Source: Terrimesophilobacter mesophilus
Lineage (GTDB): Bacteria; Actinomycetota; Actinomycetes; Actinomycetales; Microbacteriaceae
Direction: 5' to 3'
Length of the DNA stretch: 64,000 bases
Assembly (NCBI RefSeq): GCF_014200375.1
Contig: NZ_JACHBP010000001.1
Span: forward strand, 2,294,001-2,358,000
Within the stretch, counting starts at the first letter, position 1; each line of letters begins with the position of its first letter. Below, piece after piece: positions 1-64,000 of the stretch. The translations under genes and the position numbers were made by a program. The notes under the pieces were generated by a model, which saw only the letters and a program-made list of their open reading frames with translations, did no database searches and was not told where the DNA came from.

Positions 1-3000
1 TCGGGATCAGCCCGAAGGTCGGCGGAGCACGCAATCCGGTTGCGGTCGCGGACGAGGTGTCCATCCGGCCGGGGGGCACCGTGACGATCCAGGTCCTCGC
101 GAACGACTCCGACCCCGACGGCAGTCCGCTCACCGTGACGGAGGTCCATCCGGTCAGCGACCTCGACGTCGTGGCCTCCACCGACGGGAACGTCGTCACC
201 GTGACCCCGCCGGTCGAGCCGGGGCAGTACGGACTCATCTACTCGATCCAGAACGCATTCGGCGGTACGAGCCAGAACTTCGTCACGGTGACGGTCTCCC
301 CGGACGCACCGCGTGCGCTCCCGGTCGCCAATGACACGGTCTTGACGCTCACCGACATCCTCGGTCGTGATTCGATCGATGTGAACGTCCTCGCGAACGT
401 CTTCTTCGCGGATGGGCCGGTGAGCAGGCTCGGCGTCTCGCTGCTGCCCGGTTACGACCGGAACGCTACCGTGACGAGCTCGAAGCGCGTCACGGTCACC
501 GTCGGTCAGAAGCGCCAGATCATCCCGTTCTCGGTGTCCAATCCGGATGACCCCTCGATCGTCGCCTACGCATTCGTGTGGGTGCCCGGCTATGACGATG
601 CACTCCCGCAGATCAACCGCAAGGCCAGGCCGCTCACGGTCGTGAGCGAGTCGACGCTCACCATCCCGCTCAACGACTACGTGATCGCGATCGGCGGAAA
701 GCCGGTACGGATCACCGATTCGACGACGGTGCGGGCCACCCATGCGGACGGCGCGAGCCTCGTCGTGGACGACCAGACGCTGCGGTTCAGGTCCGCTGAG
801 AAGTACTTCGGGCCCGCATCCATCTCCTTCGAGGTGACGGACGGCACATCGGCGAGCGATCCGAATGGCCGAACCGCGACTCTCGTGCTTCCGATCAACG
901 TCACGCCGCGGGAGAACCAGCCACCGGTGTTCAATGGCGCCGTGATCGACTTCGAGCCCGGCCAGGAGAAGACGATCGACCTGCTTCGTCTGACCAACTA
1001 CCCGTACCCGGACGACCTGAATGAACTCGCATACACGGCGCTGGCTCCGCTCCCCGTCGGTTTCAATTACACGCTCACCGGTCAGACGCTCACGATCAGT
1101 GCCAAGGCGAACGCGAAGAAGGGCACGACGACCGCCCTCGTCCTCGGGGTGCGCGACGACCTCGTCGACGGGAAGGCGGGAAGCATCCAGTTGAATGTCG
1201 TCGCGTCGAGCCGACCTCTGGCGAGGCCTGCGTCGGACAGTGCCGTCACCCCGCGAGGGCAGACGACGACGATCGACGTGCTCGCGAACGACGAGGCCAC
1301 GAACCCGTTCCCGGGGGAACCGCTCTCGGTCGTCGGAATCCGCGGAATCGACGGGGACTCCCTGCCGCCCGGTGTGACCATCACGCCGAGCGCGAACCTT
1401 CGGACGCTGACCGTCACGGTCACGAAGGAGGCGCCCGCCCAGGATGTGAACGTGCAGTACCAGGTCGCCGACGCCACGAATGACGTCGACCGGTACGTGT
1501 GGGGAAACGTGCGGCTGCAGATTCAGGATGTACCGGACCCGGTCACCGGCGCGCGCGTCACGGCATTCGGCAATGAGAACGTCACGGTGGCCTGGAGTCC
1601 CGGCTCGTTCAACAACTCGCCGATCACCGGATACGAGGTCACCGCGACACGCGTCGACTCGGGAGCGCTGGTCGGCGTGACCCCGTGTCCGGCGACGAAC
1701 GGATGCGTCATCAGGACGCCGGGGAACGGCCCGAACAACGCATTGAGGATCTCCGTCGTCGCGATCAATTCGATCGGCCCATCGGATCCGGCAGTCATTT
1801 CCGGCCCGGTGTGGTCGGACGTCCTCCCTGCTGCACCGTCCGGCGTGAGTGCCGCCCCGACGAATACCGCAGCGGCTGGGGGCTCTCTGGAGATCGAGTG
1901 GTCGGGGGTGCCCGACCCGCCGTCCGGCTCGCCTGTCGTCGGCTACACGGTGCGCATCACGGGCCCGAACGTCGACATCTCCCGACTCGTACCGGCCGGA
2001 ACGACGACCCTCGCGTTCGGCAACAGCGCCGGGACGCTGACCCCTGGCGTCGGGTACTCGGTCAACGTCTACGCCCGCAACAGCGCCCAGGTCGCGGGCG
2101 AGTCGGCATGGCTGCGCAACTCCGCCGTCCCCGTGACAGCGGTCGGCCCTCCTGGCCAGGCGGCGGGAGGCGTCACCGGCGTCGTCATCAATGCCCAGGG
2201 TTATGTCAGGGTCAGCTGGGGGGCGAGCAATCCACAGGGAGCACCCGGCGTCACGTACACGGTCGGACGGTTCGACTCGACCGACACGCTGCCCACCACG
2301 TGCCAGGCACCGAATCCTGGCTCCGGCAAGCCCGGTTTCACCGACACGACCTGGATCGACGAACACACCCAGGACCAGCACACCTACCGCTATGTCGTCT
2401 ATTCGGACAACGGCTATTACTGCACCACGACCGCATCGGGGGATGTCCTGACCATGCGTGCGCCCGGGAAGGCGGCCGGCCAGATCTGGCTCCAGCCCAA
2501 CGACGGCCAGTACGACATCCAGGTGCGCAACGACCTGTCCGTCGCCTCTCTCACTGCGGCGAAGTTCGAATACGACGTCAATGGGGACGAGAACTGGCGG
2601 GATGTCGTCGAGGGCCAGTTCCTCACCTCCGCAGCGGATGCGTCGGTGTACGGCAACGCCATCACCATCCGGTTCCGTGGATGCCGTGACATGACGGATG
2701 CGTTCTGCGGTCCGCCATCCGATGGAATGACACGGACGCCGTTGAACACGAGGGCGACGGTCATCAGTTGCGTGGTGGGCGCCCAGGTGGTGGCGGGACC
2801 GCCCGTCAATGCCGGCGACCTTCCCGTCAGTTACACCTATTCTTTCAACACGGGAGCCGGATTCGGCGGCTACGGGCCGGACAGCACCGTTCCGTCCCCG
2901 ACCGTCCCGCTCATCGGACAGACGAGTGTGCGGGTCAAGGCCGTCGTCGACTTCGGCGTCGGGATACCCGAACATTCCAGCCGATACTTCACCGATCCAG

Positions 3001-3035
3001 GATTCGTCGAATCGAACTGCATGGAGGCACCATAA
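1..3035 (+). CDS. Ig-like / fibronectin type III repeat surface protein (5' end outside window)
   Basis: The reading frame is open from the first bases of the window, so the true start lies upstream and about 1010 residues are visible. The N-terminal two thirds holds repeated cadherin/Ig-like modules marked by phrases such as DVLANDEA and VLANDSDPDG. Three fibronectin-III modules follow, with cores near VTVAWSPGS, LEIEWSGVP and VRVSWGASN. There is no LPxTG sorting signal or C-terminal membrane helix, so the chain ends free and any anchor must be in the missing N-terminus. It most likely works outside the cell in adhesion or wall organisation. Its TAA stop shares a base with the ATG of the MoxR gene, which puts it in that operon. 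The domain reading is firm; the function is inference. Confidence 0.85.
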   Translation, partial: GISPKVGGARNPVAVADEVSIRPGGTVTIQVLANDSDPDGSPLTVTEVHPVSDLDVVASTDGNVVTVTPPVEPGQYGLIYSIQNAFGGTSQNFVTVTVSPDAPRALPVANDTVLTLTDILGRDSIDVNVLANVFFADGPVSRLGVSLLPGYDRNATVTSSKRVTVTVGQKRQIIPFSVSNPDDPSIVAYAFVWVPGYDDALPQINRKARPLTVVSESTLTIPLNDYVIAIGGKPVRITDSTTVRATHADGASLVVDDQTLRFRSAEKYFGPASISFEVTDGTSASDPNGRTATLVLPINVTPRENQPPVFNGAVIDFEPGQEKTIDLLRLTNYPYPDDLNELAYTALAPLPVGFNYTLTGQTLTISAKANAKKGTTTALVLGVRDDLVDGKAGSIQLNVVASSRPLARPASDSAVTPRGQTTTIDVLANDEATNPFPGEPLSVVGIRGIDGDSLPPGVTITPSANLRTLTVTVTKEAPAQDVNVQYQVADATNDVDRYVWGNVRLQIQDVPDPVTGARVTAFGNENVTVAWSPGSFNNSPITGYEVTATRVDSGALVGVTPCPATNGCVIRTPGNGPNNALRISVVAINSIGPSDPAVISGPVWSDVLPAAPSGVSAAPTNTAAAGGSLEIEWSGVPDPPSGSPVVGYTVRITGPNVDISRLVPAGTTTLAFGNSAGTLTPGVGYSVNVYARNSAQVAGESAWLRNSAVPVTAVGPPGQAAGGVTGVVINAQGYVRVSWGASNPQGAPGVTYTVGRFDSTDTLPTTCQAPNPGSGKPGFTDTTWIDEHTQDQHTYRYVVYSDNGYYCTTTASGDVLTMRAPGKAAGQIWLQPNDGQYDIQVRNDLSVASLTAAKFEYDVNGDENWRDVVEGQFLTSAADASVYGNAITIRFRGCRDMTDAFCGPPSDGMTRTPLNTRATVISCVVGAQVVAGPPVNAGDLPVSYTYSFNTGAGFGGYGPDSTVPSPTVPLIGQTSVRVKAVVDFGVGIPEHSSRYFTDPGFVESNCMEAP

Positions 3036-4051
3036 TGTCCGAACAACCAACCGGTACCGCACCCAAGTCGGGCGGTGCCGCGACCATGACGCCGGAACAA
3101 GCGACCTGGTTCGCGGACATCTTCAACCGACTCGTCGCCGGTGTGGACCAGGTGCTGCTCGGCAAGACGTTCGTCATCAAGCTCGCATACACCGCGTTCC
3201 TGAGTGAGGGACACCTGCTTCTCGAAGACTTCCCCGGGACCGGGAAGACCTCCCTGGCGCGGGCCATGTCGCAGAGCGTCGACGGGTCGACGAGCCGCAT
3301 CCAGTTCACACCCGACCTGCTCCCGGGCGACATCACGGGTGTCAGCATCTACGACCAGAGCTCCCGGAGCTTCGAGTTCCACCAGGGCCCCGTGTTCGCG
3401 AACATCGTGCTCGCCGACGAGATCAACCGTGCGAGCCCGAAGACCCAGGCAGCGCTCCTCGAAGTCATGGAGGAGGGCCAGGTCACCGTCGACGGGGTGA
3501 CCCACATCGTGGACGCTCCGTTCATGGTCATCGCGACGCAGAACCCGATCGAGCAGGCCGGCACCTACCGCCTTCCCGAGGCCCAGCTGGACCGCTTCAT
3601 CATGAAGGCCTCCATCGGATACCCGGACCATGCGTCGACCCTGCGCATCCTGCAGGGCGCCGGGGTGAAGGCGCACGACGTCGTCATTCCGCCCGTCGTG
3701 TCCTCCAGGATCATCACCGAGATGGGCACGCTCGCGCGCACCGTCCACGTCGACCCGTCGATCAACGACTACGTTTCCAGGCTCGTCGACGCATCCCGCA
3801 ACTCCGACGAGGTGCGGCTGGGGGCCAGCGTGAGGGCTGCACTCGCGCTCGTGCGCACGGCCAAGACCCTCGCCGCCGCGAGCGGGCGACACTACGTCAT
3901 CCCAGACGACGTGAAGGTCCTCGCAGAGCCCGTGCTCGCCCACCGCCTGGTGCTGGACCCGGAAGCAGAGTTCGAGGGGGTAACGGCGTCGAGCATCATC
4001 GGCCAGCTCCTGCTGGAGACTCCTCCGCCATCAGACCGGCAGGCCGTGTGA
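3035..4051 (+). CDS. MoxR-family AAA+ ATPase
   Basis: This 338-residue cytoplasmic ATPase is a probable chaperone for assembling or activating partner proteins. Walker A (PGTGKT) lies near residues 67-72, Walker B (VLADEINRA) near 125-133, and the sensor stretch IATQNPIEQ follows, all typical of MoxR. I chose the ATG at 3035 because it overlaps the upstream stop as TAATG and has a GGAGG ribosome site at 3023-3027; the open frame runs further upstream only because the DNA is GC-rich. MoxR genes are characteristically followed by DUF58 and transglutaminase-like genes, as here. The partner is unknown in this family branch. Confidence 0.95.
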   Translation: MSEQPTGTAPKSGGAATMTPEQATWFADIFNRLVAGVDQVLLGKTFVIKLAYTAFLSEGHLLLEDFPGTGKTSLARAMSQSVDGSTSRIQFTPDLLPGDITGVSIYDQSSRSFEFHQGPVFANIVLADEINRASPKTQAALLEVMEEGQVTVDGVTHIVDAPFMVIATQNPIEQAGTYRLPEAQLDRFIMKASIGYPDHASTLRILQGAGVKAHDVVIPPVVSSRIITEMGTLARTVHVDPSINDYVSRLVDASRNSDEVRLGASVRAALALVRTAKTLAAASGRHYVIPDDVKVLAEPVLAHRLVLDPEAEFEGVTASSIIGQLLLETPPPSDRQAV

Positions 4052-5466
4052 GCTCACCCGACCCGACGCAGAAACTCCCTCGATCGACGACTCGAGGGAG
4101 TTCCGCTCTGCCCTCGACACGGTTCGATGCGTCATCGTCGTCGTCGACCCAGGGCCTCACGAACGTCCGGACGAAGATCGTCGGAGACCGCACGGGGGTC
4201 ATGGCCGACGCGATCGTCTCCGTGGTCAGGGTCAGTCGGGACATGGGCGGAGTCCTGAGGGCCTGGCTGTCGAAGGTGTCGTCCGTCGTCACACCGCTCG
4301 GATGGGCGATGCTCGCCATCGTGCCGCTCGCGTTCGCGCTCGGGTACTCACTCGGCTGGATGGAGCTCGTCGTCGTCGCCTGGGCCGGGCTCGTACTCCT
4401 CATCGTCGCCTCGGTCTACCTCGTTGGGCGAAGTTCCTTCACTGTGAGCCTCGGTACCGCGCACTCCCGCGTCCTCGTCGGGGAACCGGCGAGCGGATCG
4501 GTCACGATCGCGAATCCGACTCGCCACCGCATCCTCGGCGCCACCGTCGAGGTCCCGGTCGGCAGCGCGCTCGCCGCCGTCGCCATGCCATCGCTTGCGC
4601 GCGGAGCCGAGTTCTCGCACGAATTCGCGGTGCCGACCGGGCGTCGCGGAGTCATCCAGATCGGGCCGGTCCGAACCATCAGGGCCGACCCCATCGGTCT
4701 CGTGAGACGCGAGATCATCTGGACGGAGTCCCAGGACCTGTACATCCACCCGCGGACTATCGGCGTCCCCAGCACGACGACGGGATTCATCCGTGACCTC
4801 GAAGGCAACCCGACGCGGCAGATCTCGAACAGCGACGTGTCCTTCCATGCCCTGCGCGAGTACGTCCCCGGGGATGAGCGCCGCTACATCCACTGGAAGA
4901 GCACGGCGAGAACCGGCCGATATATGGTTCGCCAGTTCGAGGAGACCCGCAGGAGTCACCTCGTCATCGCACTCAGCCTCGCGAGCTCCGACTATGCGCA
5001 CGAGGATGAGTTCGAACTGGCCGTGAGCGTCGCCGGATCGCTCGGAGTGAGGGCGATCAAGGACGCTCGGGCCGTGTCCGTCGTCGTGAGCGAGAAGACC
5101 CCGGATTTCGCCAAGCGGAAGGTCTTCGCCGTCTCGCAGCTGAGCACGCTCACGCGCAGCAGGCTGCTCGACGACCTGTCGCTCATCGACCTCGACGAAT
5201 CGGCGCTCAACGTCAGGGATGTCGCAAGGGTCGTCTCCGAGCAGGTGGCCGGCATCTCGGTGGCGTTCCTCGTGTGCGGATCGAAGACCACTCCGAACGA
5301 ATTGCGTGCGGCATCCGCCTCCTTCCCCGTGGACGTGGAGGTCGTGGCCATCGTGTGCGATCCGGAGGTCGTGCCGGGACTCCGCAGGGTCGCCGGGCTG
5401 AGCGTGCTCTCGATCGGATACCTCCAGGACCTGCAGAAATCCCTCGCGAGATCGGCCGCAGCGTGA
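4048..5466 (+). CDS. DUF58 domain protein
   Basis: This 472-residue protein overlaps the MoxR stop codon by GTGA. The first 70 or so residues are polar and low-complexity. Two membrane segments follow (around residues 87-130), then a region of beta-rich character and the DUF58 signature near residues 272-295 (LREYVPGDERRYIHWKSTAR, a PGD..R.IHW..TAR pattern). The C-terminal part has a von Willebrand A-like fold in known relatives. DUF58 proteins are usual partners of MoxR ATPases, so a role in assembling a cell-surface complex is plausible, but no biochemical activity can be read from the sequence. Confidence 0.92.
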   Translation: MSSPDPTQKLPRSTTRGSSALPSTRFDASSSSSTQGLTNVRTKIVGDRTGVMADAIVSVVRVSRDMGGVLRAWLSKVSSVVTPLGWAMLAIVPLAFALGYSLGWMELVVVAWAGLVLLIVASVYLVGRSSFTVSLGTAHSRVLVGEPASGSVTIANPTRHRILGATVEVPVGSALAAVAMPSLARGAEFSHEFAVPTGRRGVIQIGPVRTIRADPIGLVRREIIWTESQDLYIHPRTIGVPSTTTGFIRDLEGNPTRQISNSDVSFHALREYVPGDERRYIHWKSTARTGRYMVRQFEETRRSHLVIALSLASSDYAHEDEFELAVSVAGSLGVRAIKDARAVSVVVSEKTPDFAKRKVFAVSQLSTLTRSRLLDDLSLIDLDESALNVRDVARVVSEQVAGISVAFLVCGSKTTPNELRAASASFPVDVEVVAIVCDPEVVPGLRRVAGLSVLSIGYLQDLQKSLARSAAA

Positions 5467-7820
5467 GCCGGGCGCGCGATGTTCCTCTTCACGACCATGG
5501 GAGAAACCCCGGGTTCATCGTCGTCTCGACGATCATGCTCGCGCTCTCGACAGCCATCGCATCTCTCGCCCTGTGGCCGAGCTACGGAAGCGCGTCGCTT
5601 CTCGTGCTCATCGCCGTGACCTTCGCGGCCGCGGCGGCCATCGCGATCCTCGGAGCCGTGTTCCGCTGGTCGAGTCCGGTTGTTCTCGTCATCACCGTCG
5701 TCGCATACCTCGCCCTCGGCGTGCCGCTCGCCGTTCCAGACCTCGCCGTGTCGCGAGTGTTTCCCTCGTTTGCCGGACTGCAGGAACTGCTCGTCGGGGC
5801 GGCGACGAGCTGGAAGCAGCTCCTGACGATCAGCCTCCCGGTCGGTTCATACCAGGCGCTCCTCATCCCGGCGTTCATCCTGATCCTCGTGACCGTCGTG
5901 GTCTCGCTCTCGGTCGCCCTGAGGTCCCGCTTCGGCGATCTCGCCGTGCTCGGGCCGATCGTCGTGTTCGTGGTCGGCATCCTGTTCGGTCCGGAGTCCG
6001 CACAGTGGCCGTTTCCGGTCGCCATGGGGCTCACGGCGAGCATTCTCGTCTGGCTCATCTGGAGCCGGTGGTATCGGCGCAGGGAGTCGATCCGGCTGAT
6101 CTCGGACCGGGAGGTCACGGCGGACGGGCAACCCGTGCAGAAGGTCGCGGATGGCGGGTTCGTCGGCGTGCGCACCCTCGTGAGTGCGGGGCTCATCCTC
6201 GCGATCGCCGGCACCGCATCCTTCGCCGCGAGCCGCATCCTCCCCCCGACGAACGACCGGGTCGTCCTGAGGACGACGATCACACAGCCCTTCGACCCTC
6301 GGGACTATGCGAGTCCGCTCAGTGGATTCCGCAAGTATGAGCTGCCGGAGCTGAAGAGTCGGACGATGTTCACGGTCACCGGGCTGCCGGTCGGCGCTCG
6401 CATCCGCCTCGCGACCCTCGACAGCTACGACGGAGTCGTGTACTCGGTGGGGCAGGGGAGCGTCAACAGCGCGTCCGGCGCATTCACGCGTGTTCCGCTC
6501 AGTGTGGATCAGTCCGGTGTCGCCGGGACAGCGAAGACGATCGCCGTCACGATCGGCAACTACTCCGGTGTGTGGCTTCCCACCCTGGGCAAGCTCGAGC
6601 GGGTCGCCTTCACAGGGGGGGATGCGACGACGCTTCTCGGGAACTTCTACTTCAATACGAACACCGACACGGCGGCGGTCGTCGGCGGGTTGTCCTCCGG
6701 CGACAGCTATTCCCTCAGCGCGGTGATTCCCACGCAACCCGCAGAGGACCAACTCTCGCAACTCGAACCCGCCCCGGTGGACCTTCCTGCGTCCACGTCG
6801 GTGCCGGATGAGCTTGCGACGACCCTGGAGGGCTACGTCGCCGGTGTCAGCGGTCCGGGGGCGCGCCTCGTGGCCATGCTGGATGGCCTTCGTCGTGACG
6901 GCTATGTGAGTCACGGAGTGTCCGCGACAGAGCCGCCGAGTCGTTCAGGGCATGCTGCGGACCGCATCACCGAGCTCCTCAGCGCCCAGCAGATGATCGG
7001 AGACCAGGAGCAATACGCCGTCACGGCCGCTCTCATGGCGCGCCAGTTGGGCTTCCCCGCCCGGGTCGTCTTCGGGTTCGAACCGAGCGATGCGAACCCG
7101 GACGGCCAGACGGTCGTCGTCGGAGGTGACGTCTCCGCCTGGATCGAGGTCAGCACGACGCGATACGGCTGGGTCGCGATCGACCCGACGCCACAGGTTC
7201 GGCCGATCCCCGAAGCGCAGCCGGAGGACCCGACCCAGGTCGCCCGCCCGCAGTCGCCCGTTCAACCGCAGTTGCCGGAGATCGACAGCAAGGACACCCA
7301 GCTGCCGCCGAATTCGAGCCAGGACCAGGAGCCACTCGAGAACCCCCTGCTCGCGACCGTCCTTCGCGTCCTGACGGGGCTCGGGTGGGCGAGTCTTGTG
7401 ATGCTGGTCCTGCTGTCCCCGTTCCTGACGATCGTCTTCGCGAAGTGGCGTCGACGTCGGCTCCGGCGGCAGGCGCCTACTCCGCTCCAGCGAATCGAGG
7501 GAGGCTGGGATGAGTTCGAGGATGCTGTTCTGGATCATGGTTTCACCCCTGGACCCGCGCCGACGAGGCTCGAGATCGCGCAGGCCGTCGGGGGAACCCA
7601 GCCCTTCGTGCTCGCCGCCGTCGCCGACCGCGCGGTCTTCGCACCGGGAGACCCCGACCTCGAACAGGCCGATCAGCTCTGGAAATCGGTGGACGATCTC
7701 CGCTACTCGCTGGACTACAACCTCACGCGATGGGAGCGCATCAAGTCCCTCGTATCCCTGCGGAGCCTTGGTGGCTATAGTGTCTCAAGCCTGTTCAAGC
7801 GGGAGGGGGGCGACCGATGA
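5463..7820 (+). CDS. Membrane transglutaminase-fold protein (TgpA-like), catalytic residues not conserved
   Basis: This 785-residue protein starts at the GTG that overlaps the DUF58 stop as GTGA; the frame is open further upstream but only inside DUF58. It has about seven N-terminal membrane helices, an extracytoplasmic region, a transglutaminase-like core (residues about 500-580), a further helix near 640-665 and a cytoplasmic tail. Compared with active relatives, the position expected to hold the catalytic Cys is Gln515 in GDQEQYAV, and the expected His is Ser558 in SAWIEV; only Asp574 in WVAIDPTP remains. It is therefore probably a structural or binding module rather than an enzyme. The arrangement with MoxR and DUF58 is a common gene trio. 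Confidence 0.9.
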   Translation: MSRARDVPLHDHGRNPGFIVVSTIMLALSTAIASLALWPSYGSASLLVLIAVTFAAAAAIAILGAVFRWSSPVVLVITVVAYLALGVPLAVPDLAVSRVFPSFAGLQELLVGAATSWKQLLTISLPVGSYQALLIPAFILILVTVVVSLSVALRSRFGDLAVLGPIVVFVVGILFGPESAQWPFPVAMGLTASILVWLIWSRWYRRRESIRLISDREVTADGQPVQKVADGGFVGVRTLVSAGLILAIAGTASFAASRILPPTNDRVVLRTTITQPFDPRDYASPLSGFRKYELPELKSRTMFTVTGLPVGARIRLATLDSYDGVVYSVGQGSVNSASGAFTRVPLSVDQSGVAGTAKTIAVTIGNYSGVWLPTLGKLERVAFTGGDATTLLGNFYFNTNTDTAAVVGGLSSGDSYSLSAVIPTQPAEDQLSQLEPAPVDLPASTSVPDELATTLEGYVAGVSGPGARLVAMLDGLRRDGYVSHGVSATEPPSRSGHAADRITELLSAQQMIGDQEQYAVTAALMARQLGFPARVVFGFEPSDANPDGQTVVVGGDVSAWIEVSTTRYGWVAIDPTPQVRPIPEAQPEDPTQVARPQSPVQPQLPEIDSKDTQLPPNSSQDQEPLENPLLATVLRVLTGLGWASLVMLVLLSPFLTIVFAKWRRRRLRRQAPTPLQRIEGGWDEFEDAVLDHGFTPGPAPTRLEIAQAVGGTQPFVLAAVADRAVFAPGDPDLEQADQLWKSVDDLRYSLDYNLTRWERIKSLVSLRSLGGYSVSSLFKREGGDR

Positions 7821-8716
7821 CATGCAGGTATTGCGGCACCACGTTGCCGCCGGGGGCGATGTTCTGCGGCGAGTGCGGTCGCGCGGTCACGACTCCTGCT
7901 GCGCCGGCTGCGCAATCCATGATTCCCTCTCCACTCACGAGGTCCGTCGCCGAGCCGGAGCCGTGGATGAACGCCTCCGCAGGCGGGTCGGCGAGCATCG
8001 TGTGCGAGCAGTGCGGTGCGCCGGTCCTGCCGGATGACATCTTCTGCGGAGAGTGCGGTTTCGTGGTGCGCGCAGCTGCCCCCGGAGCCGGCCCGCTCGG
8101 CAACGACAGGCCCGGCGACGACAGGCCACGGGACACGAACTCGGTGGAGCGGCTCGAAGAGGTGGCCGGCGACGATCCCGCGGGCCCGGAACATCAGGAG
8201 AGTCCGGCAGAAGAGGCAAGCCCAGACGAGGACATCCCAGTCGAGGCAAGCCCGGTCGAGAACAGCCCAGATGACGACAGCCCAGTCGAGGCAAGCCCAG
8301 TCGAGGCAAGCCCGGTCGACGACAGCCCAGACGAGGACAGCCCAGACGAGGACATCGAGCCGACGCGAATCGTGTCCCGCCCGATCGAGGGCGAGCGGTT
8401 CGTCCTGCAGTTCAGTACGGGGGAATCGTTCACCGTCTACGGATCCGGGCTCGTCGGTCGAAGCCCTCGGCCGGAGCCGGGTGAGTTCTTCGACCAACTG
8501 GTCCGAGTGGTGGATTCGAGTCGATCGGTGTCGAAGACGCACCTCGAGTTCGGCCAGGACGGCGGCAGTTTCTGGGTCAAGGATCGATTCTCCGGGAACG
8601 GCACGATCGTGCGGGAACCCGATTCTGCGCCCATCCGCTGCCATCCGGACCGTCGGTATCGCCTGGTACGCGGGTCGCGGGTCGACCTGGGGGAACAGTT
8701 CTTCATCGTGAGCTGA
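7817..8716 (+). CDS. Double zinc-ribbon protein with FHA domain
   Basis: This 299-residue protein overlaps the preceding stop by ATGA. Two CxxC...CxxC zinc ribbons occupy about residues 3-22 and 62-80. A long acidic linker built of SP-containing pentapeptides follows (about residues 128-180). The C-terminus is an FHA phosphothreonine-binding domain with GLVGRSP near 211, SKTH near 238 and a SGNGT loop. The linker probably acts as a flexible spacer. FHA domains usually read phosphothreonine written by a Ser/Thr kinase, yet no kinase or PP2C phosphatase is adjacent, so the writer would have to be encoded elsewhere. The FHA reading is firm; its ligand is unknown. Confidence 0.9.
   Translation: MTCRYCGTTLPPGAMFCGECGRAVTTPAAPAAQSMIPSPLTRSVAEPEPWMNASAGGSASIVCEQCGAPVLPDDIFCGECGFVVRAAAPGAGPLGNDRPGDDRPRDTNSVERLEEVAGDDPAGPEHQESPAEEASPDEDIPVEASPVENSPDDDSPVEASPVEASPVDDSPDEDSPDEDIEPTRIVSRPIEGERFVLQFSTGESFTVYGSGLVGRSPRPEPGEFFDQLVRVVDSSRSVSKTHLEFGQDGGSFWVKDRFSGNGTIVREPDSAPIRCHPDRRYRLVRGSRVDLGEQFFIVS
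8216..8350 (+). repeat. In-frame 15-bp tandem repeat (nine units) in the FHA protein linker
   Basis: Nine consecutive 15-bp units of the type AGCCCAGTCGAGGCA encode pentapeptides such as ASPVE, DSPDE and NSPDD. Units differ by a few bases, and a partial unit precedes them. The period keeps the frame, so unit gain or loss by slippage would only change linker length. Confidence 0.9.
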
Positions 8717-8815
8717 CGGCGGAGTCTTCTCCCTGACTGTGCGGCGTCCCGCTGATTATCCACCCTCGCATCCGAGCGGCGCGCGCTGTCTGCCTGGGGA
8801 TGGTGTGCTCGAGGT

Positions 8816-11677
8816 GTGACGAGCCAGGACCTGACGATCACCCTTCCGCGCCCGCCGAAGGAATCGCCGCGCGCACCGTTTCCTGTGCTGGCCTCGCTCG
8901 CGCCCGTTGCCGCATCCCTAGCCCTGTGGGCGATCACCCGGTCTGCGTTCGCGATGGTGTTCGCCCTGCTCGGGCCGGTCATCGCGCTCGCAGGTCTCGG
9001 CGACGCGCGGCGTCGGTCCCGTCGGGAGGCGAGGAGGGAGCGTGCACGATTCGAGCGAGAAGTCGTCGCGACGGTTCGCGCCATCGACGACGCGCACGCG
9101 CGTGAGCGGGAGGCGCTGGATGCCGCGGCACCGGGTGCGATCACCGTGGCGACGTCGCGGGGCCGATCGGAGTGGTGGCGGGGGACGGTCGGCGGTGGAG
9201 TGCCGGTCCGCGTCGGACTCGGATCCGTGCCGAGCCGTATCGACCTTCAGCCACGTGGTGAGGAGTGGATCGATGACGCTCCAGGCGGCTCCGCCCACCA
9301 TGAGACCGACCGGCACGTGCTCGCCCTTCGCCGGCTTCGAGAGCGTGCCGGCTTCCTGCCGGGGGCGCCCATCGTGATCGATGCGCGCCCCGGAATCGGG
9401 ATCTGCGGCTCGGGGGCCGAGGCGATCGCCTGCGCGTCGGCGATCGTCCTCCAGATCTCCTGTCTCCTGTCGCCGGACGACGTCGAGCTCTGGATCCCGT
9501 CGAACCCTCCTCCCGGGCTCGACTGGATCCGTGGCCTGCCGCATGCCCGTCATGCTCCGTCGACGACAGTCGACGATCCCGGCGGCCTGCACATCGAGTT
9601 CCACTCCTCCGAGCCGGCCGCACGCATCCACCTCGCGATTGCCGCCGACGAGAGGGCTCTGCCTCGCGAGTGCAGAGTGATCCTGCGAATCCGGGGGAGG
9701 GCGGGGCGCATCATCCGGCATCCCGATCGACTGGACGTCGGGACCTTCGCCCCCGACTTCGTGTCGGATCGCCAGGCGCGCCAGGCCGCGGCATCCCTCT
9801 CCACCGCACACCTCGGGGCCGTCACGTCGCGACCCGCGATTCCGGGGCTCGTGAGACTGGGGGACTTCGAGCAGCAGGTTCGCACCGACGGAAGGTCGCT
9901 CCAGGCGATCGTCGGGCGCGACTCGAACGGCCCCGTGGTCATCGACCTCGTCCGCGACGGGCCGCATGCGGTCGTCGGGGGCACGACGGGGAGCGGCAAG
10001 AGCGAACTGCTCGTGACCTGGATCCTCGCTCTCGCGGCCGGATACGACCCGACGCAGGTTAACTTCCTGCTGGTGGACTTCAAGGGCGGCGCGGCCTTCG
10101 CCCCGATCGCGAGCCTCCCTCACACGGTCGGGGTCATGACCGACCTGGATGCGAGCGCGGCGGGACGGGCGATCGCGAGCCTCGGCGCCGAACTGCGACG
10201 GCGAGAGCGCGTACTCGCGTCGAACGCCGTGCGTTCCGTCGGGGAACTCGCTGAGGATGCGGCCATTCCCTCCCTCGTGATCGTCGTCGATGAGTTCGCG
10301 GCCATGATGTCGGAGCTTCGCGACCTGCACGATCTCTTCAGCGACCTGGCCGCGCGCGGCCGTTCACTCGGGATCCACCTCATCCTGTGCACCCAGCGGC
10401 CGGCGGGCGCGATCTCGGAATCCATCCTGGCGAACTGCGGGCTCCGGGTGGCCCTTCGAGTCAACAACGCGTCGGACAGCATCGCCATCATCGGTTCGGC
10501 GGATGCCGCGACGTTGCCGCAGAGCCCATCGGGTCGCGGGCTCATCGCGCATGCCGGCGGTCCTCCCGGACTCGTGCAGTGGGCGATCTCGGACGCGGCG
10601 GACGTGTCCAGCATCCTGAGCAGGAACGAGCATCGCGCCTGGGCTCCGCATCGACCATGGCTGGACCCGCTCCCGCTCGTCCTCTCCGAGTCCGACGTGC
10701 CCGTCACCGCGCATCCGTCGATCTCCTTCGGTCTCGTGGATATCCCTCACGAACAGCGTCGAGATGTCGCGACCTTCACACCGTCGACGGATGGGAACCT
10801 CGTCGTGTTCGGCGGCCACGAGAGCGGCAAGTCGACGGCGCTCGCCGCGCTCGCCCGTTCCGCGTCCAGCGTCGTCGTCATCCCTCCGTGCATCGAGGGC
10901 GCATGGGATGCGGTCTCCGCCGCACTCGAATCCACGCGGAGAGGGCACGGCCCCGCCCTCGTTCTCCTCGACGATGTCGAGTCGGTGATCGGTCGATTCG
11001 GCCCGGACCACGAGACCGCATTCATCGACATGCTCACGGCGATCGCGAGGGAGGGTCCGCGCTCCGGAACCGCCCTGGTCATCACGGCGGGTTCGCCTCG
11101 AGGGCGCTGCCAGTCCCTCGTGTCGTTGTGCGAGTCCACGCTTCTGTTGAGGATGCCGAGCCGCCAGGATCACGTGCTCGCCGGCGGAGCGGCTTCGGAC
11201 TTCGTCGCCGACCTGGCAGCGGGAGGCGGCCGGTGGAAGGGGCTCACGGTCCAGGTCGTCGCGACCGGGACACTCGCCCAGGAGTCCCCACCGGCCGCCC
11301 CCGTGCTCGAACTGCCGGCCGGAGGCACCTGCATCGTGGTGTCGCAGCGTCCGGGCGCTCTCCGGAACCGGCTCGAGCGGATCGGGCAGGTCCGTGTCCT
11401 CGAACACTCGACGCGCCCGTCGTTCGACGACGCGGGCAGCGCCACCGCCGGCTCGCCGCCCGCCATCTTCGTGGCGGACGCCGACACGTGGCAGTCCTCG
11501 TGGAGTGTGCTGGCCTCCCTCAAGACCCGCTCGCAGCTCGTGTTTCACGAGTGCTGCGCATCGGACTTCCGACTGCTCACCCGGTCACGACAGGTCCTCC
11601 TGCCCACCGACCCGTCCGCGGACACGGTCGTCGTCCTCCAGCCTGACGGCCGGATGTCCCGGGCGATGCTGCCCTGA
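8816..11677 (+). CDS. FtsK/SpoIIIE (EccC-like) two-domain ATPase
   Basis: This 953-residue membrane-anchored protein carries two hydrophobic stretches near residues 25-60. Its first FtsK/SpoIIIE ATPase domain has Walker [10 protein letters not shown] near 390-398, DFKGGAAF, and [10 protein letters not shown] as Walker B. A second, weaker ATPase module has GGHESGKST near 666-674 and LVLLDD. The architecture is that of type VII secretion motor EccC rather than a DNA-translocating FtsK, which would have one motor and a gamma domain. No WXG100 substrate, EccB, EccD or mycosin gene is in the window. A 99-bp gap separates it from the FHA gene. GTG at 8816 is taken as the start; no strong ribosome site is visible. 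Confidence 0.9.
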
Positions 11678-11696
11678 AGCTCTGGCCCCGCGCCGA

Positions 11697-12812
11697 CTAG
11701 CCCAGTACGTCCGCGATCGCCGTGTGGTCGAAGCCGAGCGCGGTCGCCACGGCCTCGTTGACCACGTTGCCGCCGTGGGTGTTGAGCCCTTTCGCGAGGG
11801 CGCCGTCCGCACCGAGCGCCGTGCGCCATCCGTTGTTCGCGATGGCCCGCACATAAGGCATCGTCGCATTGGTCAGCGCATAGGTCGACGTGTTCGGCAC
11901 GGCGCCCGGCATGTTCGCGACGCAGTAGAAGAGCGAATCGTGAACGGTGAACGTCGGGTTGTCGTGGGTGGTCGGATGCGAGTCCGCGAAGCAGCCGCCC
12001 TGGTCCACGGCGATGTCGACGAGCACGCTTCCCGGCTTCATCCGCGACACCAGGTCGTTGCTGACGAGCTTGGGTGCTTTCGCACCCGGCACGAGCACCG
12101 AGCCGATGACGAGGTCTGCACCCAGCAGCGCGCGTTCGATCTCGAAGCCGTTGGATGCGATCGTGCGCACGCGCCCCGCGTAGACCTCGTCGAGCTCCTT
12201 GAGCCGCTGCAGGTTCGTGTCGAGGACGGTCACGTCGGCTCCGAGGCCGACGGAGACGGAGACCGCATTGGTTCCGGCCACGCCGCCACCGAGCACGACG
12301 ACCTTCGCCGGGTAGGTCCCCGGCACGCCGGGAACCAGGAGCCCCGGGCCGCCATTGGGCTTCAACATGGCGTTCGCCCCGACGATGGGCGCAAGTCTCC
12401 CGGCGACCTCACTCATCGGCGCGAGGAGCGGGAGCGCCCTGGTCGGCAGCTGCACGGTCTCGTAGGCGATGGCCGTCACGTTCGAGTCGACGAGTGCGGA
12501 GGTGAGTTCCGGCTCTGCCGCCAGGTGCAGGTAGGCGAACAGCACGAGGCCGTCCCGGAAGTACCCGTACTCCTCGGCGATCGGCTCCTTGACCTTCAGC
12601 AGCAGGTCGGCGGTCGACCAGACATCCGCTGCGCCACCCGCGATCTCGGCACCCGCTGCACGGTACTCGTCGTCCGTGATGGAGGACCCGAGCCCGGCAC
12701 CCGTTTCGACGAGCACGCTGTGGCCGTTGGCGACGAGGTCATGAACCCCTGCCGGAGTGATGGCGACCCTGAACTCGTTGTTCTTGATCTCCCTGGGGAT
12801 GGCGACCTTCAT
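11697..12812 (-). CDS. ald: Alanine dehydrogenase
   Basis: This 371-residue NAD-dependent enzyme interconverts L-alanine and pyruvate plus ammonia. The length is exactly that of the family. It shows the substrate-binding pair Lys75 (KVKEP) and His96 (YLHLA), the Rossmann loop [12 protein letters not shown], and DIAVDQGG. The frame is open further upstream, but ATG at 12812 begins the conserved [10 protein letters not shown] and has AGGAGAG just before it. It converges on the FtsK/SpoIIIE gene with only 19 bp between stop codons and is divergent from the polyamine importer. It fits the amino-acid and amine catabolic theme of the next 13 kb. Confidence 0.97.
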
Positions 12813-13086
12813 TGCTCTCCTGCCCTCTGGAACATTCCCGTCGCTGTCCGTGGCGACACCCACGGTGCGACTCTGCACCGGGTCATCCTCAACATTACTC
12901 GGCTGTGACGATGGATTCCGAACCGATTGTGATCGAAAGGTACTGATTTCGTAAAATATCGGGTCAAAAGTCGTTGTTTCGGTCATCTTTTGGTGCGAAG
13001 TTGCGTCACTGTGTGGCAGTATCAAGCAACACGGAACAATGTTGTCCCTGCCCTGAATTGCACTTGTCCTAAGGAGTCGTGTTCTC
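12813..13086. promoter_or_regulatory. Divergent control region between ald and the polyamine importer
   Basis: This 274-bp region is the only non-coding space between two divergent units and is noticeably AT-richer than its flanks, especially 12930-13030. It must hold promoters for both ald and the importer. An AAGGAG ribosome site (around 13071-13076) serves the plus-strand gene. I could not assign convincing -35/-10 pairs or a clear operator by eye. Ald genes are often controlled by Lrp/AsnC-type regulators, but none is encoded here. Confidence 0.6.
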
Positions 13087-14301
13087 ATGACCAAGCCACT
13101 GCCCGAAGATCCGTTCATTCGCAGCCTCGTCCTGCAGGCCCAGCGTGCGCAGTTCTCACGCCGAAACATCCTCAAGGGCGCGGGGATCGGGGCCGGCGCC
13201 CTGGCGCTCGCTGCGTGTTCCCCCGGTGGCGGTGGTGAAGACAAGCCCAAGGCCGCCAAAGACATCTCGGACACCGACAAGACGGTGCGCTGGGACAACT
13301 GGGCGCTGTATCTCGACGTGGACGACAACGGCCACTACCCGACTCTCGAGGCGTTCGAGAAGCAGTCCGGCATCAAGGCCACCTACACCGAGGCCGTCGA
13401 CGACAACAACACCTACTACGGCAAGGTCAAGGACCAGTTGAAGCTGGGCCAGGACATCGGTTGCGACACCGTGTGCCTCACCGACTGGATGGTGGACCGC
13501 TGGATCCGCTTCGGATATACACAGGAGTTCGACTACTCGCAGATCCCCAACGCCAAGAACCTCGTTCCTGCGCTCAAGGACGTGGACTTCGACCCCGGAC
13601 GCAAGATGTCTCTGCCCTGGCAGGGCGGGTTCGCCGGAATCGCGTGGAACAAGGACCAGCTTCCCGGAGGCCTCACCTCGGTCTCCGACCTGTGGGACTC
13701 CTCGCTCAAGGGCCGCGTCGGCGTGCTGTCGGAGATGCGGGACACCATGGGCTGCATCATGCAGGATCTCGGGACCACGATCGACGGCAAGTGGGGCGAC
13801 GACGATTTCAGCGCCGCGATCGACGTGCTGAAGAAGCAGGTCGACGACGGCCAGATCCGCAACATCAAGGGCAACTCCTATAAGGAGGACCTGCAGAACG
13901 GCGACACGCTCGCCGCCATCGTCTGGTCCGGCGACATCACCCAGCTGAACTTCGAGGCCGGTGACCACTGGGCGTTCGCGCTTCCGAGCAAGGGCGGCAC
14001 GCTGTGGAACGACAACTTCCTCATCCCGATCGGATCCCAGCACAAGAAGAACGCTGAGGCTCTCATCAACTACTACTACGACCCCGAGGTCGCAGCACAG
14101 GTCGCCGCATACGTGAACTACATTCCGCCGGTGGCCGGGACCAAGGAAGCGATGATGGCGCTCGACCCGTCGCTCGCCGACGACCAGCTGATCTTCCCGA
14201 ATGAGGCGACCCTGGCGAATGCCCACGTGTTCCGCAGCTTGAGCTCTGACGAGGACCAGCGCTACAACGCGCAGTTCCAGGCGATCCTCCTCGGAGTCTG
14301 A
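13087..14301 (+). CDS. potD: Polyamine-type ABC transporter substrate-binding lipoprotein
   Basis: This 404-residue protein has a twin-arginine signal (SRRNILKGAG, residues about 22-31) followed by a hydrophobic core and a lipobox LAAC, so it is probably exported folded and lipid-anchored on the outer face. The mature part is a PotD/PotF-type solute-binding protein for spermidine or putrescine. It opens a tight importer operon with ATPase and two permeases. Two further paralogues lie at 18796 and 19995. The exact ligand cannot be read from the sequence. The start is supported by AGGAG upstream. Confidence 0.93.
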   Translation: MTKPLPEDPFIRSLVLQAQRAQFSRRNILKGAGIGAGALALAACSPGGGGEDKPKAAKDISDTDKTVRWDNWALYLDVDDNGHYPTLEAFEKQSGIKATYTEAVDDNNTYYGKVKDQLKLGQDIGCDTVCLTDWMVDRWIRFGYTQEFDYSQIPNAKNLVPALKDVDFDPGRKMSLPWQGGFAGIAWNKDQLPGGLTSVSDLWDSSLKGRVGVLSEMRDTMGCIMQDLGTTIDGKWGDDDFSAAIDVLKKQVDDGQIRNIKGNSYKEDLQNGDTLAAIVWSGDITQLNFEAGDHWAFALPSKGGTLWNDNFLIPIGSQHKKNAEALINYYYDPEVAAQVAAYVNYIPPVAGTKEAMMALDPSLADDQLIFPNEATLANAHVFRSLSSDEDQRYNAQFQAILLGV

Positions 14302-14302
14302 G

Positions 14303-15502
14303 GTGGCATCCGGGGCCTTTGCCGAAAGCGGTGCAGATCTCGAACTGGTGGGGATCCAAAAGCGATTCCCCGGCTTCACCGCGATCGAACACCTGGATCT
14401 CACGATTCCCGCCGGGTCGTTCTTCGCGCTCCTCGGCCCGTCGGGGTGCGGAAAGACGACCACCCTGCGGCTCGTCGCCGGGCTCGAGGACCCGACGGAG
14501 GGGAAGATCCTGATCGGTGGGAAGGACGTCACGAACCTGAAGCCGTACCAGCGGCAGGTGAACACCGTGTTCCAGAGCTACGCGCTCTTCCCGCACATGA
14601 CGGTGCTCGAAAACGTCGCGTTCGGGTTGCGTCGGCGCAGGATCGACGACGCCGTGGGCAAGGCGCACGAGGCGCTCCGGCTCGTCGAGCTGGATCATCT
14701 CTCCGCCCGCAAGCCGCAGCAGCTGTCCGGAGGGCAGCAGCAGCGGGTCGCCCTCGCGAGAGCGATCGTGAACCGCCCGGCGCTCCTGCTCCTCGATGAG
14801 CCGTTGGGCGCGCTCGACCTGAAGCTGCGCCGGCAGATGCAGCTCGAGCTGAAGTCGATCCAGGAAGAGGTCGGACTCACCTTCGTCCACGTCACGCACG
14901 ATCAGGAAGAGGCCATGACCATGGCCGACACGGTCGCCGTCATGAACAAGGGCGAGATCGAGCAGCTCGGCGCGCCGGAGGAACTCTACGAGCTGCCGCG
15001 GACGGCGTTCGTGGCGAACTTCCTCGGTCAGTCGAACCTGTTCACCGGTCATGTCTCGGGGTCGACGAGTTCGAGCATCAGCGTGGATGTCGAAGGAACG
15101 AAGATCACGGTGCCGACCAAGCGTGCGCAGCGCCACAAGGGCGAGGTCACGGTCGGGGTCCGCCCGGAGAAACTTCACCTCCACAAGGACGCCCCGAAGA
15201 AGAGTCCGGACATCAACACGCTCGGCCCCGGACGCATCATCGACGTCTCGTTCAGCGGGGTGAGCACGCAGTATATGATCGCGATCCCCGGTATCGGCAC
15301 TGTGTCGGTGTTCCAGCAGAACATGACATTCGGCCCGCTCGCCGGTGAAGGCGCCGAAGTGTGGGTGAGCTGGAATGTCGATCACGGATTCGGACTCGAG
15401 GACGAACCATCCCCGACGCCCCGGTTCCCGGCTGACACCGACACGGCGACGATCGCAGTGCAGAAGAAGCGTGCCCTGATGTCGGAGCTCGAGGAGGCCT
15501 GA
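14303..15502 (+). CDS. potA: Polyamine-type ABC transporter ATP-binding protein
   Basis: This 399-residue ATPase energises the PotBC-type permeases. Walker A (GPSGCGKTTT) is near residue 47, the Q-loop follows, the ABC signature is LSGGQQQR, Walker B is LLLLDEPLGALD, and the switch His is in VTHDQEEA. The C-terminal extension is a TOBE domain, normal for the spermidine/putrescine class. The GTG start lies one base after the binding-protein stop, with GGAG at 14293-14296. Confidence 0.95.
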   Translation: MASGAFAESGADLELVGIQKRFPGFTAIEHLDLTIPAGSFFALLGPSGCGKTTTLRLVAGLEDPTEGKILIGGKDVTNLKPYQRQVNTVFQSYALFPHMTVLENVAFGLRRRRIDDAVGKAHEALRLVELDHLSARKPQQLSGGQQQRVALARAIVNRPALLLLDEPLGALDLKLRRQMQLELKSIQEEVGLTFVHVTHDQEEAMTMADTVAVMNKGEIEQLGAPEELYELPRTAFVANFLGQSNLFTGHVSGSTSSSISVDVEGTKITVPTKRAQRHKGEVTVGVRPEKLHLHKDAPKKSPDINTLGPGRIIDVSFSGVSTQYMIAIPGIGTVSVFQQNMTFGPLAGEGAEVWVSWNVDHGFGLEDEPSPTPRFPADTDTATIAVQKKRALMSELEEA

Positions 15503-15504
15503 CC

Positions 15505-16416
15505 ATGGCCTTCAGCGCATTCGCGACGGGCACCGCGCAAGAGCAGGCTCCGCGGCGGAAGAGCAAGATCGCCCTGCTCCTCCTGCTGCCGGGCATCCTC
15601 TACCTGATGCTGTTCTTCCTCGTTCCGCTCGTGTCGCTCGTCATCACCTCGTTCCAGGCGCCGGTGCCCTACGGCGACATCGGGGAGTTCCAGACGGCGT
15701 TCAAGTGGCAGAACTACGTCGACGTCGTGAACACGTATGGCGAACACATCCTCCGCTCCTTCGGATACGCGATTCTCGCCACGATCTTCGCGCTGCTGTT
15801 CAGCTACCCGCTCGCGTATTTCATCGGAGTGAAGGCGCGACGCTGGCCGCTCCTGCAGAACCTCATGCTCGTCCTCGTGATAGCGCCGTTCTTCATCAGC
15901 TTCCTGCTGCGCACACTCGCCTGGAAGTCGATCCTCTCCGATGAGTCATTCGTGATCAGCGGGCTCAAGGCGCTCTCCCTCATGGCGCCGGATGCCCATT
16001 TCACCGGCACGGCCGCCGCGGTCGTGTTCGGACTCACCTACAACTTCATCCCGTTCATGACCCTGCCGCTGTACTCCAACCTCCAGCAACTGGACACGCG
16101 GCTTCTCGAGGCCGGAAGCGACCTCTACTCGACGCCGTCGAAGACCTTCTTCAAGGTCACCGTGCCGCTGTCGATGACCGGAATCGTCTCGGGAGTGCTG
16201 CTGACGTTCATCCCGGCCGCAGGCGACTACATCAACGCGAGCCGCGACTTCCTGGGAGGCACGGGCACCGCCATGATCGGGAACGTGATCGAGAGCAACT
16301 TCCTCGTGACTCTGAACTATCCGGTCGCCGCCGCCCTCTCGATCATCCTCATGGCAGTGATCCTCGTCATGGTCACCGTGTACGTCAAACGGAGTGGAAC
16401 GGAGGACCTGCTGTGA
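15505..16416 (+). CDS. potB: Polyamine-type ABC transporter permease 1
   Basis: This 303-residue inner-membrane protein has about six transmembrane helices and the binding-protein-dependent permease fold. The EAA-type cytoplasmic loop that contacts the ATPase is visible as LLEAGSDLYSTPSKTF. It begins two bases after potA with a GAGGAGG ribosome site, and ends overlapping the second permease. It pairs with the next gene to form the channel. Confidence 0.93.
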   Translation: MAFSAFATGTAQEQAPRRKSKIALLLLLPGILYLMLFFLVPLVSLVITSFQAPVPYGDIGEFQTAFKWQNYVDVVNTYGEHILRSFGYAILATIFALLFSYPLAYFIGVKARRWPLLQNLMLVLVIAPFFISFLLRTLAWKSILSDESFVISGLKALSLMAPDAHFTGTAAAVVFGLTYNFIPFMTLPLYSNLQQLDTRLLEAGSDLYSTPSKTFFKVTVPLSMTGIVSGVLLTFIPAAGDYINASRDFLGGTGTAMIGNVIESNFLVTLNYPVAAALSIILMAVILVMVTVYVKRSGTEDLL

Positions 16417-17282
16417 CACTCCAGGAAGGCCGCGTCGTCAGCAGGGCGGTGACCCGGCCGGCTCCTCCCAGCCGCAGGGGCGCGCGACTGGGCGTCGGGA
16501 AATGGGTTCTGCCGATCTATGCGGCGATCGCGTTCGTGTTCCTGCTCATCCCGATCGCGTACACCTTCGTGTTCTCCTTCAACGACTCGGTCAAGTCGAA
16601 CATCGTCTGGCGCGGGTTCACCTTCGACAAGTGGCTCAACGTCTGCGACCAGATCGATGTGTGTGTCGCGTTCGGGAACAGTCTCATCATCGGCATCACG
16701 GCGACGATCGCTGCGACGATCCTCGGCACCATGATCGCGATCGCCCTCGTGAGGTATCGGTTCCGCTTCCGTTCCGCGATCAGCCTGCTCCTGTTCCTCC
16801 CGATGGCGACGCCGGAGGTCGTGCTCGGCGCAGGACTTGCAGCAGAATTCCTCGGCGCAGGAGTGCAGAAGGGCCTCGGGACGATCATCATCGCCCACAC
16901 CATGTTCTGCGTGAGCTTCGTCGTCGTCACGGTCAAGGCACGAGTCTCGACTCTCGACCCCGCGCTCGAAGAGGCGGGAAGGGACCTGTACGGCTCGCCG
17001 AACCAGGTGTTCTGGCGGGTGACGTTCCCGCTCCTGCTTCCCGGCATCATCGCGGCGGCCCTGCTCTCGTTCGCTCTGAGCTTCGATGACTTCATCATCA
17101 CGAACTTCAATGCGGGAACGACGAGCACCTTCCCGAAGTACATCTACATCTCCGCTGCGCGTGGAATCCCCGCAGAAGCGAACGTCATCGCCTCCGCGGT
17201 GTTCTTCCTCGCCATCATTCTCGTACTGGCCGCCCAGATCTCCTCGGCGGTGAAGCGCAAGCGGCTCGCGAAGGTCGGATGA
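16413..17282 (+). CDS. potC: Polyamine-type ABC transporter permease 2
   Basis: This 289-residue partner permease has about six membrane helices after a short basic N-terminus. Its EAA loop reads LEEAGRDLYGSPNQVF. The GTG start overlaps the previous stop as GTGA, a sign of translational coupling. Together with PotA and PotB it completes a single importer that three binding proteins in this window could feed. Confidence 0.93.
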   Translation: MTLQEGRVVSRAVTRPAPPSRRGARLGVGKWVLPIYAAIAFVFLLIPIAYTFVFSFNDSVKSNIVWRGFTFDKWLNVCDQIDVCVAFGNSLIIGITATIAATILGTMIAIALVRYRFRFRSAISLLLFLPMATPEVVLGAGLAAEFLGAGVQKGLGTIIIAHTMFCVSFVVVTVKARVSTLDPALEEAGRDLYGSPNQVFWRVTFPLLLPGIIAAALLSFALSFDDFIITNFNAGTTSTFPKYIYISAARGIPAEANVIASAVFFLAIILVLAAQISSAVKRKRLAKVG

Positions 17283-17304
17283 TGCACAGGAACCACGGTC
17301 GGGC

Positions 17305-18663
17305 ATGACCGGGTACCGGGATCGCGAGAGGCTCGCAGAACTGTGGTCCGCCGAGGTGGACCTGTTCCGCGCTGCCCGGCCGGAATCCGAGAAGCTGTGG
17401 CGGGCCGCGACACGGCATCTTCCGGATGGCGTTCCCATGCTGTGGATGGCGAAATGGCCCGGCCCCTGGCCGGTGTACGTCCGCAGCGCACTCGGAGCGC
17501 ACTTCACCGATGTGGACGGGATCGACCACGTCGATCTCTGCCTCGGCGACACGGGCGCGATGTGCGGTCACGCGCCGGCAGCATCCGTTCGAGCCATCTC
17601 CGAACAGCTCGCGAAGGGCTCGACCTTCATGCTGCCGACCGAGGATGCGGCGGTCGCCGCGGAGCTGCTGACCGAGCGGTTCGGCGTGCCGAGCTGGCAG
17701 TTCACCCTCTCGGCGACGGACGCCAACCGGAGCCTCATCCGGTACGCGCGACAGGTGACCGGCCGCCGGAAGATCCTCGTCCACGACTACTGCTACCACG
17801 GCTCCGTCGACGAGGCCTTCGCGACCCTCGACGACACCGGGGCGGTCGTCGAGCGCCGTGGGAACATCGGCGCGCCGGTGCCTCCGTCCGAGACGACGAT
17901 GGTGGTTCCGTTCAATGACGTCGCCGCTCTCGAGGCCGCACTGTCGACGGGCGAGGTCGCGGCGATGCTCATCGAGCCCGCCCTCACGAACATCGGAATC
18001 GTTCTGCCCGATGACGGCTATCACGACGCGGTTCGCGAACTGTGCACGAGGTTCGGCGTCATCCTCATCATCGATGAGACCCACACGATCAGCGCCGGCC
18101 CCGGCGGCATGACGACGACCTGGGGGTTGTCCCCGGATGCGGTCGTCGTCGGCAAGAGCATCGGCGGCGGGATACCGGCGGGTGCGTTCGGCATGTCGGC
18201 CGAGCTCGCCGAACGAGCACGGCGCAGCCTCGAGCTCGAGGACATCGATGTCGGGGGAGTCGGTGGGACCCTCGCAGGAAACGCACTGTCGCTCGCCGGA
18301 GTGAGGGCGACGCTCTCCGAGGTGCTCACGGCCGACGCGTTCGTGGGTATGACGGCACGGGCGACCGAGTGGACGGCCGGCGTCCAGGCGGTGCTCGACG
18401 AGTTCGCCGTGCCATGGCAGGTCACTCAGCTGGGTGCCCGCGCGGAGTACAGCTTCCGCGCGACACCGCCGCGCGATGGCGCGGAGGCGGCCGCCGCCGA
18501 CGACTTCGAGCTGCAGCAGTACCTTCACCTGCACGCGCTCAATCGCGGCATCCTCATCACACCGTTCCACAACATGGCGCTCATGTGCCCCGTGACGACG
18601 ACGGCGGACGTCGAGCGGCACTCGCTGGCCTTCCGGGAAGCCGTGTCGAGCCTGTACGCCTGA
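17305..18663 (+). CDS. Class III PLP-dependent aminotransferase
   Basis: This 452-residue enzyme belongs to the fold-type I class III aminotransferases, near glutamate-1-semialdehyde aminomutase and omega-transaminase branches. It has the acidic pair in LIIDETHT and the Schiff-base lysine at about Lys284 in VVGKSIGGG. It begins 22 bp after the importer permeases and probably belongs to the same transcript, suggesting it deaminates an imported amine such as putrescine or a related omega-amino compound. Substrate is inference. A true haem-pathway HemL role is unlikely given the context. Confidence 0.85.
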   Translation: MTGYRDRERLAELWSAEVDLFRAARPESEKLWRAATRHLPDGVPMLWMAKWPGPWPVYVRSALGAHFTDVDGIDHVDLCLGDTGAMCGHAPAASVRAISEQLAKGSTFMLPTEDAAVAAELLTERFGVPSWQFTLSATDANRSLIRYARQVTGRRKILVHDYCYHGSVDEAFATLDDTGAVVERRGNIGAPVPPSETTMVVPFNDVAALEAALSTGEVAAMLIEPALTNIGIVLPDDGYHDAVRELCTRFGVILIIDETHTISAGPGGMTTTWGLSPDAVVVGKSIGGGIPAGAFGMSAELAERARRSLELEDIDVGGVGGTLAGNALSLAGVRATLSEVLTADAFVGMTARATEWTAGVQAVLDEFAVPWQVTQLGARAEYSFRATPPRDGAEAAAADDFELQQYLHLHALNRGILITPFHNMALMCPVTTTADVERHSLAFREAVSSLYA

Positions 18664-18795
18664 CCGGCGGCATCCGGCCGGCCCGACGGTGTAACCCTTT
18701 TGGGTACTTGGGGCCGGATGGGCCTTGTGACACCATCGAATCGGTGCCAGTCGACAATTCTGGACCGTCACGTTGCTTCGGGGGAGTCAAGCACA

Positions 18796-19998
18796 GTGAA
18801 ATCACACGCAACACCGTTGCCCGCACGTTCGTCGTCGGCCCGGTCTCTGGCCGGCCTCAGCCGGCGGGGTATGCTCCAGGGCGCGGGCGTCGGTGCCTCC
18901 GCGCTTCTGCTTGCCGCGTGCTCCAGCGCGCCGTCGGCCGCGCCGACCGCGGCGGTGGACAGGTCGGAGAAGCAGAAGTCGTTGCGGTTCGACAGTCGGG
19001 ATACGTATCGGAACACGACGGGTGAGGATTATCCGTTGTTGGAGAAGTTCACTGAGGCGTCGGGGATCTCGGTGACGTATTCGAGTGCTGTCAGTGATGA
19101 CAATGTGTATTACAGCAAGGTGAAGAACCAATTGAAGATGGGGCAGGACATCGGGGCGGATGCTTCGGTGTTGAGCGACTGGATGGCTGCGCGGTGGATC
19201 CGACTCGGCTACGTGCAGGACCTGAATCTCGACCGGATACCGAACCTGTCCGACATCCGATCACGGTTCGCGCTCCCGGACAACGACCCGCGCCGCAGCC
19301 TGTCGTTGCCGTGGCGCAGTGGTTTCACGGGGATCGCGTGGAACAAGGAGGAGTTGCCGGAGGGGCTGACGTCGGTGTCCGATCTGTGGGATCCGTCGCT
19401 GTCGGGCAAGGTGGGTGTGATGTCGGCGATGCGCGACACGCTGGGTCTCATCATGCTGGATGCGGGTGTCGACATCGAGGGCGCCGACTGGGGAGACTCC
19501 GAATTCACGTCGGCCGTGAACACCCTGCGCGCGCAGGTGACGGGCGGGCAGGTACGCGGAATCAAGGGCAACCAGTACAAGGAAGACCTCAAGAGCGGCA
19601 AGACGATCGCCGCAATCGCCAGGGCGGGAGACATCATGCAGATCAACGCAGAGGCCGGCGACAAGTGGGGATTCGCGATTCCCGCGAAGGGCGGCGTGCT
19701 CTGGAGCGATGTCGTCGTCATCCCGATCGGGTCGACCCACCGCAGCAACGCGGAGGACTTCATCAATTTCTACTACGACCCGATGAACGCGGTGCAGGTG
19801 GCCGCGGCGACGAACTTCATCTCCCCGGTCGACATCCGTCAGCTGGAGATCGATGTCCTCGATGAGGCGGTGTCGAGCAACCGGATGGTGTTCCCGACCC
19901 CCGTCACATTCGAGACCTCGCGCACGTTCCGGACGCTCTCGCAGGGCGAGGAACAACGGTACGGCGCCCAATACCAGACAGTGCTGCTGGCGGCATGA
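18796..19998 (+). CDS. Second polyamine-type substrate-binding lipoprotein
   Basis: This 400-residue paralogue of the protein at 13087 has a twin-arginine signal (LSRRGMLQGAG) and lipobox LAAC. I chose GTG 18796 because GGGGGAG sits about ten bases upstream and the signal peptide then has a normal length; the open frame reaches back to 18700. A 132-bp gap from the aminotransferase probably contains its own promoter; it includes a small ACCC-TTTT-GGGT hairpin at 18694-18705. Part of the gene (18886-19220) is identical to the next gene and uses atypical codons (TTG, TAT, GAT). It carries no ATPase or permease of its own. Confidence 0.9.
   Translation: MKSHATPLPARSSSARSLAGLSRRGMLQGAGVGASALLLAACSSAPSAAPTAAVDRSEKQKSLRFDSRDTYRNTTGEDYPLLEKFTEASGISVTYSSAVSDDNVYYSKVKNQLKMGQDIGADASVLSDWMAARWIRLGYVQDLNLDRIPNLSDIRSRFALPDNDPRRSLSLPWRSGFTGIAWNKEELPEGLTSVSDLWDPSLSGKVGVMSAMRDTLGLIMLDAGVDIEGADWGDSEFTSAVNTLRAQVTGGQVRGIKGNQYKEDLKSGKTIAAIARAGDIMQINAEAGDKWGFAIPAKGGVLWSDVVVIPIGSTHRSNAEDFINFYYDPMNAVQVAAATNFISPVDIRQLEIDVLDEAVSSNRMVFPTPVTFETSRTFRTLSQGEEQRYGAQYQTVLLAA
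18886..19220 (+). repeat. 335-bp direct repeat, copy 1 (inside second binding protein)
   Basis: By eye this stretch is identical base for base to 20070-20404, 1184 bp downstream, with one difference (18885 versus 20069) just before it. It encodes the end of the lipobox region and the first third of the mature protein. Codons here favour TTG, TAT, GAT, ACT and AGT, unlike the flanking sequence. A second highly similar tract covers about 19306-19483 versus 20490-20667. Confidence 0.95.
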
Positions 19999-21185
19999 TC
20001 ATGAACGAGCTGCCGATGTCTTCGATGTCCACGCATCCGCTGTCGAGGAGGACCATGCTCCAGGGCGCAGGCGTCGGTGCCTCCGCGCTTCTGCTTGCCG
20101 CGTGCTCCAGCGCGCCGTCGGCCGCGCCGACCGCGGCGGTGGACAGGTCGGAGAAGCAGAAGTCGTTGCGGTTCGACAGTCGGGATACGTATCGGAACAC
20201 GACGGGTGAGGATTATCCGTTGTTGGAGAAGTTCACTGAGGCGTCGGGGATCTCGGTGACGTATTCGAGTGCTGTCAGTGATGACAATGTGTATTACAGC
20301 AAGGTGAAGAACCAATTGAAGATGGGGCAGGACATCGGGGCGGATGCTTCGGTGTTGAGCGACTGGATGGCTGCGCGGTGGATCCGACTCGGCTACGTGC
20401 AGGAGATCGAGCGCAAGCGGATCACGAACTTCGAGAACATCCGTCTCCAGTTCCAGGACGCGTCGTATGACCCGGGGCGCAGGGCATCGTTGCCGTGGCG
20501 CAGTGGTTTCACGGGGGTCGCGTGGAACAAGGAGGAGTTGCCGGAGGGGTTGACGTCGGTGTCCGATCTGTGGGATCCGTCGCTGTCGGGCAAGGTGGGT
20601 GTGATGTCGGCGATGCGCGACACGCTGGGTCTCATCATGCTGGATGCGGGTGTCGACATCGAGGGCAAGGACTGGGGAGACGCCGAGTTCTCCAATGCCG
20701 TCAACACGCTCAGGACGCAGGTCAGCTCAGGGCAGGTCCGCAGCATCAAGGGCAACCAGTACAAGGAAGACCTCAAGAGCGGCAAGACGATCGCCGCAAT
20801 CGCGCGTGTCGGCGATGTCATGCAGATCAACGCAGAGGCCGGCGACAAGTGGGGATTCGCCATCCCGGAGAAGGGCGGAGTGCTCTGGAGCGACGTCGTC
20901 GTCATCCCGATCGGGTCGACCCACCGCAGCAACGCGGAGGACTTCATCAACTTCTACTACGACCGTTCGAACGCGGTCAAAGTCGCGGCCGCGACGAGCT
21001 TCATCTCCCCGGTCGACGTGCGGCAGCCCGAGATCGGGACCATCCCGCAGGAGCTCTCCCGCAACCTCATGATCTTCCCGAGTGAGGCGACCTTCGCCAC
21101 GACGAAGACGTTCCGGACGCTCTCGCAGGGCGAGGAGCAGCGCTACGGAGCGCAGTACCAGACGGTCCTTCTCGCCGGCGCGTAG
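19995..21185 (+). CDS. Third polyamine-type substrate-binding lipoprotein
   Basis: This 396-residue tandem paralogue overlaps the previous stop by ATGA (ATG at 19995; ATG at 20001 is an alternative). It has a twin-arginine signal (LSRRTMLQGAG) and lipobox LAAC. Differences from copy two are concentrated between the shared tracts, for example the segment after GYVQE (about 20404-20490) and the C-terminal quarter, which would alter the binding cleft while keeping the docking surfaces constant. It probably feeds the PotABC importer. Ligand unknown. Confidence 0.9.
   Translation: MIMNELPMSSMSTHPLSRRTMLQGAGVGASALLLAACSSAPSAAPTAAVDRSEKQKSLRFDSRDTYRNTTGEDYPLLEKFTEASGISVTYSSAVSDDNVYYSKVKNQLKMGQDIGADASVLSDWMAARWIRLGYVQEIERKRITNFENIRLQFQDASYDPGRRASLPWRSGFTGVAWNKEELPEGLTSVSDLWDPSLSGKVGVMSAMRDTLGLIMLDAGVDIEGKDWGDAEFSNAVNTLRTQVSSGQVRSIKGNQYKEDLKSGKTIAAIARVGDVMQINAEAGDKWGFAIPEKGGVLWSDVVVIPIGSTHRSNAEDFINFYYDRSNAVKVAAATSFISPVDVRQPEIGTIPQELSRNLMIFPSEATFATTKTFRTLSQGEEQRYGAQYQTVLLAGA
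20070..20404 (+). repeat. 335-bp direct repeat, copy 2 (inside third binding protein)
   Basis: This is the partner of 18886-19220. The absence of even synonymous differences, while the rest of the two genes has diverged, points to recent gene conversion or a recent partial duplication. Confidence 0.95.
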
Positions 21186-21220
21186 ACATCCGCTGCCCCG
21201 CTGTTGGGTAGGGTTGTCCG

Positions 21221-22861
21221 GTGACCCAGAATGAATGGTGGCGCTCCGCCGTCATCTACCAGGTGTACCCGCGATCCTTCTCCGACTCCGACGGCGACGG
21301 CCTCGGCGACCTCAAGGGCATCGCGAGTCGATTGCCCGCACTGCGCGACCTGGGCATCGACGCCGTGTGGCTGTCGCCGTTCTACACGTCGCCGCAGAAC
21401 GACGCAGGATACGACGTCGCAGACTATCGCGATGTCGATCCACGATTCGGCACTCTCGCAGACTTCGACGATCTGATCGCGGAGGCGCACCGGCTGAAGC
21501 TCCGGGTGATCGTGGATCTCGTTCCCAACCACACCTCAGACCAGCACTCCTGGTTCCAGGCGGCTCTTGCGGCGCCTGAGGGCAGCCCTGAGCGCGCACG
21601 ATACCTGTTTCGCGACGGCAAGGGCGCCGACGGCCATATTCCCCCGAACAACTGGGAGTCGGTCTTCGGCGGCAGGGCCTGGACGCGGGTCAACCGGCCG
21701 GATGGGACCCCCGGCCAGTGGTATCTCCACCTCTTCGACACCTCGCAGCCGGACCTCGACTGGCGCAATCCCTGGGTGCGCGAGCAGTTCCGCGGCATCC
21801 TGCGGTTCTGGCTCGACCGCGGCGTCGACGGGTTCAGGGTGGATGTCGCCCACGGGCTCATCAAGAAGGCGGGGCTTCCCGACTACACTCCGCCCAAGGG
21901 CGGCGCGAGCATGGGCGGCCACTCCAACACGCCGCCGTACTGGGCGCAGCCCGGCGTTCACGAGATCTACCGGGACTGGCGCGAACTCATCGACGAGTAC
22001 CCCGGCGACCGCGTGCTGGTCGCCGAGGCGTGGGTCAACCCGCTGTCCGAACTCGCCCACTGGGTGAGGCCGGACGAGATGCACCAGGCGTTCAACTTCC
22101 AGTACCTCGAAGCGCCGTGGGATGCCGCGGAGATCCGCACGGTGATCAAGAACTCGCTCGCAGCGTTCGGTCACGTCGGGGCGCCGAGCACGTGGGTGCT
22201 GTCCAATCACGACGTCGTCCGCCACGCGTCACGACTCGCACTCGATGGGGACAACCCCCAGGGCTCCGGGATCGGCCCGAACTCACCCGAGAAGCCGAAC
22301 CGGGTCATCGGACTCCGCAGGGCGCGCGCGGCGACACTGCTCATGCTTGCGCTGCCGGGGAGCGCGTACGTGTACCAGGGCGAGGAGCTCGGCCTCCCGG
22401 AGGACGTCGAACTCCCGGATTCCGCGCGTCAGGACCCCACCTGGTTCCGGACCGATCACGAGCGGTACGGTCGCGACGGCTGCCGGGTTCCGATCCCATG
22501 GGAGGCCGTGGCTCCGGCGTACGGGTTCAGCAACACGGGCAAGAGCTGGCTTCCGCAGCCGTCGGACTGGGCCGGATACGCGCGGGACTCGCAGGGCGGC
22601 GTGGCAGGATCCACGCTCGAACTGTACCGCTCTGCGCTGGCACTGCGGGCGAAGCAGAACCTCGGGGAAGGTGAACTGGAGTGGCTGCGGGGCTATCCGC
22701 ACGAGGTCGTCGCGTTCCGGAACGGCGGAGTCGTGGTCATCTCCAATTTCGGGTCGGAGATCATCGCACTGCCCCGCGGAACCGTCGCACTGTCGTCCGA
22801 ACCGATCACGAGGGAACTGCCGGGCGAGACCACGGTGTGGTTGATGGACGACGGCCGGTAG
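21221..22861 (+). CDS. GH13 alpha-glucosidase (oligo-1,6-glucosidase type)
   Basis: This 546-residue cytoplasmic glycoside hydrolase family 13 enzyme probably releases glucose from short alpha-glucosides. The TIM-barrel motifs are intact: DLVPNHTS, nucleophile Asp208 in GFRVDVAHG, acid/base Glu269 in LVAEAW, and the stabilising Asp331 in SNHDVVRH. The length suits the oligo-1,6-glucosidase/sucrose isomerase group. It stands 35 bp after the binding-protein genes with no sugar transporter nearby, so it looks functionally separate from its amine-metabolism neighbours. Linkage preference is not decided. Confidence 0.92.
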   Translation: MTQNEWWRSAVIYQVYPRSFSDSDGDGLGDLKGIASRLPALRDLGIDAVWLSPFYTSPQNDAGYDVADYRDVDPRFGTLADFDDLIAEAHRLKLRVIVDLVPNHTSDQHSWFQAALAAPEGSPERARYLFRDGKGADGHIPPNNWESVFGGRAWTRVNRPDGTPGQWYLHLFDTSQPDLDWRNPWVREQFRGILRFWLDRGVDGFRVDVAHGLIKKAGLPDYTPPKGGASMGGHSNTPPYWAQPGVHEIYRDWRELIDEYPGDRVLVAEAWVNPLSELAHWVRPDEMHQAFNFQYLEAPWDAAEIRTVIKNSLAAFGHVGAPSTWVLSNHDVVRHASRLALDGDNPQGSGIGPNSPEKPNRVIGLRRARAATLLMLALPGSAYVYQGEELGLPEDVELPDSARQDPTWFRTDHERYGRDGCRVPIPWEAVAPAYGFSNTGKSWLPQPSDWAGYARDSQGGVAGSTLELYRSALALRAKQNLGEGELEWLRGYPHEVVAFRNGGVVVISNFGSEIIALPRGTVALSSEPITRELPGETTVWLMDDGR

Positions 22862-22891
22862 CCGGCAGGGGAGCCTGGGAGCTCTGCGTCG

Positions 22892-23887
22892 TCAGAATGC
22901 GACCCGAATCGCTCCCACCGGCACGCCGCCTCCGAGGACCTTCTCGGTCACGAGGCCGGAGACACGGTCCGATTCCGCGTGGGGGACGGCACCGGCACGC
23001 GCAAGGAGTTCAAGGGCCACGAGGCTCGTGATCCGGTGGCTGCCGTCCACGGACTTGAGCGCAACGGCGGTGCCGTCCGCGGCCCCCATCGCCATGACGC
23101 CTTCAGCGCCGCCCTTGCCGATGAATCCGGTTTCGTCGATCACCACGGTGTTCGGGCGTCCTGGACCCTCGATCGCCCACGCGTTCGCCCGGATCGCCGA
23201 CGAGAGCCGTTCGGCGTCAGCATCCGGCCCCTTCGGAGCGACCCCGCGTGCACACCGGGAGAATGCCGTTGCGAGCCCACGCAGGCTGACAGCGAAGAGG
23301 GGAGCGCCGCATCCGTCGACGCCGACGTGGCCGACCGGTTCGCCGGTGAACTCCTCGATGGTGGCGCGCACGCGCACCTGCAGTGGATGCTCCGGGTCGA
23401 GGTAGGTCTCGATCGGCCAGCCGTTCTGGACGCACGCCAGCAGGAACGCAGCGTGCTTTCCGGAGCAGTTCATGGTGATACGGCGCTTCTCGCCGCTCGT
23501 GCGCGCGATCGCCGCGGCGTCGACGTCTCCCGGCCAGTCGAGCGGGCACTGCAGGGCGTCCTCGGTCAGGCCGGCGCTCGAGAGCATCCCGGACACGACG
23601 GCGACGTGGGCCGGGGTGCCGGAGTGGCTCGCGGAGGCGAGCACGAGGGCTGCGCCCTCGAGAGGCACTCCCGACCGCAGTACGGTGATCGCCTGGAACG
23701 GCTTGAGCGACGACCGCGGATACACGAGGGCGTCGATGTCACCGAGCGAGTTCACGACCTCCCCGTCGGCGTTCACGACGACAGCGGCGCCGAGGTGACG
23801 GGACTCGACGAGCCCGTTCCGCTCGACGCGGGCGAGCTCGACGACGCCGTCCGCGCCGAGCGAGTGCCTGTCAGCGAGGCCGGTCAC
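22892..23887 (-). CDS. Asparaginase (asparaginase II family)
   Basis: This 331-residue protein is of the bacterial asparaginase II (AnsA-like, Pfam Asparaginase_II) type rather than the classical E. coli fold. Diagnostic phrases include PRSSLKPFQA, SASHSGTP, MNCSGKHAAF and GVDGCGAPLFA. It would hydrolyse L-asparagine to aspartate and ammonia in the cytoplasm. The open frame extends well upstream, but GTG at 23887 overlaps the gabT stop as GTGA and begins just before the conserved start of the family, so the two genes form one operon. Confidence 0.88.
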   Translation of the reverse strand: MTGLADRHSLGADGVVELARVERNGLVESRHLGAAVVVNADGEVVNSLGDIDALVYPRSSLKPFQAITVLRSGVPLEGAALVLASASHSGTPAHVAVVSGMLSSAGLTEDALQCPLDWPGDVDAAAIARTSGEKRRITMNCSGKHAAFLLACVQNGWPIETYLDPEHPLQVRVRATIEEFTGEPVGHVGVDGCGAPLFAVSLRGLATAFSRCARGVAPKGPDADAERLSSAIRANAWAIEGPGRPNTVVIDETGFIGKGGAEGVMAMGAADGTAVALKSVDGSHRITSLVALELLARAGAVPHAESDRVSGLVTEKVLGGGVPVGAIRVAF

Positions 23888-25278
23888 AGCGTGGCGAGCG
23901 CGTCCTCGATCACGCTGATCGCGTCCAGGAGCTGCGCATCGGTGACGGCGAGGCTCGGCAGGAAGCGGATGACGTTGCCCATCGTTCCCGCCGTGAGGAG
24001 GATGACGCCGTGCTGGAACGCGTACGTCGAGATCGCCGCGACGGCGGCAGCGTTCGGTTCTTTCGTCGTCGTGCCCGTGCCCGGTTGCACGAACTCGATC
24101 GCGATCATCGCGCCGATGCCGCGCACGTCCCCGATGATGTCGTGCGAGGACTGGAGGCGGCGCAATTCGGGAACGAGCGTGTTCTCGATCCGCGTCGCCT
24201 CGGCGAGGAGGCCGCGAGACTCGATCGAATCGAAGACGGCGACCGCAGCGGCGGTGGCGACGGGGTTTCCGCCGAACGTTCCACCGAGGCCGCCGGGGTG
24301 TGAGGCGTCCATGATCTCGGCACGGCCGGTGACGGCGGCGAGCGGGAGCCCGCCGGCGATTCCCTTGGCGGACAGCACGAGATCCGGAATCAGCCCGAAG
24401 TGCTCGCTCGAGAAGTACCTGCCCGTGCGGGCCATCCCGGCCTGGATCTCGTCGGCGATGAAGACGATGCCGTTGTCCGTGCACCACTTCTGCAGCGCGG
24501 GAAGGTAGCCGTCGGCGGGCACCATGAACCCGCCCTCGCCCTGGATCGGCTCGACGACGAGGCACGCGAGGTCGGATGCCCCTGCCGTCTTCTCGAGGAA
24601 CGCGATCGTGCGTGCAGCGGCCTGCGCGCCCGTCAAACCGTCTCGGTACGGGTACGAGTTCGGCGCGTGATGGATGTCGCCGGCGAAGGGCCCGAATCCG
24701 AGCTTGTACGGCATCGACTTGTAGTTCATGGCCATGGTCAGGTTCGTGCGGCCGTGGAACGCGTGATCGAGTACCGCGACCGCTTTGCGGCCGGTGTACT
24801 TGCGCGCGATCTTGACGCCGTTCTCGACCGCCTCCGCCCCGGAGTTCACGAGTACGGACTTCTTGGCGAAGTCGCCGGGCGTGTGCTCCGCGAGCAGCTC
24901 TGCGACGCGAACGTAGCCTTCGTACGGCGTGATCGTGAAGAGGCCGTGGGTGAGCTGCCCCACCTGCTCGCGAGCGGCGGCGACGACGGAGTCGTCCGTG
25001 TGGCCGATCGTCGTGACGCCGATGCCGGATCCGAGGTCGATGAACTGGTTCCCGTCGACGTCGACGACGATGGCGCCGTGGGCGCGCTCGATGTAGATGG
25101 GGAATCCGGATGCGGCGCCGCTGGCGACCACCGCGTTGCGACGCTCGTGGATGGCGTTCGAACGTGGGCCGGGGATGGAGGTCACGACGCGGCGCTCGGT
25201 CGGGAAACCAGCCGAACCGGAGGCCGAGGACGCCGTCGAGGACGGCGCGGAAACGGTGGGAGCAAGCGTGTCAGTCAT
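23884..25278 (-). CDS. gabT: 4-aminobutyrate--2-oxoglutarate transaminase
   Basis: This 464-residue PLP enzyme transfers the amino group of 4-aminobutyrate to 2-oxoglutarate, giving succinate semialdehyde. It shows LVNSGAEAVENG, FHGRTNLTMAM, the acidic FIADEIQAGMARTG and the Schiff-base Lys at about 305 in LSAKGIAGGLP. The N-terminal 30 residues are low-complexity Ser/Ala and may be dispensable. It is the first gene of a two-gene operon with the asparaginase and is divergent from OsmC with a 56-bp gap. With the polyamine importer it offers a putrescine-to-GABA-to-succinate route, although no succinate-semialdehyde dehydrogenase is in the window. Confidence 0.95.
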   Translation of the reverse strand: MTDTLAPTVSAPSSTASSASGSAGFPTERRVVTSIPGPRSNAIHERRNAVVASGAASGFPIYIERAHGAIVVDVDGNQFIDLGSGIGVTTIGHTDDSVVAAAREQVGQLTHGLFTITPYEGYVRVAELLAEHTPGDFAKKSVLVNSGAEAVENGVKIARKYTGRKAVAVLDHAFHGRTNLTMAMNYKSMPYKLGFGPFAGDIHHAPNSYPYRDGLTGAQAAARTIAFLEKTAGASDLACLVVEPIQGEGGFMVPADGYLPALQKWCTDNGIVFIADEIQAGMARTGRYFSSEHFGLIPDLVLSAKGIAGGLPLAAVTGRAEIMDASHPGGLGGTFGGNPVATAAAVAVFDSIESRGLLAEATRIENTLVPELRRLQSSHDIIGDVRGIGAMIAIEFVQPGTGTTTKEPNAAAVAAISTYAFQHGVILLTAGTMGNVIRFLPSLAVTDAQLLDAISVIEDALATL

Positions 25279-25334
25279 AGTGATCTCAGTCTAGCTCCGG
25301 CGGTGCCGGGATCGCCGGTGGTAGCGTGCTGACC

Positions 25335-25805
25335 GTGGGACCTGAACATCGCTATGAGACGACGATCGAGTGGCTGGGCAATCGGGGCACCGGTACGAGC
25401 GGTTACCGGGATTACGGCCGCGAGCTGCTCCTGAGCGCCGAGGGCAAGCACACGATCGAGGCATCCGCCGACCGCACCTTTCACGGCGATGCTGACCGCT
25501 GGAACCCGGAGGAACTCCTTGTCGCCGCACTGAGCCAGTGCCACATGCTCAGTTACCTCCACGTCGCGGTCATGCGGGGAGTCGTCGTCACGGCGTATCG
25601 GGACACGGCCATCGGCACCATGGAGGAGACCGGGGATGGCGGCGGCCGCTTCACCGATGTCCTCCTCCGGCCGATCGTGACGATAGCCTCCGCGGACATG
25701 ATGGATGCGGCGATCGACGCGCACGTCGATGCGAACCGCAAGTGCTTCATCGCCAACTCGGTGAACTTCCCCGTACGGCATGAGTCCAGCTTCGTCCTCG
25801 GCTGA
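25335..25805 (+). CDS. OsmC family peroxiredoxin-like protein
   Basis: This protein of about 156 residues has the OsmC/Ohr fold. The two redox cysteines are in ALSQCHML and NRKCFIAN, so a thiol peroxidase role is likely. GTG at 25335 gives an N-terminus (GPEHRYETTIEW) that matches the usual family start; GTG at 25326 in the same frame is possible. Neither has a strong ribosome site. It is divergent from gabT and followed after 17 bp by the FKBP gene. Confidence 0.9.
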   Translation: MGPEHRYETTIEWLGNRGTGTSGYRDYGRELLLSAEGKHTIEASADRTFHGDADRWNPEELLVAALSQCHMLSYLHVAVMRGVVVTAYRDTAIGTMEETGDGGGRFTDVLLRPIVTIASADMMDAAIDAHVDANRKCFIANSVNFPVRHESSFVLG

Positions 25806-25822
25806 CCGGCTATGCTCTGCGA

Positions 25823-26806
25823 GTGCTCAAAGTAATCCCCTCCATCACGGTCGGCGCCATGGTCGCGCTCTCGCTCGTGGCCTGCAGTTCTCCCGGCGAC
25901 ACGTCTTGTGACGCGACGCCGCCCGGTTCCCACTCGACGTCGGTCACGGTGTCGGGCAAGTTCGGGAGTGAGCCGAAGGTCACGATGCCGCCCGCATTCG
26001 ACGTCTCGAAGACGGAGCGCAGTGTCCTGATCAACGGATCCGGCGCGCCGGCGCAGAGCGGCGATGCGGTCGACGTGCACTACACGATGTACAACGCATC
26101 CACGGGAAAGCAGATCGAGCTGGCGCCGGGGACGACCTGGCAGGAGGCGAAATTCGTCACGAATAACGCTCAGAAGGAATCACTTCCTGGCCTGTACAGC
26201 TCCCTGTTGTGCTCACACGAGGGCGACCGGGTGGTTTCCGCCATCCCGTCGAGCGAGCTCTTCGGCCACACGCAGACGGACATGTCCGGCGCGGGGATCG
26301 GCCCGACCGACACCCTCGTCTTCATCTTCGATGTGAGCGGCGTGGGACCCGCTCCAAGCCCGTCGCCTGCCCCGTCGACGACGCCGCAGCCGCTCCCGAC
26401 GCCCGCAGCGTGGGAGACAGATGTGCCGAAGGTCGACCTCGGCGGCGATGTCCCCGTCGTGACCCTGCCGAAGGCGGATGCCCCGACGAAACTGCTTCTC
26501 AAAGTCATCAAGGAGGGCACCGGCGACGTCGTGACGGAGAACTCGACCGTGACCTTCGACTACCAGGGCACATCCTGGAACACCGGGAAGATCTTCGACC
26601 AGAGCTACACCCGCGGAGAGCCGGCGACCTTCCCGGTCGGACAACTCGTCCAGGGGTTCACAGCGGCCATGGTCGGCCAGAAGGTGGGCGCCACCGTGCT
26701 CGTCTCCGTCCCCCCGGTGTACGGATACGGTGACGGCGCGATCAACGACCAGAATCTCGTCGGCCAGACCCTCGTGTTCCTCATCCAGATTCGCAAGTCG
26801 GCGTAA
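25823..26806 (+). CDS. Lipoprotein with two FKBP-type peptidyl-prolyl isomerase domains
   Basis: This 327-residue secreted lipoprotein has a short signal and lipobox LVAC (Cys near residue 21). A first, divergent FKBP-like domain spans about residues 70-175, then a Pro/Ser linker, then a typical FKBP domain (about residues 220-327) with VTFDYQGTSWN, FPVGQLVQGFTAAMVGQKVG and PVYGYGDGAINDQ. It should help fold exported proteins at the outer membrane face. The first domain lacks several usual active-site aromatics and may be non-catalytic. It uses a GTG start. Confidence 0.92.
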   Translation: MLKVIPSITVGAMVALSLVACSSPGDTSCDATPPGSHSTSVTVSGKFGSEPKVTMPPAFDVSKTERSVLINGSGAPAQSGDAVDVHYTMYNASTGKQIELAPGTTWQEAKFVTNNAQKESLPGLYSSLLCSHEGDRVVSAIPSSELFGHTQTDMSGAGIGPTDTLVFIFDVSGVGPAPSPSPAPSTTPQPLPTPAAWETDVPKVDLGGDVPVVTLPKADAPTKLLLKVIKEGTGDVVTENSTVTFDYQGTSWNTGKIFDQSYTRGEPATFPVGQLVQGFTAAMVGQKVGATVLVSVPPVYGYGDGAINDQNLVGQTLVFLIQIRKSA

Positions 26807-26830
26807 CAGCACGGCGGGTACCCTCACACC

Positions 26831-28159
26831 ATGGAAACCGTCGGGCTCTACATCCTCGGCATCGTGATCGTCGCGCTCGGGCTCGCGATCTCGATCGCAT
26901 TGCATGAGCTCGGGCACCTCATCCCGGCGAAACTGTTCGGGGTGCGCGTCGGCCAGTACATGATCGGATTCGGGCCGACGCTGTGGTCGCGCAAGCGCGG
27001 CGAGACGGAATACGGGGTCAAGGCGATCCCCCTCGGCGGGTACATCTCCATGGCGGGCATGTTCCCGCCGGTCAAGCCGGGCGGAAGAGGACGCACCGCG
27101 AGCACCGGCTTCTTCCAGACCATGGTGCAGGATGCCCGGACTTCCAGCGCAGACTCTGTGCTGGACGGCGAAGAGCACCGCACGTTCTACGGGCTCGCCG
27201 TCTGGAAGCGGATCATCATCATGCTCGGCGGGCCGTTCATGAACCTCGTCATCGCGTTCGTCCTGTTCGCGGTCGTGCTCAGCGGATTCGGTGTCCAGCA
27301 GGTCAGCACGACGATCGGAAGCGTGAGCAAGTGCCTCATCGCGGCCACGAGTTCGCAGACCGAATGCGCGGCAGGCGACCCCGCTGCTCCGGCCGCGCAG
27401 GCGGGAATCAAGCCGGGCGACAGGCTCGTGAGCATCAACGGGACCCCCGTCACCGAGTGGACGGATGCGACGGCGGTCATCCAGCGGTCCCCTTCCCGGC
27501 CCCTCGACCTCGTGGTGGAGCGGGATGGCGCGCCTCTGAGCATCACCGTGACCCCTGCGCTCACCCAGCGCTACGTCTACGACAGCGCGGGCAAGGTCGA
27601 GAACGGGCCGGATGGCACGCCGCTCACGCAGGACGTCGGCATGCTCGGGATCACCGCGGCCTATGAGTACGTCCCCCAGCCGATCACCGCTGTGGCCCCC
27701 GCCGTGGGTGCCAACATCGTGGCCGTGGGAAACATCATCCTGCATCTGCCCCAGCGGCTCGTGGACGTGTGGAATGCGGCCTTCGGGTCCCAGGCGCGCG
27801 ATCCGAACGGGCCGATCAGCGTCGTCGGTGTCGGTCGTATCGCGGGGGAGGTCACGAGTATCAACACCATCCCCGTCGCCGACAGGGCCGCGTATCTCAT
27901 CGGGCTCGTCGGCTCCGTGAACGTCGCGCTGCTCGTGTTCAACCTCATCCCGCTCATGCCGCTCGACGGGGGCCACGTCGCTGGTGCCCTGTGGGAGGGT
28001 GTCCGGAGGTTGTTCGCCAAGGTGTTCAAGCGGCGCGACCCCGGGCCGGTCGACACCGCGAAGGTGATTCCGCTGACGCTCGCCGTCGTCATCCTGCTCG
28101 GAGGAATGAGCCTGTTGCTCATCTACGCGGACATCGTGAAGCCGATCACCATACTGTGA
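26831..28159 (+). CDS. Site-2 zinc metalloprotease (RseP/RIP family)
   Basis: This 442-residue multipass membrane protease cleaves substrates within the membrane. The zinc site HELGH is at residues 25-29 in the first helix, a PDZ domain lies around residues 195-240 (AGIKPGDRLVSINGTPV), and the second catalytic helix has LMPLDGGHVAG. In regulated intramembrane proteolysis such enzymes cut anti-sigma factors or signal peptides. The usual partners dxr and ispG are not adjacent. Its stop codon lies one base from that of the convergent thiolase gene. Confidence 0.95.
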   Translation: METVGLYILGIVIVALGLAISIALHELGHLIPAKLFGVRVGQYMIGFGPTLWSRKRGETEYGVKAIPLGGYISMAGMFPPVKPGGRGRTASTGFFQTMVQDARTSSADSVLDGEEHRTFYGLAVWKRIIIMLGGPFMNLVIAFVLFAVVLSGFGVQQVSTTIGSVSKCLIAATSSQTECAAGDPAAPAAQAGIKPGDRLVSINGTPVTEWTDATAVIQRSPSRPLDLVVERDGAPLSITVTPALTQRYVYDSAGKVENGPDGTPLTQDVGMLGITAAYEYVPQPITAVAPAVGANIVAVGNIILHLPQRLVDVWNAAFGSQARDPNGPISVVGVGRIAGEVTSINTIPVADRAAYLIGLVGSVNVALLVFNLIPLMPLDGGHVAGALWEGVRRLFAKVFKRRDPGPVDTAKVIPLTLAVVILLGGMSLLLIYADIVKPITIL

Positions 28160-28160
28160 C

Positions 28161-29339
28161 TCAGGGCCGACTGAGCAGCAGCGCCTCGCCCTGACCGCCA
28201 CCGCCGCACAAGGACACGGCCGCGCGGCCGGTTCCCCTCCGCTTGAGCTCGTACGCCGCGTGCAGTGCCAGGCGAGCACCGGATGCGCCGATCGGGTGGC
28301 CGAGCGCTATCGCGCCGCCGTGGACGTTCACAATGTCATTGCTGAGACCGAGCGCCCGACTCGAATGCACCGACACGGCGGCGAAGGCCTCGTTGATCTC
28401 GACGAAGTCGAGGTCGCCCGTCTCCCACCCTCCGCGCTCCAGGGCGGCGGAGATGGCACGCGCCGGCTGGGCGTGCAGCGAGTTGTCCGGGCCGGCGACC
28501 TGGCCTGCCGCACCGACGAGCGCGAGCCACTCGAGACCGTGGGCTTCTGCGTAGTCGCGACTGGCCACGATGAGAGCGGCGGCACCGTCACTGATCTGCG
28601 AGGAGTTCCCGGCCGTGATGGTCCCCTCGGGGTTGAACGCCGGCTTGAGCGTCGACAGCGATTCCAGGGTGCTGTCCGCCCGAATCCCCTCGTCGGCCGC
28701 GACGACGGTGTCGCCCTTCCGACCGTGGATCGTGACCGGGACGATCTCCTCGGCCAGGAGCTCCGCGGCCGCCGCTGCGCGTTGATGCGATGCCGCCGCG
28801 ACCTTGTCCTGGTCGCTGCGGGAGATGCCGAGCGGCAGATTGTGGCGCTCGGTCGAGAGGCCCATGGAGTCGTGATCGAAGGCATCCGTCAACCCGTCGT
28901 ACGCCATGTGGTCGAGGGCTTCGATGCTCCCGTACTGCCACCCCTTGCGCGAGCCCATGAGCAGGTGCGGCGCATTGCTCATGGATTCCTGCCCTCCGAC
29001 GGCGACGACCTCCGCCTCGCCGGTGCGGATGATGCGCGCGGCGTCGATGACGGCGGTGAGTCCCGACAGGCACAGCTTGTTGATCGTGACGGCGGGAACG
29101 TCCCAGCCGATGCCCGCGGCGATGGATGTCTGCCTGGCCGGGCCCTGGCCGAGACCGGCCTGCAGCACCTGGCCGAAGATGACGGCGTCGATGTCGGCGA
29201 CATCCACTCCTGAGCGCTCGATGGCCGCGCGCAGCGCCGCTGCGCCGAGTTCGACGGCGGTGAGGGAGGAGAGGGCGCCATTGAGCCTCCCGAGGGGCGT
29301 TCGCGCTCCGGCAAGGATGACGACGTCGCGCTGGTTCAT
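28161..29339 (-). CDS. Acetyl-CoA C-acyltransferase (thiolase)
   Basis: This 392-residue biosynthetic/degradative thiolase carries the acylated Cys90 (KLCLSGLT), the His motif [10 protein letters not shown] and the second Cys in SLCGGGGQG. It would cleave acetoacetyl-CoA to two acetyl-CoA, or act on 3-oxoadipyl-CoA. ATG 29339 is preceded by GGAGAA at normal spacing; the open frame extends upstream. It is divergent from the Liv-type operon that encodes a hydroxybutyrate-dehydrogenase-like enzyme and an acetoacetate CoA-transferase, so it probably provides the last step of that path. A PaaJ role for the phenylacetate pathway downstream is an alternative. Confidence 0.93.
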
Positions 29340-29370
29340 GTGTTCTCCATTGAAATGTGCGAGAAAGACT

Positions 29371-29408
29371 GTGTCCTGTTGACACTCTATCGCGTCCCGG
29401 GGTAGTTT
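29371..29408 (+). promoter_or_regulatory. Candidate promoter and dyad operator for the Liv/CoA operon
   Basis: A TTGACA -35 box (29379-29384) is followed after 18 bp by TAGTTT (29403-29408). The -35 box is the right arm of a perfect dyad, GTGTC-N5-GACAC, at 29371-29385. It lies about 70 bp before the first gene and between the divergent thiolase and binding-protein genes, so one repressor could control both. The TetR protein encoded at 35679 in the operon is the natural candidate, by inference only. Confidence 0.5.
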
Positions 29409-29476
29409 ACTGAGACCTGAATCGTCTGTCATGTATGGACGGTTTCCCACGACACCACAGCATGAAAGGCAGTCAA

Positions 29477-30667
29477 ATGCGAGTAAGTAAGAAGTACCTT
29501 GCTCCGGCCATCCTGGCCGTTGCGGGTCTGGCGCTCGCCGGATGCGCGCCAACGGAGCAGGCAAATCCCGGCGCCGATCTCGCTCCGGTCAAGGTGGCGA
29601 TCATCACCTCGACGACGGGCCCGCTCGCCGGGTACGGCGCCGAGTACACGCAAGGCTTCAAGGCCGGCCTCGACTACGCCACCGACGGCACAGGCAAGGT
29701 CGACGGGCGCGCCCTCGACATCAGCTACGTCGATGACGCAGGCGATGCGGACAAGGCCGTGTCCGCCGCGAAGGATGCGATCGGCGGCGGAACGCAGATC
29801 ATCGCCGGCACCGCGTCATCCGGCATCGCGCTCGCGGTTGCCGAGCAGGCCGCGCAGAACAAGATCCTCTACATCTCGGGGCCCGCCGCAGCCGATGCGA
29901 TCACCGGCGTCAACGAGTACACCTTCCGCTCCGGACGCCAGACGATGCAGGACGTCGCCACCGCAGGAACGTTCGTCGGCGACCTCGCCGGCAAGAAGGT
30001 GCTGGTCTTCGCACAGGACACCGCGTTTGGCCAGGGCAACGTCGCCGGCGTGACCGCGGTCCTCGGTGCGAAGGGTGCGACCGTCACGGGCGAGCTCGTC
30101 CCCGAGGATGCCACCGAGTTCACGCCGTTCGCCCAGAAGGTCAGCGACGCGAACCCCGACATGGTGTTCGTCGCATGGGCCGGTGCGACGACCGGTGCCA
30201 TGTGGCAGGCGCTCTCGCAGCAGGGCATCTTCGAGAAGTTCCCGGTCGTGACCGGTCTCGGCGACATCGCGAGCTTCGGAGCGTACGGTGAGGCGAGTGA
30301 GAAGATCAGCTTCCTGAACCACTACTTCGGTGGAGCGGCAGGTACGGACATCGAGAAGACGATGATCACGTACCTCGACAAGAACGGCGAGAAGGCCGAC
30401 CTGTTCACCCCGGACGGGTTCGTCGCAGCGCAGATGATCGTGCACGCGATCAAGGAGGGCGGCGGTGACGATGTCGCGAAGATGATCAAGTCCCTCGAGG
30501 GCTGGAGCTTCGACTCCGTCAAGGGCAAGCTCACGATCCGCGCCGAGGACCACGCGCTCCTGCAGCCGATGTTCCAGGCGAAGTTGAAGGCATCCGGCGA
30601 CACGTATGTGCCGGAGCTCATCAAGATCGTCGACGCAGACACTGTCGCACCCCCGGTGACGAAGTAA
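29477..30667 (+). CDS. livK: Branched-chain-amino-acid-type ABC substrate-binding lipoprotein
   Basis: This 396-residue lipoprotein has a hydrophobic signal ending in LAGC (Cys near residue 22) and a type I periplasmic-binding fold (IITSTTGPLAGYGAEYTQGF near residue 40). ATG at 29477 follows AAAGG at good spacing; earlier in-frame starts lie close by. The family binds branched-chain amino acids but also amides, aromatic acids and other carboxylates, so linkage to acyl-CoA genes suggests a non-amino-acid ligand here. It is the first gene of an eleven-gene operon. Confidence 0.9.
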   Translation: MRVSKKYLAPAILAVAGLALAGCAPTEQANPGADLAPVKVAIITSTTGPLAGYGAEYTQGFKAGLDYATDGTGKVDGRALDISYVDDAGDADKAVSAAKDAIGGGTQIIAGTASSGIALAVAEQAAQNKILYISGPAAADAITGVNEYTFRSGRQTMQDVATAGTFVGDLAGKKVLVFAQDTAFGQGNVAGVTAVLGAKGATVTGELVPEDATEFTPFAQKVSDANPDMVFVAWAGATTGAMWQALSQQGIFEKFPVVTGLGDIASFGAYGEASEKISFLNHYFGGAAGTDIEKTMITYLDKNGEKADLFTPDGFVAAQMIVHAIKEGGGDDVAKMIKSLEGWSFDSVKGKLTIRAEDHALLQPMFQAKLKASGDTYVPELIKIVDADTVAPPVTK

Positions 30668-30679
30668 CATCTGCACACC

Positions 30680-31441
30680 ATGACCGATAACCAGCCCGTG
30701 CTCGCCGCTGAGCACCTCAGCCTCCAGATCGGCGGCGCGCGCATCCTCGACGATGTGTCGCTGTCGGTCTCGGCGGGGGAGATGCTCGGCGTCATCGGAC
30801 CGAACGGAGCGGGGAAGACCACCCTGTTCAACCTGATCTCAGGAGTGATCGCCCCCACCTCGGGGACGATCCGCCTGGATGGGCGTGACGTCACGAACGA
30901 GCAGATCCACGCGCGAGCGCGGGCCGGCCTCGGCCGAACCTTCCAGACGTCGAGCCTGTTCAACGGCTTGTCCGCGCTGGAGAACGTGAGGCTCGCCGCC
31001 CAGGTCGAACTGGGCGGCAGTCTCTCCATCCTTCGGTTTCCGCACCGCGGCGACCGGGCGACATCCGTCGCACTCGAACGGCTCGACGAGGTCGGACTCG
31101 CGCACCACGCCGACACCGACGCCGGAGTGCTCTCCCACGGGGACAAGCGCAAGCTCGAGATCGCGATGCTCCTCGCAACGGATCCCAAGGTCATCCTTCT
31201 CGATGAACCGATGGCCGGGGTCGCCTCCGGCGATGTCCCAGGGCTCGTCGAGGTCATCCGCGGGCTCCACAAGGGTGCCGGGCGCACCGTGCTCATGGTC
31301 GAGCACCACATCGAGGTCATCCTCGGGCTCGTCGACACGGTCGCGGTCATGCACCACGGCCAGGTGCTCGCGCACGACACACCGGATGCCGTCATGGCGA
31401 ACCCCGCCGTCCAGAACGCCTACCTCGGAGACGTCGCATGA
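30680..31441 (+). CDS. livG: Liv-type ABC transporter ATPase 1
   Basis: This 253-residue ATPase has Walker A GPNGAGKTTL, Walker B KVILLDEPMAG, and the C-terminal insertion typical of LivG. The usual signature LSGGxQ is replaced by LSHGDKRKLE, which is normal in this family (LS.G..R.LE). Its stop overlaps livF by ATGA. Confidence 0.93.
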   Translation: MTDNQPVLAAEHLSLQIGGARILDDVSLSVSAGEMLGVIGPNGAGKTTLFNLISGVIAPTSGTIRLDGRDVTNEQIHARARAGLGRTFQTSSLFNGLSALENVRLAAQVELGGSLSILRFPHRGDRATSVALERLDEVGLAHHADTDAGVLSHGDKRKLEIAMLLATDPKVILLDEPMAGVASGDVPGLVEVIRGLHKGAGRTVLMVEHHIEVILGLVDTVAVMHHGQVLAHDTPDAVMANPAVQNAYLGDVA

Positions 31442-32175
31442 GTGATCCGATCCTCTCCGTGCGCGGGCTCAGCGCACGCATCGCCGGCCAGCAGGTCGTC
31501 GAAGACGTCACGTTCGACGTTCCGGCCACCGGGGTGACGGCGCTTCTCGGCAGAAACGGCGTCGGGAAGACGAGCACGATCAAGGGTGTACTCGGGCTCA
31601 TCGAGCGCCGCGGAGAGGTCACGTTCAGGGCGGGAGGCAGCGCGGTTCGCCTCGATCGGCTGCGCACCCACCGCATCGTGCAGCTCGGTATCGGCTACGT
31701 CCCCGAGGACCGCGAGGTGTTCTCCAAGCTCACCGTCGCCGAGAACCTGCGCCTCGCGGAACGGAGCTCCGACCCCCGCCGCGAGTTCGTCGCGGAACTG
31801 TTCCCGGATCTCGTGGCGAGGTCGAACCAGCTCGCCGGCACCCTCTCCGGCGGCCAGCAGCAGATGCTCTCGCTCGGACGAGCACTCATCAACACCAACA
31901 CGCTCCTCCTCGTGGACGAGCCGACGAAGGGGCTCGCACCGATCATCGTGTCCGAGGTCGCCGCGGCGCTCGCGGAGGCGGCCAAGACCGTTCCTGTCCT
32001 GCTCGTCGAGCAGAACCTCCAGGTGGTTCGCCAGTTGGCGACCGACTCCATCGTGATCGAGGGCGGCCGGGTCGTCCACACCGGGCCGGCAGCACAGCTC
32101 CTCGACGACGAGGACATGATCCGGAGGTTCCTCGGGGTGCACGGCGAGACGACCGGAGCGGGGGCAACGGCATGA
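31438..32175 (+). CDS. livF: Liv-type ABC transporter ATPase 2
   Basis: This 245-residue ATPase has Walker A GRNGVGKTST, the signature LSGGQQQML and Walker B LLLVDEPTKGLAP. It pairs with the preceding ATPase to form the heterodimeric motor. It overlaps both neighbours by ATGA. The order G-F-H-M differs from the classical H-M-G-F arrangement. Confidence 0.93.
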   Translation: MSDPILSVRGLSARIAGQQVVEDVTFDVPATGVTALLGRNGVGKTSTIKGVLGLIERRGEVTFRAGGSAVRLDRLRTHRIVQLGIGYVPEDREVFSKLTVAENLRLAERSSDPRREFVAELFPDLVARSNQLAGTLSGGQQQMLSLGRALINTNTLLLVDEPTKGLAPIIVSEVAAALAEAAKTVPVLLVEQNLQVVRQLATDSIVIEGGRVVHTGPAAQLLDDEDMIRRFLGVHGETTGAGATA

Positions 32176-33047
32176 GCACCGTCATCCTGCTCCTCATCAC
32201 CGGGCTCGGACTCGGCGCACTGTACTTCCTCGTGGCATCCGGCCTCTCGCTCATCTACGGCCTCATGGGCGTCCTGAACTTCGCCCACGGTTCCTTCCTC
32301 ACCCTCGGCGCCTTCGCCGGCTGGGAACTCGCCCGCAGGACGGGTGCAGACAACTGGCTGAGCTTCGTCGCCTCGGTGCTGCTCGGCGCGGTCGTCGGTG
32401 CGGTGTTCGCTGCGCTCACGGAACTCCTCCTCATTCGCAGGCTCTACGAACGCCACATCGAACAGGTGCTCGTGACCGTCGGGCTCGCCCTCTCCTCCGT
32501 GGCCCTGTTCGACGGGATCTGGGGCACTGACCCCGTCTACGTGAGCGGGCCGAGCTGGATGGGAGGGACGACGGATGTCTTCGGCGCGTCGATCCCGAAC
32601 AATCGATTCGTCCTGATCCTGGCCGCGGTACTCGTGCTCCTCGGGATCGTCCTCTTCCTCAAGTACACGCGCTTCGGTCTCATCATCCGCGCCGGCGTCG
32701 AGAACCGGTCCATGGTGACCGCACTCGGCATCGATGTCAGGCGCGCCTTCACCGTGGTCTTCGCCATCGGCGGGGCGGCCGCGGGGATCGGCGGCGTGCT
32801 CGCCGCGAGCTACTACGGCTACGTGTCGTCCAGCATCGGTGGTTCGCTCCTCATCTTCGCGTTCATCGTGACGGTCATCGGCGGACTCGGTTCGCTGAGC
32901 GGCGCCGCGATCGCCGCCGCACTCGTGGCAGTGCTGCAGCAGTTCGCGAACTTCTACCTCGGCGGGACGGGCGACTTCGTGGTCGTACTCCTGCTCGCCG
33001 TCGTGCTGCTGGTGCGGCCGTCGGGACTCCTGGGGAGCAAGGCATGA
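32172..33047 (+). CDS. livH: Liv-type ABC transporter permease 1
   Basis: This 291-residue membrane protein has about eight helices and the LivH phrases LSLIYGLMGVLNFAHGSF near residues 26-43 and IGGLGSLSGA near the C-terminus. It overlaps livF and livM by ATGA and forms half of the membrane channel. Confidence 0.93.
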   Translation: MSTVILLLITGLGLGALYFLVASGLSLIYGLMGVLNFAHGSFLTLGAFAGWELARRTGADNWLSFVASVLLGAVVGAVFAALTELLLIRRLYERHIEQVLVTVGLALSSVALFDGIWGTDPVYVSGPSWMGGTTDVFGASIPNNRFVLILAAVLVLLGIVLFLKYTRFGLIIRAGVENRSMVTALGIDVRRAFTVVFAIGGAAAGIGGVLAASYYGYVSSSIGGSLLIFAFIVTVIGGLGSLSGAAIAAALVAVLQQFANFYLGGTGDFVVVLLLAVVLLVRPSGLLGSKA

Positions 33048-34132
33048 CGCGCGTGAGATCGTTCCTGTCGCAGCCACTCGTGAAGTGGGGGCTCGCCGGC
33101 ATCCTCGTGGCATTCCTTGCCATCGTGCCGATGCTCGCGATCGACATCCCCGGCGTCTTCCCCGGTCCGACCTACACGCCGGGGACGCTCCAGCTGCTGG
33201 CCTTCAGCATGCTCATCGCATCCCTTGCCCTGAGCTATCACCTCATCTTCGGAGTGGCGGGGCTCCTGTCGTTCGGGCACGCGCTGTACTTCGCGATCGG
33301 CGCGTACGGCCTCGGGATCACGCTTCGCCATTTCGGGCTGGAGCTCCTGCCGGCGATCGTCGTCACGTTCGTCGCCGGCCTCTTCGTCGCTGCGGCGGTG
33401 GGGGCCCTGAGCCTTCGCGTCACAGGCATCTCGTTCGCGATGGTCACTCTCGCGTTCGCGCAGGCCGGTTCCGTCCTCGTGCGCAAGAACCCGGGAAAGC
33501 TCACGGGAGGCGATGAGGGACTCGCGCTCGACACGACACACGTCCCCGACTTCTTCATCGGGGTGCTGCAGACCAAGAACCTGTACTGGCTGTGCCTCGG
33601 CGTCCTCGTCCTGGTGTTCCTCGTGACGTCCTGGTTCGAACGCTCCCGCGCAGGGCACGTCGTCGCGGCGACGCGGGAGAACGAACTGCGGGTCCGCGTC
33701 ATCGGTATTCGCCCGTACTTCGTGAAACTGCTGACGTTCGTCATCGGCGGCGTTCTCGCGACCCTCGTCGGGATGGCGTACCTCCTGCTCCAGAGCAGTG
33801 CGACCCAGAAGCTCGTGTCGGCCGACTTCACCCTCACGCTCCTGGTGATCGTGGTGCTCGGTGGGGTGGGATACCGGTGGGGTGCGGTCATCGGAGGCAT
33901 CGTCTACACGTTCCTCGACCAGCGGCTGACCGCGTTCGCGTCCTCCGATGCCGTGAGCGGGCTGCCGGACATCCTGCGGGTGCCGCTCTCGCAGCCGCTG
34001 TTCATTCTCGGTACGTTGTTCATTCTGGTGGTTCTGTTCCTGCCCGGCGGCATCGCCGGGGTCGGGGCGAGGCTGTCCAGGAGTCGGATGCGCGCCGACG
34101 AGCCTCGCACAGTGCTGGAGGAGCTCACGTGA
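33044..34132 (+). CDS. livM: Liv-type ABC transporter permease 2
   Basis: This 362-residue membrane protein has about ten helices, with the LivM marks GVAGLLSFGHALYFAIGAYG near residue 68 and VVLGGVGYRWGAVIGG near the C-terminus. It completes the importer. The acyl-CoA ligase gene begins within its stop codon as GTGA, which ties transport directly to activation. Confidence 0.93.
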   Translation: MTRVRSFLSQPLVKWGLAGILVAFLAIVPMLAIDIPGVFPGPTYTPGTLQLLAFSMLIASLALSYHLIFGVAGLLSFGHALYFAIGAYGLGITLRHFGLELLPAIVVTFVAGLFVAAAVGALSLRVTGISFAMVTLAFAQAGSVLVRKNPGKLTGGDEGLALDTTHVPDFFIGVLQTKNLYWLCLGVLVLVFLVTSWFERSRAGHVVAATRENELRVRVIGIRPYFVKLLTFVIGGVLATLVGMAYLLLQSSATQKLVSADFTLTLLVIVVLGGVGYRWGAVIGGIVYTFLDQRLTAFASSDAVSGLPDILRVPLSQPLFILGTLFILVVLFLPGGIAGVGARLSRSRMRADEPRTVLEELT

Positions 34133-35682
34133 CAGACGGATTGCACACCCTCGGCCGCTGGACGCGCGACCGTGCGGTCGCCACGCCGGATCGGGTCGCG
34201 GTCGACGACCGCGGCGTCGTCCTGACCTACCGCGAGTTGGATGCTCGGGCGAGCGCACTCGCCGCGGCCCTGCTCGATCGCGGTTACGGAGTCGGAGACC
34301 GGATCGCCACGATCACCGGCAACAGCGCGGACCACGTCGTGGTGTTCTTCGCGTGCGCGAAGGCCGGGCTCGTGCTCGTACCGCTCTCCTGGCGCCTCTC
34401 GCCCCGCGAGCTCGCGCTGCAGCTCGAGCAGGCGGATCCCGCTCTCCTGCTCGTCGAGGACGAGTTCACGACGCTCGCGAATGCGACGAGGAAACGTCTG
34501 GTTGCACCCCTGGCCGTGCAGGGACTGGGAGCGGGGAGCATCGAGGCGAACGTTCCGCATCCGACGCGGAACTCGCTCGGCGAACCACCCGTGCGGCGCG
34601 AGGTGCGCGACGACGATGCGCTACTCATCATCTTCACCTCCGGAACGCAGGGGGCGGCGCGCGGCGCGATCCTGACGCACGCGAACTGCTTCTGGACCAA
34701 CCTCGCGCTCTCGCGGACCGCGGAGATCACGAGCTCGGACACCGTGCTGGCCGTCATGCCGCAGTACCACGTCGGCGGCTGGAACGTGCAGCCGCTTCTG
34801 GCCTGGTGGGTAGGTGCGACCGTCGTGCTCGAGCGCACGTTCGACCCGGGGCGGGTGCTCCAGCTCATCCAGGAGCGGCGCATCACGACGACCATGGGCG
34901 TTCCCGCCAATTACCTGTTCCTGTCCGAGCATCCTTCGTTCGCCGCCGCAGACCTGTCGAGCCTGCGGCACGCCATCGTCGGCGGCGCTCCGATGCCGGA
35001 ACCGCTCCTGCGCACCTGGCACTCCCGGGGCGTTGCTCTCACGCAGGGCTACGGGCTCACCGAGGCGAGCCCGAACGTGCTGTGCCTCCCGGATGAGGAC
35101 GCTCGGACGAAGGTGGGCCTCGCCGGCAAACCGTACCCCCACGTCGAGGTCGCCGTGGCCGACCCCGTGACGGGCGAGGAGCTCGACGGGGATGCGGTGG
35201 GCGAACTCCTGGTTCGAGGGCCGAGCGTGTTCCCTGGCTACTTCCGGGCCCCCGAGTCGACGGCCGCGGCCCTGCGCGACGGATGGCTTCACACCGGAGA
35301 TCTGGTCCACCGCGACTCTGACGGGTACTTCCGGGTCGTCGACCGGATCTCCGACATCTACATCTCCGGAGGCGAGAGCATCGCCCCCACCGAGGTCGAG
35401 GCGGCCATCGCCTCGCATCCGGCTGTCGCGGAGGTGGCCGTCGTCGGCGTCCCGGACGGGCGATGGGGAGAGGTCGGCATCGCCCATGTCGTCCTCCGCC
35501 AGGGCCGAGTGACGGACGAGCACGAACTTCTCGAGCACTGCGCGACGCAGTTGGCGTCCTACAAGCTGCCGAAGCGTATCCTCTTCGTCCGGAGCATCCC
35601 CCGGTCGACGGGCAACAAGGTGCTGCGGCGCCTGCTCGTCGATGAGTACGTCGCAACGCGCGAGCAGGAGGTCGCGCGATGA
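34129..35682 (+). CDS. Acyl-CoA synthetase (AMP-forming)
   Basis: This 517-residue adenylate-forming ligase should activate a carboxylic acid with ATP and CoA. The P-loop is FTSGTQGAARG (near residue 168), followed by QGYGLTEASP, GWLHTGDLV and the hinge VVDRISDIYISGGESI, with the C-terminal catalytic Lys in STGNKVLRR. GTG 34129 overlaps the livM stop; the much longer open frame upstream is spurious. It is not PaaK: the length, motif wording and linkage are those of medium- or long-chain acyl ligases. The substrate is probably what the linked importer delivers. Confidence 0.92.
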   Translation: MTDGLHTLGRWTRDRAVATPDRVAVDDRGVVLTYRELDARASALAAALLDRGYGVGDRIATITGNSADHVVVFFACAKAGLVLVPLSWRLSPRELALQLEQADPALLLVEDEFTTLANATRKRLVAPLAVQGLGAGSIEANVPHPTRNSLGEPPVRREVRDDDALLIIFTSGTQGAARGAILTHANCFWTNLALSRTAEITSSDTVLAVMPQYHVGGWNVQPLLAWWVGATVVLERTFDPGRVLQLIQERRITTTMGVPANYLFLSEHPSFAAADLSSLRHAIVGGAPMPEPLLRTWHSRGVALTQGYGLTEASPNVLCLPDEDARTKVGLAGKPYPHVEVAVADPVTGEELDGDAVGELLVRGPSVFPGYFRAPESTAAALRDGWLHTGDLVHRDSDGYFRVVDRISDIYISGGESIAPTEVEAAIASHPAVAEVAVVGVPDGRWGEVGIAHVVLRQGRVTDEHELLEHCATQLASYKLPKRILFVRSIPRSTGNKVLRRLLVDEYVATREQEVAR

Positions 35683-36380
35683 CCGATGCACCCCGCACAG
35701 AGCGCGGCAACCGCACGCGCGCGAAACTCCTCGTCGCGGCCGAGGCGGTGTTCGCCGAATGCGGATATTCCGACGCGTCGATCGTGCGGATCACCGAGGC
35801 GGCCGGAGTCGCGCAGGGAACCTTCTACCTCTACTTCACCAGCAAACTGGAGATCTTCGAGGAGCTCGTCGAAGACCTCAACCGCCGGGTCCGCCACGCC
35901 ATGACGGAGGCTGCGGCCGGATCGGCATCCAGGATCGAATCGGAGCGTGCCGGGTTCCGCGCGTTCTTCGAGTTCACCGCGGAACATCCCGCGCTGTACC
36001 GCATCGTCCGTGAAGCGGAGTTCGTCTCCCCGAGCGCACTGCGGCTGCACTATTCGCGCATCGTCGAGGGGTACATCAGCGGTCTCGGTGGCGCTCAGCA
36101 GCAGGGCGAGGTCGGCGACTTCGACCCGGAGATCGTCGCCTGGATCCTCATGGGCATCGGCGAGATGGTCGGAATGCGGTGGGTGCTCTGGGGCAACGAG
36201 GAGGCCGCCGGCGCCCCGAACGACCCGACGGCGAGCGGTACATCGACCGTTCCGCAGGAGGTCTTCGAGCAGATGATGCAGTTCATTCAGCGTGGACTCG
36301 GCGCACCGTCCGGTGGCCGGCAAGGGGAAGCCGTCGGGGTGCACTCCGCCGGTGTCGAACAGGGGGAGGACATCCGATGA
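35679..36380 (+). CDS. TetR-family regulator inside the Liv/CoA operon
   Basis: This 233-residue regulator has an N-terminal TetR helix-turn-helix (SIVRITEAAGVAQGTFYLYF near residues 31-50). The C-terminal ligand domain may sense an acyl-CoA or the imported acid. It overlaps both neighbours by ATGA, so it is made with the enzymes it probably controls. The dyad at 29371-29385 is a candidate operator. Confidence 0.9.
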   Translation: MTDAPRTERGNRTRAKLLVAAEAVFAECGYSDASIVRITEAAGVAQGTFYLYFTSKLEIFEELVEDLNRRVRHAMTEAAAGSASRIESERAGFRAFFEFTAEHPALYRIVREAEFVSPSALRLHYSRIVEGYISGLGGAQQQGEVGDFDPEIVAWILMGIGEMVGMRWVLWGNEEAAGAPNDPTASGTSTVPQEVFEQMMQFIQRGLGAPSGGRQGEAVGVHSAGVEQGEDIR

Positions 36381-37123
36381 CGGACCTCAGTGGACAGCGA
36401 GCACTCGTGACGGGCGGTGCGAGCGGGATCGGCGCCGCGTGCGCGTCCGCCTTCGCCGCAGCGGGCGCCCACGTGATCGTCGCCGACCTGAACGGCGACG
36501 CGGCGAACGAGCTGGCGGGAAAGCTCGGGGGGGAGGCGTGGCAGGTCGACCTCAGCGACACGCGTGCGCTCGCCGATCTCACACTCGACGTCGACATCCT
36601 CGTCAACAACGCCGGCGTACAGCACGTGAGTCCGATCGAGGACTTCGATCCCGAACGGTTCTCGTTCATTCTGAGGCTCATGCTCGAGTCGCCGTTCCTC
36701 CTCATCCGAGCGGCGCTCCCGAAGATGTACGAACGCGGCCACGGGCGGATCATCAACATCTCCTCGGCACACGGGTTGCGGGCATCCGCCTTCAAGTCGG
36801 CCTATGTCGCGGCCAAACACGGCCTCGAGGGACTCTCCAAGGTGACGGCGCTCGAGGGCGGGCCGCACGGGGTGACGAGCAACTGCATCAACCCGTCGTA
36901 TGTGCGCACGCCCCTCGTCGAGAAGCAGATCGCAGACCAGGCGCGCATCCACGGCATCCCGGAGTCGGATGTCGTCGAGAAGGTCATGCTCGCGGAGATC
37001 GCGATCAAGCGCCTCGTGGAGCCGGGGGAGGTGGGCGACCTCGCCCTGTGGCTCGCCGGTGGCACGGCGGGGATGGTCACCGGCGCCTCCTACACGATGG
37101 ATGGGGGGTGGACGGCGCGATGA
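36377..37123 (+). CDS. SDR-family 3-hydroxybutyrate dehydrogenase-like oxidoreductase
   Basis: This 248-residue short-chain dehydrogenase has the NAD-binding TGGASGIG (residues about 12-19), DVDILVNNAGV, and a catalytic Ser-Tyr-Lys set in NISSAHG and SAYVAAKHG. The stretch NPSYVRTPLVEKQIADQA is characteristic of D-3-hydroxybutyrate dehydrogenases, which oxidise 3-hydroxybutyrate to acetoacetate. ATG 36377 overlaps the TetR stop. A CoA-transferase able to activate acetoacetate follows two genes later, which supports the assignment. Confidence 0.85.
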   Translation: MTDLSGQRALVTGGASGIGAACASAFAAAGAHVIVADLNGDAANELAGKLGGEAWQVDLSDTRALADLTLDVDILVNNAGVQHVSPIEDFDPERFSFILRLMLESPFLLIRAALPKMYERGHGRIINISSAHGLRASAFKSAYVAAKHGLEGLSKVTALEGGPHGVTSNCINPSYVRTPLVEKQIADQARIHGIPESDVVEKVMLAEIAIKRLVEPGEVGDLALWLAGGTAGMVTGASYTMDGGWTAR

Positions 37124-38055
37124 CCGACGGTTTCGAGTCCACGTACCGGCGCACGGCCGTTCCCGTGCGCGGCGGTGAGCTGACCGTGGGGCACTGGGGG
37201 CCGGAGGACGGCCCGGTCGTTCTCGCAGTGCACGGTGTGACGGCCAGCCACCTGGCCTGGCCGCTCGTGGCCGCGGGCCTTCCCGGGGCCCGCGTCATCG
37301 CGCCGGACCTTCGTGGGCGGGGCAGGAGCAACGAACTCCCCGGACCGTGGGGGATGCCGCAGCACGCGGATGACCTGGCCGACGTTCTCGACGCGCTCGG
37401 TGTCGACTCCGCGGTCGTGGTCGGGCACTCGATGGGCGCATTCGCCTCCCTCGTCTTCGCGAACCGCCATCCGGACAAGGTGTCCTCGCTCGTTCTCATC
37501 GACGGGGGGCTGCCGCTCCCCACGCCCGCGGGCCTGAGCGACGACGAGGTCATGAGGGCGACCCTGGGCCCGGCCGCCGACCGGCTGTCCATGACGTTCG
37601 CGTCGCGCGAAGCGTATCGGGAGTTCTGGCGGCACCACCCGGCGTTCGCCGAAGACTGGAACCCCCTCATCGAGGACTATCTCGACTACGACCTCGTCGG
37701 CGAGGAACCGAACCTCCGGCCGTCGAGCTCCTATGAGGCCGTCGCGGCGGACTCGATCGAGCTGCGGGGAGGCGAATCGCTGCTTCGGGCGCTTCGCGAG
37801 CTCTCGCATCCGACGACGTTCATCTCCGCTCCGCGCGGACTCATGAACGAGATTCCCCCGCTCTACCCTGAGGCGGCGATCGCCGAGTGGAGGGAGAAGC
37901 TGCCGGGCCTGGCGACCGTCGCCGCGGAAAATGTCAACCACTATACGATCGTGATGGCGGAGGACGGGGCCAGACTGGTGGCAGCGAACATCCGTGCGGC
38001 GCTGGATGCCGTGCACAACAGTTCGGCGCGTGACGAGGAGGTCAAGCGGACATGA
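37120..38055 (+). CDS. Alpha/beta hydrolase 1
   Basis: This 311-residue hydrolase has the nucleophile elbow GHSMGAF (Ser near residue 107), the oxyanion region AVHGVTASHLAW and a C-terminal His in NVNHYTIVM. The acidic member of the triad is less obvious: the usual Asp position falls in SAPRGLMNE. It is probably an esterase or lipase-like enzyme. Placement between a hydroxybutyrate dehydrogenase and a CoA-transferase suggests hydrolysis of a hydroxyacyl ester or oligomer, as inference. It overlaps both neighbours by ATGA. Confidence 0.85.
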   Translation: MTDGFESTYRRTAVPVRGGELTVGHWGPEDGPVVLAVHGVTASHLAWPLVAAGLPGARVIAPDLRGRGRSNELPGPWGMPQHADDLADVLDALGVDSAVVVGHSMGAFASLVFANRHPDKVSSLVLIDGGLPLPTPAGLSDDEVMRATLGPAADRLSMTFASREAYREFWRHHPAFAEDWNPLIEDYLDYDLVGEEPNLRPSSSYEAVAADSIELRGGESLLRALRELSHPTTFISAPRGLMNEIPPLYPEAAIAEWREKLPGLATVAAENVNHYTIVMAEDGARLVAANIRAALDAVHNSSARDEEVKRT

Positions 38056-38822
38056 GCATGAACAAGACGGTCGCGTCGGCGGCGGAGGCGATCGCCGGAA
38101 TCGGCGACGGGGCGAGCATCGCCGTCGGCGGGTTCGGCCTCTCCGGCAATCCCATGGTCCTCATCACGGCGATCCTCGCGGCGGGCGCGAAAGATCTCTC
38201 GGTCGTCAGCAACAACTGCGGAGTCGACGACTGGGGGCTCGGAGTGCTGTTGAAGGCGCACCGGATCCGCAAGATGACGTCGTCCTACGTGGGGGAGAAC
38301 AAGGAGTTCGAACGCCAGTTCCTCAGCGGAGAGCTCGAGCTCGAACTCACCCCGCAGGGCACGCTCGCCGAGAAGCTCCGCGCGGGCGGCTCCGGGGTGG
38401 CCGCGTTCTTCACCCCGACCGGGGTGGGCACCCAGGTCGCTGAAGGCGGCTTGCCGCGGAAGTACGCTGCCGACGGCAGCGTCGACGTCCCGTCCCCTGC
38501 CAAAGAGGTCCGGGTGTTCGAGTTCGGCGGTCGAGAACGGGAGTTCGTGCTCGAGGAGGCCATCACGACGGACTTCGCCATCATCCACGCACTGAGGGGT
38601 GACACGCACGGCAACCTCGTGTTCAACAAGGCCGCACGCAATTTCAACCCCGTCGCGGCCATGGCCGGGCGCGTGTGCATCGCGGAGGTCGAGGAGCTCG
38701 TGGAGCCGGGAAGCATCGACCCCGACTCCGTGCACCTCCCAGGCGTCTACGTCCACCGCGTGCTCGAGGTCGGCGCGGATGTCGAGAAACGCATCGAGCG
38801 GCGCACCGTGAGGGAGAGCTGA
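38052..38822 (+). CDS. 3-oxoacid CoA-transferase subunit A
   Basis: This 256-residue subunit has the CoA-binding signature GGFGLSGNP near residues 24-32, [10 protein letters not shown], and FFTPTGVGT. With the next gene it forms a succinyl-CoA:3-oxoacid CoA-transferase that would move CoA from succinyl-CoA to acetoacetate. A beta-ketoadipate PcaI role is less likely because no other pca gene is present. ATG overlaps the hydrolase stop. Confidence 0.92.
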
Positions 38823-38823
38823 C

Positions 38824-39468
38824 ATGGGACTCACACGCGATGAGATGGCGGCGAGGGCCGCGAAGGAGCTTCAGGACGGCACATACGTCAATCTGGGGAT
38901 CGGGCTCCCCACGCTCGTCCCGAACTATGTTCCGGATGGCGTGACCGTCATCCTGCAGTCGGAGAACGGCATCCTGGGGGTCGGCCCGTACCCGACAGAG
39001 GATGCGGTGGATCCGGACCTCATCAACGCCGGCAAGGAGACCGTGACCCTGTTGCCGGGGTCGGCGTTCTTCGACTCGGCGATGAGTTTCGGCATGATCC
39101 GCGGCGGAAAGATCGATGCGGCGATCCTCGGTGCGATGCAGGTTTCGGCGTCCGGAGACCTGGCGAACTGGATGATCCCCGGCAAGATGGTCAAGGGACC
39201 AGGCGGCGCCATGGATCTCGTGCACGGCGCCGGCACGCTCATCGTGCTCATGGAGCATGTCGCCAAGGACGGTTCGGCGAAGATCGTCAACCACTGCTCG
39301 CTGCCGCTCACCGGTCGGGGAGTCGTGAACCGCATCATCACCGACCTTGCCGTCATCGACGTGACCCCCGATGGTCTCGTGTTGCGCGAGCTCGCCCCCG
39401 GCGTGACGGTCGACGAGGTGCGCGCCGCGACGGAACCGAAGCTCATTCTCGGAGAGGGACTCGCGTGA
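38824..39468 (+). CDS. 3-oxoacid CoA-transferase subunit B
   Basis: This 214-residue catalytic subunit carries the nucleophilic Glu47 in the [10 protein letters not shown] motif. [12 protein letters not shown] near residue 21 and the glycine-rich GGAMDLV stretch also match the family. It starts one base after subunit A, and its stop overlaps the second alpha/beta hydrolase by GTGA. Confidence 0.93.
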
Positions 39469-40517
39469 CCGGAACCCTTCTGGACGGGATCACCGCCCGC
39501 ACGGTCGACACGGACCGTTACCGGGCGAACATCCTCGAGCGGGCCGGAAGCGGCGACGGGTTGCCCGTCGTGTTCGTGCACGGCAATGTTTCGTCGTCCC
39601 TGTTCTGGCAACCGACGATGCTGCGGCTGCAGCCCGAGCGCTGGGCGATCGCGATCGACCTCCGCGGCTTCGGTGACAGCGAGACGGTCGACGTTGACGC
39701 CACTCGCGGACTGCGGGACTACTCCGACGATGTCGCAGCCGTGCTGCGCACACTCGGGGTCGAGTCGGCGAACTTCGTGGGCTGGAGCATGGGCGGCGGT
39801 GTCGTCATGCAGCTCATACTCGACCACAACGAGCTCGTGGCGTCCGCACTCCTCCAGGCTCCGGTGTCGCCCTACGGATTCGGCGCGACGGCGGGCCCGG
39901 ATGGCCGGCTCCTGACTCCGGATGCCGCGGGCTGCGGTGCTGGGGGAGCAAACCCCGATTTCGTGGCGCGGCTCGCCGCGGGCGATACGAGCGCCGACGA
40001 GCAGACCTCGCCGCGCAGCGTCTACCGCAGCTCCTACGTGAAGCCCGGCTTCGTGTCCGAGTACGAAGACCTCTGGGTCGAGTCGATGCTCTCCACGAAG
40101 ACCGGTGACGGCAGCTACCCCGGCACGTCGGTCGCGAGCGAGAACTGGCCTGGATCTGCCCCGGGTGCCAAGGGCATCCTCAACACGATGGCGCCGACCG
40201 TTTTCGACGCCTCCGGCATCGTCGACCTCGATCGCAAACCCCCGATCACCTGGATCCACGGCGCCGACGACGCGATCGTCTCGGACGCCTCCTTCTTCGA
40301 CCTCAACTACCTTGGCCAGCTCGGCATCATCCCCGGCTGGCCGGGCGAGGACGCCGCTCCGCCGCAGCCCATGGTCACCCAGACCCGGACGGTCTTCGAG
40401 GCCTACCGCGCGGCGGGCGGGGAGTACACCGAGGTCGCGCTCGAGAACTGCGGGCACTCGCCGCAGCTCGAGCATCCGGCGGAGTTCGACGCCGCCCTCG
40501 CGGCCATCCTGCGCTGA
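39465..40517 (+). CDS. Alpha/beta hydrolase 2
   Basis: This 350-residue hydrolase has a full catalytic set: Ser in GWSMGGG (near residue 107), Asp in [10 protein letters not shown] (near 268) and His in [11 protein letters not shown] (near 328). It has a large cap insertion between strands six and seven. It is the last gene of the operon and is unrelated in detail to alpha/beta hydrolase 1, so two different ester or thioester substrates are likely. The exact reaction is unknown. Confidence 0.88.
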
Positions 40518-40527
40518 ACCCGGCCGT

Positions 40528-40884
40528 TCAACCGCTCGCGTCGATGACGCAGAAACGGTTGCCCTCCGGGTCCTCGAGGATGACGTAGTCGGCGTCCGGC
40601 GGTCGCTTCGCCCATTCGACGCGTCGTGCCCCGAGCGAGACCAGTCGTTCGATTTCGGCCTCCTGGTCTTCTGCGTAGAGATCGAGATGGATGCGGGGCG
40701 GCAGACTGGCCGGAGCAGCGTGCTCGTCGAGCGAGACGTTGGGCCCGAGGCCATCCCTGGGCTTCAGGAGTGCGAAGTCGTCATCGTCGCCCTCGCGGTC
40801 GACGTAGTCGAGGGCCGCCATCCAGAACGCCTTCTGTCGTGCGAGATCCTCGACGCGGATGACGACCGAACCGATGCGGATCAT
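40528..40884 (-). CDS. VOC (glyoxalase/bleomycin-resistance fold) protein
   Basis: This 118-residue single-domain protein has the paired beta-alpha-beta-beta-beta modules of the vicinal oxygen chelate superfamily (IRIGSVVIRVEDLARQKAFW at the start; DYVILEDPEGNRFCVID at the end). Such proteins range from lyases to antibiotic-binding proteins and the function cannot be decided. ATG 40884 gives a family-length product; the open frame extends 17 codons further upstream. Confidence 0.88.
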   Translation of the reverse strand: MIRIGSVVIRVEDLARQKAFWMAALDYVDREGDDDDFALLKPRDGLGPNVSLDEHAAPASLPPRIHLDLYAEDQEAEIERLVSLGARRVEWAKRPPDADYVILEDPEGNRFCVIDASG

Positions 40885-40958
40885 GCCCGGTAGCCTAGTC
40901 ACCGGGCGGTGCCGAACGAAGGTTTGACCGTGCACGGTGCCCGTGACATCCTTGACAG

Positions 40959-40976
40959 AACGAACGGTCAGTCAGT
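40959..40976 (+). promoter_or_regulatory. Putative PaaR operator upstream of paaF
   Basis: AACGAACGGTCAGTCAGT matches the site at 46631-46649 upstream of paaA in 17 of 18 positions and is partly symmetrical, as expected for a TetR-type operator. It lies 46 bp before paaF, between a TTGACA hexamer (40952-40957) and a TAGACT -10-like box (40988-40993), so binding would block the promoter. Assignment to the TetR protein at 45523 is inference. Confidence 0.6.
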
Positions 40977-41021
40977 CGTCTGCTCGGTAGACTGGCGACA
41001 CACCGGCAGCAAAGGCGGAGT

Positions 41022-41789
41022 ATGGCGCAGGCATCCCTGAGCGTGGAAGAGCGCTCCGACCGCGTCCACATCGTCCTGAACCGCCCGGAGTCCCGCAACT
41101 CGATCGATCAGGGCATGATCGACGAGCTTCACGCGGTGTGCGCGAAGCTCGAATCCGGGCCGAAAGTGCTCGTGATCTCCGGCGCAGGCGGCACCTTCGC
41201 CTCCGGCGCGGACATCCGGCAGATGATCGACCGGGGTCGCACGGAGGCGCTCGCCGGCATCAACACGACCTTGTTCCAGCGCATCGCCGCCCTGCCGATG
41301 CCCGTCATCGCCGCGATCGACGGCTATGCGCTCGGGGGCGGAGCCGAACTCGCCTACGCCTGTGATTTCCGCATCGCGACGACACGCGCGAAGATCGGGA
41401 ACCCCGAGGCGGGCCTTGGCATCATCGCGGGGGCCGGCGCGACCTGGCGGTTGCCCGAACTCGTGGGAGAGCCCGTCGCGAAGGAGATCCTCCTGGCCGG
41501 CCGCGTGCTCACGGCCGCCGATGCCCTCGAACTCCGGCTCGTCTCGGAGGTCGTCGAGCCCGCGGGACTGCTGGATGCCGCCGATGCCCTCGCCGACCGA
41601 ATCCTGAACTACGACCCGGATGCCCTCATGGCCACGAAGCGCGCGCTCGCGGCGCCGCGCAGTGCACACCCGCAGGTCGACCTCGACGAGCAGGCGATTC
41701 TGTTCGAGTCCGATGCGAAGCGCGCCCGGATGACGGCCTTCCTCAATAAGCGAGGCCAGAACAAGAAGACCGCGGAGGGGGAAGAGTGA
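41022..41789 (+). CDS. paaF: Enoyl-CoA hydratase (2,3-dehydroadipyl-CoA hydratase type)
   Basis: This 255-residue crotonase has the CoA/oxyanion loop FASGADIRQM (near residue 65), the Gly-rich ALGGGAELAYACD and the catalytic Glu in NPEAGLGII. In the phenylacetate pathway PaaF hydrates 2,3-dehydroadipyl-CoA. It opens a three-gene unit with paaH and paaZ, and its promoter carries the operator also found before paaA. The crotonase class is firm; the pathway role comes from context. Confidence 0.85.
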   Translation: MAQASLSVEERSDRVHIVLNRPESRNSIDQGMIDELHAVCAKLESGPKVLVISGAGGTFASGADIRQMIDRGRTEALAGINTTLFQRIAALPMPVIAAIDGYALGGGAELAYACDFRIATTRAKIGNPEAGLGIIAGAGATWRLPELVGEPVAKEILLAGRVLTAADALELRLVSEVVEPAGLLDAADALADRILNYDPDALMATKRALAAPRSAHPQVDLDEQAILFESDAKRARMTAFLNKRGQNKKTAEGEE

Positions 41790-42649
41790 CCGCCGTTCCT
41801 GCAGTGGTCGGCGTCCTCGGCGGCGGACGCATGGGCGCCGGGATCGCTCACGCGTTCGTGCTCGCCGGCTCACGGGTCGCCGTGGTCGAACGCGACGCCG
41901 AAAGCGTGCGGATGGCACGGGGGCGTGTTCTCGCCGCGTTCACGACGAGCATTGAGCGTGCGACGACGACGGAGCCGCTGGAGAAGCTGACTGCGCGCAT
42001 CGCAGTGGGAACGGACCTGGCGGCCTTCGCCGAAGCAGAGCTCGTGATCGAAGCGGTACCGGAATCTCTCGAACTCAAGCTCGACGCCCTCGCAAGGGTC
42101 GAAGACGCTGTGCCACCTCTCGCGTGGCTTGCGAGCAACACCTCGTCGATCTCGATCACGACGCTCGGCCGAAGCCTGCAGCGCCCTGAGCGGTTCCTCG
42201 GGCTGCACTTCTTCAATCCGGTGCCGGCATCCGGGCTCGTCGAGATCGTCGTGGGGGAGGAGTCCGCGGACGAGCTCGTCACCTCGGCACAGGGTTGGGT
42301 GCACGCCATCGGCAAGGCGCCCATCACGGTGAAAGACGTTCCCGGGTTCGCCAGTTCGCGCCTCGGGCTCGTGCTCGGGCTCGAGGCCATCCGGATGCTC
42401 GAGGATGGCGTCGCAAGCGCTGAGGACATCGATGCCGCCATGGTGCTCGGGTACGGGCATCCGATGGGGCCGCTGAGGCTCACGGATGTCGTGGGTCTCG
42501 ACGTGCGCCTCGGCATCGCCGAATATCTGCGGGCGACCCTCGGCGAGCGATTCGCCCCGCCGGCGCTCCTGCGCGACATGGTGGAGCGTGGTGAACTCGG
42601 ACGCAAGTCCGGGAAGGGGTTCTACGAGTGGCCGGCGGTGCACGCATGA
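41786..42649 (+). CDS. paaH: 3-hydroxyacyl-CoA dehydrogenase (3-hydroxyadipyl-CoA type)
   Basis: This 287-residue NAD-dependent enzyme has the N-terminal dinucleotide site GVLGGGRMGAGIA, the catalytic His in GLHFFNPVP, and the Glu-paired helix KDVPGFASSRLG. It is the short form with one C-terminal domain. In this setting it oxidises 3-hydroxyadipyl-CoA to 3-oxoadipyl-CoA. GTG overlaps the paaF stop by GTGA. Confidence 0.88.
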   Translation: MTAVPAVVGVLGGGRMGAGIAHAFVLAGSRVAVVERDAESVRMARGRVLAAFTTSIERATTTEPLEKLTARIAVGTDLAAFAEAELVIEAVPESLELKLDALARVEDAVPPLAWLASNTSSISITTLGRSLQRPERFLGLHFFNPVPASGLVEIVVGEESADELVTSAQGWVHAIGKAPITVKDVPGFASSRLGLVLGLEAIRMLEDGVASAEDIDAAMVLGYGHPMGPLRLTDVVGLDVRLGIAEYLRATLGERFAPPALLRDMVERGELGRKSGKGFYEWPAVHA

Positions 42650-44703
42650 ATTCAGTGATTCCCAGCTACCTCATGGATGAGTGGTGGACACCGGCATCGG
42701 GCGAAGGCTCGCCGATCCTCGATGCAAGCACCGGGGAGATCGTCGCGACGGCGAATGTCTCCGGCATCGACATCCCGGGCGCAATCGGCTACGCACGCAC
42801 CGTCGGCCAGGCAGCTCTCGGTGCGCTGACGTTCCACGAACGGGCGCTCAAGCTCAAAGAGCTCGCCCAGTACCTGAACGGCCGCCGCGAGGAGCTCTAC
42901 GCGATCTCGGCGAAGACCGGGGCCACCAGCGGCGACTCGATGGTCGACATCGACGGCGGTATCGGGGTGCTGTTCACGTTCAGCTCGAAGGGCCGGCGGG
43001 AGCTTCCGAACTCGAATATCGTCGTCGACGGGCCGCCCGAGGTGCTCTCGAAGGACGGTTCGTTCCTCGGGCAGCACATCTACACGCGGCTGCCGGGTGT
43101 TGCCGTGCAGATCAACGCCTTCAACTTCCCGGTGTGGGGCATGCTCGAGAAATTCGCGCCGGCCTTCCTCGCCGGTGTTCCGACGATCGTCAAGCCTGCG
43201 ACCCCGACGGTGTACCTCGCCGAGGCGGCGGTGCGGATGATGGCGGGCTCCGGCATCCTTCCCGAAGGGTCGCTCCAGCTCATCTCCGGCTCTGCCCGCG
43301 ATCTGATCGACCACCTCGACTATCGCGACCTCGTGGGGTTCACCGGGTCGGCGAGTACGGCGAATGCGCTGCGCTCGCATCCGAACGTCGTGCACGGCGG
43401 AGTGCGATTCACCGGCGAGACGGATTCGCTCAACGCCGCCATCCTCGGTCCGGATGCCGTGGTCGGCACCCCCGAGTTCGACGCCTACATCAAGTCGCTC
43501 GTGACCGAGATGACGGTCAAGGCCGGGCAGAAGTGCACGAGCATTCGCCGCGCGATCGTGCCCGCAACGATCGTAGACGAGGTCATTCGGGCTGCTGGAG
43601 CTCGCATCAGGGAGCGGATCGTCGTGGGCGACCCGCGCGCGGAGGGGGTGACGATGGGCGCGCTGGTGAGCCGCGAGCAGAAGGACGAGGTGAAGGCGCG
43701 CGTGCGCGAACTCGTTGCCGCCGGTGGTGAGATCGTGCTCGGTTCGCTCGATGAACCGGAGGTTCGCCGCGCTGACGGTTCGACGGGCACGGCGCCCGAC
43801 GGGGCCTTCATGCAGCCCGTTCTCCTGCACTTCGCCGACGCCCTGGTCGCCGCCGCGCACACGATCGAAGCGTTCGGGCCGGTCTCCTCCGTCATCGGCT
43901 ACGACACGGTCGAGGAGGCCGTCGCGCTCGCGGCGCTCGGCGGCGGGTCGCTCGTCGCGACCGTGGCGACCCACGACCCGGATGTCGCCCGCACCGTCAT
44001 CGAGGGGATCGCCGCCCACCACGGCCGCACGCTCATCCTCGACCGCGACGACGCGCGATCCAGCACGGGGCACGGGTCGCCGGTACCGCACCTCATCCAC
44101 GGCGGCCCAGGTCGTGCGGGCGGTGGGGAGGAGCTCGGCGGCATCCGCTCGGTGTTCCATCACATGCAGCGCACAGCGGTGCAGGGCTCCCCGGCGATGC
44201 TGACTGCGGTGACCGGACAGTGGTTCGCCGGGGCGCCGCGCAACCTCGACGGGCCGCATCCCTTCCGCAATTCGCTCGCCGAACTGCGCATCGGGGATGC
44301 CGTGGCGTCTCCGCTGCGCGAGGTCACGCTCGACGACATCACGGCGTTCGCGAACTCGACCGGCGACACGTTCTACGCCCACACGAACGAGGAGGCTGCG
44401 GCCGCGAACCCGTTCTTCCCCGGGATCGTCGCACACGGCTACCTGCTCGTCTCCTGGGCGGCCGGACTGTTCGTGGATCCGGAGCCGGGGCCGGTGCTCG
44501 CCAATTACGGGCTCGAGAACCTGCGGTTCATCACCCCCGTGTCGCCGGGCGACAGCATCCGGGTCACGCTCACGGCGAAGAGGATCACACCCCGTGAGAC
44601 GGATGACTACGGCGAGGTGTGCTGGGACGCGATCATCCACAACCAGAACGACGAGATCGTCGCCACGTACGATGTGCTGACCCTCGTGGCGAAGGAGGCC
44701 TGA
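42646..44703 (+). CDS. paaZ: Bifunctional oxepin-CoA hydrolase / 3-oxo-5,6-dehydrosuberyl-CoA semialdehyde dehydrogenase
   Basis: This 685-residue fusion has an N-terminal aldehyde dehydrogenase (about residues 1-520) with Glu258 in FTGETDSL and Cys297 in AGQKCTSI, and a C-terminal MaoC-type hydratase (about 540-685) with FYAHTNEEAA and FFPGIVAHGYL. It opens the oxepin ring and oxidises the resulting aldehyde, the step that commits phenylacetate to beta-oxidation. ATG 42646 overlaps paaH by ATGA. Its stop lies 2 bp from that of the convergent repair gene. Confidence 0.95.
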   Translation: MNSVIPSYLMDEWWTPASGEGSPILDASTGEIVATANVSGIDIPGAIGYARTVGQAALGALTFHERALKLKELAQYLNGRREELYAISAKTGATSGDSMVDIDGGIGVLFTFSSKGRRELPNSNIVVDGPPEVLSKDGSFLGQHIYTRLPGVAVQINAFNFPVWGMLEKFAPAFLAGVPTIVKPATPTVYLAEAAVRMMAGSGILPEGSLQLISGSARDLIDHLDYRDLVGFTGSASTANALRSHPNVVHGGVRFTGETDSLNAAILGPDAVVGTPEFDAYIKSLVTEMTVKAGQKCTSIRRAIVPATIVDEVIRAAGARIRERIVVGDPRAEGVTMGALVSREQKDEVKARVRELVAAGGEIVLGSLDEPEVRRADGSTGTAPDGAFMQPVLLHFADALVAAAHTIEAFGPVSSVIGYDTVEEAVALAALGGGSLVATVATHDPDVARTVIEGIAAHHGRTLILDRDDARSSTGHGSPVPHLIHGGPGRAGGGEELGGIRSVFHHMQRTAVQGSPAMLTAVTGQWFAGAPRNLDGPHPFRNSLAELRIGDAVASPLREVTLDDITAFANSTGDTFYAHTNEEAAAANPFFPGIVAHGYLLVSWAAGLFVDPEPGPVLANYGLENLRFITPVSPGDSIRVTLTAKRITPRETDDYGEVCWDAIIHNQNDEIVATYDVLTLVAKEA

Positions 44704-44705
44704 GC

Positions 44706-45398
44706 CTACGCCGCTCCCTGTCGTCGCACGATCTCGTTGATCCAGATGGGGGCGAACGGCGACGTGCAGTTCGGGGGAGTCGGGTAGTCCTTGAGCACCT
44801 CGAGGCGCTCGCCGATGTCGATCGCGCGGGCGCGGAGCGCGGGGTGGCTGATGCCGATCTGCGCGAGACAGGTGTTCATCGCCCACTGCAGGCGGTCCGG
44901 GGCATCCTTCATCTGCGCCTCGATGGTGTCGAGGAGTCCGGGGAGATCGAGCCCCTCCGGGTCCTTCAGGACACGTTCCGCGGTGAGCGCCCAGCCGGCG
45001 CTCGCGACCACCGGATCGGCGTCGGTGAACCAGGCGACACGCAGTTCCTCAGCATGCGGGTTCTTCTTGACGACATAGTTCACGAGCCAGTCGTGAACCT
45101 TGGGGGCTCTGGCTTCGCGCAGCATCGAGTCCAGCTCGTGGCTGCCGAAGTCTTTCGGGCGGCAGATGAGAAGGGCCAGCAGCTTTGCCGCGGTATCGCC
45201 CGTTGCCCATAGCGCACGCGAGAGATCCTGCTGCGTCTTCAGTCGCTTCGCGATCGCACGCAGTTTGCCGAGATTGACGCCGTGGTCGTCGCCGTGCCGT
45301 TCGTTGACCTCGCGCGCCCGCGAGTCTTCAAGGGAGGCCAACTCGGCCAGGAGTTCATCCACCGGGCCATCGGTCCGCTGGATCGTGATCTCGTCCAT
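44706..45398 (-). CDS. AlkD-like DNA alkylation repair protein
   Basis: This 230-residue all-helical protein matches the HEAT-repeat DNA alkylation repair family (AlkC/AlkD type), with ALWATGDTAAKLLALLI, a family-typical phrase near residue 60. These are glycosylases that remove bulky or cationic alkylated bases. ATG 45398 begins the conserved part; the open frame extends upstream. It is wedged between paaZ and paaR on the minus strand and has no evident link to phenylacetate. Confidence 0.8.
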   Translation of the reverse strand: MDEITIQRTDGPVDELLAELASLEDSRAREVNERHGDDHGVNLGKLRAIAKRLKTQQDLSRALWATGDTAAKLLALLICRPKDFGSHELDSMLREARAPKVHDWLVNYVVKKNPHAEELRVAWFTDADPVVASAGWALTAERVLKDPEGLDLPGLLDTIEAQMKDAPDRLQWAMNTCLAQIGISHPALRARAIDIGERLEVLKDYPTPPNCTSPFAPIWINEIVRRQGAA

Positions 45399-45496
45399 CA
45401 ACCCAGTATCGCCGAAGTAGACGTGAGGGACTCGACTGTGCCGACTCAGTCTTTCGCCAATTGCGCCCGCAGCGCGCGATTGCGCCGCGCCGCGCG

Positions 45497-45510
45497 GACG
45501 CAATTGCGTC
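45497..45510 (-). terminator. Palindrome GACGCAATTGCGTC after paaR
   Basis: This perfect 14-bp palindrome lies 13 bp past the paaR stop codon on the minus strand. It can fold as a 5-bp stem with an AATT loop. There is no U-run, so it may be a weak terminator or an operator for the alkylation-repair gene downstream. Two more ATTGCGC copies (45460-45466 and 45479-45485) lie in the same 124-bp gap. Confidence 0.35.
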
Positions 45511-45522
45511 GAACAGGCACAA

Positions 45523-46116
45523 TCACCGTGCGCGAACGCCTCCGAAGGCAACTGCGACGACGTCGTTGGCGACATCCTCTGCGCTGACCGGCCCGCCGGG
45601 GCGGTACCAGTCGACGACCGATCCGATCATCCCGAACAGCAGCCGCGTGGTGGTGCGCGGATCGATGTCGCTGCGGATGTCGCCATCCGTTCTGGCCTGA
45701 TCGACGAGTTCGGCGATGACCTGGTTGAACGCGCGCCGCCGCGTGAGCGCGCTGCGTTCGAGTTCCGTGTTGCCGCGGAGGCGCAACAGAAGCGTGACGA
45801 ACGGCAATTGGTCGGTGAGCACTCCGACGGACGAACGCAACACGTACATGAGCCGGTCGATGGCTGACCCGGTCGAGGCGAGCGGGTCGACGAGGATCGC
45901 CTCCAGGCTGTCGAGCGCGCGGTCGAGCGCAAGCTGGAGCAGATACTCCTTGCTCGGCACGTGGTGGTAGATCGCCGACTTCGTGATGCCGAGGTTCTCG
46001 GCGAGCACCCCCATCGACGTGGCGTCGTAGCCGTGCTGGATGAACACCTCCGCGGCACCGCGCAGGATCGACTCCTGGTCGTGATTCTGGCGAATGGTGG
46101 CGGCAATATCGGTCAT
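45523..46116 (-). CDS. paaR: TetR-family regulator, probable phenylacetate repressor
   Basis: This 197-residue repressor has a TetR helix-turn-helix (MGVLAENLGITKSAIYHHVP near residues 35-54) and a C-terminal ligand domain. It overlaps paaI by ATGA and sits beside the paaA operon. Known PaaR proteins of actinobacteria release DNA on binding phenylacetyl-CoA. Near-identical candidate operators stand before paaF and between paaI and paaA, so it probably controls both catabolic units and itself. Confidence 0.82.
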   Translation of the reverse strand: MTDIAATIRQNHDQESILRGAAEVFIQHGYDATSMGVLAENLGITKSAIYHHVPSKEYLLQLALDRALDSLEAILVDPLASTGSAIDRLMYVLRSSVGVLTDQLPFVTLLLRLRGNTELERSALTRRRAFNQVIAELVDQARTDGDIRSDIDPRTTTRLLFGMIGSVVDWYRPGGPVSAEDVANDVVAVAFGGVRAR

Positions 46117-46586
46117 GATGTCTGCTCCATCCCGGCGCCCGGTGCGCGCATCTTCTCGGGCGAGACGGTTCTGCTGTGGCCGCGGAACTCGGCGACGATC
46201 CCCTCCCCGTTGCGAACCTCCACGTCGTAGATTCCGGTGCGACCGCGCGTGGAGCGGACTTTGGCGGTGGCGGTGAGCACGTCGCCGGCGTGGCTGGGAG
46301 CGTAGAACGTGATGTCAGCGCCGGACGACACCGTGACGCTGCCCTCCGTATTGCACGCCATGGCGAATGCGGTGTCGGCCAGCGTGAAGACGAGTCCACC
46401 GTGGACGATCGCGTGGCCGTTGAGCATGTCGCCGCGCACCGGCATCGTCACGACGGCGTGGCCTTCGCTCATCTCCACGACCGTCATTCCGAGCAGTTCG
46501 GTCGATGCGCGGTCATCGCGCAGCATCGTGTCGGGGCGTTCGTAGCTCTTGGGAGGCACCGTGGTGCCGGTGTGGGCATCGCTCAT
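46113..46586 (-). CDS. paaI: PaaI-type hotdog thioesterase
   Basis: This 157-residue hotdog-fold protein has the PaaI marks MLNGHAIVHGGLVFTLADTA and CNTEGSVTVSSGADITFYA, which include the active-site Asn-Gly-His segment. It removes CoA from dead-end (hydroxy)phenylacetyl-CoA species, rescuing free CoA. It starts about 120 bp from paaA in the divergent direction. Confidence 0.92.
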   Translation of the reverse strand: MSDAHTGTTVPPKSYERPDTMLRDDRASTELLGMTVVEMSEGHAVVTMPVRGDMLNGHAIVHGGLVFTLADTAFAMACNTEGSVTVSSGADITFYAPSHAGDVLTATAKVRSTRGRTGIYDVEVRNGEGIVAEFRGHSRTVSPEKMRAPGAGMEQTS

Positions 46587-46610
46587 CGTTGACCGCCAAT
46601 CTGTCGGATG

Positions 46611-46631
46611 TTAGCCTTGGGCAAAGCCTAA
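46611..46631. promoter_or_regulatory. Imperfect 21-bp palindrome next to the paaA operator
   Basis: TTAGCCTTGGG, then CAAAGCCTAA, pairs at eight of ten symmetrical positions around 46621. It abuts the putative PaaR site and lies between the divergent paaI and paaA genes. It could be a second regulator's site, such as a carbon-catabolite regulator, but no match to a known consensus is claimed. Confidence 0.35.
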
Positions 46632-46649
46632 ACGAACGGTCGGTCAGTT
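46631..46649 (+). promoter_or_regulatory. Putative PaaR operator between paaI and paaA
   Basis: AACGAACGGTCGGTCAGTT has TetR-type partial symmetry and matches 40959-40976 with a single difference over 18 bases. It lies 58 bp before paaA and 45 bp before paaI, so one bound repressor could silence both directions. Confidence 0.62.
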
Positions 46650-46706
46650 GCTAGTGGCAACACGAGCTCCTGCAGATCGACCCCCGCACTCAAAGGTGAT
46701 GAGATC

Positions 46707-47717
46707 ATGGCGCCTGCCGCAACGCCCACGCAGCGCAAGGACGTGGACCCCGTCGAGGATCCCGCCGGCCGCGCCCGATTCGACGAGCTGATCACCGCCG
46801 ACCAGCGGGTCGAGCCCACCGACTGGATGCCGGATGCCTACCGCAAGACGCTCGTGCGCCAGGTCTCCCAGCACGCGCACTCCGAGATCATCGGCATGCA
46901 GCCGGAGGGCAACTGGATCACGCGCGCCCCGAGTCTCAAGCGCAAGGCCATCCTCATGGCGAAGGTGCAGGATGAGGCCGGACACGGGCTCTACCTCTAC
47001 TCCGCGGCGCAGACGCTCGGTGTCACGCGCGACCGGATGACGGAGGACCTCATCTCCGGCAAGGCGAAATACTCCTCGATCTTCAACTACCCGACGCCCA
47101 CCTGGGCCGACATGGGTTCGATCGGCTGGCTCGTCGACGGCGCCGCGATCTGCAACCAGGTGCCGCTGTGCCGCGCATCCTACGGTCCGTACGCGCGGGC
47201 CATGGTGCGTATCTGCAAGGAGGAGTCGTTCCACCAGAGGCAGGGCTTCGAGATCCTGCTGCACCTCTCACGGGGCACGAAGGAGCAGCACGAGATGGCG
47301 CAGGAGTCGGTCAACCGCTGGTACGCGCCGGCACTCATGATGTTCGGCCCGCCGGATGCCGATTCACCGAACTCCGCGCAGAGCATGGCCTGGAACATCA
47401 AGAGGTTCAGCAATGACGACCTTCGCCAGCGCTTCGTGGACATGATCGTGCCGCAGGCCGAGGTGCTCGGGCTCACGCTGCCGGATCCCGACCTGAAGTG
47501 GAATGAGGAGCGCGGTCACTACGACTACGGCGAGCTCGACTGGAACGAGTTCTCCGAGGTGCTCAAGGGTCGCGGGCCGGCCAATGCGATCCGGCTCGAG
47601 CGGCGGCGCCAGGCCCATGAGGGCGGTGCCTGGGTGCGCGAGGCGGCGGCCGCCTACGCGGAGCGCCGCCGCGCCATGGCCGAAAAAGCTAGTGCCGAGA
47701 AAGTGCAGGCAGCCTGA
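46707..47717 (+). CDS. paaA: 1,2-phenylacetyl-CoA epoxidase subunit A
   Basis: This 336-residue catalytic subunit of the multicomponent di-iron epoxidase inserts oxygen into the ring of phenylacetyl-CoA. Di-iron ligands lie in helices containing [26 protein letters not shown] and neighbouring Glu/His residues. The length is typical. It opens the paaABCDE run; its TGA shares a base with the paaB ATG. Confidence 0.97.
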
Positions 47718-48022
47718 TGAGTTCGCCGGGAGCAGACGAGACGGAGCCGTGGCCCCTCTGGGAGGTGTTCGTGCGTTCGTCGCGCGGACTGTCCCACCTC
47801 CACGCGGGCTCGCTTCATGCGCCGGATGCGGAGATGGCCGTGCGCAACGCGCGCGACCTGTACACGCGCCGCAACGAGGGGGTCTCCATCTGGGTGGTGC
47901 GCTCGAGCGACATCACGGCATCCGACCCCGACGCGAAGGGGGCCTTCTTCGAGAGCCCGCGCGGCAAGGAGTATCGCCACGCCGGCTACTACACGGAGTC
48001 CGAGGGCGTGAAGCACCTGTGA
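47717..48022 (+). CDS. paaB: 1,2-phenylacetyl-CoA epoxidase subunit B
   Basis: This 101-residue small subunit has the standard opening WEVFVRSSRGLSHLHAGSLH and the closing KEYRHAGYYTE. It is thought to bridge PaaAC dimers. It overlaps paaA by one base and paaC by GTGA. Confidence 0.96.
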   Translation: MSSPGADETEPWPLWEVFVRSSRGLSHLHAGSLHAPDAEMAVRNARDLYTRRNEGVSIWVVRSSDITASDPDAKGAFFESPRGKEYRHAGYYTESEGVKHL

Positions 48023-48849
48023 GCGACCAGTCGTTTCGAATTTCGGCGGGGGATGCCCTCACCGCCGAGAAGATCACCGAGGCCGGCGAGAAACCGACAG
48101 AGGCGGTGGCAGACTACGCACTGCGCCTCGGCGACGATGCACTGATCCTGGCCCAAAGGCTGGGTTGGTGGATCGCGCGTGCGCCCGAACTGGAAGAGGA
48201 TGTGGCCCTGGCCAATATCGCCCTCGACCAGCTCGGCCACGCCCGTTCGTTCCTGAGCTATGCGGCGCTCGCCTGGGGCAGGACCGAGGATGACCTGGCG
48301 TACTTCCGCACCGAACCGGAGTTCGTGAACGTCCAGCTCGTCGAGCAGCCGAACGGGGACTTCGCCCACACGATTGCGCGCCAGTTCATCGTCTCGTACT
48401 ACCAGTTCGAGCTGTACCGTCGACTCGTCGATTCGTCGGATGCCACGCTCGCGGCGATCGCGGCGAAGGCGGTCAAGGAGGTCGACTACCACCGCGACCA
48501 TGCGACCCAGTGGGTGCTGCGGCTCGCACTCGGCACCGAGGAGTCGAGGCGGCGGATGATCGCTGGGCTCGGCGTCATGTGGCCGTATGTCGACGAGTTG
48601 TTCCGCGACGACGAGCTTGTGGTGTCGCTCGGCGAGGCTGCGGTGCTGCCGTCAAGCCTGCGCGAAGATTTCGACACGATGACCGGGGCGGTGCGCGCGG
48701 AGGCCGAACTGGAGCACCCTGCAACGGATGGGCTCAGGGGGTTCGTCGCGCGGGGCGGCGGCAGGGACGGCATTCACACCGAATTCCTCGGGCCGCTGCT
48801 CGCGGAGATGCAGGTGCTCGCCAGGGCGCATCCGGAGGCGACGTGGTGA
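48019..48849 (+). CDS. paaC: 1,2-phenylacetyl-CoA epoxidase subunit C
   Basis: This 276-residue structural subunit is a four-helix-bundle relative of PaaA that pairs with it. ALRLGDDALILAQRLGWWI and LANIALDQLGHARSFL mark the family. GTG 48019 overlaps the paaB stop; the long open frame upstream is spurious. Confidence 0.95.
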   Translation: MSDQSFRISAGDALTAEKITEAGEKPTEAVADYALRLGDDALILAQRLGWWIARAPELEEDVALANIALDQLGHARSFLSYAALAWGRTEDDLAYFRTEPEFVNVQLVEQPNGDFAHTIARQFIVSYYQFELYRRLVDSSDATLAAIAAKAVKEVDYHRDHATQWVLRLALGTEESRRRMIAGLGVMWPYVDELFRDDELVVSLGEAAVLPSSLREDFDTMTGAVRAEAELEHPATDGLRGFVARGGGRDGIHTEFLGPLLAEMQVLARAHPEATW

Positions 48850-49376
48850 TGGAGACTCTCGAGAGGACCGCCAGGCCGCGGCCGAGCGACGGGGAGTCGG
48901 CGCGCGTCTGGGACGTCGCGGCGACGGTGCTCGACCCTGAGGTGCCCGTGCTCACGATCGGGGACCTCGGCGTGCTGCGGTCGGCGGACGTCATCGACGG
49001 CAGGGCGCACGTGACGATCACGCCCACGTATTCCGGGTGTCCGGCTATGGATTCGATCAGGACGGATGTCGCCTCCGCGCTCGCGGAGGCCGGCTACGCG
49101 GATGCCACGGTCGAGCTCGTGCTCTCGCCCGCCTGGACGACGGACTGGATGTCCGAGGACGGCAAGCGCAAGCTCGAGGAGTACGGGATCGCGCCTCCGT
49201 CGGGGCTGACACCGGTGCGGCGTGCCGGCAGCATCCGGGTGGCGATCACGGTCGGCTGCCCGCAGTGCGGCTCGCTCGACACCCGCGAGTTGTCGCGGTT
49301 CGGGTCGACGAGCTGTAAGGCCCTCTATGTCTGCAACGCGTGCCACGAGCCGTTCGACTACTTCAAGGTGCTGTAG
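48849..49376 (+). CDS. paaD: PaaD, iron-sulfur assembly-type component of the epoxidase operon
   Basis: This 175-residue protein has an N-terminal MIP18/DUF59 domain (VLDPEVPVLTIGDLGVLR, TYSGCPAMD) and a C-terminal Cys-rich tail with CPQCGS and CNACHEPF that may bind zinc or a cluster. PaaD is believed to help mature the epoxidase metal site. ATG 48849 shares a base with the paaC stop; GTG 48846 in the same frame would give a GTGA overlap instead. Confidence 0.93.
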   Translation: METLERTARPRPSDGESARVWDVAATVLDPEVPVLTIGDLGVLRSADVIDGRAHVTITPTYSGCPAMDSIRTDVASALAEAGYADATVELVLSPAWTTDWMSEDGKRKLEEYGIAPPSGLTPVRRAGSIRVAITVGCPQCGSLDTRELSRFGSTSCKALYVCNACHEPFDYFKVL

Positions 49377-50534
49377 ATGACGCCGGAGCCGTCGTCGCCG
49401 GTGTCCGAGTCCCTCAGACCGGCGCCGCAGCGCAAGCGCGCCCGTTTCCACCCGTTGACGGTGCGCGATGTGCGGCGTCTGACCGAGGATTCCATCGAGG
49501 TCACGTTCGCGGTGCCTGACGAGTTCGCCGACAACTATGACTATGAGCCGGGCCAGTACGTCGCGTTGCGGATGACCCTGAACGGCCGGGAGTTGCGGCG
49601 CAGCTACTCGATCTGCGCGGTGCCCGTGCCCGGCGAGTTGAGGGTCGCCATCAAGCGCGATCTCGGCGGGGAGTTCTCCACCTGGGCGAATGAGTCGCTC
49701 GCGCCCGGGGCCGTCATCGATGTCATGAGTCCGCAGGGGACGTTCACGACCGAGCGCGTGTCCGACGGGGCTGAGCGCGCGGCCAACCGGCACTACGCGG
49801 CGATCGCGGCCGGCTCGGGAGTCACGCCGATCATGTCGCTCGCCCGCACCATCCTGCGCGGTTCAGAGCACGCGCAGTTCAGTCTCATCTACTCGAACCG
49901 CACCGCGAACGATGTGATGTTCCTGGAGGAACTCGCCGAATTGAAGGATGCGTTCCCGGCGCGGTTCGCGCTCTACCACGTGTTGACGCGGGAGAGGCGC
50001 GCATCCGATGTTCTGTCCGGGCGGCTGGATGCGGAGCGTTTGGGCACGTTCCTCGAGTACCTGGTGCGTCCTGGCGATGTGGACGAGTGGTTCATCTGCG
50101 GGCCGTTCGAGCTCGTGCAGCTCGTGCGGGACACTCTCGAGGAGGCGGGTGTCGATCGCCACCACGTGCGGTTCGAGTTGTTCACGACGGATCGTCCGGA
50201 CCGGCCGGAGGGTTCTGTCGGGCGGCCGGTGATCGTCGACGAGGGTGATGCGGTGCGGAAGATCACGTTCACGCTCGACGGGCTCACGGCATCCATCAAC
50301 ACGCCGGTGCACGGTCGGGAGACGATTCTGAACGCTGCATTGAGGGTGCGGCCGGATGTGCCGTTCGCGTGTGCAGGGGGAGTGTGCGGTACGTGTCGGG
50401 CTGTGTTGGTCGACGGCACGGTGACCATGGACGAGAACTACGCGCTCGAGCCGGAGGAATTGGAGCGCGGGTACATCCTCACGTGCCAGTCGCATCCGAC
50501 GAGCGAGGCGGTTACTGTCAACTACGACAGTTAG
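49377..50534 (+). CDS. paaE: 1,2-phenylacetyl-CoA epoxidase reductase subunit
   Basis: This 385-residue reductase passes electrons from NADPH to the epoxidase. Order: FAD domain with LRRSYSICAVP, NADPH-binding domain with IAAGSGVTPIMSLA, and a C-terminal plant-type 2Fe-2S ferredoxin with CAGGVCGTC plus a later Cys in LTCQSHP. It begins directly after the paaD stop. The ferredoxin domain is complete. Confidence 0.96.
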   Translation: MTPEPSSPVSESLRPAPQRKRARFHPLTVRDVRRLTEDSIEVTFAVPDEFADNYDYEPGQYVALRMTLNGRELRRSYSICAVPVPGELRVAIKRDLGGEFSTWANESLAPGAVIDVMSPQGTFTTERVSDGAERAANRHYAAIAAGSGVTPIMSLARTILRGSEHAQFSLIYSNRTANDVMFLEELAELKDAFPARFALYHVLTRERRASDVLSGRLDAERLGTFLEYLVRPGDVDEWFICGPFELVQLVRDTLEEAGVDRHHVRFELFTTDRPDRPEGSVGRPVIVDEGDAVRKITFTLDGLTASINTPVHGRETILNAALRVRPDVPFACAGGVCGTCRAVLVDGTVTMDENYALEPEELERGYILTCQSHPTSEAVTVNYDS

Positions 50535-50592
50535 TACGGTTCCCTGTGGATGCCGAAGGCCGTCACGAAGGGATCCCGCTGATGCCCGTAGG

Positions 50593-51372
50593 ATGCAACC
50601 CATGATCGACCTGCAGATCGCCGACAACGTCGCGGAGTTGACCCTCAACATCCCCGACAAGCTCAACGCCCTGGACGATGCAGCGCTGGCGGAGCTGGGC
50701 GCTCGCCTGCAGGAGGCGGCTGCGGCATCCCCGCGGGCTCTCCTCCTCCGCGGAGAGGGCCGTGCCTTCTGCGCCGGCCGCGACATCTCCGCGGTCGACC
50801 CGGCGACGGATGACGCGCTGGCTTTCCTCCAGGACTCGTTCGGTCCGGTCATGCGGGCTCTGGCCGACTTTCCCGCTCCGACGTTCGCGGCGGCTCATGG
50901 TGCGTGTCTCGGAATCGGACTGGGACTCCTGATTGCAACGGATGTTGTCTACGTCGCGGAGGGCGCGAAGCTGGGTTCTCCGTTCGCGAACCTCGGGGCG
51001 ACGCTGGATTCGGGCGGTCACGCCCTGTTCTTCGAGCGGCTGGGTGCGCACCGTGCCCTGGATCTCATCTACACGGCGGAGCTCATGTCGGGCACGGGGG
51101 CGGTGGCGGCTGGCTTGTTCAGTCGTGCGATCCCGGATGCCGAACTCCTCGAGTTCGCGCGCGCGAAGGCGGCGACCGCAGCATCCGGTGCCACCCAGGC
51201 TTTCCTGGCGAGCAAGAAGCTCATCGCCCGTCTCCGCGACGAGCGCGTGGGACTGTGGGAGTCAGTGGCGGAGGAGAACGTCGCGCAGGAGCGCTTGCGG
51301 ATGACCGCCGACTACCGAGAAGGCTTCGCGGCGTTCCAGCAGAAGCGCAAGGCGATGTTCGCGGGTGAGTAG
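50593..51372 (+). CDS. paaG: Enoyl-CoA hydratase/isomerase, PaaG type
   Basis: This 259-residue crotonase carries FCAGRDISAVD as the oxyanion loop and GATLDSGGHALFF, in which Asp matches the catalytic Asp of PaaG isomerases that convert the epoxide to oxepin-CoA. Glu is absent at the hydratase position, which favours isomerase. It follows paaE after 58 bp. ATG 50593 or 50602 may start it. A dead copy of its 3' end lies at 52236-52445. Confidence 0.82.
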   Translation: MQPMIDLQIADNVAELTLNIPDKLNALDDAALAELGARLQEAAAASPRALLLRGEGRAFCAGRDISAVDPATDDALAFLQDSFGPVMRALADFPAPTFAAAHGACLGIGLGLLIATDVVYVAEGAKLGSPFANLGATLDSGGHALFFERLGAHRALDLIYTAELMSGTGAVAAGLFSRAIPDAELLEFARAKAATAASGATQAFLASKKLIARLRDERVGLWESVAEENVAQERLRMTADYREGFAAFQQKRKAMFAGE

Positions 51373-51379
51373 CGACTCC

Positions 51380-51398
51380 GGTCGGCGAATTCGCGACC
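51380..51398 (+). terminator. Hairpin after paaG
   Basis: GGTC-G-GCG-AATT-CGC-GACC forms a 7-bp stem with one bulged base and an AATT loop, eight bases past the paaG stop. There is no clear U-tract, so it is a possible rather than certain terminator of the paa operon. Confidence 0.35.
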
Positions 51399-51450
51399 AC
51401 GATCGCGGTTTAGTCCCATGAAACGGGCTCAGTCTTGAAAGAATGCCGAC

Positions 51451-51675
51451 ATGGATGACTTTCTGCAGAAATCAGACAACCCGATAATCCTTTACATCGT
51501 GATACCCGCGGTCGCGATTCTTGTCCTGTACCAGATCATTCGGATTGCCATCACTCTCGCGCTTCGTGACCATGAGAGGTGGTTGGAGAAGCGACGCATC
51601 AAGGCAGCTCGCACCACGTATCCGGTGGGGCAGGCCTTCCCGCCGATCACTCCCGACGCGCACGAACCCTTCTGA
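51451..51675 (+). CDS. Small single-pass membrane protein
   Basis: This 74-residue protein has one hydrophobic segment at about residues 12-38 (ILYIVIPAVAILVLYQIIRI) followed by a basic stretch (EKRRIKAARTT) and a Pro-rich end, so the C-terminus is probably cytoplasmic. I do not recognise a family. It lies on its own between paaG and a P-loop gene, and uses a less GC-biased codon set than the paa genes. Confidence 0.6.
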   Translation: MDDFLQKSDNPIILYIVIPAVAILVLYQIIRIAITLALRDHERWLEKRRIKAARTTYPVGQAFPPITPDAHEPF

Positions 51676-51680
51676 TATCC

Positions 51681-52208
51681 ATGCAAGCCGTCTTCGTGAA
51701 TGGGATCCCCGGTTCCGGGAAGTCGACGCTCGCGTCGGGTCTCGCCGGTGAACTGGGGTTCCCCGTCGTGGCGAAGGACACGATCAAAGAGGCGCTCGCG
51801 GATGTCGTCCGTGTGCCATTGCACACTCGTCGGATCGGCGCGCTGGCATCGGATGTGATGTGGTCGCTGGTCGGGCTGGTCGACGGCCCGGTCATCGTCG
51901 AGTCGTTCTGGGCTACCGGGCGTGACGAAGACTTCTTCCAGCGTGGAGTCGCTGACGCCGGTGTCGACGTGGCCGTCGAAGTGTGGTGCGAGGTGTCCAT
52001 TGAGACGGCCCGGCGGCGTTTCGAAGAGCGACCACGACATCCGGTTCATCAGGACACCGAGCGCGGATTCGAGTGGGAGCAGCTGGCGCGGGCGGCTCGG
52101 CCGATCTCGCAGTTCCCGACGGTCATCGTGAACACCGAGGCGCCAGTTGATGTGCCGAAACTCGCCGTCGAACTACGCGCGGTACTTGGCTTGAGCGCCC
52201 AGGCCTGA
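51681..52208 (+). CDS. P-loop nucleotide kinase-like protein
   Basis: This 175-residue AAA/kinase-like protein starts with a P-loop, VNGIPGSGKSTLA (residues 5-17), and is of the size of small-molecule kinases. The family includes chloramphenicol phosphotransferase-like, gluconate-kinase-like and zeta-like proteins; the substrate cannot be decided. ATG 51681 lies five bases after the small membrane protein's stop, suggesting co-expression. The open frame upstream of the ATG is not used, as it has no P-loop family match. Confidence 0.75.
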   Translation: MQAVFVNGIPGSGKSTLASGLAGELGFPVVAKDTIKEALADVVRVPLHTRRIGALASDVMWSLVGLVDGPVIVESFWATGRDEDFFQRGVADAGVDVAVEVWCEVSIETARRRFEERPRHPVHQDTERGFEWEQLARAARPISQFPTVIVNTEAPVDVPKLAVELRAVLGLSAQA

Positions 52209-52235
52209 CCCGAGCTTCAGAAGTGCGGTATCCGT

Positions 52236-52445
52236 TTCGCGCCAAGGCAGCGATGGCGGCGTCCAGTGCGACCTAGGCGTCCCTGGCGAGCAAGAAGCTC
52301 CTCGCCCAACTGCGTGACAGCCGGGTGGGCTTGTGGGAGTCAGTCGCCGAGGAGAACGTCGCCCGGGATCACCTGCGTATGACCGCCGACTACCGCGAAG
52401 GATTCGCGGCGTTCCAGCAGAAGCGCGAGGCTGAGTTTTCGGGGG
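52236..52445 (+). pseudogene. Degenerate copy of the paaG 3' end
   Basis: This stretch translates as the last 65 or so residues of the PaaG-like protein at 50593 (ASKKLLAQLRD, GLWESVAEENVA, RMTADYREGFAAFQQKRE). The codon matching CAG (Gln in GATQAF) is TAG at 52274-52276, a single C-to-T nonsense change, and the normal stop has been lost. No start or upstream part of the gene remains. Divergence from the parent is substantial, so the duplication is not recent. The 357-bp gap 52209-52565 contains nothing else I can support. Confidence 0.88.
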
Positions 52446-52565
52446 GGAGTGTCAAACAGATCTATCGCTTAGTCGCGAGTGCGTCGATGACTGGACGCAG
52501 ACACGACGAGCTGAATTAGCTTGCGTGTTCATGTTGATGGCTACTTAGCCGCCATCCGAGTTTTC

Positions 52566-53885
52566 CTAGTCGCGAGGAAACATGCTGGCCCGGAACTTGC
52601 CGCGCGAGCTGAAACCTTCGAAGTCAGGGAAGAGCACCCGTGCACTTCGGTTGTAAGTCGAGCCTAGGTAAGCGAGAAGCTTCTTTTTGTTTGACGATTT
52701 GATGATGATTGCAACATACGGAATATTTGCAGGGCCACCTGGCTTACGGCCCCCCAATAATAGTTGCTCCACAACTTCGGGGCGGGTTGAGGTTGCGTCC
52801 GCGACATTCAACCCGAAGAACGCCGTTGACTCGGATTTGAGAAAGGCACTCGATGGTGGGACAGCACTTGCGGCGAAGAAGCCCTCCTGAGCGCGGAGTC
52901 GAGCATTAGGGTGCGACGCTTCAACGAGGAATGCTTGCCCGGAGACCAAGCCGGCCAAAAGTGTCTGGCTTTCGCGAGGGGCGGGTTTGCCTTTTTCCTC
53001 ATCTACTCCCGGGAGACTAGCCCCGACACTCTGATAGTTCTTCCATCCGGTGACATTCAGCGCGAGTACCACACCGCCCTTTGCCTTCTTGTCCTCCTTG
53101 GAACGTTGGCACGCGAACCAAAGTGCGGTCATCGGATTACTTGTGAAGTCGATCATTCGAGTCGGCACCGAAAAGTGTTGGAGGTCGGCAAGTAGCTGCA
53201 GGTCGTCGCGATAGTCAGTATCGCCGTAGCCGAGTCCCCAATTGCGAGCTTCCTGTAGAATGCTCACCTCCAACCTTCGAACCACCTCTTCAGTCGGCTC
53301 CACGGCGACGAGGCGCTGTAGAGAAGAATTGAGGTTGTGGTCCGAACTGGACATGCCGCGCCAGGCGAACCGCGACGCCTGATTGTAGACACCAATTGAG
53401 CCGATGACAGCCATCGTTTCTCGAGCGTCCTTAGGCTCTATCCACCACCCCGATGACTTCCAAACTTGTCCAGATCTACCAGTCATTTCAACTTTCTCCG
53501 CAAAGCTACTTTGTGTTCGGCCAAAGTCGACGCTTGCCCCTTCGATAACCGAATTGCTATGCACTATGGCACATAGGAACTCCGAGCAATAGTCACAGTG
53601 CTCTACTCGACGAAGGATCGTGCCAGCCACCCCTATATCGCCGAGTGCCCGATGGGGGCGTATCCCCAAATTGTTCAGTTGTCTATTTGGGGTAGGTCGA
53701 TTGTTTTCGGCGTGGCCGACGTAGAGGATCTCGCACCAGGCGACGGGGATCGAGCATCCGGAGATCACGCAGCCGCAATTGCGCGCGATGATCGCCCTGC
53801 GCTGTGCGGTGGTGAAGCAGCGCTGCAGTGAATCTGGATCGAGGACGCCAGTCGCTGCTTCGACCAAGGTCCAAACTTGTCCCAC
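52566..53885 (-). CDS. FRG-domain protein with a decayed HNH fragment at its N-terminus
   Basis: This 439-residue reading frame joins two unrelated parts. Residues 1-65 match the C-terminal HNH part of the DUF222 protein at 54178, but key His residues are lost. The rest holds an FRG domain (SRFAWRGMSSSDH, then LQHFSVPTRMIDFTSNPMTA) and a long C-terminal region. FRG proteins are uncharacterised and are often found in variable genome regions. The DNA is clearly AT-richer than its surroundings, a sign of transfer. The native gene may start inside, for example at ATG 53486. Whether the fusion is translated is unknown. Confidence 0.7.
   Translation of the reverse strand: MGQVWTLVEAATGVLDPDSLQRCFTTAQRRAIIARNCGCVISGCSIPVAWCEILYVGHAENNRPTPNRQLNNLGIRPHRALGDIGVAGTILRRVEHCDYCSEFLCAIVHSNSVIEGASVDFGRTQSSFAEKVEMTGRSGQVWKSSGWWIEPKDARETMAVIGSIGVYNQASRFAWRGMSSSDHNLNSSLQRLVAVEPTEEVVRRLEVSILQEARNWGLGYGDTDYRDDLQLLADLQHFSVPTRMIDFTSNPMTALWFACQRSKEDKKAKGGVVLALNVTGWKNYQSVGASLPGVDEEKGKPAPRESQTLLAGLVSGQAFLVEASHPNARLRAQEGFFAASAVPPSSAFLKSESTAFFGLNVADATSTRPEVVEQLLLGGRKPGGPANIPYVAIIIKSSNKKKLLAYLGSTYNRSARVLFPDFEGFSSRGKFRASMFPRD
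53663..53691. repeat. Inverted repeat at the HNH/FRG junction
   Basis: CCCCAAAT (53663-53670) and ATTTGGGG (53684-53691) form a perfect 8-bp inverted repeat with a 13-base spacer. It sits exactly where similarity to the intact HNH gene stops, so it may mark an insertion or recombination point. No target duplication is seen. Confidence 0.7.
53692..53885 (-). pseudogene. Remnant of a DUF222-type HNH endonuclease gene
   Basis: The sequence parallels about 54390-54550. It preserves CFTTAQRRAIIARN, CVISGCSIP and WCEI, but the HH of the active site is LY, and similarity ends after NNRPT, so the final LCWSHH is absent. It is now the 5' end of the FRG reading frame. Confidence 0.8.
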
Positions 53886-53952
53886 CGCAATGGTTGATAC
53901 ACGACGACCGAGTGCATAATGAACTCAACTCTGGACGCTAGGGAGCACTGCA

Positions 53953-54120
53953 ATGGAGTACGAGTCAGCAGAGTGTCCAATGTGTGAGAACTATGAAGCA
54001 CACTTGCGTACACCCGATGGGATGCTCCAGTGTGCGTTGTGCAACACCTCTTGGGGCGGGACTCCGCCAGACCCCAAGGATGCTTCACGATGGCTTCCTC
54101 AGCCACCGCCGATTCGCTAG
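53953..54120 (+). CDS. Small two-CxxC zinc-ribbon protein
   Basis: This 55-residue frame is complete: it starts with MEYESAECPMC, has CALC about 19 residues on, and ends WLPQPPPIR. Two CxxC knuckles suggest a single zinc site. GGGAG lies about eight bases before the ATG. Codons are mixed in GC. It stands alone on the plus strand between two minus-strand genes. I do not recognise a family; a nucleic-acid or protein-binding role is possible. Confidence 0.6.
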   Translation: MEYESAECPMCENYEAHLRTPDGMLQCALCNTSWGGTPPDPKDASRWLPQPPPIR

Positions 54121-54177
54121 CCAAAGGCTCATCTTCTGGGCCGAATAGTTGCGTCTGACGGTGCTCTGCATTGACAC

Positions 54178-55671
54178 TCAGCAGCGCAGCATCCGTTTTT
54201 CTATCGCATCGGCGAGCATTGTCGGTGACTTCGTCGCTGGTCGCCACGGCGCGCCATGGCTGATCCAGGGCGGCGGTTTGACGTGCGGGGCACCACCGAT
54301 CATCCTGATCTGCCAGCCCGAGGTCTCGATCGTTCGGTGATGACTCCAGCAGAGCAAAACACCATTATCCGTATGAGTAGGTCCGTTGTTCTCGACGGGG
54401 TCCACGTGGTGGATTTCGCACCAGGCTGCGGGGATCGTGCATCCGGGGATCACGCATCCGCCGTCGCGAGCGATGATCGCCCGGCGCTGCGCGGGGGTGA
54501 AGCAGCGCTGCGGTGAACCGAGGCCGTGGATGCTGCCGTAGGCGTCGATCGACACGAGCTGGTAGCCGCCGCTGCACGCGAGGTGCCGGATCGTCGTCAT
54601 CGAGACATCCGACTTCGCCCCATCGATGTGGCCGCGGCCATGGCCGGCCTCGAGGTCCGCGTCGCGCACCGTCACCAGCACCGTCGGCGCCGCGCCACCG
54701 ATCGTCGGCGGCTCATCGCTGCGGGAGTAGTGGTCGACCATCGCAGCGACCACATCGTGACGCTGCTGGTCGCGACTGCGTGGATCCGCCTCGGCATCGA
54801 CCTCGGCCTGCTCCTCCGCGGTACGGAACTCGGTCGTCACGCGCGGCGACAGGTACGCGTCGAACAGTCGGTTGAGCTTCGCGGCGATCTCCGGCATGAG
54901 CGCGAAACGTCCACGCACCAGCCCACCGCTCAGCGTTCCTGCCTCGAAACCGCGCGCGTTCCAGGCGCGTCGCTCGACCGGCTCCATGCCGTCCGGGTCG
55001 AGGTAGGCCTGCCAGACCATCGCCTGCTGGCGGATCTCATCCGCCGTGCACGCGGTCGGCACCAGATCGCTCGTCCCGATCGCGGCGGCCACGAGTTCTT
55101 CCTCCGCCGCGCGCACCTCCTCCACGCCCCCACGACGCAGGGTGGGCTGGATGCCGACCACGATCGCGCTCGCGGCGTCCACTCCGATGAGTCCGGCCTC
55201 GAGGGCATCGGCGATGGACGGAAATCGGGGAGCGCGTGCCACCCCTGGCTCGGCAAGGTCCGTGCGGGTGAACTGTCCGAGCTTGATGCGCCGCGCGGCG
55301 GTCGCGCCGGAAACCCTCGTCACCCGCTCGATGAGCTCCGCCGCATTGCGGCAACCCTTACGTGCGGCCAACCCCTCGGCCCGACAGACGACGAGCGATC
55401 GAGCTGATATCTCTGCGGCGGCCTCCACGCGCAGCGCATCCACGTAACGCCCGAGATGCTCGACCGCTCCCGTGACATTGAGCAACTCGTCGTCGCGGAG
55501 ACCCTGAACGGCGCGCGCGGGAAGTGCCGCAGCGAGCCGCAGGGCCATGCTCCGCAGCGCATCCGAAGCCAGTGCATCCGAGCCCAGCGCATCCGCAATC
55601 GGCGCATCCGGCACCACCGGATCGACGGCGCAAGTGGCCGACGAATCGAGGGTGGCGGTGGGGGAGGCCAT
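54178..55671 (-). CDS. DUF222 / 13E12-type HNH endonuclease
   Basis: This 497-residue protein has the N-terminal DUF222 domain (about residues 40-330) and a C-terminal HNH nuclease domain with CVIPGCTIP, WCEIHHVDP, NNGPT and LLCWSHHRTIE, all metal and catalytic residues present. Such genes are abundant and variable in actinobacteria and behave like selfish or repetitive elements, with unproven function. An Ala/Asp/Ser-rich run near residues 20-40 is encoded by a 15-bp repeat. Confidence 0.93.
   Translation of the reverse strand: MASPTATLDSSATCAVDPVVPDAPIADALGSDALASDALRSMALRLAAALPARAVQGLRDDELLNVTGAVEHLGRYVDALRVEAAAEISARSLVVCRAEGLAARKGCRNAAELIERVTRVSGATAARRIKLGQFTRTDLAEPGVARAPRFPSIADALEAGLIGVDAASAIVVGIQPTLRRGGVEEVRAAEEELVAAAIGTSDLVPTACTADEIRQQAMVWQAYLDPDGMEPVERRAWNARGFEAGTLSGGLVRGRFALMPEIAAKLNRLFDAYLSPRVTTEFRTAEEQAEVDAEADPRSRDQQRHDVVAAMVDHYSRSDEPPTIGGAAPTVLVTVRDADLEAGHGRGHIDGAKSDVSMTTIRHLACSGGYQLVSIDAYGSIHGLGSPQRCFTPAQRRAIIARDGGCVIPGCTIPAAWCEIHHVDPVENNGPTHTDNGVLLCWSHHRTIETSGWQIRMIGGAPHVKPPPWISHGAPWRPATKSPTMLADAIEKRMLRC
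55559..55618 (-). repeat. Four 15-bp units in the DUF222 gene
   Basis: Four units begin with GCATCCG on the plus strand at 55559, 55574, 55589 and 55604. On the coding strand they give DAL(G/A)S-like pentapeptides. The repeat preserves frame and is built around the GGATGC hexamer common in this DNA. Confidence 0.85.
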
Positions 55672-55760
55672 ACCACGATTGTAGCAAAAAGCGTAGATAG
55701 ATTCTACTGTATTGTCCTACTGTGGATAAAACAATCGAAGAAAGATGCGAACAAATCGAT

Positions 55761-57125
55761 CTACGATTCGGCGACCGTAGCCACCGGCCACTCCACGAGA
55801 TCCGCCTCCCAGGTATCGGGCTTCCCAATCGACCGAATCGGCTTGTACAGGCTGAACGCCGCGGCGCCGACGACGAAGAAGATCGCCATGATGCCCATCG
55901 CGAGGTTCACAGTGAGTCCCGCGAGCAGGGCGCCGGCCGCTACCGGGGCAATGGGAGCGATGGCGACGCCCGAGAGGTTCAATACCGCATTCATCCGACC
56001 CTGCAACCTGGAGGGTGTGATCACGCTCGCATAGCCGATGAGGCCTGAGTTGACCGCCGGGATCAGGAAGAGCGTGACGGAGATCCAGACCAGGTACTCC
56101 CAATACTCTGTCGAGAGCGCCATGGCCACCCCGCCGACCACGGCAAGGAGAATTCCCACAATGGCGAGTTTTCCTGCCGGGAATCGCTTCACGAGCGGAC
56201 CGGCGACCACCGCCCCGATGAGCATGGAAGCCCCGGCAGCTGCATCGATGAGGCCGATGAGGAACGGCTCCGTGTGGATCTGGATCAAGTGCAGGTTGAG
56301 CGCGAACATCATCCCGTTGAACCCAAGGTTGATGAGCGCGAAGATCCCGATTCCCGCTCGCAGGAACGGTACCGACCACACGAACTTCATGCCGTCAACG
56401 AGTGATCCCCACGCGCTCGTGCCCTTCGTGTGCGTGAGATCGCCGTTGAGCGGGCCCTTGACGAAAATCGTGCAGACAAGAACCACGACATATCCGAGCG
56501 TGCTTGCCAGGAATGGCACGATACGCCCGATGGAGTACAGGATGCCGCCCACCGGCCCGGAGACCAGCGACGCGACAGCCTGGCGCCCTTGCATCGCGGC
56601 CATCGCCGACCCCATCTGGTCCGCACGGACCACCTCCCGGATGCCGCCGGACTCGGCCGGCCCGAAGAACGATGCGACCACGGAGGCAAAGAACAACACA
56701 AGGGTGAGGTGCCATGGAGTCAGTGCTGACGCCGCGATGGCGACAACGAGTGACGCAAACAACACGAGGTCGATCGCCGAGCACAGGATGAGCAGCCTTC
56801 TGCGGTCGGTCCGATCCGCAATAGCTCCGGCGGGAAGGGTGGCGACCAGGTAGCCGAGTGCGCCCAGCGCGCTGATGAGCCCGGCGAGAAAGACGTCGCC
56901 GGTGAGCGCGAACGCGACGAGCGGTACAGCGAAGGTGGCGAAGCCCGAGCCGACGATCTGAGTCGTCTTTCCCGTCATGAGTAGCAGGTAATCGCGGTTG
57001 TGCCAGAGCGAGGGGCCGAGAGGATGTTTGAGCTTCGGAGCGTCGGTGCTGTCCACCTTGGCCGCCGTTTCGGCAGAAATGGCGGGGCTGGGCACGGTGT
57101 CGTCGCTCGCGGGGATGGAAGGCAT
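55761..57125 (-). CDS. Major facilitator superfamily transporter (MFS exporter type)
   Basis: This 454-residue protein has about twelve membrane helices and the loop motif AIADRTDRRRLLILCS between helices 2 and 3. It resembles the EntS/MFS_3 exporters. The first 50 residues are polar and cytoplasmic. ATG 57125 is taken as the start; the frame continues 12 codons further through the operator array, which argues against the longer form. It is divergent from an ArsR-type regulator, the usual pattern for a regulated efflux pump. Substrate unknown. Confidence 0.9.
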   Translation of the reverse strand: MPSIPASDDTVPSPAISAETAAKVDSTDAPKLKHPLGPSLWHNRDYLLLMTGKTTQIVGSGFATFAVPLVAFALTGDVFLAGLISALGALGYLVATLPAGAIADRTDRRRLLILCSAIDLVLFASLVVAIAASALTPWHLTLVLFFASVVASFFGPAESGGIREVVRADQMGSAMAAMQGRQAVASLVSGPVGGILYSIGRIVPFLASTLGYVVVLVCTIFVKGPLNGDLTHTKGTSAWGSLVDGMKFVWSVPFLRAGIGIFALINLGFNGMMFALNLHLIQIHTEPFLIGLIDAAAGASMLIGAVVAGPLVKRFPAGKLAIVGILLAVVGGVAMALSTEYWEYLVWISVTLFLIPAVNSGLIGYASVITPSRLQGRMNAVLNLSGVAIAPIAPVAAGALLAGLTVNLAMGIMAIFFVVGAAAFSLYKPIRSIGKPDTWEADLVEWPVATVAES

Positions 57126-57139
57126 GTCGAATACTGTAA

Positions 57140-57175
57140 TTGCGCACAAAGTCTTGCGCAATAGTTGTTGCGCAA
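57140..57175. promoter_or_regulatory. Three TTGCGCA(A/C) boxes at 14-bp spacing
   Basis: TTGCGCAC (57140-57147), TTGCGCAA (57154-57161) and TTGCGCAA (57168-57175) begin exactly 14 bp apart in the 66-bp space between the MFS gene and the ArsR-type gene. TTGCGCAA is its own reverse complement. The array is a strong candidate operator for the ArsR-type protein, controlling both directions. Confidence 0.75.
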
Positions 57176-57191
57176 TTGCTATGCTTGATCC

Positions 57192-57803
57192 ATGGTCACG
57201 CAGTCACACCGGGTCACGGACTCCGCCACACTGCGCGCCCTCGCGCATCCGCTGCGGCAGCGGATCCTCCTCGAACTGTCGGTCAGGCGGTCCCTGAGGG
57301 CGGCAGACCTGGCCGAAATCGTCGGCGAGCCCGCCAATGCGATCAGCTACCACCTTCGCTCGCTTGCAAAAGTCGGGTTGCTCGTCGAGGCCCCCGAGCT
57401 CGCGCGCGACAGCCGGGACCGCGTCTGGACTGTCGCGCATCCGGAAGGCGTGTACGTGCCGCCCGGACCGGATGACGACGCCCCGGATATCTTCGCAGAG
57501 CAGTTCCTGGCGTGGGTCAGGGACATGGTGATGGAGAAGGTGCCCGAAGACCCTCGTGCCATCCGCGGACGTTACACCGGTGCGGCGTTGCTGACCAAAG
57601 ACGAGGGTCGTCAGATGTTCCTCGAGATCGCCGAGGTGCTCGAGCGCTGGCGCGAGCACGGGATGGATGCCGCTGCGGCCAATCCGCAGGACCCCGATCG
57701 CGTCTTCCACTACACCGGGGCCTTCGTGGGAAACCGCGCTGATCCGGCGCGGCACGCCGACTCGGACGATGCCGCAGTACCGCCGACGTCGACCGTGACC
57801 TGA
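57192..57803 (+). CDS. ArsR-type winged-helix regulator
   Basis: This 203-residue protein has an N-terminal ArsR-like HTH (LRALAHPLRQRILLELS, then VGEPANAISYHLRSLAKVGL) and an extended C-terminal domain with no metal-binding Cys cluster. It probably represses the divergent MFS gene, binding the TTGCGCAA array that ends 16 bp before its start. Its inducer is unknown. Confidence 0.88.
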   Translation: MVTQSHRVTDSATLRALAHPLRQRILLELSVRRSLRAADLAEIVGEPANAISYHLRSLAKVGLLVEAPELARDSRDRVWTVAHPEGVYVPPGPDDDAPDIFAEQFLAWVRDMVMEKVPEDPRAIRGRYTGAALLTKDEGRQMFLEIAEVLERWREHGMDAAAANPQDPDRVFHYTGAFVGNRADPARHADSDDAAVPPTSTVT

Positions 57804-57836
57804 CGGGTCGACAGTGGTGTCGTTCATACTGGGGCG

Positions 57837-58415
57837 ATGACTGAGATCGCACTCTTCCATCACGCCCTCGGCCTCACACCGGGCATCGAGGCATTTGCCG
57901 AGACGCTTCGCGAGGCGGGCCACACCGTGCACACTCCGGATCTGTTCGAGGGCGAAACCTTCGCGACCATTGAGGATGGCGTGGGATTCGCCGGCGAGAT
58001 CGGCTTCGGGGAGATCATGGAACGCGCTCGCCGTGCGGTCGAACCGTTCCCTGCAGAACTCGTGTACATCGGATTCTCGCTCGGCGTCGTGTCGGCCCAG
58101 ATGCTCGCGCAGACTCGCGCCGGCGCGAAGGGCGCCGTGCTGTGCTACTCCTGCGTTCCGTTCTCCGAGTTCGGCGAATCGTGGCCGGATGGCGTCCCCG
58201 TGCAGATCCACGGTATGGATGCCGATCCCTACTTCGCCGAGGAGGGCGACCTGGAGGCGGCGCAGGACCTCGTCGCATCCACCGACCGGGCGGAACTGTT
58301 CGTGTATCCGGGGGACCAGCACTACTTCGCGGACAGCACGCTGCCGTCGTACCGACCGGAGGCCGCAGAACTGCTGATGAGCCGCGTACTGGCGTTCCTG
58401 TCCACGATCGACTGA
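57837..58415 (+). CDS. Dienelactone hydrolase family protein
   Basis: This 192-residue alpha/beta hydrolase is of the small DLH type. It shows YIGFSLGVVSAQML at the nucleophile region, an acidic HGMDADPYF and the His in PGDQHYFADS. The nucleophile elbow has Ser (GFSLG) where classical DLH has Cys, so the substrate may be an ester rather than a lactone. The stop codon lies within a 15-bp tandem duplication. Confidence 0.87.
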   Translation: MTEIALFHHALGLTPGIEAFAETLREAGHTVHTPDLFEGETFATIEDGVGFAGEIGFGEIMERARRAVEPFPAELVYIGFSLGVVSAQMLAQTRAGAKGAVLCYSCVPFSEFGESWPDGVPVQIHGMDADPYFAEEGDLEAAQDLVASTDRAELFVYPGDQHYFADSTLPSYRPEAAELLMSRVLAFLSTID

Positions 58416-58444
58416 TCCGCGGGACACTGATCCGCGGGACACTG
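58411..58444 (+). repeat. 15-bp tandem duplication at the hydrolase stop
   Basis: ACTGATCCGCGGGAC occurs at 58411-58425 and again at 58426-58440, followed by ACTG. The first copy contains the hydrolase TGA; the second lies just before the Smr-like gene and pushes it downstream. Confidence 0.95.
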
Positions 58445-58449
58445 GAAGT

Positions 58450-58704
58450 GTGAAACTCACCCTCGACCTGCACGACATCTACAACCGGGGCGTCGACATC
58501 GATCGGGCGCTCAACGACATCATGGCAGAGGCCGCAGCGAAGAAGGCGCCACTCGTCGAGATCATTCCCGGCAAGGGCTCCGGCGCGTTGAAGAAGAGAG
58601 TGCTGCGCTTCCTGGATCGGCCGGAGATCAAAGCGCAGTACCACCGGGTCGAGAAGGACTCGAAGAACTTCGGCCGCGTCTTCGTGCACTTCCGCTGGAA
58701 GTAG
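58450..58704 (+). CDS. Small Smr-domain protein
   Basis: This 84-residue protein consists of one Smr (MutS2 C-terminal type) domain: LDLHDIYNRGVDID at the start and the IIPGKGSGALKKRV loop in the middle, with HFRWK at the end. Smr domains bind or nick RNA/DNA; the LDLH motif is intact. It is a stand-alone domain, with GTG as start and a weak ribosome site. Confidence 0.88.
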   Translation: MKLTLDLHDIYNRGVDIDRALNDIMAEAAAKKAPLVEIIPGKGSGALKKRVLRFLDRPEIKAQYHRVEKDSKNFGRVFVHFRWK

Positions 58705-58743
58705 GAGCGTTCGAGCCTGTCGGGCATTGGCTATTCTTCGGAT

Positions 58744-59481
58744 GTGGCATCCATCGACCTGAACAGCGACCTCAGTGAGGAGGTCGGAGATGACGCCGCC
58801 ATGTTCGGCATCGTCACGAGCGCGAACATCGCGTGCGGATTCCACGCCGGCGGCCCCGAGAGCATGCTCGAGAGCGCCCAGCTTGCCGCCGAGAACCGGG
58901 TGAGCGTCGGGGCGCACCCTTCCTACCGCGACCGGGAGGGCTTCGGCCGGCGCGACCAGGACGTGGAGCCGGATGAGCTCCGGGCCGACATCCTCGAGCA
59001 GCTGGATGCGCTGACGAATGCCGCGGACATCGCCGACGTGCGCATCCGGTACCTGAAGCCGCACGGTGCCCTCTACAACCGCATCGTTGTCGACGCCAGG
59101 CAGGCGGATGCCGTGGCGCGCGCAGCACGCGACGCCATGCTGCCGATTCTCGGGCTCGGCGGGACGGAGCTCCACCTGGCGGCCGACCGGCTCGGCGTGC
59201 AGTTCTTCCGGGAGGCGTTCGTCGATCGGGCATACCGGCCGGACGGGTCGCTCGTGCCGCGGTCGGAGTCCGGCTCGGTCATCACCGACCCTGACGAGGC
59301 CGCGACGCGTGCCGTGCGCATGGTGGAGGACGGGACGGTTGTCGCGATCGACGGCACTCTCGTGCGTGTTCGACTCGACTCGCTCTGCGTGCACGGCGAC
59401 ACCCCCGGCGCGGTCGCCATGGCGGAACGTGTCCGCAGAGGGCTCGTCGCGGCGGGGATCGAGCTTCGGGCGTTCGCATGA
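58744..59481 (+). CDS. pxpA: 5-oxoprolinase subunit A (LamB/YcsF family)
   Basis: This 245-residue subunit has DLNSDLSEE at its N-terminus, IACGFHAGGP and YLKPHGALYN, all family marks. PxpABC uses ATP to open 5-oxoproline to glutamate. GTG 58744 starts it 39 bp after the Smr gene. It overlaps pxpB by ATGA. Confidence 0.95.
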   Translation: MASIDLNSDLSEEVGDDAAMFGIVTSANIACGFHAGGPESMLESAQLAAENRVSVGAHPSYRDREGFGRRDQDVEPDELRADILEQLDALTNAADIADVRIRYLKPHGALYNRIVVDARQADAVARAARDAMLPILGLGGTELHLAADRLGVQFFREAFVDRAYRPDGSLVPRSESGSVITDPDEAATRAVRMVEDGTVVAIDGTLVRVRLDSLCVHGDTPGAVAMAERVRRGLVAAGIELRAFA

Positions 59482-60107
59482 CGATCCTGCCGTTCGGCGA
59501 CCGGGCCGTTCTCGCCGAGTTCGCGGACCTGCGCGAGACGATGGCGGCGTTCCGCGCGTTCGAGGCGGGCCGGCGGCCGGGCATCGTCGAACTCGTGCCG
59601 GCCGCATCCACGGTGCTCGTGCGCATCGATCCCTCCCGGCTCTCACTGCTCGCGACAGAACAATGGATCATGAGCGTTCTGGAGCGGGGGAGTGCCGACG
59701 AGAGTGGCGACGGTGTCGGGAAGCCGTCCGTCACGATCCCCGTTCGCTACGACGGGCCGGATCTCGCGGATGCCGCTGCCGTTCTCGGAATCACCCCCGC
59801 GGAGCTCGTCTCGCGCCACTCGCTCGCGGAATGGCACTGCGCCTTCATCGGGTTCGCCCCCGGTTTCGCCTACCTCGTGAGCGAATATGCCGATTTCAGC
59901 ATGCCTCGGCGCGACACCTCTCGGACCACCGTCCCTGCCGGGTCGGTCGGACTTGCCGGCGAGTTCACCGGCATCTACCCGCGGTCGTCTCCCGGGGGAT
60001 GGCAGCTCATCGGCACGACCGATACGACGCTGTTCGACGAGTCGAGTCCGACCCCCGCCACCATCACCCCGGGGATGTCCGTGAGGTTCGAGGTCGTGGA
60101 ACCGTGA
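59478..60107 (+). CDS. pxpB: 5-oxoprolinase subunit B
   Basis: This 209-residue subunit is of the allophanate-hydrolase-subunit-1 type, with IPVRYDGPDLADAA and CAFIGFAPGFAYL. In the enzyme it forms, with PxpC, the ATP-dependent phosphorylating unit. It overlaps pxpA by ATGA and pxpC by GTGA. Confidence 0.95.
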   Translation: MTILPFGDRAVLAEFADLRETMAAFRAFEAGRRPGIVELVPAASTVLVRIDPSRLSLLATEQWIMSVLERGSADESGDGVGKPSVTIPVRYDGPDLADAAAVLGITPAELVSRHSLAEWHCAFIGFAPGFAYLVSEYADFSMPRRDTSRTTVPAGSVGLAGEFTGIYPRSSPGGWQLIGTTDTTLFDESSPTPATITPGMSVRFEVVEP

Positions 60108-60973
60108 GCGACCTCACCGTCATCCGGTCCGGCGCGCTCACGCTCGTCCAGGACCTCGGGCGCCCCGGTCTCGCGCACCTCGGGGTCGGCGCGTCGGGCA
60201 CCATGGACCGCGGTGCCCTCACCCTTGCCAACCGGCTGGTCGGCAATCCACCGGATGCGGCCGGGCTCGAGATCCTGCTGGGCGGTGCTGAGCTGAGGGC
60301 AGGGGGCGACGCGTGGATCGCGGTCACGGGCGCACGGGGAAGCGTGGCGATCGGCGGGCAGGAGGTGTCACCGAACGTGGCGACGCTGCTCGAGGCGGGC
60401 CGGGCGATCTCCTTCGGCCCGGCGGAGCATGGCATCCGGTACTACCTCTCCGTGCGCGGTGGGATCGACGTCGCCCCCGTGCTGGGTTCGCGGTCGCGGG
60501 ACACGCTCGCACACCTCGGTCCGGCGCCCATCGCTGACGGAGACAGCCTGCCCATCGGAAGCGCGCCCGGTGACCCGGTGCCGGTGATCGACACCGTGCC
60601 CGTCGACGTGCCCACTGACGGCACGGTGACACTCGAGGTGCGTCCGGGGCCACGGCGCGACTGGCTCGCCGCCGATGCCTGGGAAAGGCTGTTCGCAAGC
60701 GAATGGCGCGTGTCTGCGCGGTCGGACCGCTCCGGCATCCGGATCGACGGGCCAGAGCTCTCCCGCGTGGTGACCCGCGAGCTGCCGAGCGAGGGCATGA
60801 CCCCTGGCGCGATCCAGGTCTCCCCGGATGGTGCGCCCACGATCCTGGCGGTCGACCATCCGGTGACGGGAGGCTACCCGGTCATCGCGGTCGTGACGGA
60901 TGACTCGCTCGACCTGCTGGCGCAGCTGCGGCCCGGCCAGGGCATCCGGTTCCGACTCGCCACGGGTCGCTGA
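60104..60973 (+). CDS. pxpC: 5-oxoprolinase subunit C
   Basis: This 289-residue subunit is of the allophanate-hydrolase-subunit-2 type, with VQDLGRPGLAHLGVGASG at its N-terminus, SVRGGIDV and the C-terminal DHPVTGGYPVIA. It completes the three-subunit 5-oxoprolinase. GTG 60104 overlaps the pxpB stop; the open frame reaches back to 59066 but only in the shadow of pxpA and pxpB. Confidence 0.95.
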   Translation: MSDLTVIRSGALTLVQDLGRPGLAHLGVGASGTMDRGALTLANRLVGNPPDAAGLEILLGGAELRAGGDAWIAVTGARGSVAIGGQEVSPNVATLLEAGRAISFGPAEHGIRYYLSVRGGIDVAPVLGSRSRDTLAHLGPAPIADGDSLPIGSAPGDPVPVIDTVPVDVPTDGTVTLEVRPGPRRDWLAADAWERLFASEWRVSARSDRSGIRIDGPELSRVVTRELPSEGMTPGAIQVSPDGAPTILAVDHPVTGGYPVIAVVTDDSLDLLAQLRPGQGIRFRLATGR

Positions 60974-61013
60974 GTCCGCTGTCGTGCGCGGCGATCGACC
61001 CTAGGCTGGGCCC

Positions 61014-61904
61014 ATGACCTCCCCGCTGCGCGTGACCCGACTGCGCACATATCCGGTGAAGTCGTTCGCCGGCAACGACGTGGAAACCGCGGTCGTCGAG
61101 CCGTGGGGGCTCGCCGGCGACCGGCGCTGGGCGCTCGTGGATGTCACGGGGAGGAACGTGACGGCCAGGATGGTGCACGAGCTGCTCGGACTCCGCGCAG
61201 AGCCGGTCGACGATTCGACGATCCGCCTCTCCGATCGTGGGGGCGGGAGCCTGATGGTGTCGGTTCCCGTGGGTCGGGCCACCGTGGCCGTCGGTTTCTC
61301 CGGGCTCGATCAGGCGACGCCGGCCGACGACACCGCGAGCGCCTGGATCAGCGAACGCATCGGCATGGTTCTGCGCCTCGTGTGGCAGCCGGATCCGACC
61401 CTCCGCCCGATCGCCGAGAAGCACGGAGGCAGGCCCGGCGAGTCGCTCTCGCTCGCGGATGACGGCCCGCTCCTGCTCGTCACCGCGGCGTCGATGCACC
61501 AGCTCAATGACTGGGTCGCAGCAGAACAGGCGCTGCCCGACCTGCCCGACCTCGACCCCGGTGACCTGAGTGGCGACGCGAACCCAGAGGTGAGGCCACT
61601 CGACATCGTGCGCTTCCGGCCGAACGTGATCGTCGAGGGCGGAGAGCCGTTCGCCGAGGACGGGTGGGAAACCGTGCGGATTGGCGACGTGGAGTTCCGC
61701 AAGACCGTGCTGTGCGACCGCTGCGTCATGACCACCATCGAACCGACGACACTCGAGGGTGGCAAGGAACCGATTCGCACTCTCGCGCGTCACAGGCGCT
61801 GGGACGGCAAGACCTGGTTCGGCATCCGTCTCGCCCCGGTCGGGGTCCTCCCGCGCAGTGGAGTCTCGATCGCCGTCGATGACCGGGTCGAAGTCCTGAG
61901 TTAG
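61014..61904 (+). CDS. MOSC domain protein
   Basis: This 296-residue protein has an N-terminal beta-barrel domain (TYPVKSFAGNDV, GLAGDRRWALVD) and a C-terminal MOSC domain (FRPNVIVEGGEPF, FRKTVLCDRCVMTTI). The conserved Cys in LCDRC would carry the molybdenum cofactor sulfur or ligand. It resembles YcbX/mARC proteins that reduce N-hydroxylated compounds, but lacks their C-terminal ferredoxin domain. Its TAG overlaps the stop codon of the convergent E2 gene. Confidence 0.9.
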   Translation: MTSPLRVTRLRTYPVKSFAGNDVETAVVEPWGLAGDRRWALVDVTGRNVTARMVHELLGLRAEPVDDSTIRLSDRGGGSLMVSVPVGRATVAVGFSGLDQATPADDTASAWISERIGMVLRLVWQPDPTLRPIAEKHGGRPGESLSLADDGPLLLVTAASMHQLNDWVAAEQALPDLPDLDPGDLSGDANPEVRPLDIVRFRPNVIVEGGEPFAEDGWETVRIGDVEFRKTVLCDRCVMTTIEPTTLEGGKEPIRTLARHRRWDGKTWFGIRLAPVGVLPRSGVSIAVDDRVEVLS

Positions 61905-63208
61905 AGTCCGCCCAGCAGCGCGATCGGGTTCTGGACGCAGCGCGTCATGAACGCCATGAACTCGCTCGGAATGTCGCCGTCGCACACGCGGTGATCGAAC
62001 ACCATCGAGAGCACCATGATCTTGCGGACGACGATCTGTCCGTCGACGACCCAGGGGCGATCGAGGATGCGCCCGACACCGAGCATGGCGACCTCCGGCT
62101 GGTTGATGATGGGCGCTGAACCGTCCATCCCGAACCCGCCGTAGTTGTTGAGCGTGAAGGTGCCGCCACGCAACTGGTCGTTCGGGAAGTTGCCGGTCTT
62201 CGCCGTCTCCACGAGCGTCGTGAGCGCGTCGCGAAGGCCCTCGGTCGTCAGCTCTCCCGCGCCATGGATGACGGGAACCATGAGACCGCGCCCGGTCTGC
62301 GCCGCAACACCCAGGTTGATCGCGCTGTGCTGCACGATCTCGCCCGCGGCCATGTCGACGCTCGAATTCAGGATCGGCCACTGCTTGAGCCCGGCGACCA
62401 CGAAGCGAGCGAGCAGAGCATTGAGGCTCCAGCGTTCCCCCGTCGAGCGCTGCAGTTGCTCCTTCGCCTCGAGCAGTTCCGTCGCGTCGACATCGAGCCA
62501 GATCGTCGCCTCCGGGACCTCGCGGCGGGAGGCGGCCATGCGCTCCGCGACGACCTTGCGCAAGCCGGTGATCGGAATCCGGATGTCGCCGGCTGCGCTC
62601 GCGATCGCAGCCGGCTGTGCTGTGGCCGCCGAGGCGCGCGCTGTCGCAGCACCGTTCTCCGCGATCCTGCGTTCGACATCCGAGCGCAGGACGAGTCCGC
62701 CCTGGCCGCTGCCGGCGATGCTGTGCGCGGCGAAACCGTGGTCCCGAGCCAGCCTTCGCACGAGGGGGGAGACGACGGGGGACCTGCCCGCAGCGTCATC
62801 GCGCCGCCGGGGACTCGGGCTGGGGGCTGTTGCCGCCATCCCGCGCACTTCGGCCGTCTCCCGCGGTTCCTCGATCAGCCCGCGGCGCCCGAATCGGCCC
62901 GAAGGGACTGCCCTCCTGCCTGGGGCGGCATCACCGGATGGAGCGGCCGCCGCATCCGTCGCGCCCCCTTCGACGGCAACCGTCACGACCGCCTGGCCGG
63001 TGTGGATCGTGTCGCCAACCGCCGCGTGAAGCTTCTCCACCACTCCCGCGAAGGGGCACGGCAGCTCCACGATCGACTTGGCGGACTCGACCTCGATGAT
63101 CGGCTGGTCGACGACGACAGTGTCGCCCTCGGCCACGAGCCAGTTGACGATCTCCGCCTCGGTGAGCCCCTCGCCGAGGTCGGGGAGGATGAAGTCCCGG
63201 CTGGCCAT
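61901..63208 (-). CDS. Dihydrolipoamide acyltransferase (E2) of a 2-oxoacid dehydrogenase complex
   Basis: This 435-residue E2 has one lipoyl domain (residues about 1-80) with the lipoylated Lys in ESAKSIVELP, an Ala/Pro linker, a peripheral-subunit-binding domain (near residue 155, SPLVRRLARDHG) and a catalytic core ending with FDHRVCDGD. It transfers acyl groups to CoA. It could belong to a pyruvate or branched-chain complex. ATG 63208 shares a base with the E1-beta stop; ORF start upstream is ignored. Confidence 0.93.
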   Translation of the reverse strand: MASRDFILPDLGEGLTEAEIVNWLVAEGDTVVVDQPIIEVESAKSIVELPCPFAGVVEKLHAAVGDTIHTGQAVVTVAVEGGATDAAAAPSGDAAPGRRAVPSGRFGRRGLIEEPRETAEVRGMAATAPSPSPRRRDDAAGRSPVVSPLVRRLARDHGFAAHSIAGSGQGGLVLRSDVERRIAENGAATARASAATAQPAAIASAAGDIRIPITGLRKVVAERMAASRREVPEATIWLDVDATELLEAKEQLQRSTGERWSLNALLARFVVAGLKQWPILNSSVDMAAGEIVQHSAINLGVAAQTGRGLMVPVIHGAGELTTEGLRDALTTLVETAKTGNFPNDQLRGGTFTLNNYGGFGMDGSAPIINQPEVAMLGVGRILDRPWVVDGQIVVRKIMVLSMVFDHRVCDGDIPSEFMAFMTRCVQNPIALLGGL

Positions 63209-64000
63209 CAGTCGTCCCACTCCCACGTGCTCAGGGCGTGCAGGATGCGCTCGGGGTTCGGCAAATAGTACTTCTCGAGAAGCGGCGCTGGGAACGGGAT
63301 GTCGGCGCCGGTGATGCGCAGAACGGGAGCAGCCAGGTGGAAGAACTCCCGCTCGGTGATGCGAGCGGCGACCTCCGCACCGTAGCCGCCGAACTTCGCC
63401 GCCTCGTGGATGACCGCCGCACGGCCGGTCCTGCGCACCGAAGCGCCAACGGTCTCATCGTCGAACGGTGAAAGGCTCCGCAGGTCGATGACCTCGATCG
63501 AGAGGCTCTCCTCCGCGGCGAGATCGGCGGTCGCCAGCGCGACGGCGACCGTCGGACCGTACGAGATGAGTGTCACGTCGGTGCCCTCGCGCACGACGGC
63601 CGCCCGGTTCATCGGCAGCGGCTCTCCCGCTCGCTCGGTGCTCTCCTTCATCCAGTAGTGGCTCTTCGGTTCGAGGAAGATCACCGGATCGTCGGAGCGG
63701 ATCGCCTCCCGCAGCATCGAATACGCGTCCGCAGGATTGGACGGGGTGACGACCGTGAGCCCCGGCGTGTGGGTCCAATAGGCCTCCGAGGAGTCCGAAT
63801 GGTGTTCGACTCCTCCGATCCCGCCCGAGGTGGGAATCCGGATGACGATGGGCAGCGACACACGCCCCCTGGTCCGATTGCGCATCTTCGCGACGTGCGA
63901 CACGATCTGCTCGAACGCCGGGTAGCTGAACGCATCGAACTGCATCTCCACGATGGGCCGCATGCCATACATGGCCATGCCGATCGCGGTGCCGACGATG
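63208..64000 (-). CDS. 2-oxoacid dehydrogenase E1-beta subunit (5' end outside window)
   Basis: At least 263 C-terminal residues of E1-beta are visible; the frame runs off the right edge. It has IPTSGGIGGVEHHSDSSEAY, PVIFLEPKSHYW and EAAKFGGYGAEVAA, as expected for the pyruvate/branched-chain type. It is upstream of E2 in a single minus-strand operon, and E1-alpha is expected further right. Confidence 0.93.
   Translation of the reverse strand, partial: IVGTAIGMAMYGMRPIVEMQFDAFSYPAFEQIVSHVAKMRNRTRGRVSLPIVIRIPTSGGIGGVEHHSDSSEAYWTHTPGLTVVTPSNPADAYSMLREAIRSDDPVIFLEPKSHYWMKESTERAGEPLPMNRAAVVREGTDVTLISYGPTVAVALATADLAAEESLSIEVIDLRSLSPFDDETVGASVRRTGRAAVIHEAAKFGGYGAEVAARITEREFFHLAAPVLRITGADIPFPAPLLEKYYLPNPERILHALSTWEWDD

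Follow-up and report, generated by a model that had tools for sequence, protein, structure and literature searches.

Ectopic conversion between paralogues, for example between rRNA operons, homogenises sequences patchily within one genome and leaves their flanks diverged. Homologous recombination between species produces mosaic genes in which a local codon shift has sharp edges inside a single gene. The two tandem genes analysed here, A and B, share features with both. As in converted rRNA operons, they are homogenised in patches between diverged flanks; unlike those operons, they are protein-coding paralogues, old and in tandem, that are affected only in inner patches, and these patches have a foreign-looking codon style. 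As in interspecies mosaics, there is a local codon shift with sharp edges inside one gene; unlike in such mosaics, the tracts have no donor lineage that we could find and no excess divergence from congeners. We consider it very probable that ectopic gene conversion copied several patches of different age from B into A. Conversion as a process is known and mechanistically ordinary, and searching the literature for conversion between solute-binding proteins of bacteria returned nothing relevant.

For the proteins themselves, the comparison is with the polyamine-binding proteins PotD and PotF. The ligand contacts of PotD are W34, E36, Y37, S83, Y85, D168, E171, N213, W229, W255, D257 and Y293, and its docking residues are Y56, T58 and 212-222 (PMC11414716, PMC8666671). 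A and B resemble PotD and PotF in fold, in their PotABC operon, in the position of the docking segment and in the solute-binding family SBP_bac_8, which both match above the cut-off.

The window is a stretch of 64,000 nucleotides with 67% G+C, positions 2294001-2358000 of the single 2.41 Mb contig of a Microbacteriaceae species. The operon runs in the order potD1, potA, potB, potC, class III aminotransferase, A, B and GH13 glycosidase, with the following genes up to B:

13087-14301, + strand: potD1, a PotD paralogue of canonical type and a Tat lipoprotein, with pocket Trp34 and Trp229 kept
14303-15502, + strand: potA, shared ABC transporter core
15505-16416, + strand: potB, shared ABC transporter core
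16413-17282, + strand: potC, shared ABC transporter core
17305-18663, + strand: class III aminotransferase of PRK07046 type, conserved in five congeners
18796-19998, + strand: gene A, solute-binding lipoprotein, old potD2 paralogue, putative conversion recipient
19995-21185, + strand: gene B, solute-binding lipoprotein, orthologue of the congeners' single potD2, presumed donor to A

Both A and B contain a twin-arginine motif and a lipobox, read directly in the sequence as SRRxMLQG...LAAC, and B is 53% identical to potD1. We compared the locus with seven congeners (G001-G007), each represented by one genome per species. The order potA-potB-potC is kept in all seven. At the position of A and B, six of them have one gene and G001 has a pair. 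The GH13 enzyme (21221-22861 in the window) and the PRK07046-type aminotransferase lie in the pot operon of five congeners; for the aminotransferase, no match was detected at the corresponding place in G003 and G001.

The shared and unshared parts of A and B are arranged as follows:

18871-19220, + strand: tract 1 in A, identical to B from 18886 onwards, with foreign-looking codons in 18961-19200
20055-20404, + strand: tract 1 in B, exact from 20070
19219-19303, + strand: unconverted segment of A, 34% amino acid identity to B
19306-19482, + strand: tract 2 in A, foreign codon style
20490-20666, + strand: tract 2 in B
19561-19620, + strand: third shared block in A, ordinary in codon use and spanning the counterpart of PotD docking residues 212-222
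20745-20804, + strand: third shared block in B
19621-19770, + strand: older, partly homogenised block in A
19771-19920, + strand: part of A left unconverted, most similar to the tandem pair in congener G001

An earlier note on this DNA had claimed that 335 bp are identical between the two genes, and 18886-19220 indeed matches 20070-20404 exactly; allowing one mismatch, the identity of tract 1 reaches back to 18871. The second tract reported there also exists, with two mismatches in 177 bp, but it ends one base earlier than claimed. The flanks described as diverged are diverged: A and B agree at 57% of nucleotides over 19219-19303, and at 69% of nucleotides and 58% of amino acids over 19771-19920. 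Two shared blocks had escaped that note, namely 19561-19620, with one silent difference in 20 codons, and 19621-19770, with silent differences at 9 of 44 sites.

Silent divergence, for which a plot along the genes had been proposed, is far from uniform. A and B differ at none of 82 silent sites in tract 1b and at 1 of 52 in tract 2, against 29-48% (7/17, 8/28 and 11/23) in three segments beyond tract 2 that the genes do not share. Among the polymorphic silent sites, the run of 168 identical sites in tract 1 was reached in none of 10000 shuffles, and the run of 61 in tract 2 in 3% of shuffles. Exact dispersed repeats of more than 80 bp are limited, over practically the whole genome, to the 335 bp tract and a 116 bp part of tract 2. 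Apart from the A/B pair, a search with 60 bp words over practically the whole genome detected no inverted repeats, nor any exact direct repeats above 80 bp, so the genome has, as it seems, at most one rRNA operon and no multicopy insertion sequence. This almost repeat-free genome offers a clear case in which old tandem paralogues have been partly overwritten while both ends survive, so that gene trees switch within one gene. Elsewhere, L240:7911-9125 has an overlapping self-match of 695 bp at 92% identity, a tandem repeat whose units recur about every 520 bp.

The trees conflict in the way that a mosaic leads one to expect. With the tract columns, A pairs with B, and the two stand next to the congeners' B-type genes. 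With the non-tract columns, B groups with G002, G004, G005, G006 and G007 (bootstrap 97 for amino acids and 94 for nucleotides), and A falls outside and is only loosely placed. In the tree of the tail (19561-19770), A is again next to B. The tract's position fits vertical descent in the amino acid tree, its nucleotide placement being weakly supported, and the tract is as distant from the congener orthologues as the rest of B. The B protein is 77-80% identical to those of G002, G004 and G007; A is similar to these three only in the parts shared with B. Over 19771-19920, the amino acid identities of A are 50-56% to G002, G004 and G007 and 62-66% to G001a/b, the reverse of the tracts, and those of B are 86-90% to the same three and 38-40% to the G001 pair. 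The tandem potD2 pair of G001 (L135:6539-7732 and 7864-9138) was checked for a shared tract of this kind; none was detected, and its divergence is even along the genes.

The conversion that the earlier note proposed is therefore supported by the agreement of silent sites within the tracts, by the divergence of both genes at each end and by the discordance between trees. What we observe directly is that A is a mosaic, that the trees conflict and that silent divergence varies along the genes; the direction from B to A we infer from the grouping of the tracts with the congeners' B-type genes. In this history, A and B would be anciently diverged potD2 paralogues in tandem, and recombination between the neighbours would have copied patches of B into A. 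The patch at 18871-19220 would be recent, that at 19306-19482 slightly older and those further downstream older, with 19621-19770 apparently the product of an earlier event. The strongly different segments and both ends of A would have remained unconverted, leaving an old A backbone with patches of B.

A similar mosaic of identical and diverged segments would also be produced if A were a recent tandem duplicate of B in which other segments had been replaced from a diverged gene. However, the old sequence at both ends of A shows that it is no recent copy of B; since several inner segments are old as well, this history takes several replacements where two to four patches would do, and we regard it as very unlikely. 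The locus is known from the assembly alone, where reads of one copy might have been used for both over the tract. Such an error seems to us extremely unlikely, given a single contig of this length, real differences retained in tract 2, a graded divergence in the later blocks, and tract edges that lie inside the genes with unique sequence on either side.

We then consider what the patches encode. A structural model of B (pLDDT 86.7) has a PotD-type fold, with 4eqb, 7xjm, 4gl0 and 1pot as the best fold matches. The earlier note had suggested that the tracts keep the docking surfaces constant and let the ligand region differ. A and B do have the same residues at the docking equivalents, but they also agree at all 13 mapped ligand contacts; most of these contacts lie inside the shared tracts and blocks, and the 51 aligned differences between A and B lie elsewhere. 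T35 of PotD we also take to be a ligand contact; Q327 is outside the contact mapping on A and B. The overwritten part thus includes the likely ligand pocket, and duplicate binding proteins may in this way regain the same specificity after divergence. At the first pocket position, the equivalent of W34, G001 and G003 have Trp and the tract has Arg; A may therefore owe part of its pocket to conversion.

Unlike PotD and PotF, both A and B have Arg at the positions of W34 and W229, Ala at D168 and Phe at Y293; Thr stands at E36, and Y37, S83, W255 and D257 are kept. Their scores against the curated PotD equivalog, 68 and 79 bits, are far below its cut-off of 582 bits. With Arg at two aromatic positions and Ala at Asp168, both in contrast to PotD and potD1, and with scores this low, the ligand of A and B is probably not spermidine, and it perhaps carries an acidic group. 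Judging from operon position and the similarity of the docking segment to that of potD1, A and B presumably feed the PotABC encoded upstream.

The codon use of the tracts is the remaining peculiarity. The excess of TTG, TAT, GAT and AGT noticed earlier is present: in 18961-19218, five of six Leu codons are TTG (4.1% in the genome, counted with gene A included), four of six Tyr codons are TAT (18%), Asp is encoded by four GAT and four GAC (GAT 27% in the genome), and AGT occurs three times. Third-position G+T is 0.79 in 18961-19200 and 0.75 in 19306-19482, far from the genome average of 0.435 (sd 0.073, 80-codon windows), and the tract 1 value is reached by 11 of 56519 windows, those of A and B included. 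The anomaly extends less far than had been claimed. It holds for about 18961-19200 and for 19306-19482, but the roughly 90 bp at 18871-18958, the last 20 bp of tract 1 and the later shared blocks are ordinary. By overall codon score the tract, at the 4th percentile, stands out only mildly; more telling are third-position G+T and an independent codon model. Over 22% of the genome, no window reached the tracts' G+T values; over a larger part a few did, mostly in an RHS-type gene that encodes a colicin-D domain. When A and B are excluded, that RHS gene supplies all ten of the highest values listed for 80-codon windows over 69% of the genome.

The codon model was trained on the RHS/colicin-D gene alone. 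Its log-likelihood ratio is +22 for tract 1 and +7 for tract 2, below zero in almost every other part of A and B, near zero at the two short 5' ends, and -16 to -36 in the tract-equivalent parts of five congener sequences. Ranked by best 80-codon window, B comes third of 1977 genes, after the RHS gene, which is the model's training gene, and an OLD-like TOPRIM/AAA gene; unlike in these two, the rest of B is native in codon use. A local anomaly of this kind means that composition can flag parts of genes and not just whole genes, and it provides a search tag for a donor.

The search for a donor of the tract, proposed in the earlier note, was unsuccessful: 398 genomes of the family, 297 genomes of the order, plasmids and viral contigs contained none, and the nearest DNA, at 76-78% identity, is in congeners. 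The overall codon style of the tract was found in no locus examined from relatives. As to the import claimed for the tract, the style does look foreign and has its like among the genes that this genome acquired horizontally, but no donor was found and the divergence from congeners is not in excess. The anomaly itself is real. There is about an even chance, in our view, that B acquired the style first, recombining homologously with a mobile copy or with a related lineage not yet sampled, and that A then received it from B. A single import does not neatly explain the native middle segment between the foreign-style tracts, which is present in B too.

Local mutation or selection in B may instead have turned C-ending codons into G- and T-ending ones that were then passed to A, a reading of the codon anomaly only and compatible with conversion from B to A. 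We hold it to be plausible, leaning slightly against it. In its favour, the tract and the rest of B are equally diverged from congeners, and the amino acids of the tract give a tree compatible with vertical descent; against it, relative to congeners the tracts have 16 C>T and 19 C>G changes and no G>C (4, 15 and 21 in the rest of B), which simple deamination would not give, and their codon use is similar to that of the RHS/colicin-D gene and of further genes that were probably acquired. If an outside allele with G/T-ending codons had recombined separately into A and B, their identity would come from the common donor. That both genes share the two foreign-style tracts and have a native middle would suit such a donor, as would the likeness to horizontally acquired genes. 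Nevertheless, we find this improbable: no donor was found, more events are required, and 18871-18958, 19201-19218 and 19561-19620 are shared with ordinary codons, a pattern explained by A-B conversion but not by a foreign donor. Just as doubtful to us is a scenario in which an unsampled potD2 allele, either mobile or congeneric and with codon use like that of acquired genes, enters the pair again and again by homologous recombination and homogenises docking and pocket; were it so, the outer segments would be free to diverge, and the pair would form a small diversification cassette for exposed surfaces.

The RHS-type gene with the colicin-D domain lies at L219:4273-5836 on the minus strand (G000:C1 about 1324273-1325836) and has the strongest G/T-ending style in the genome; 289 bp of it recur at L115:6670-6958 with 91% identity. 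At L224:11732-15379 on the plus strand (G000:C1 about 1921732-1925379), a gene with AAA_15 and OLD-like TOPRIM domains is followed by a second gene, both with codon use of the acquired type, and the two are possibly a Gabija-like defence pair.
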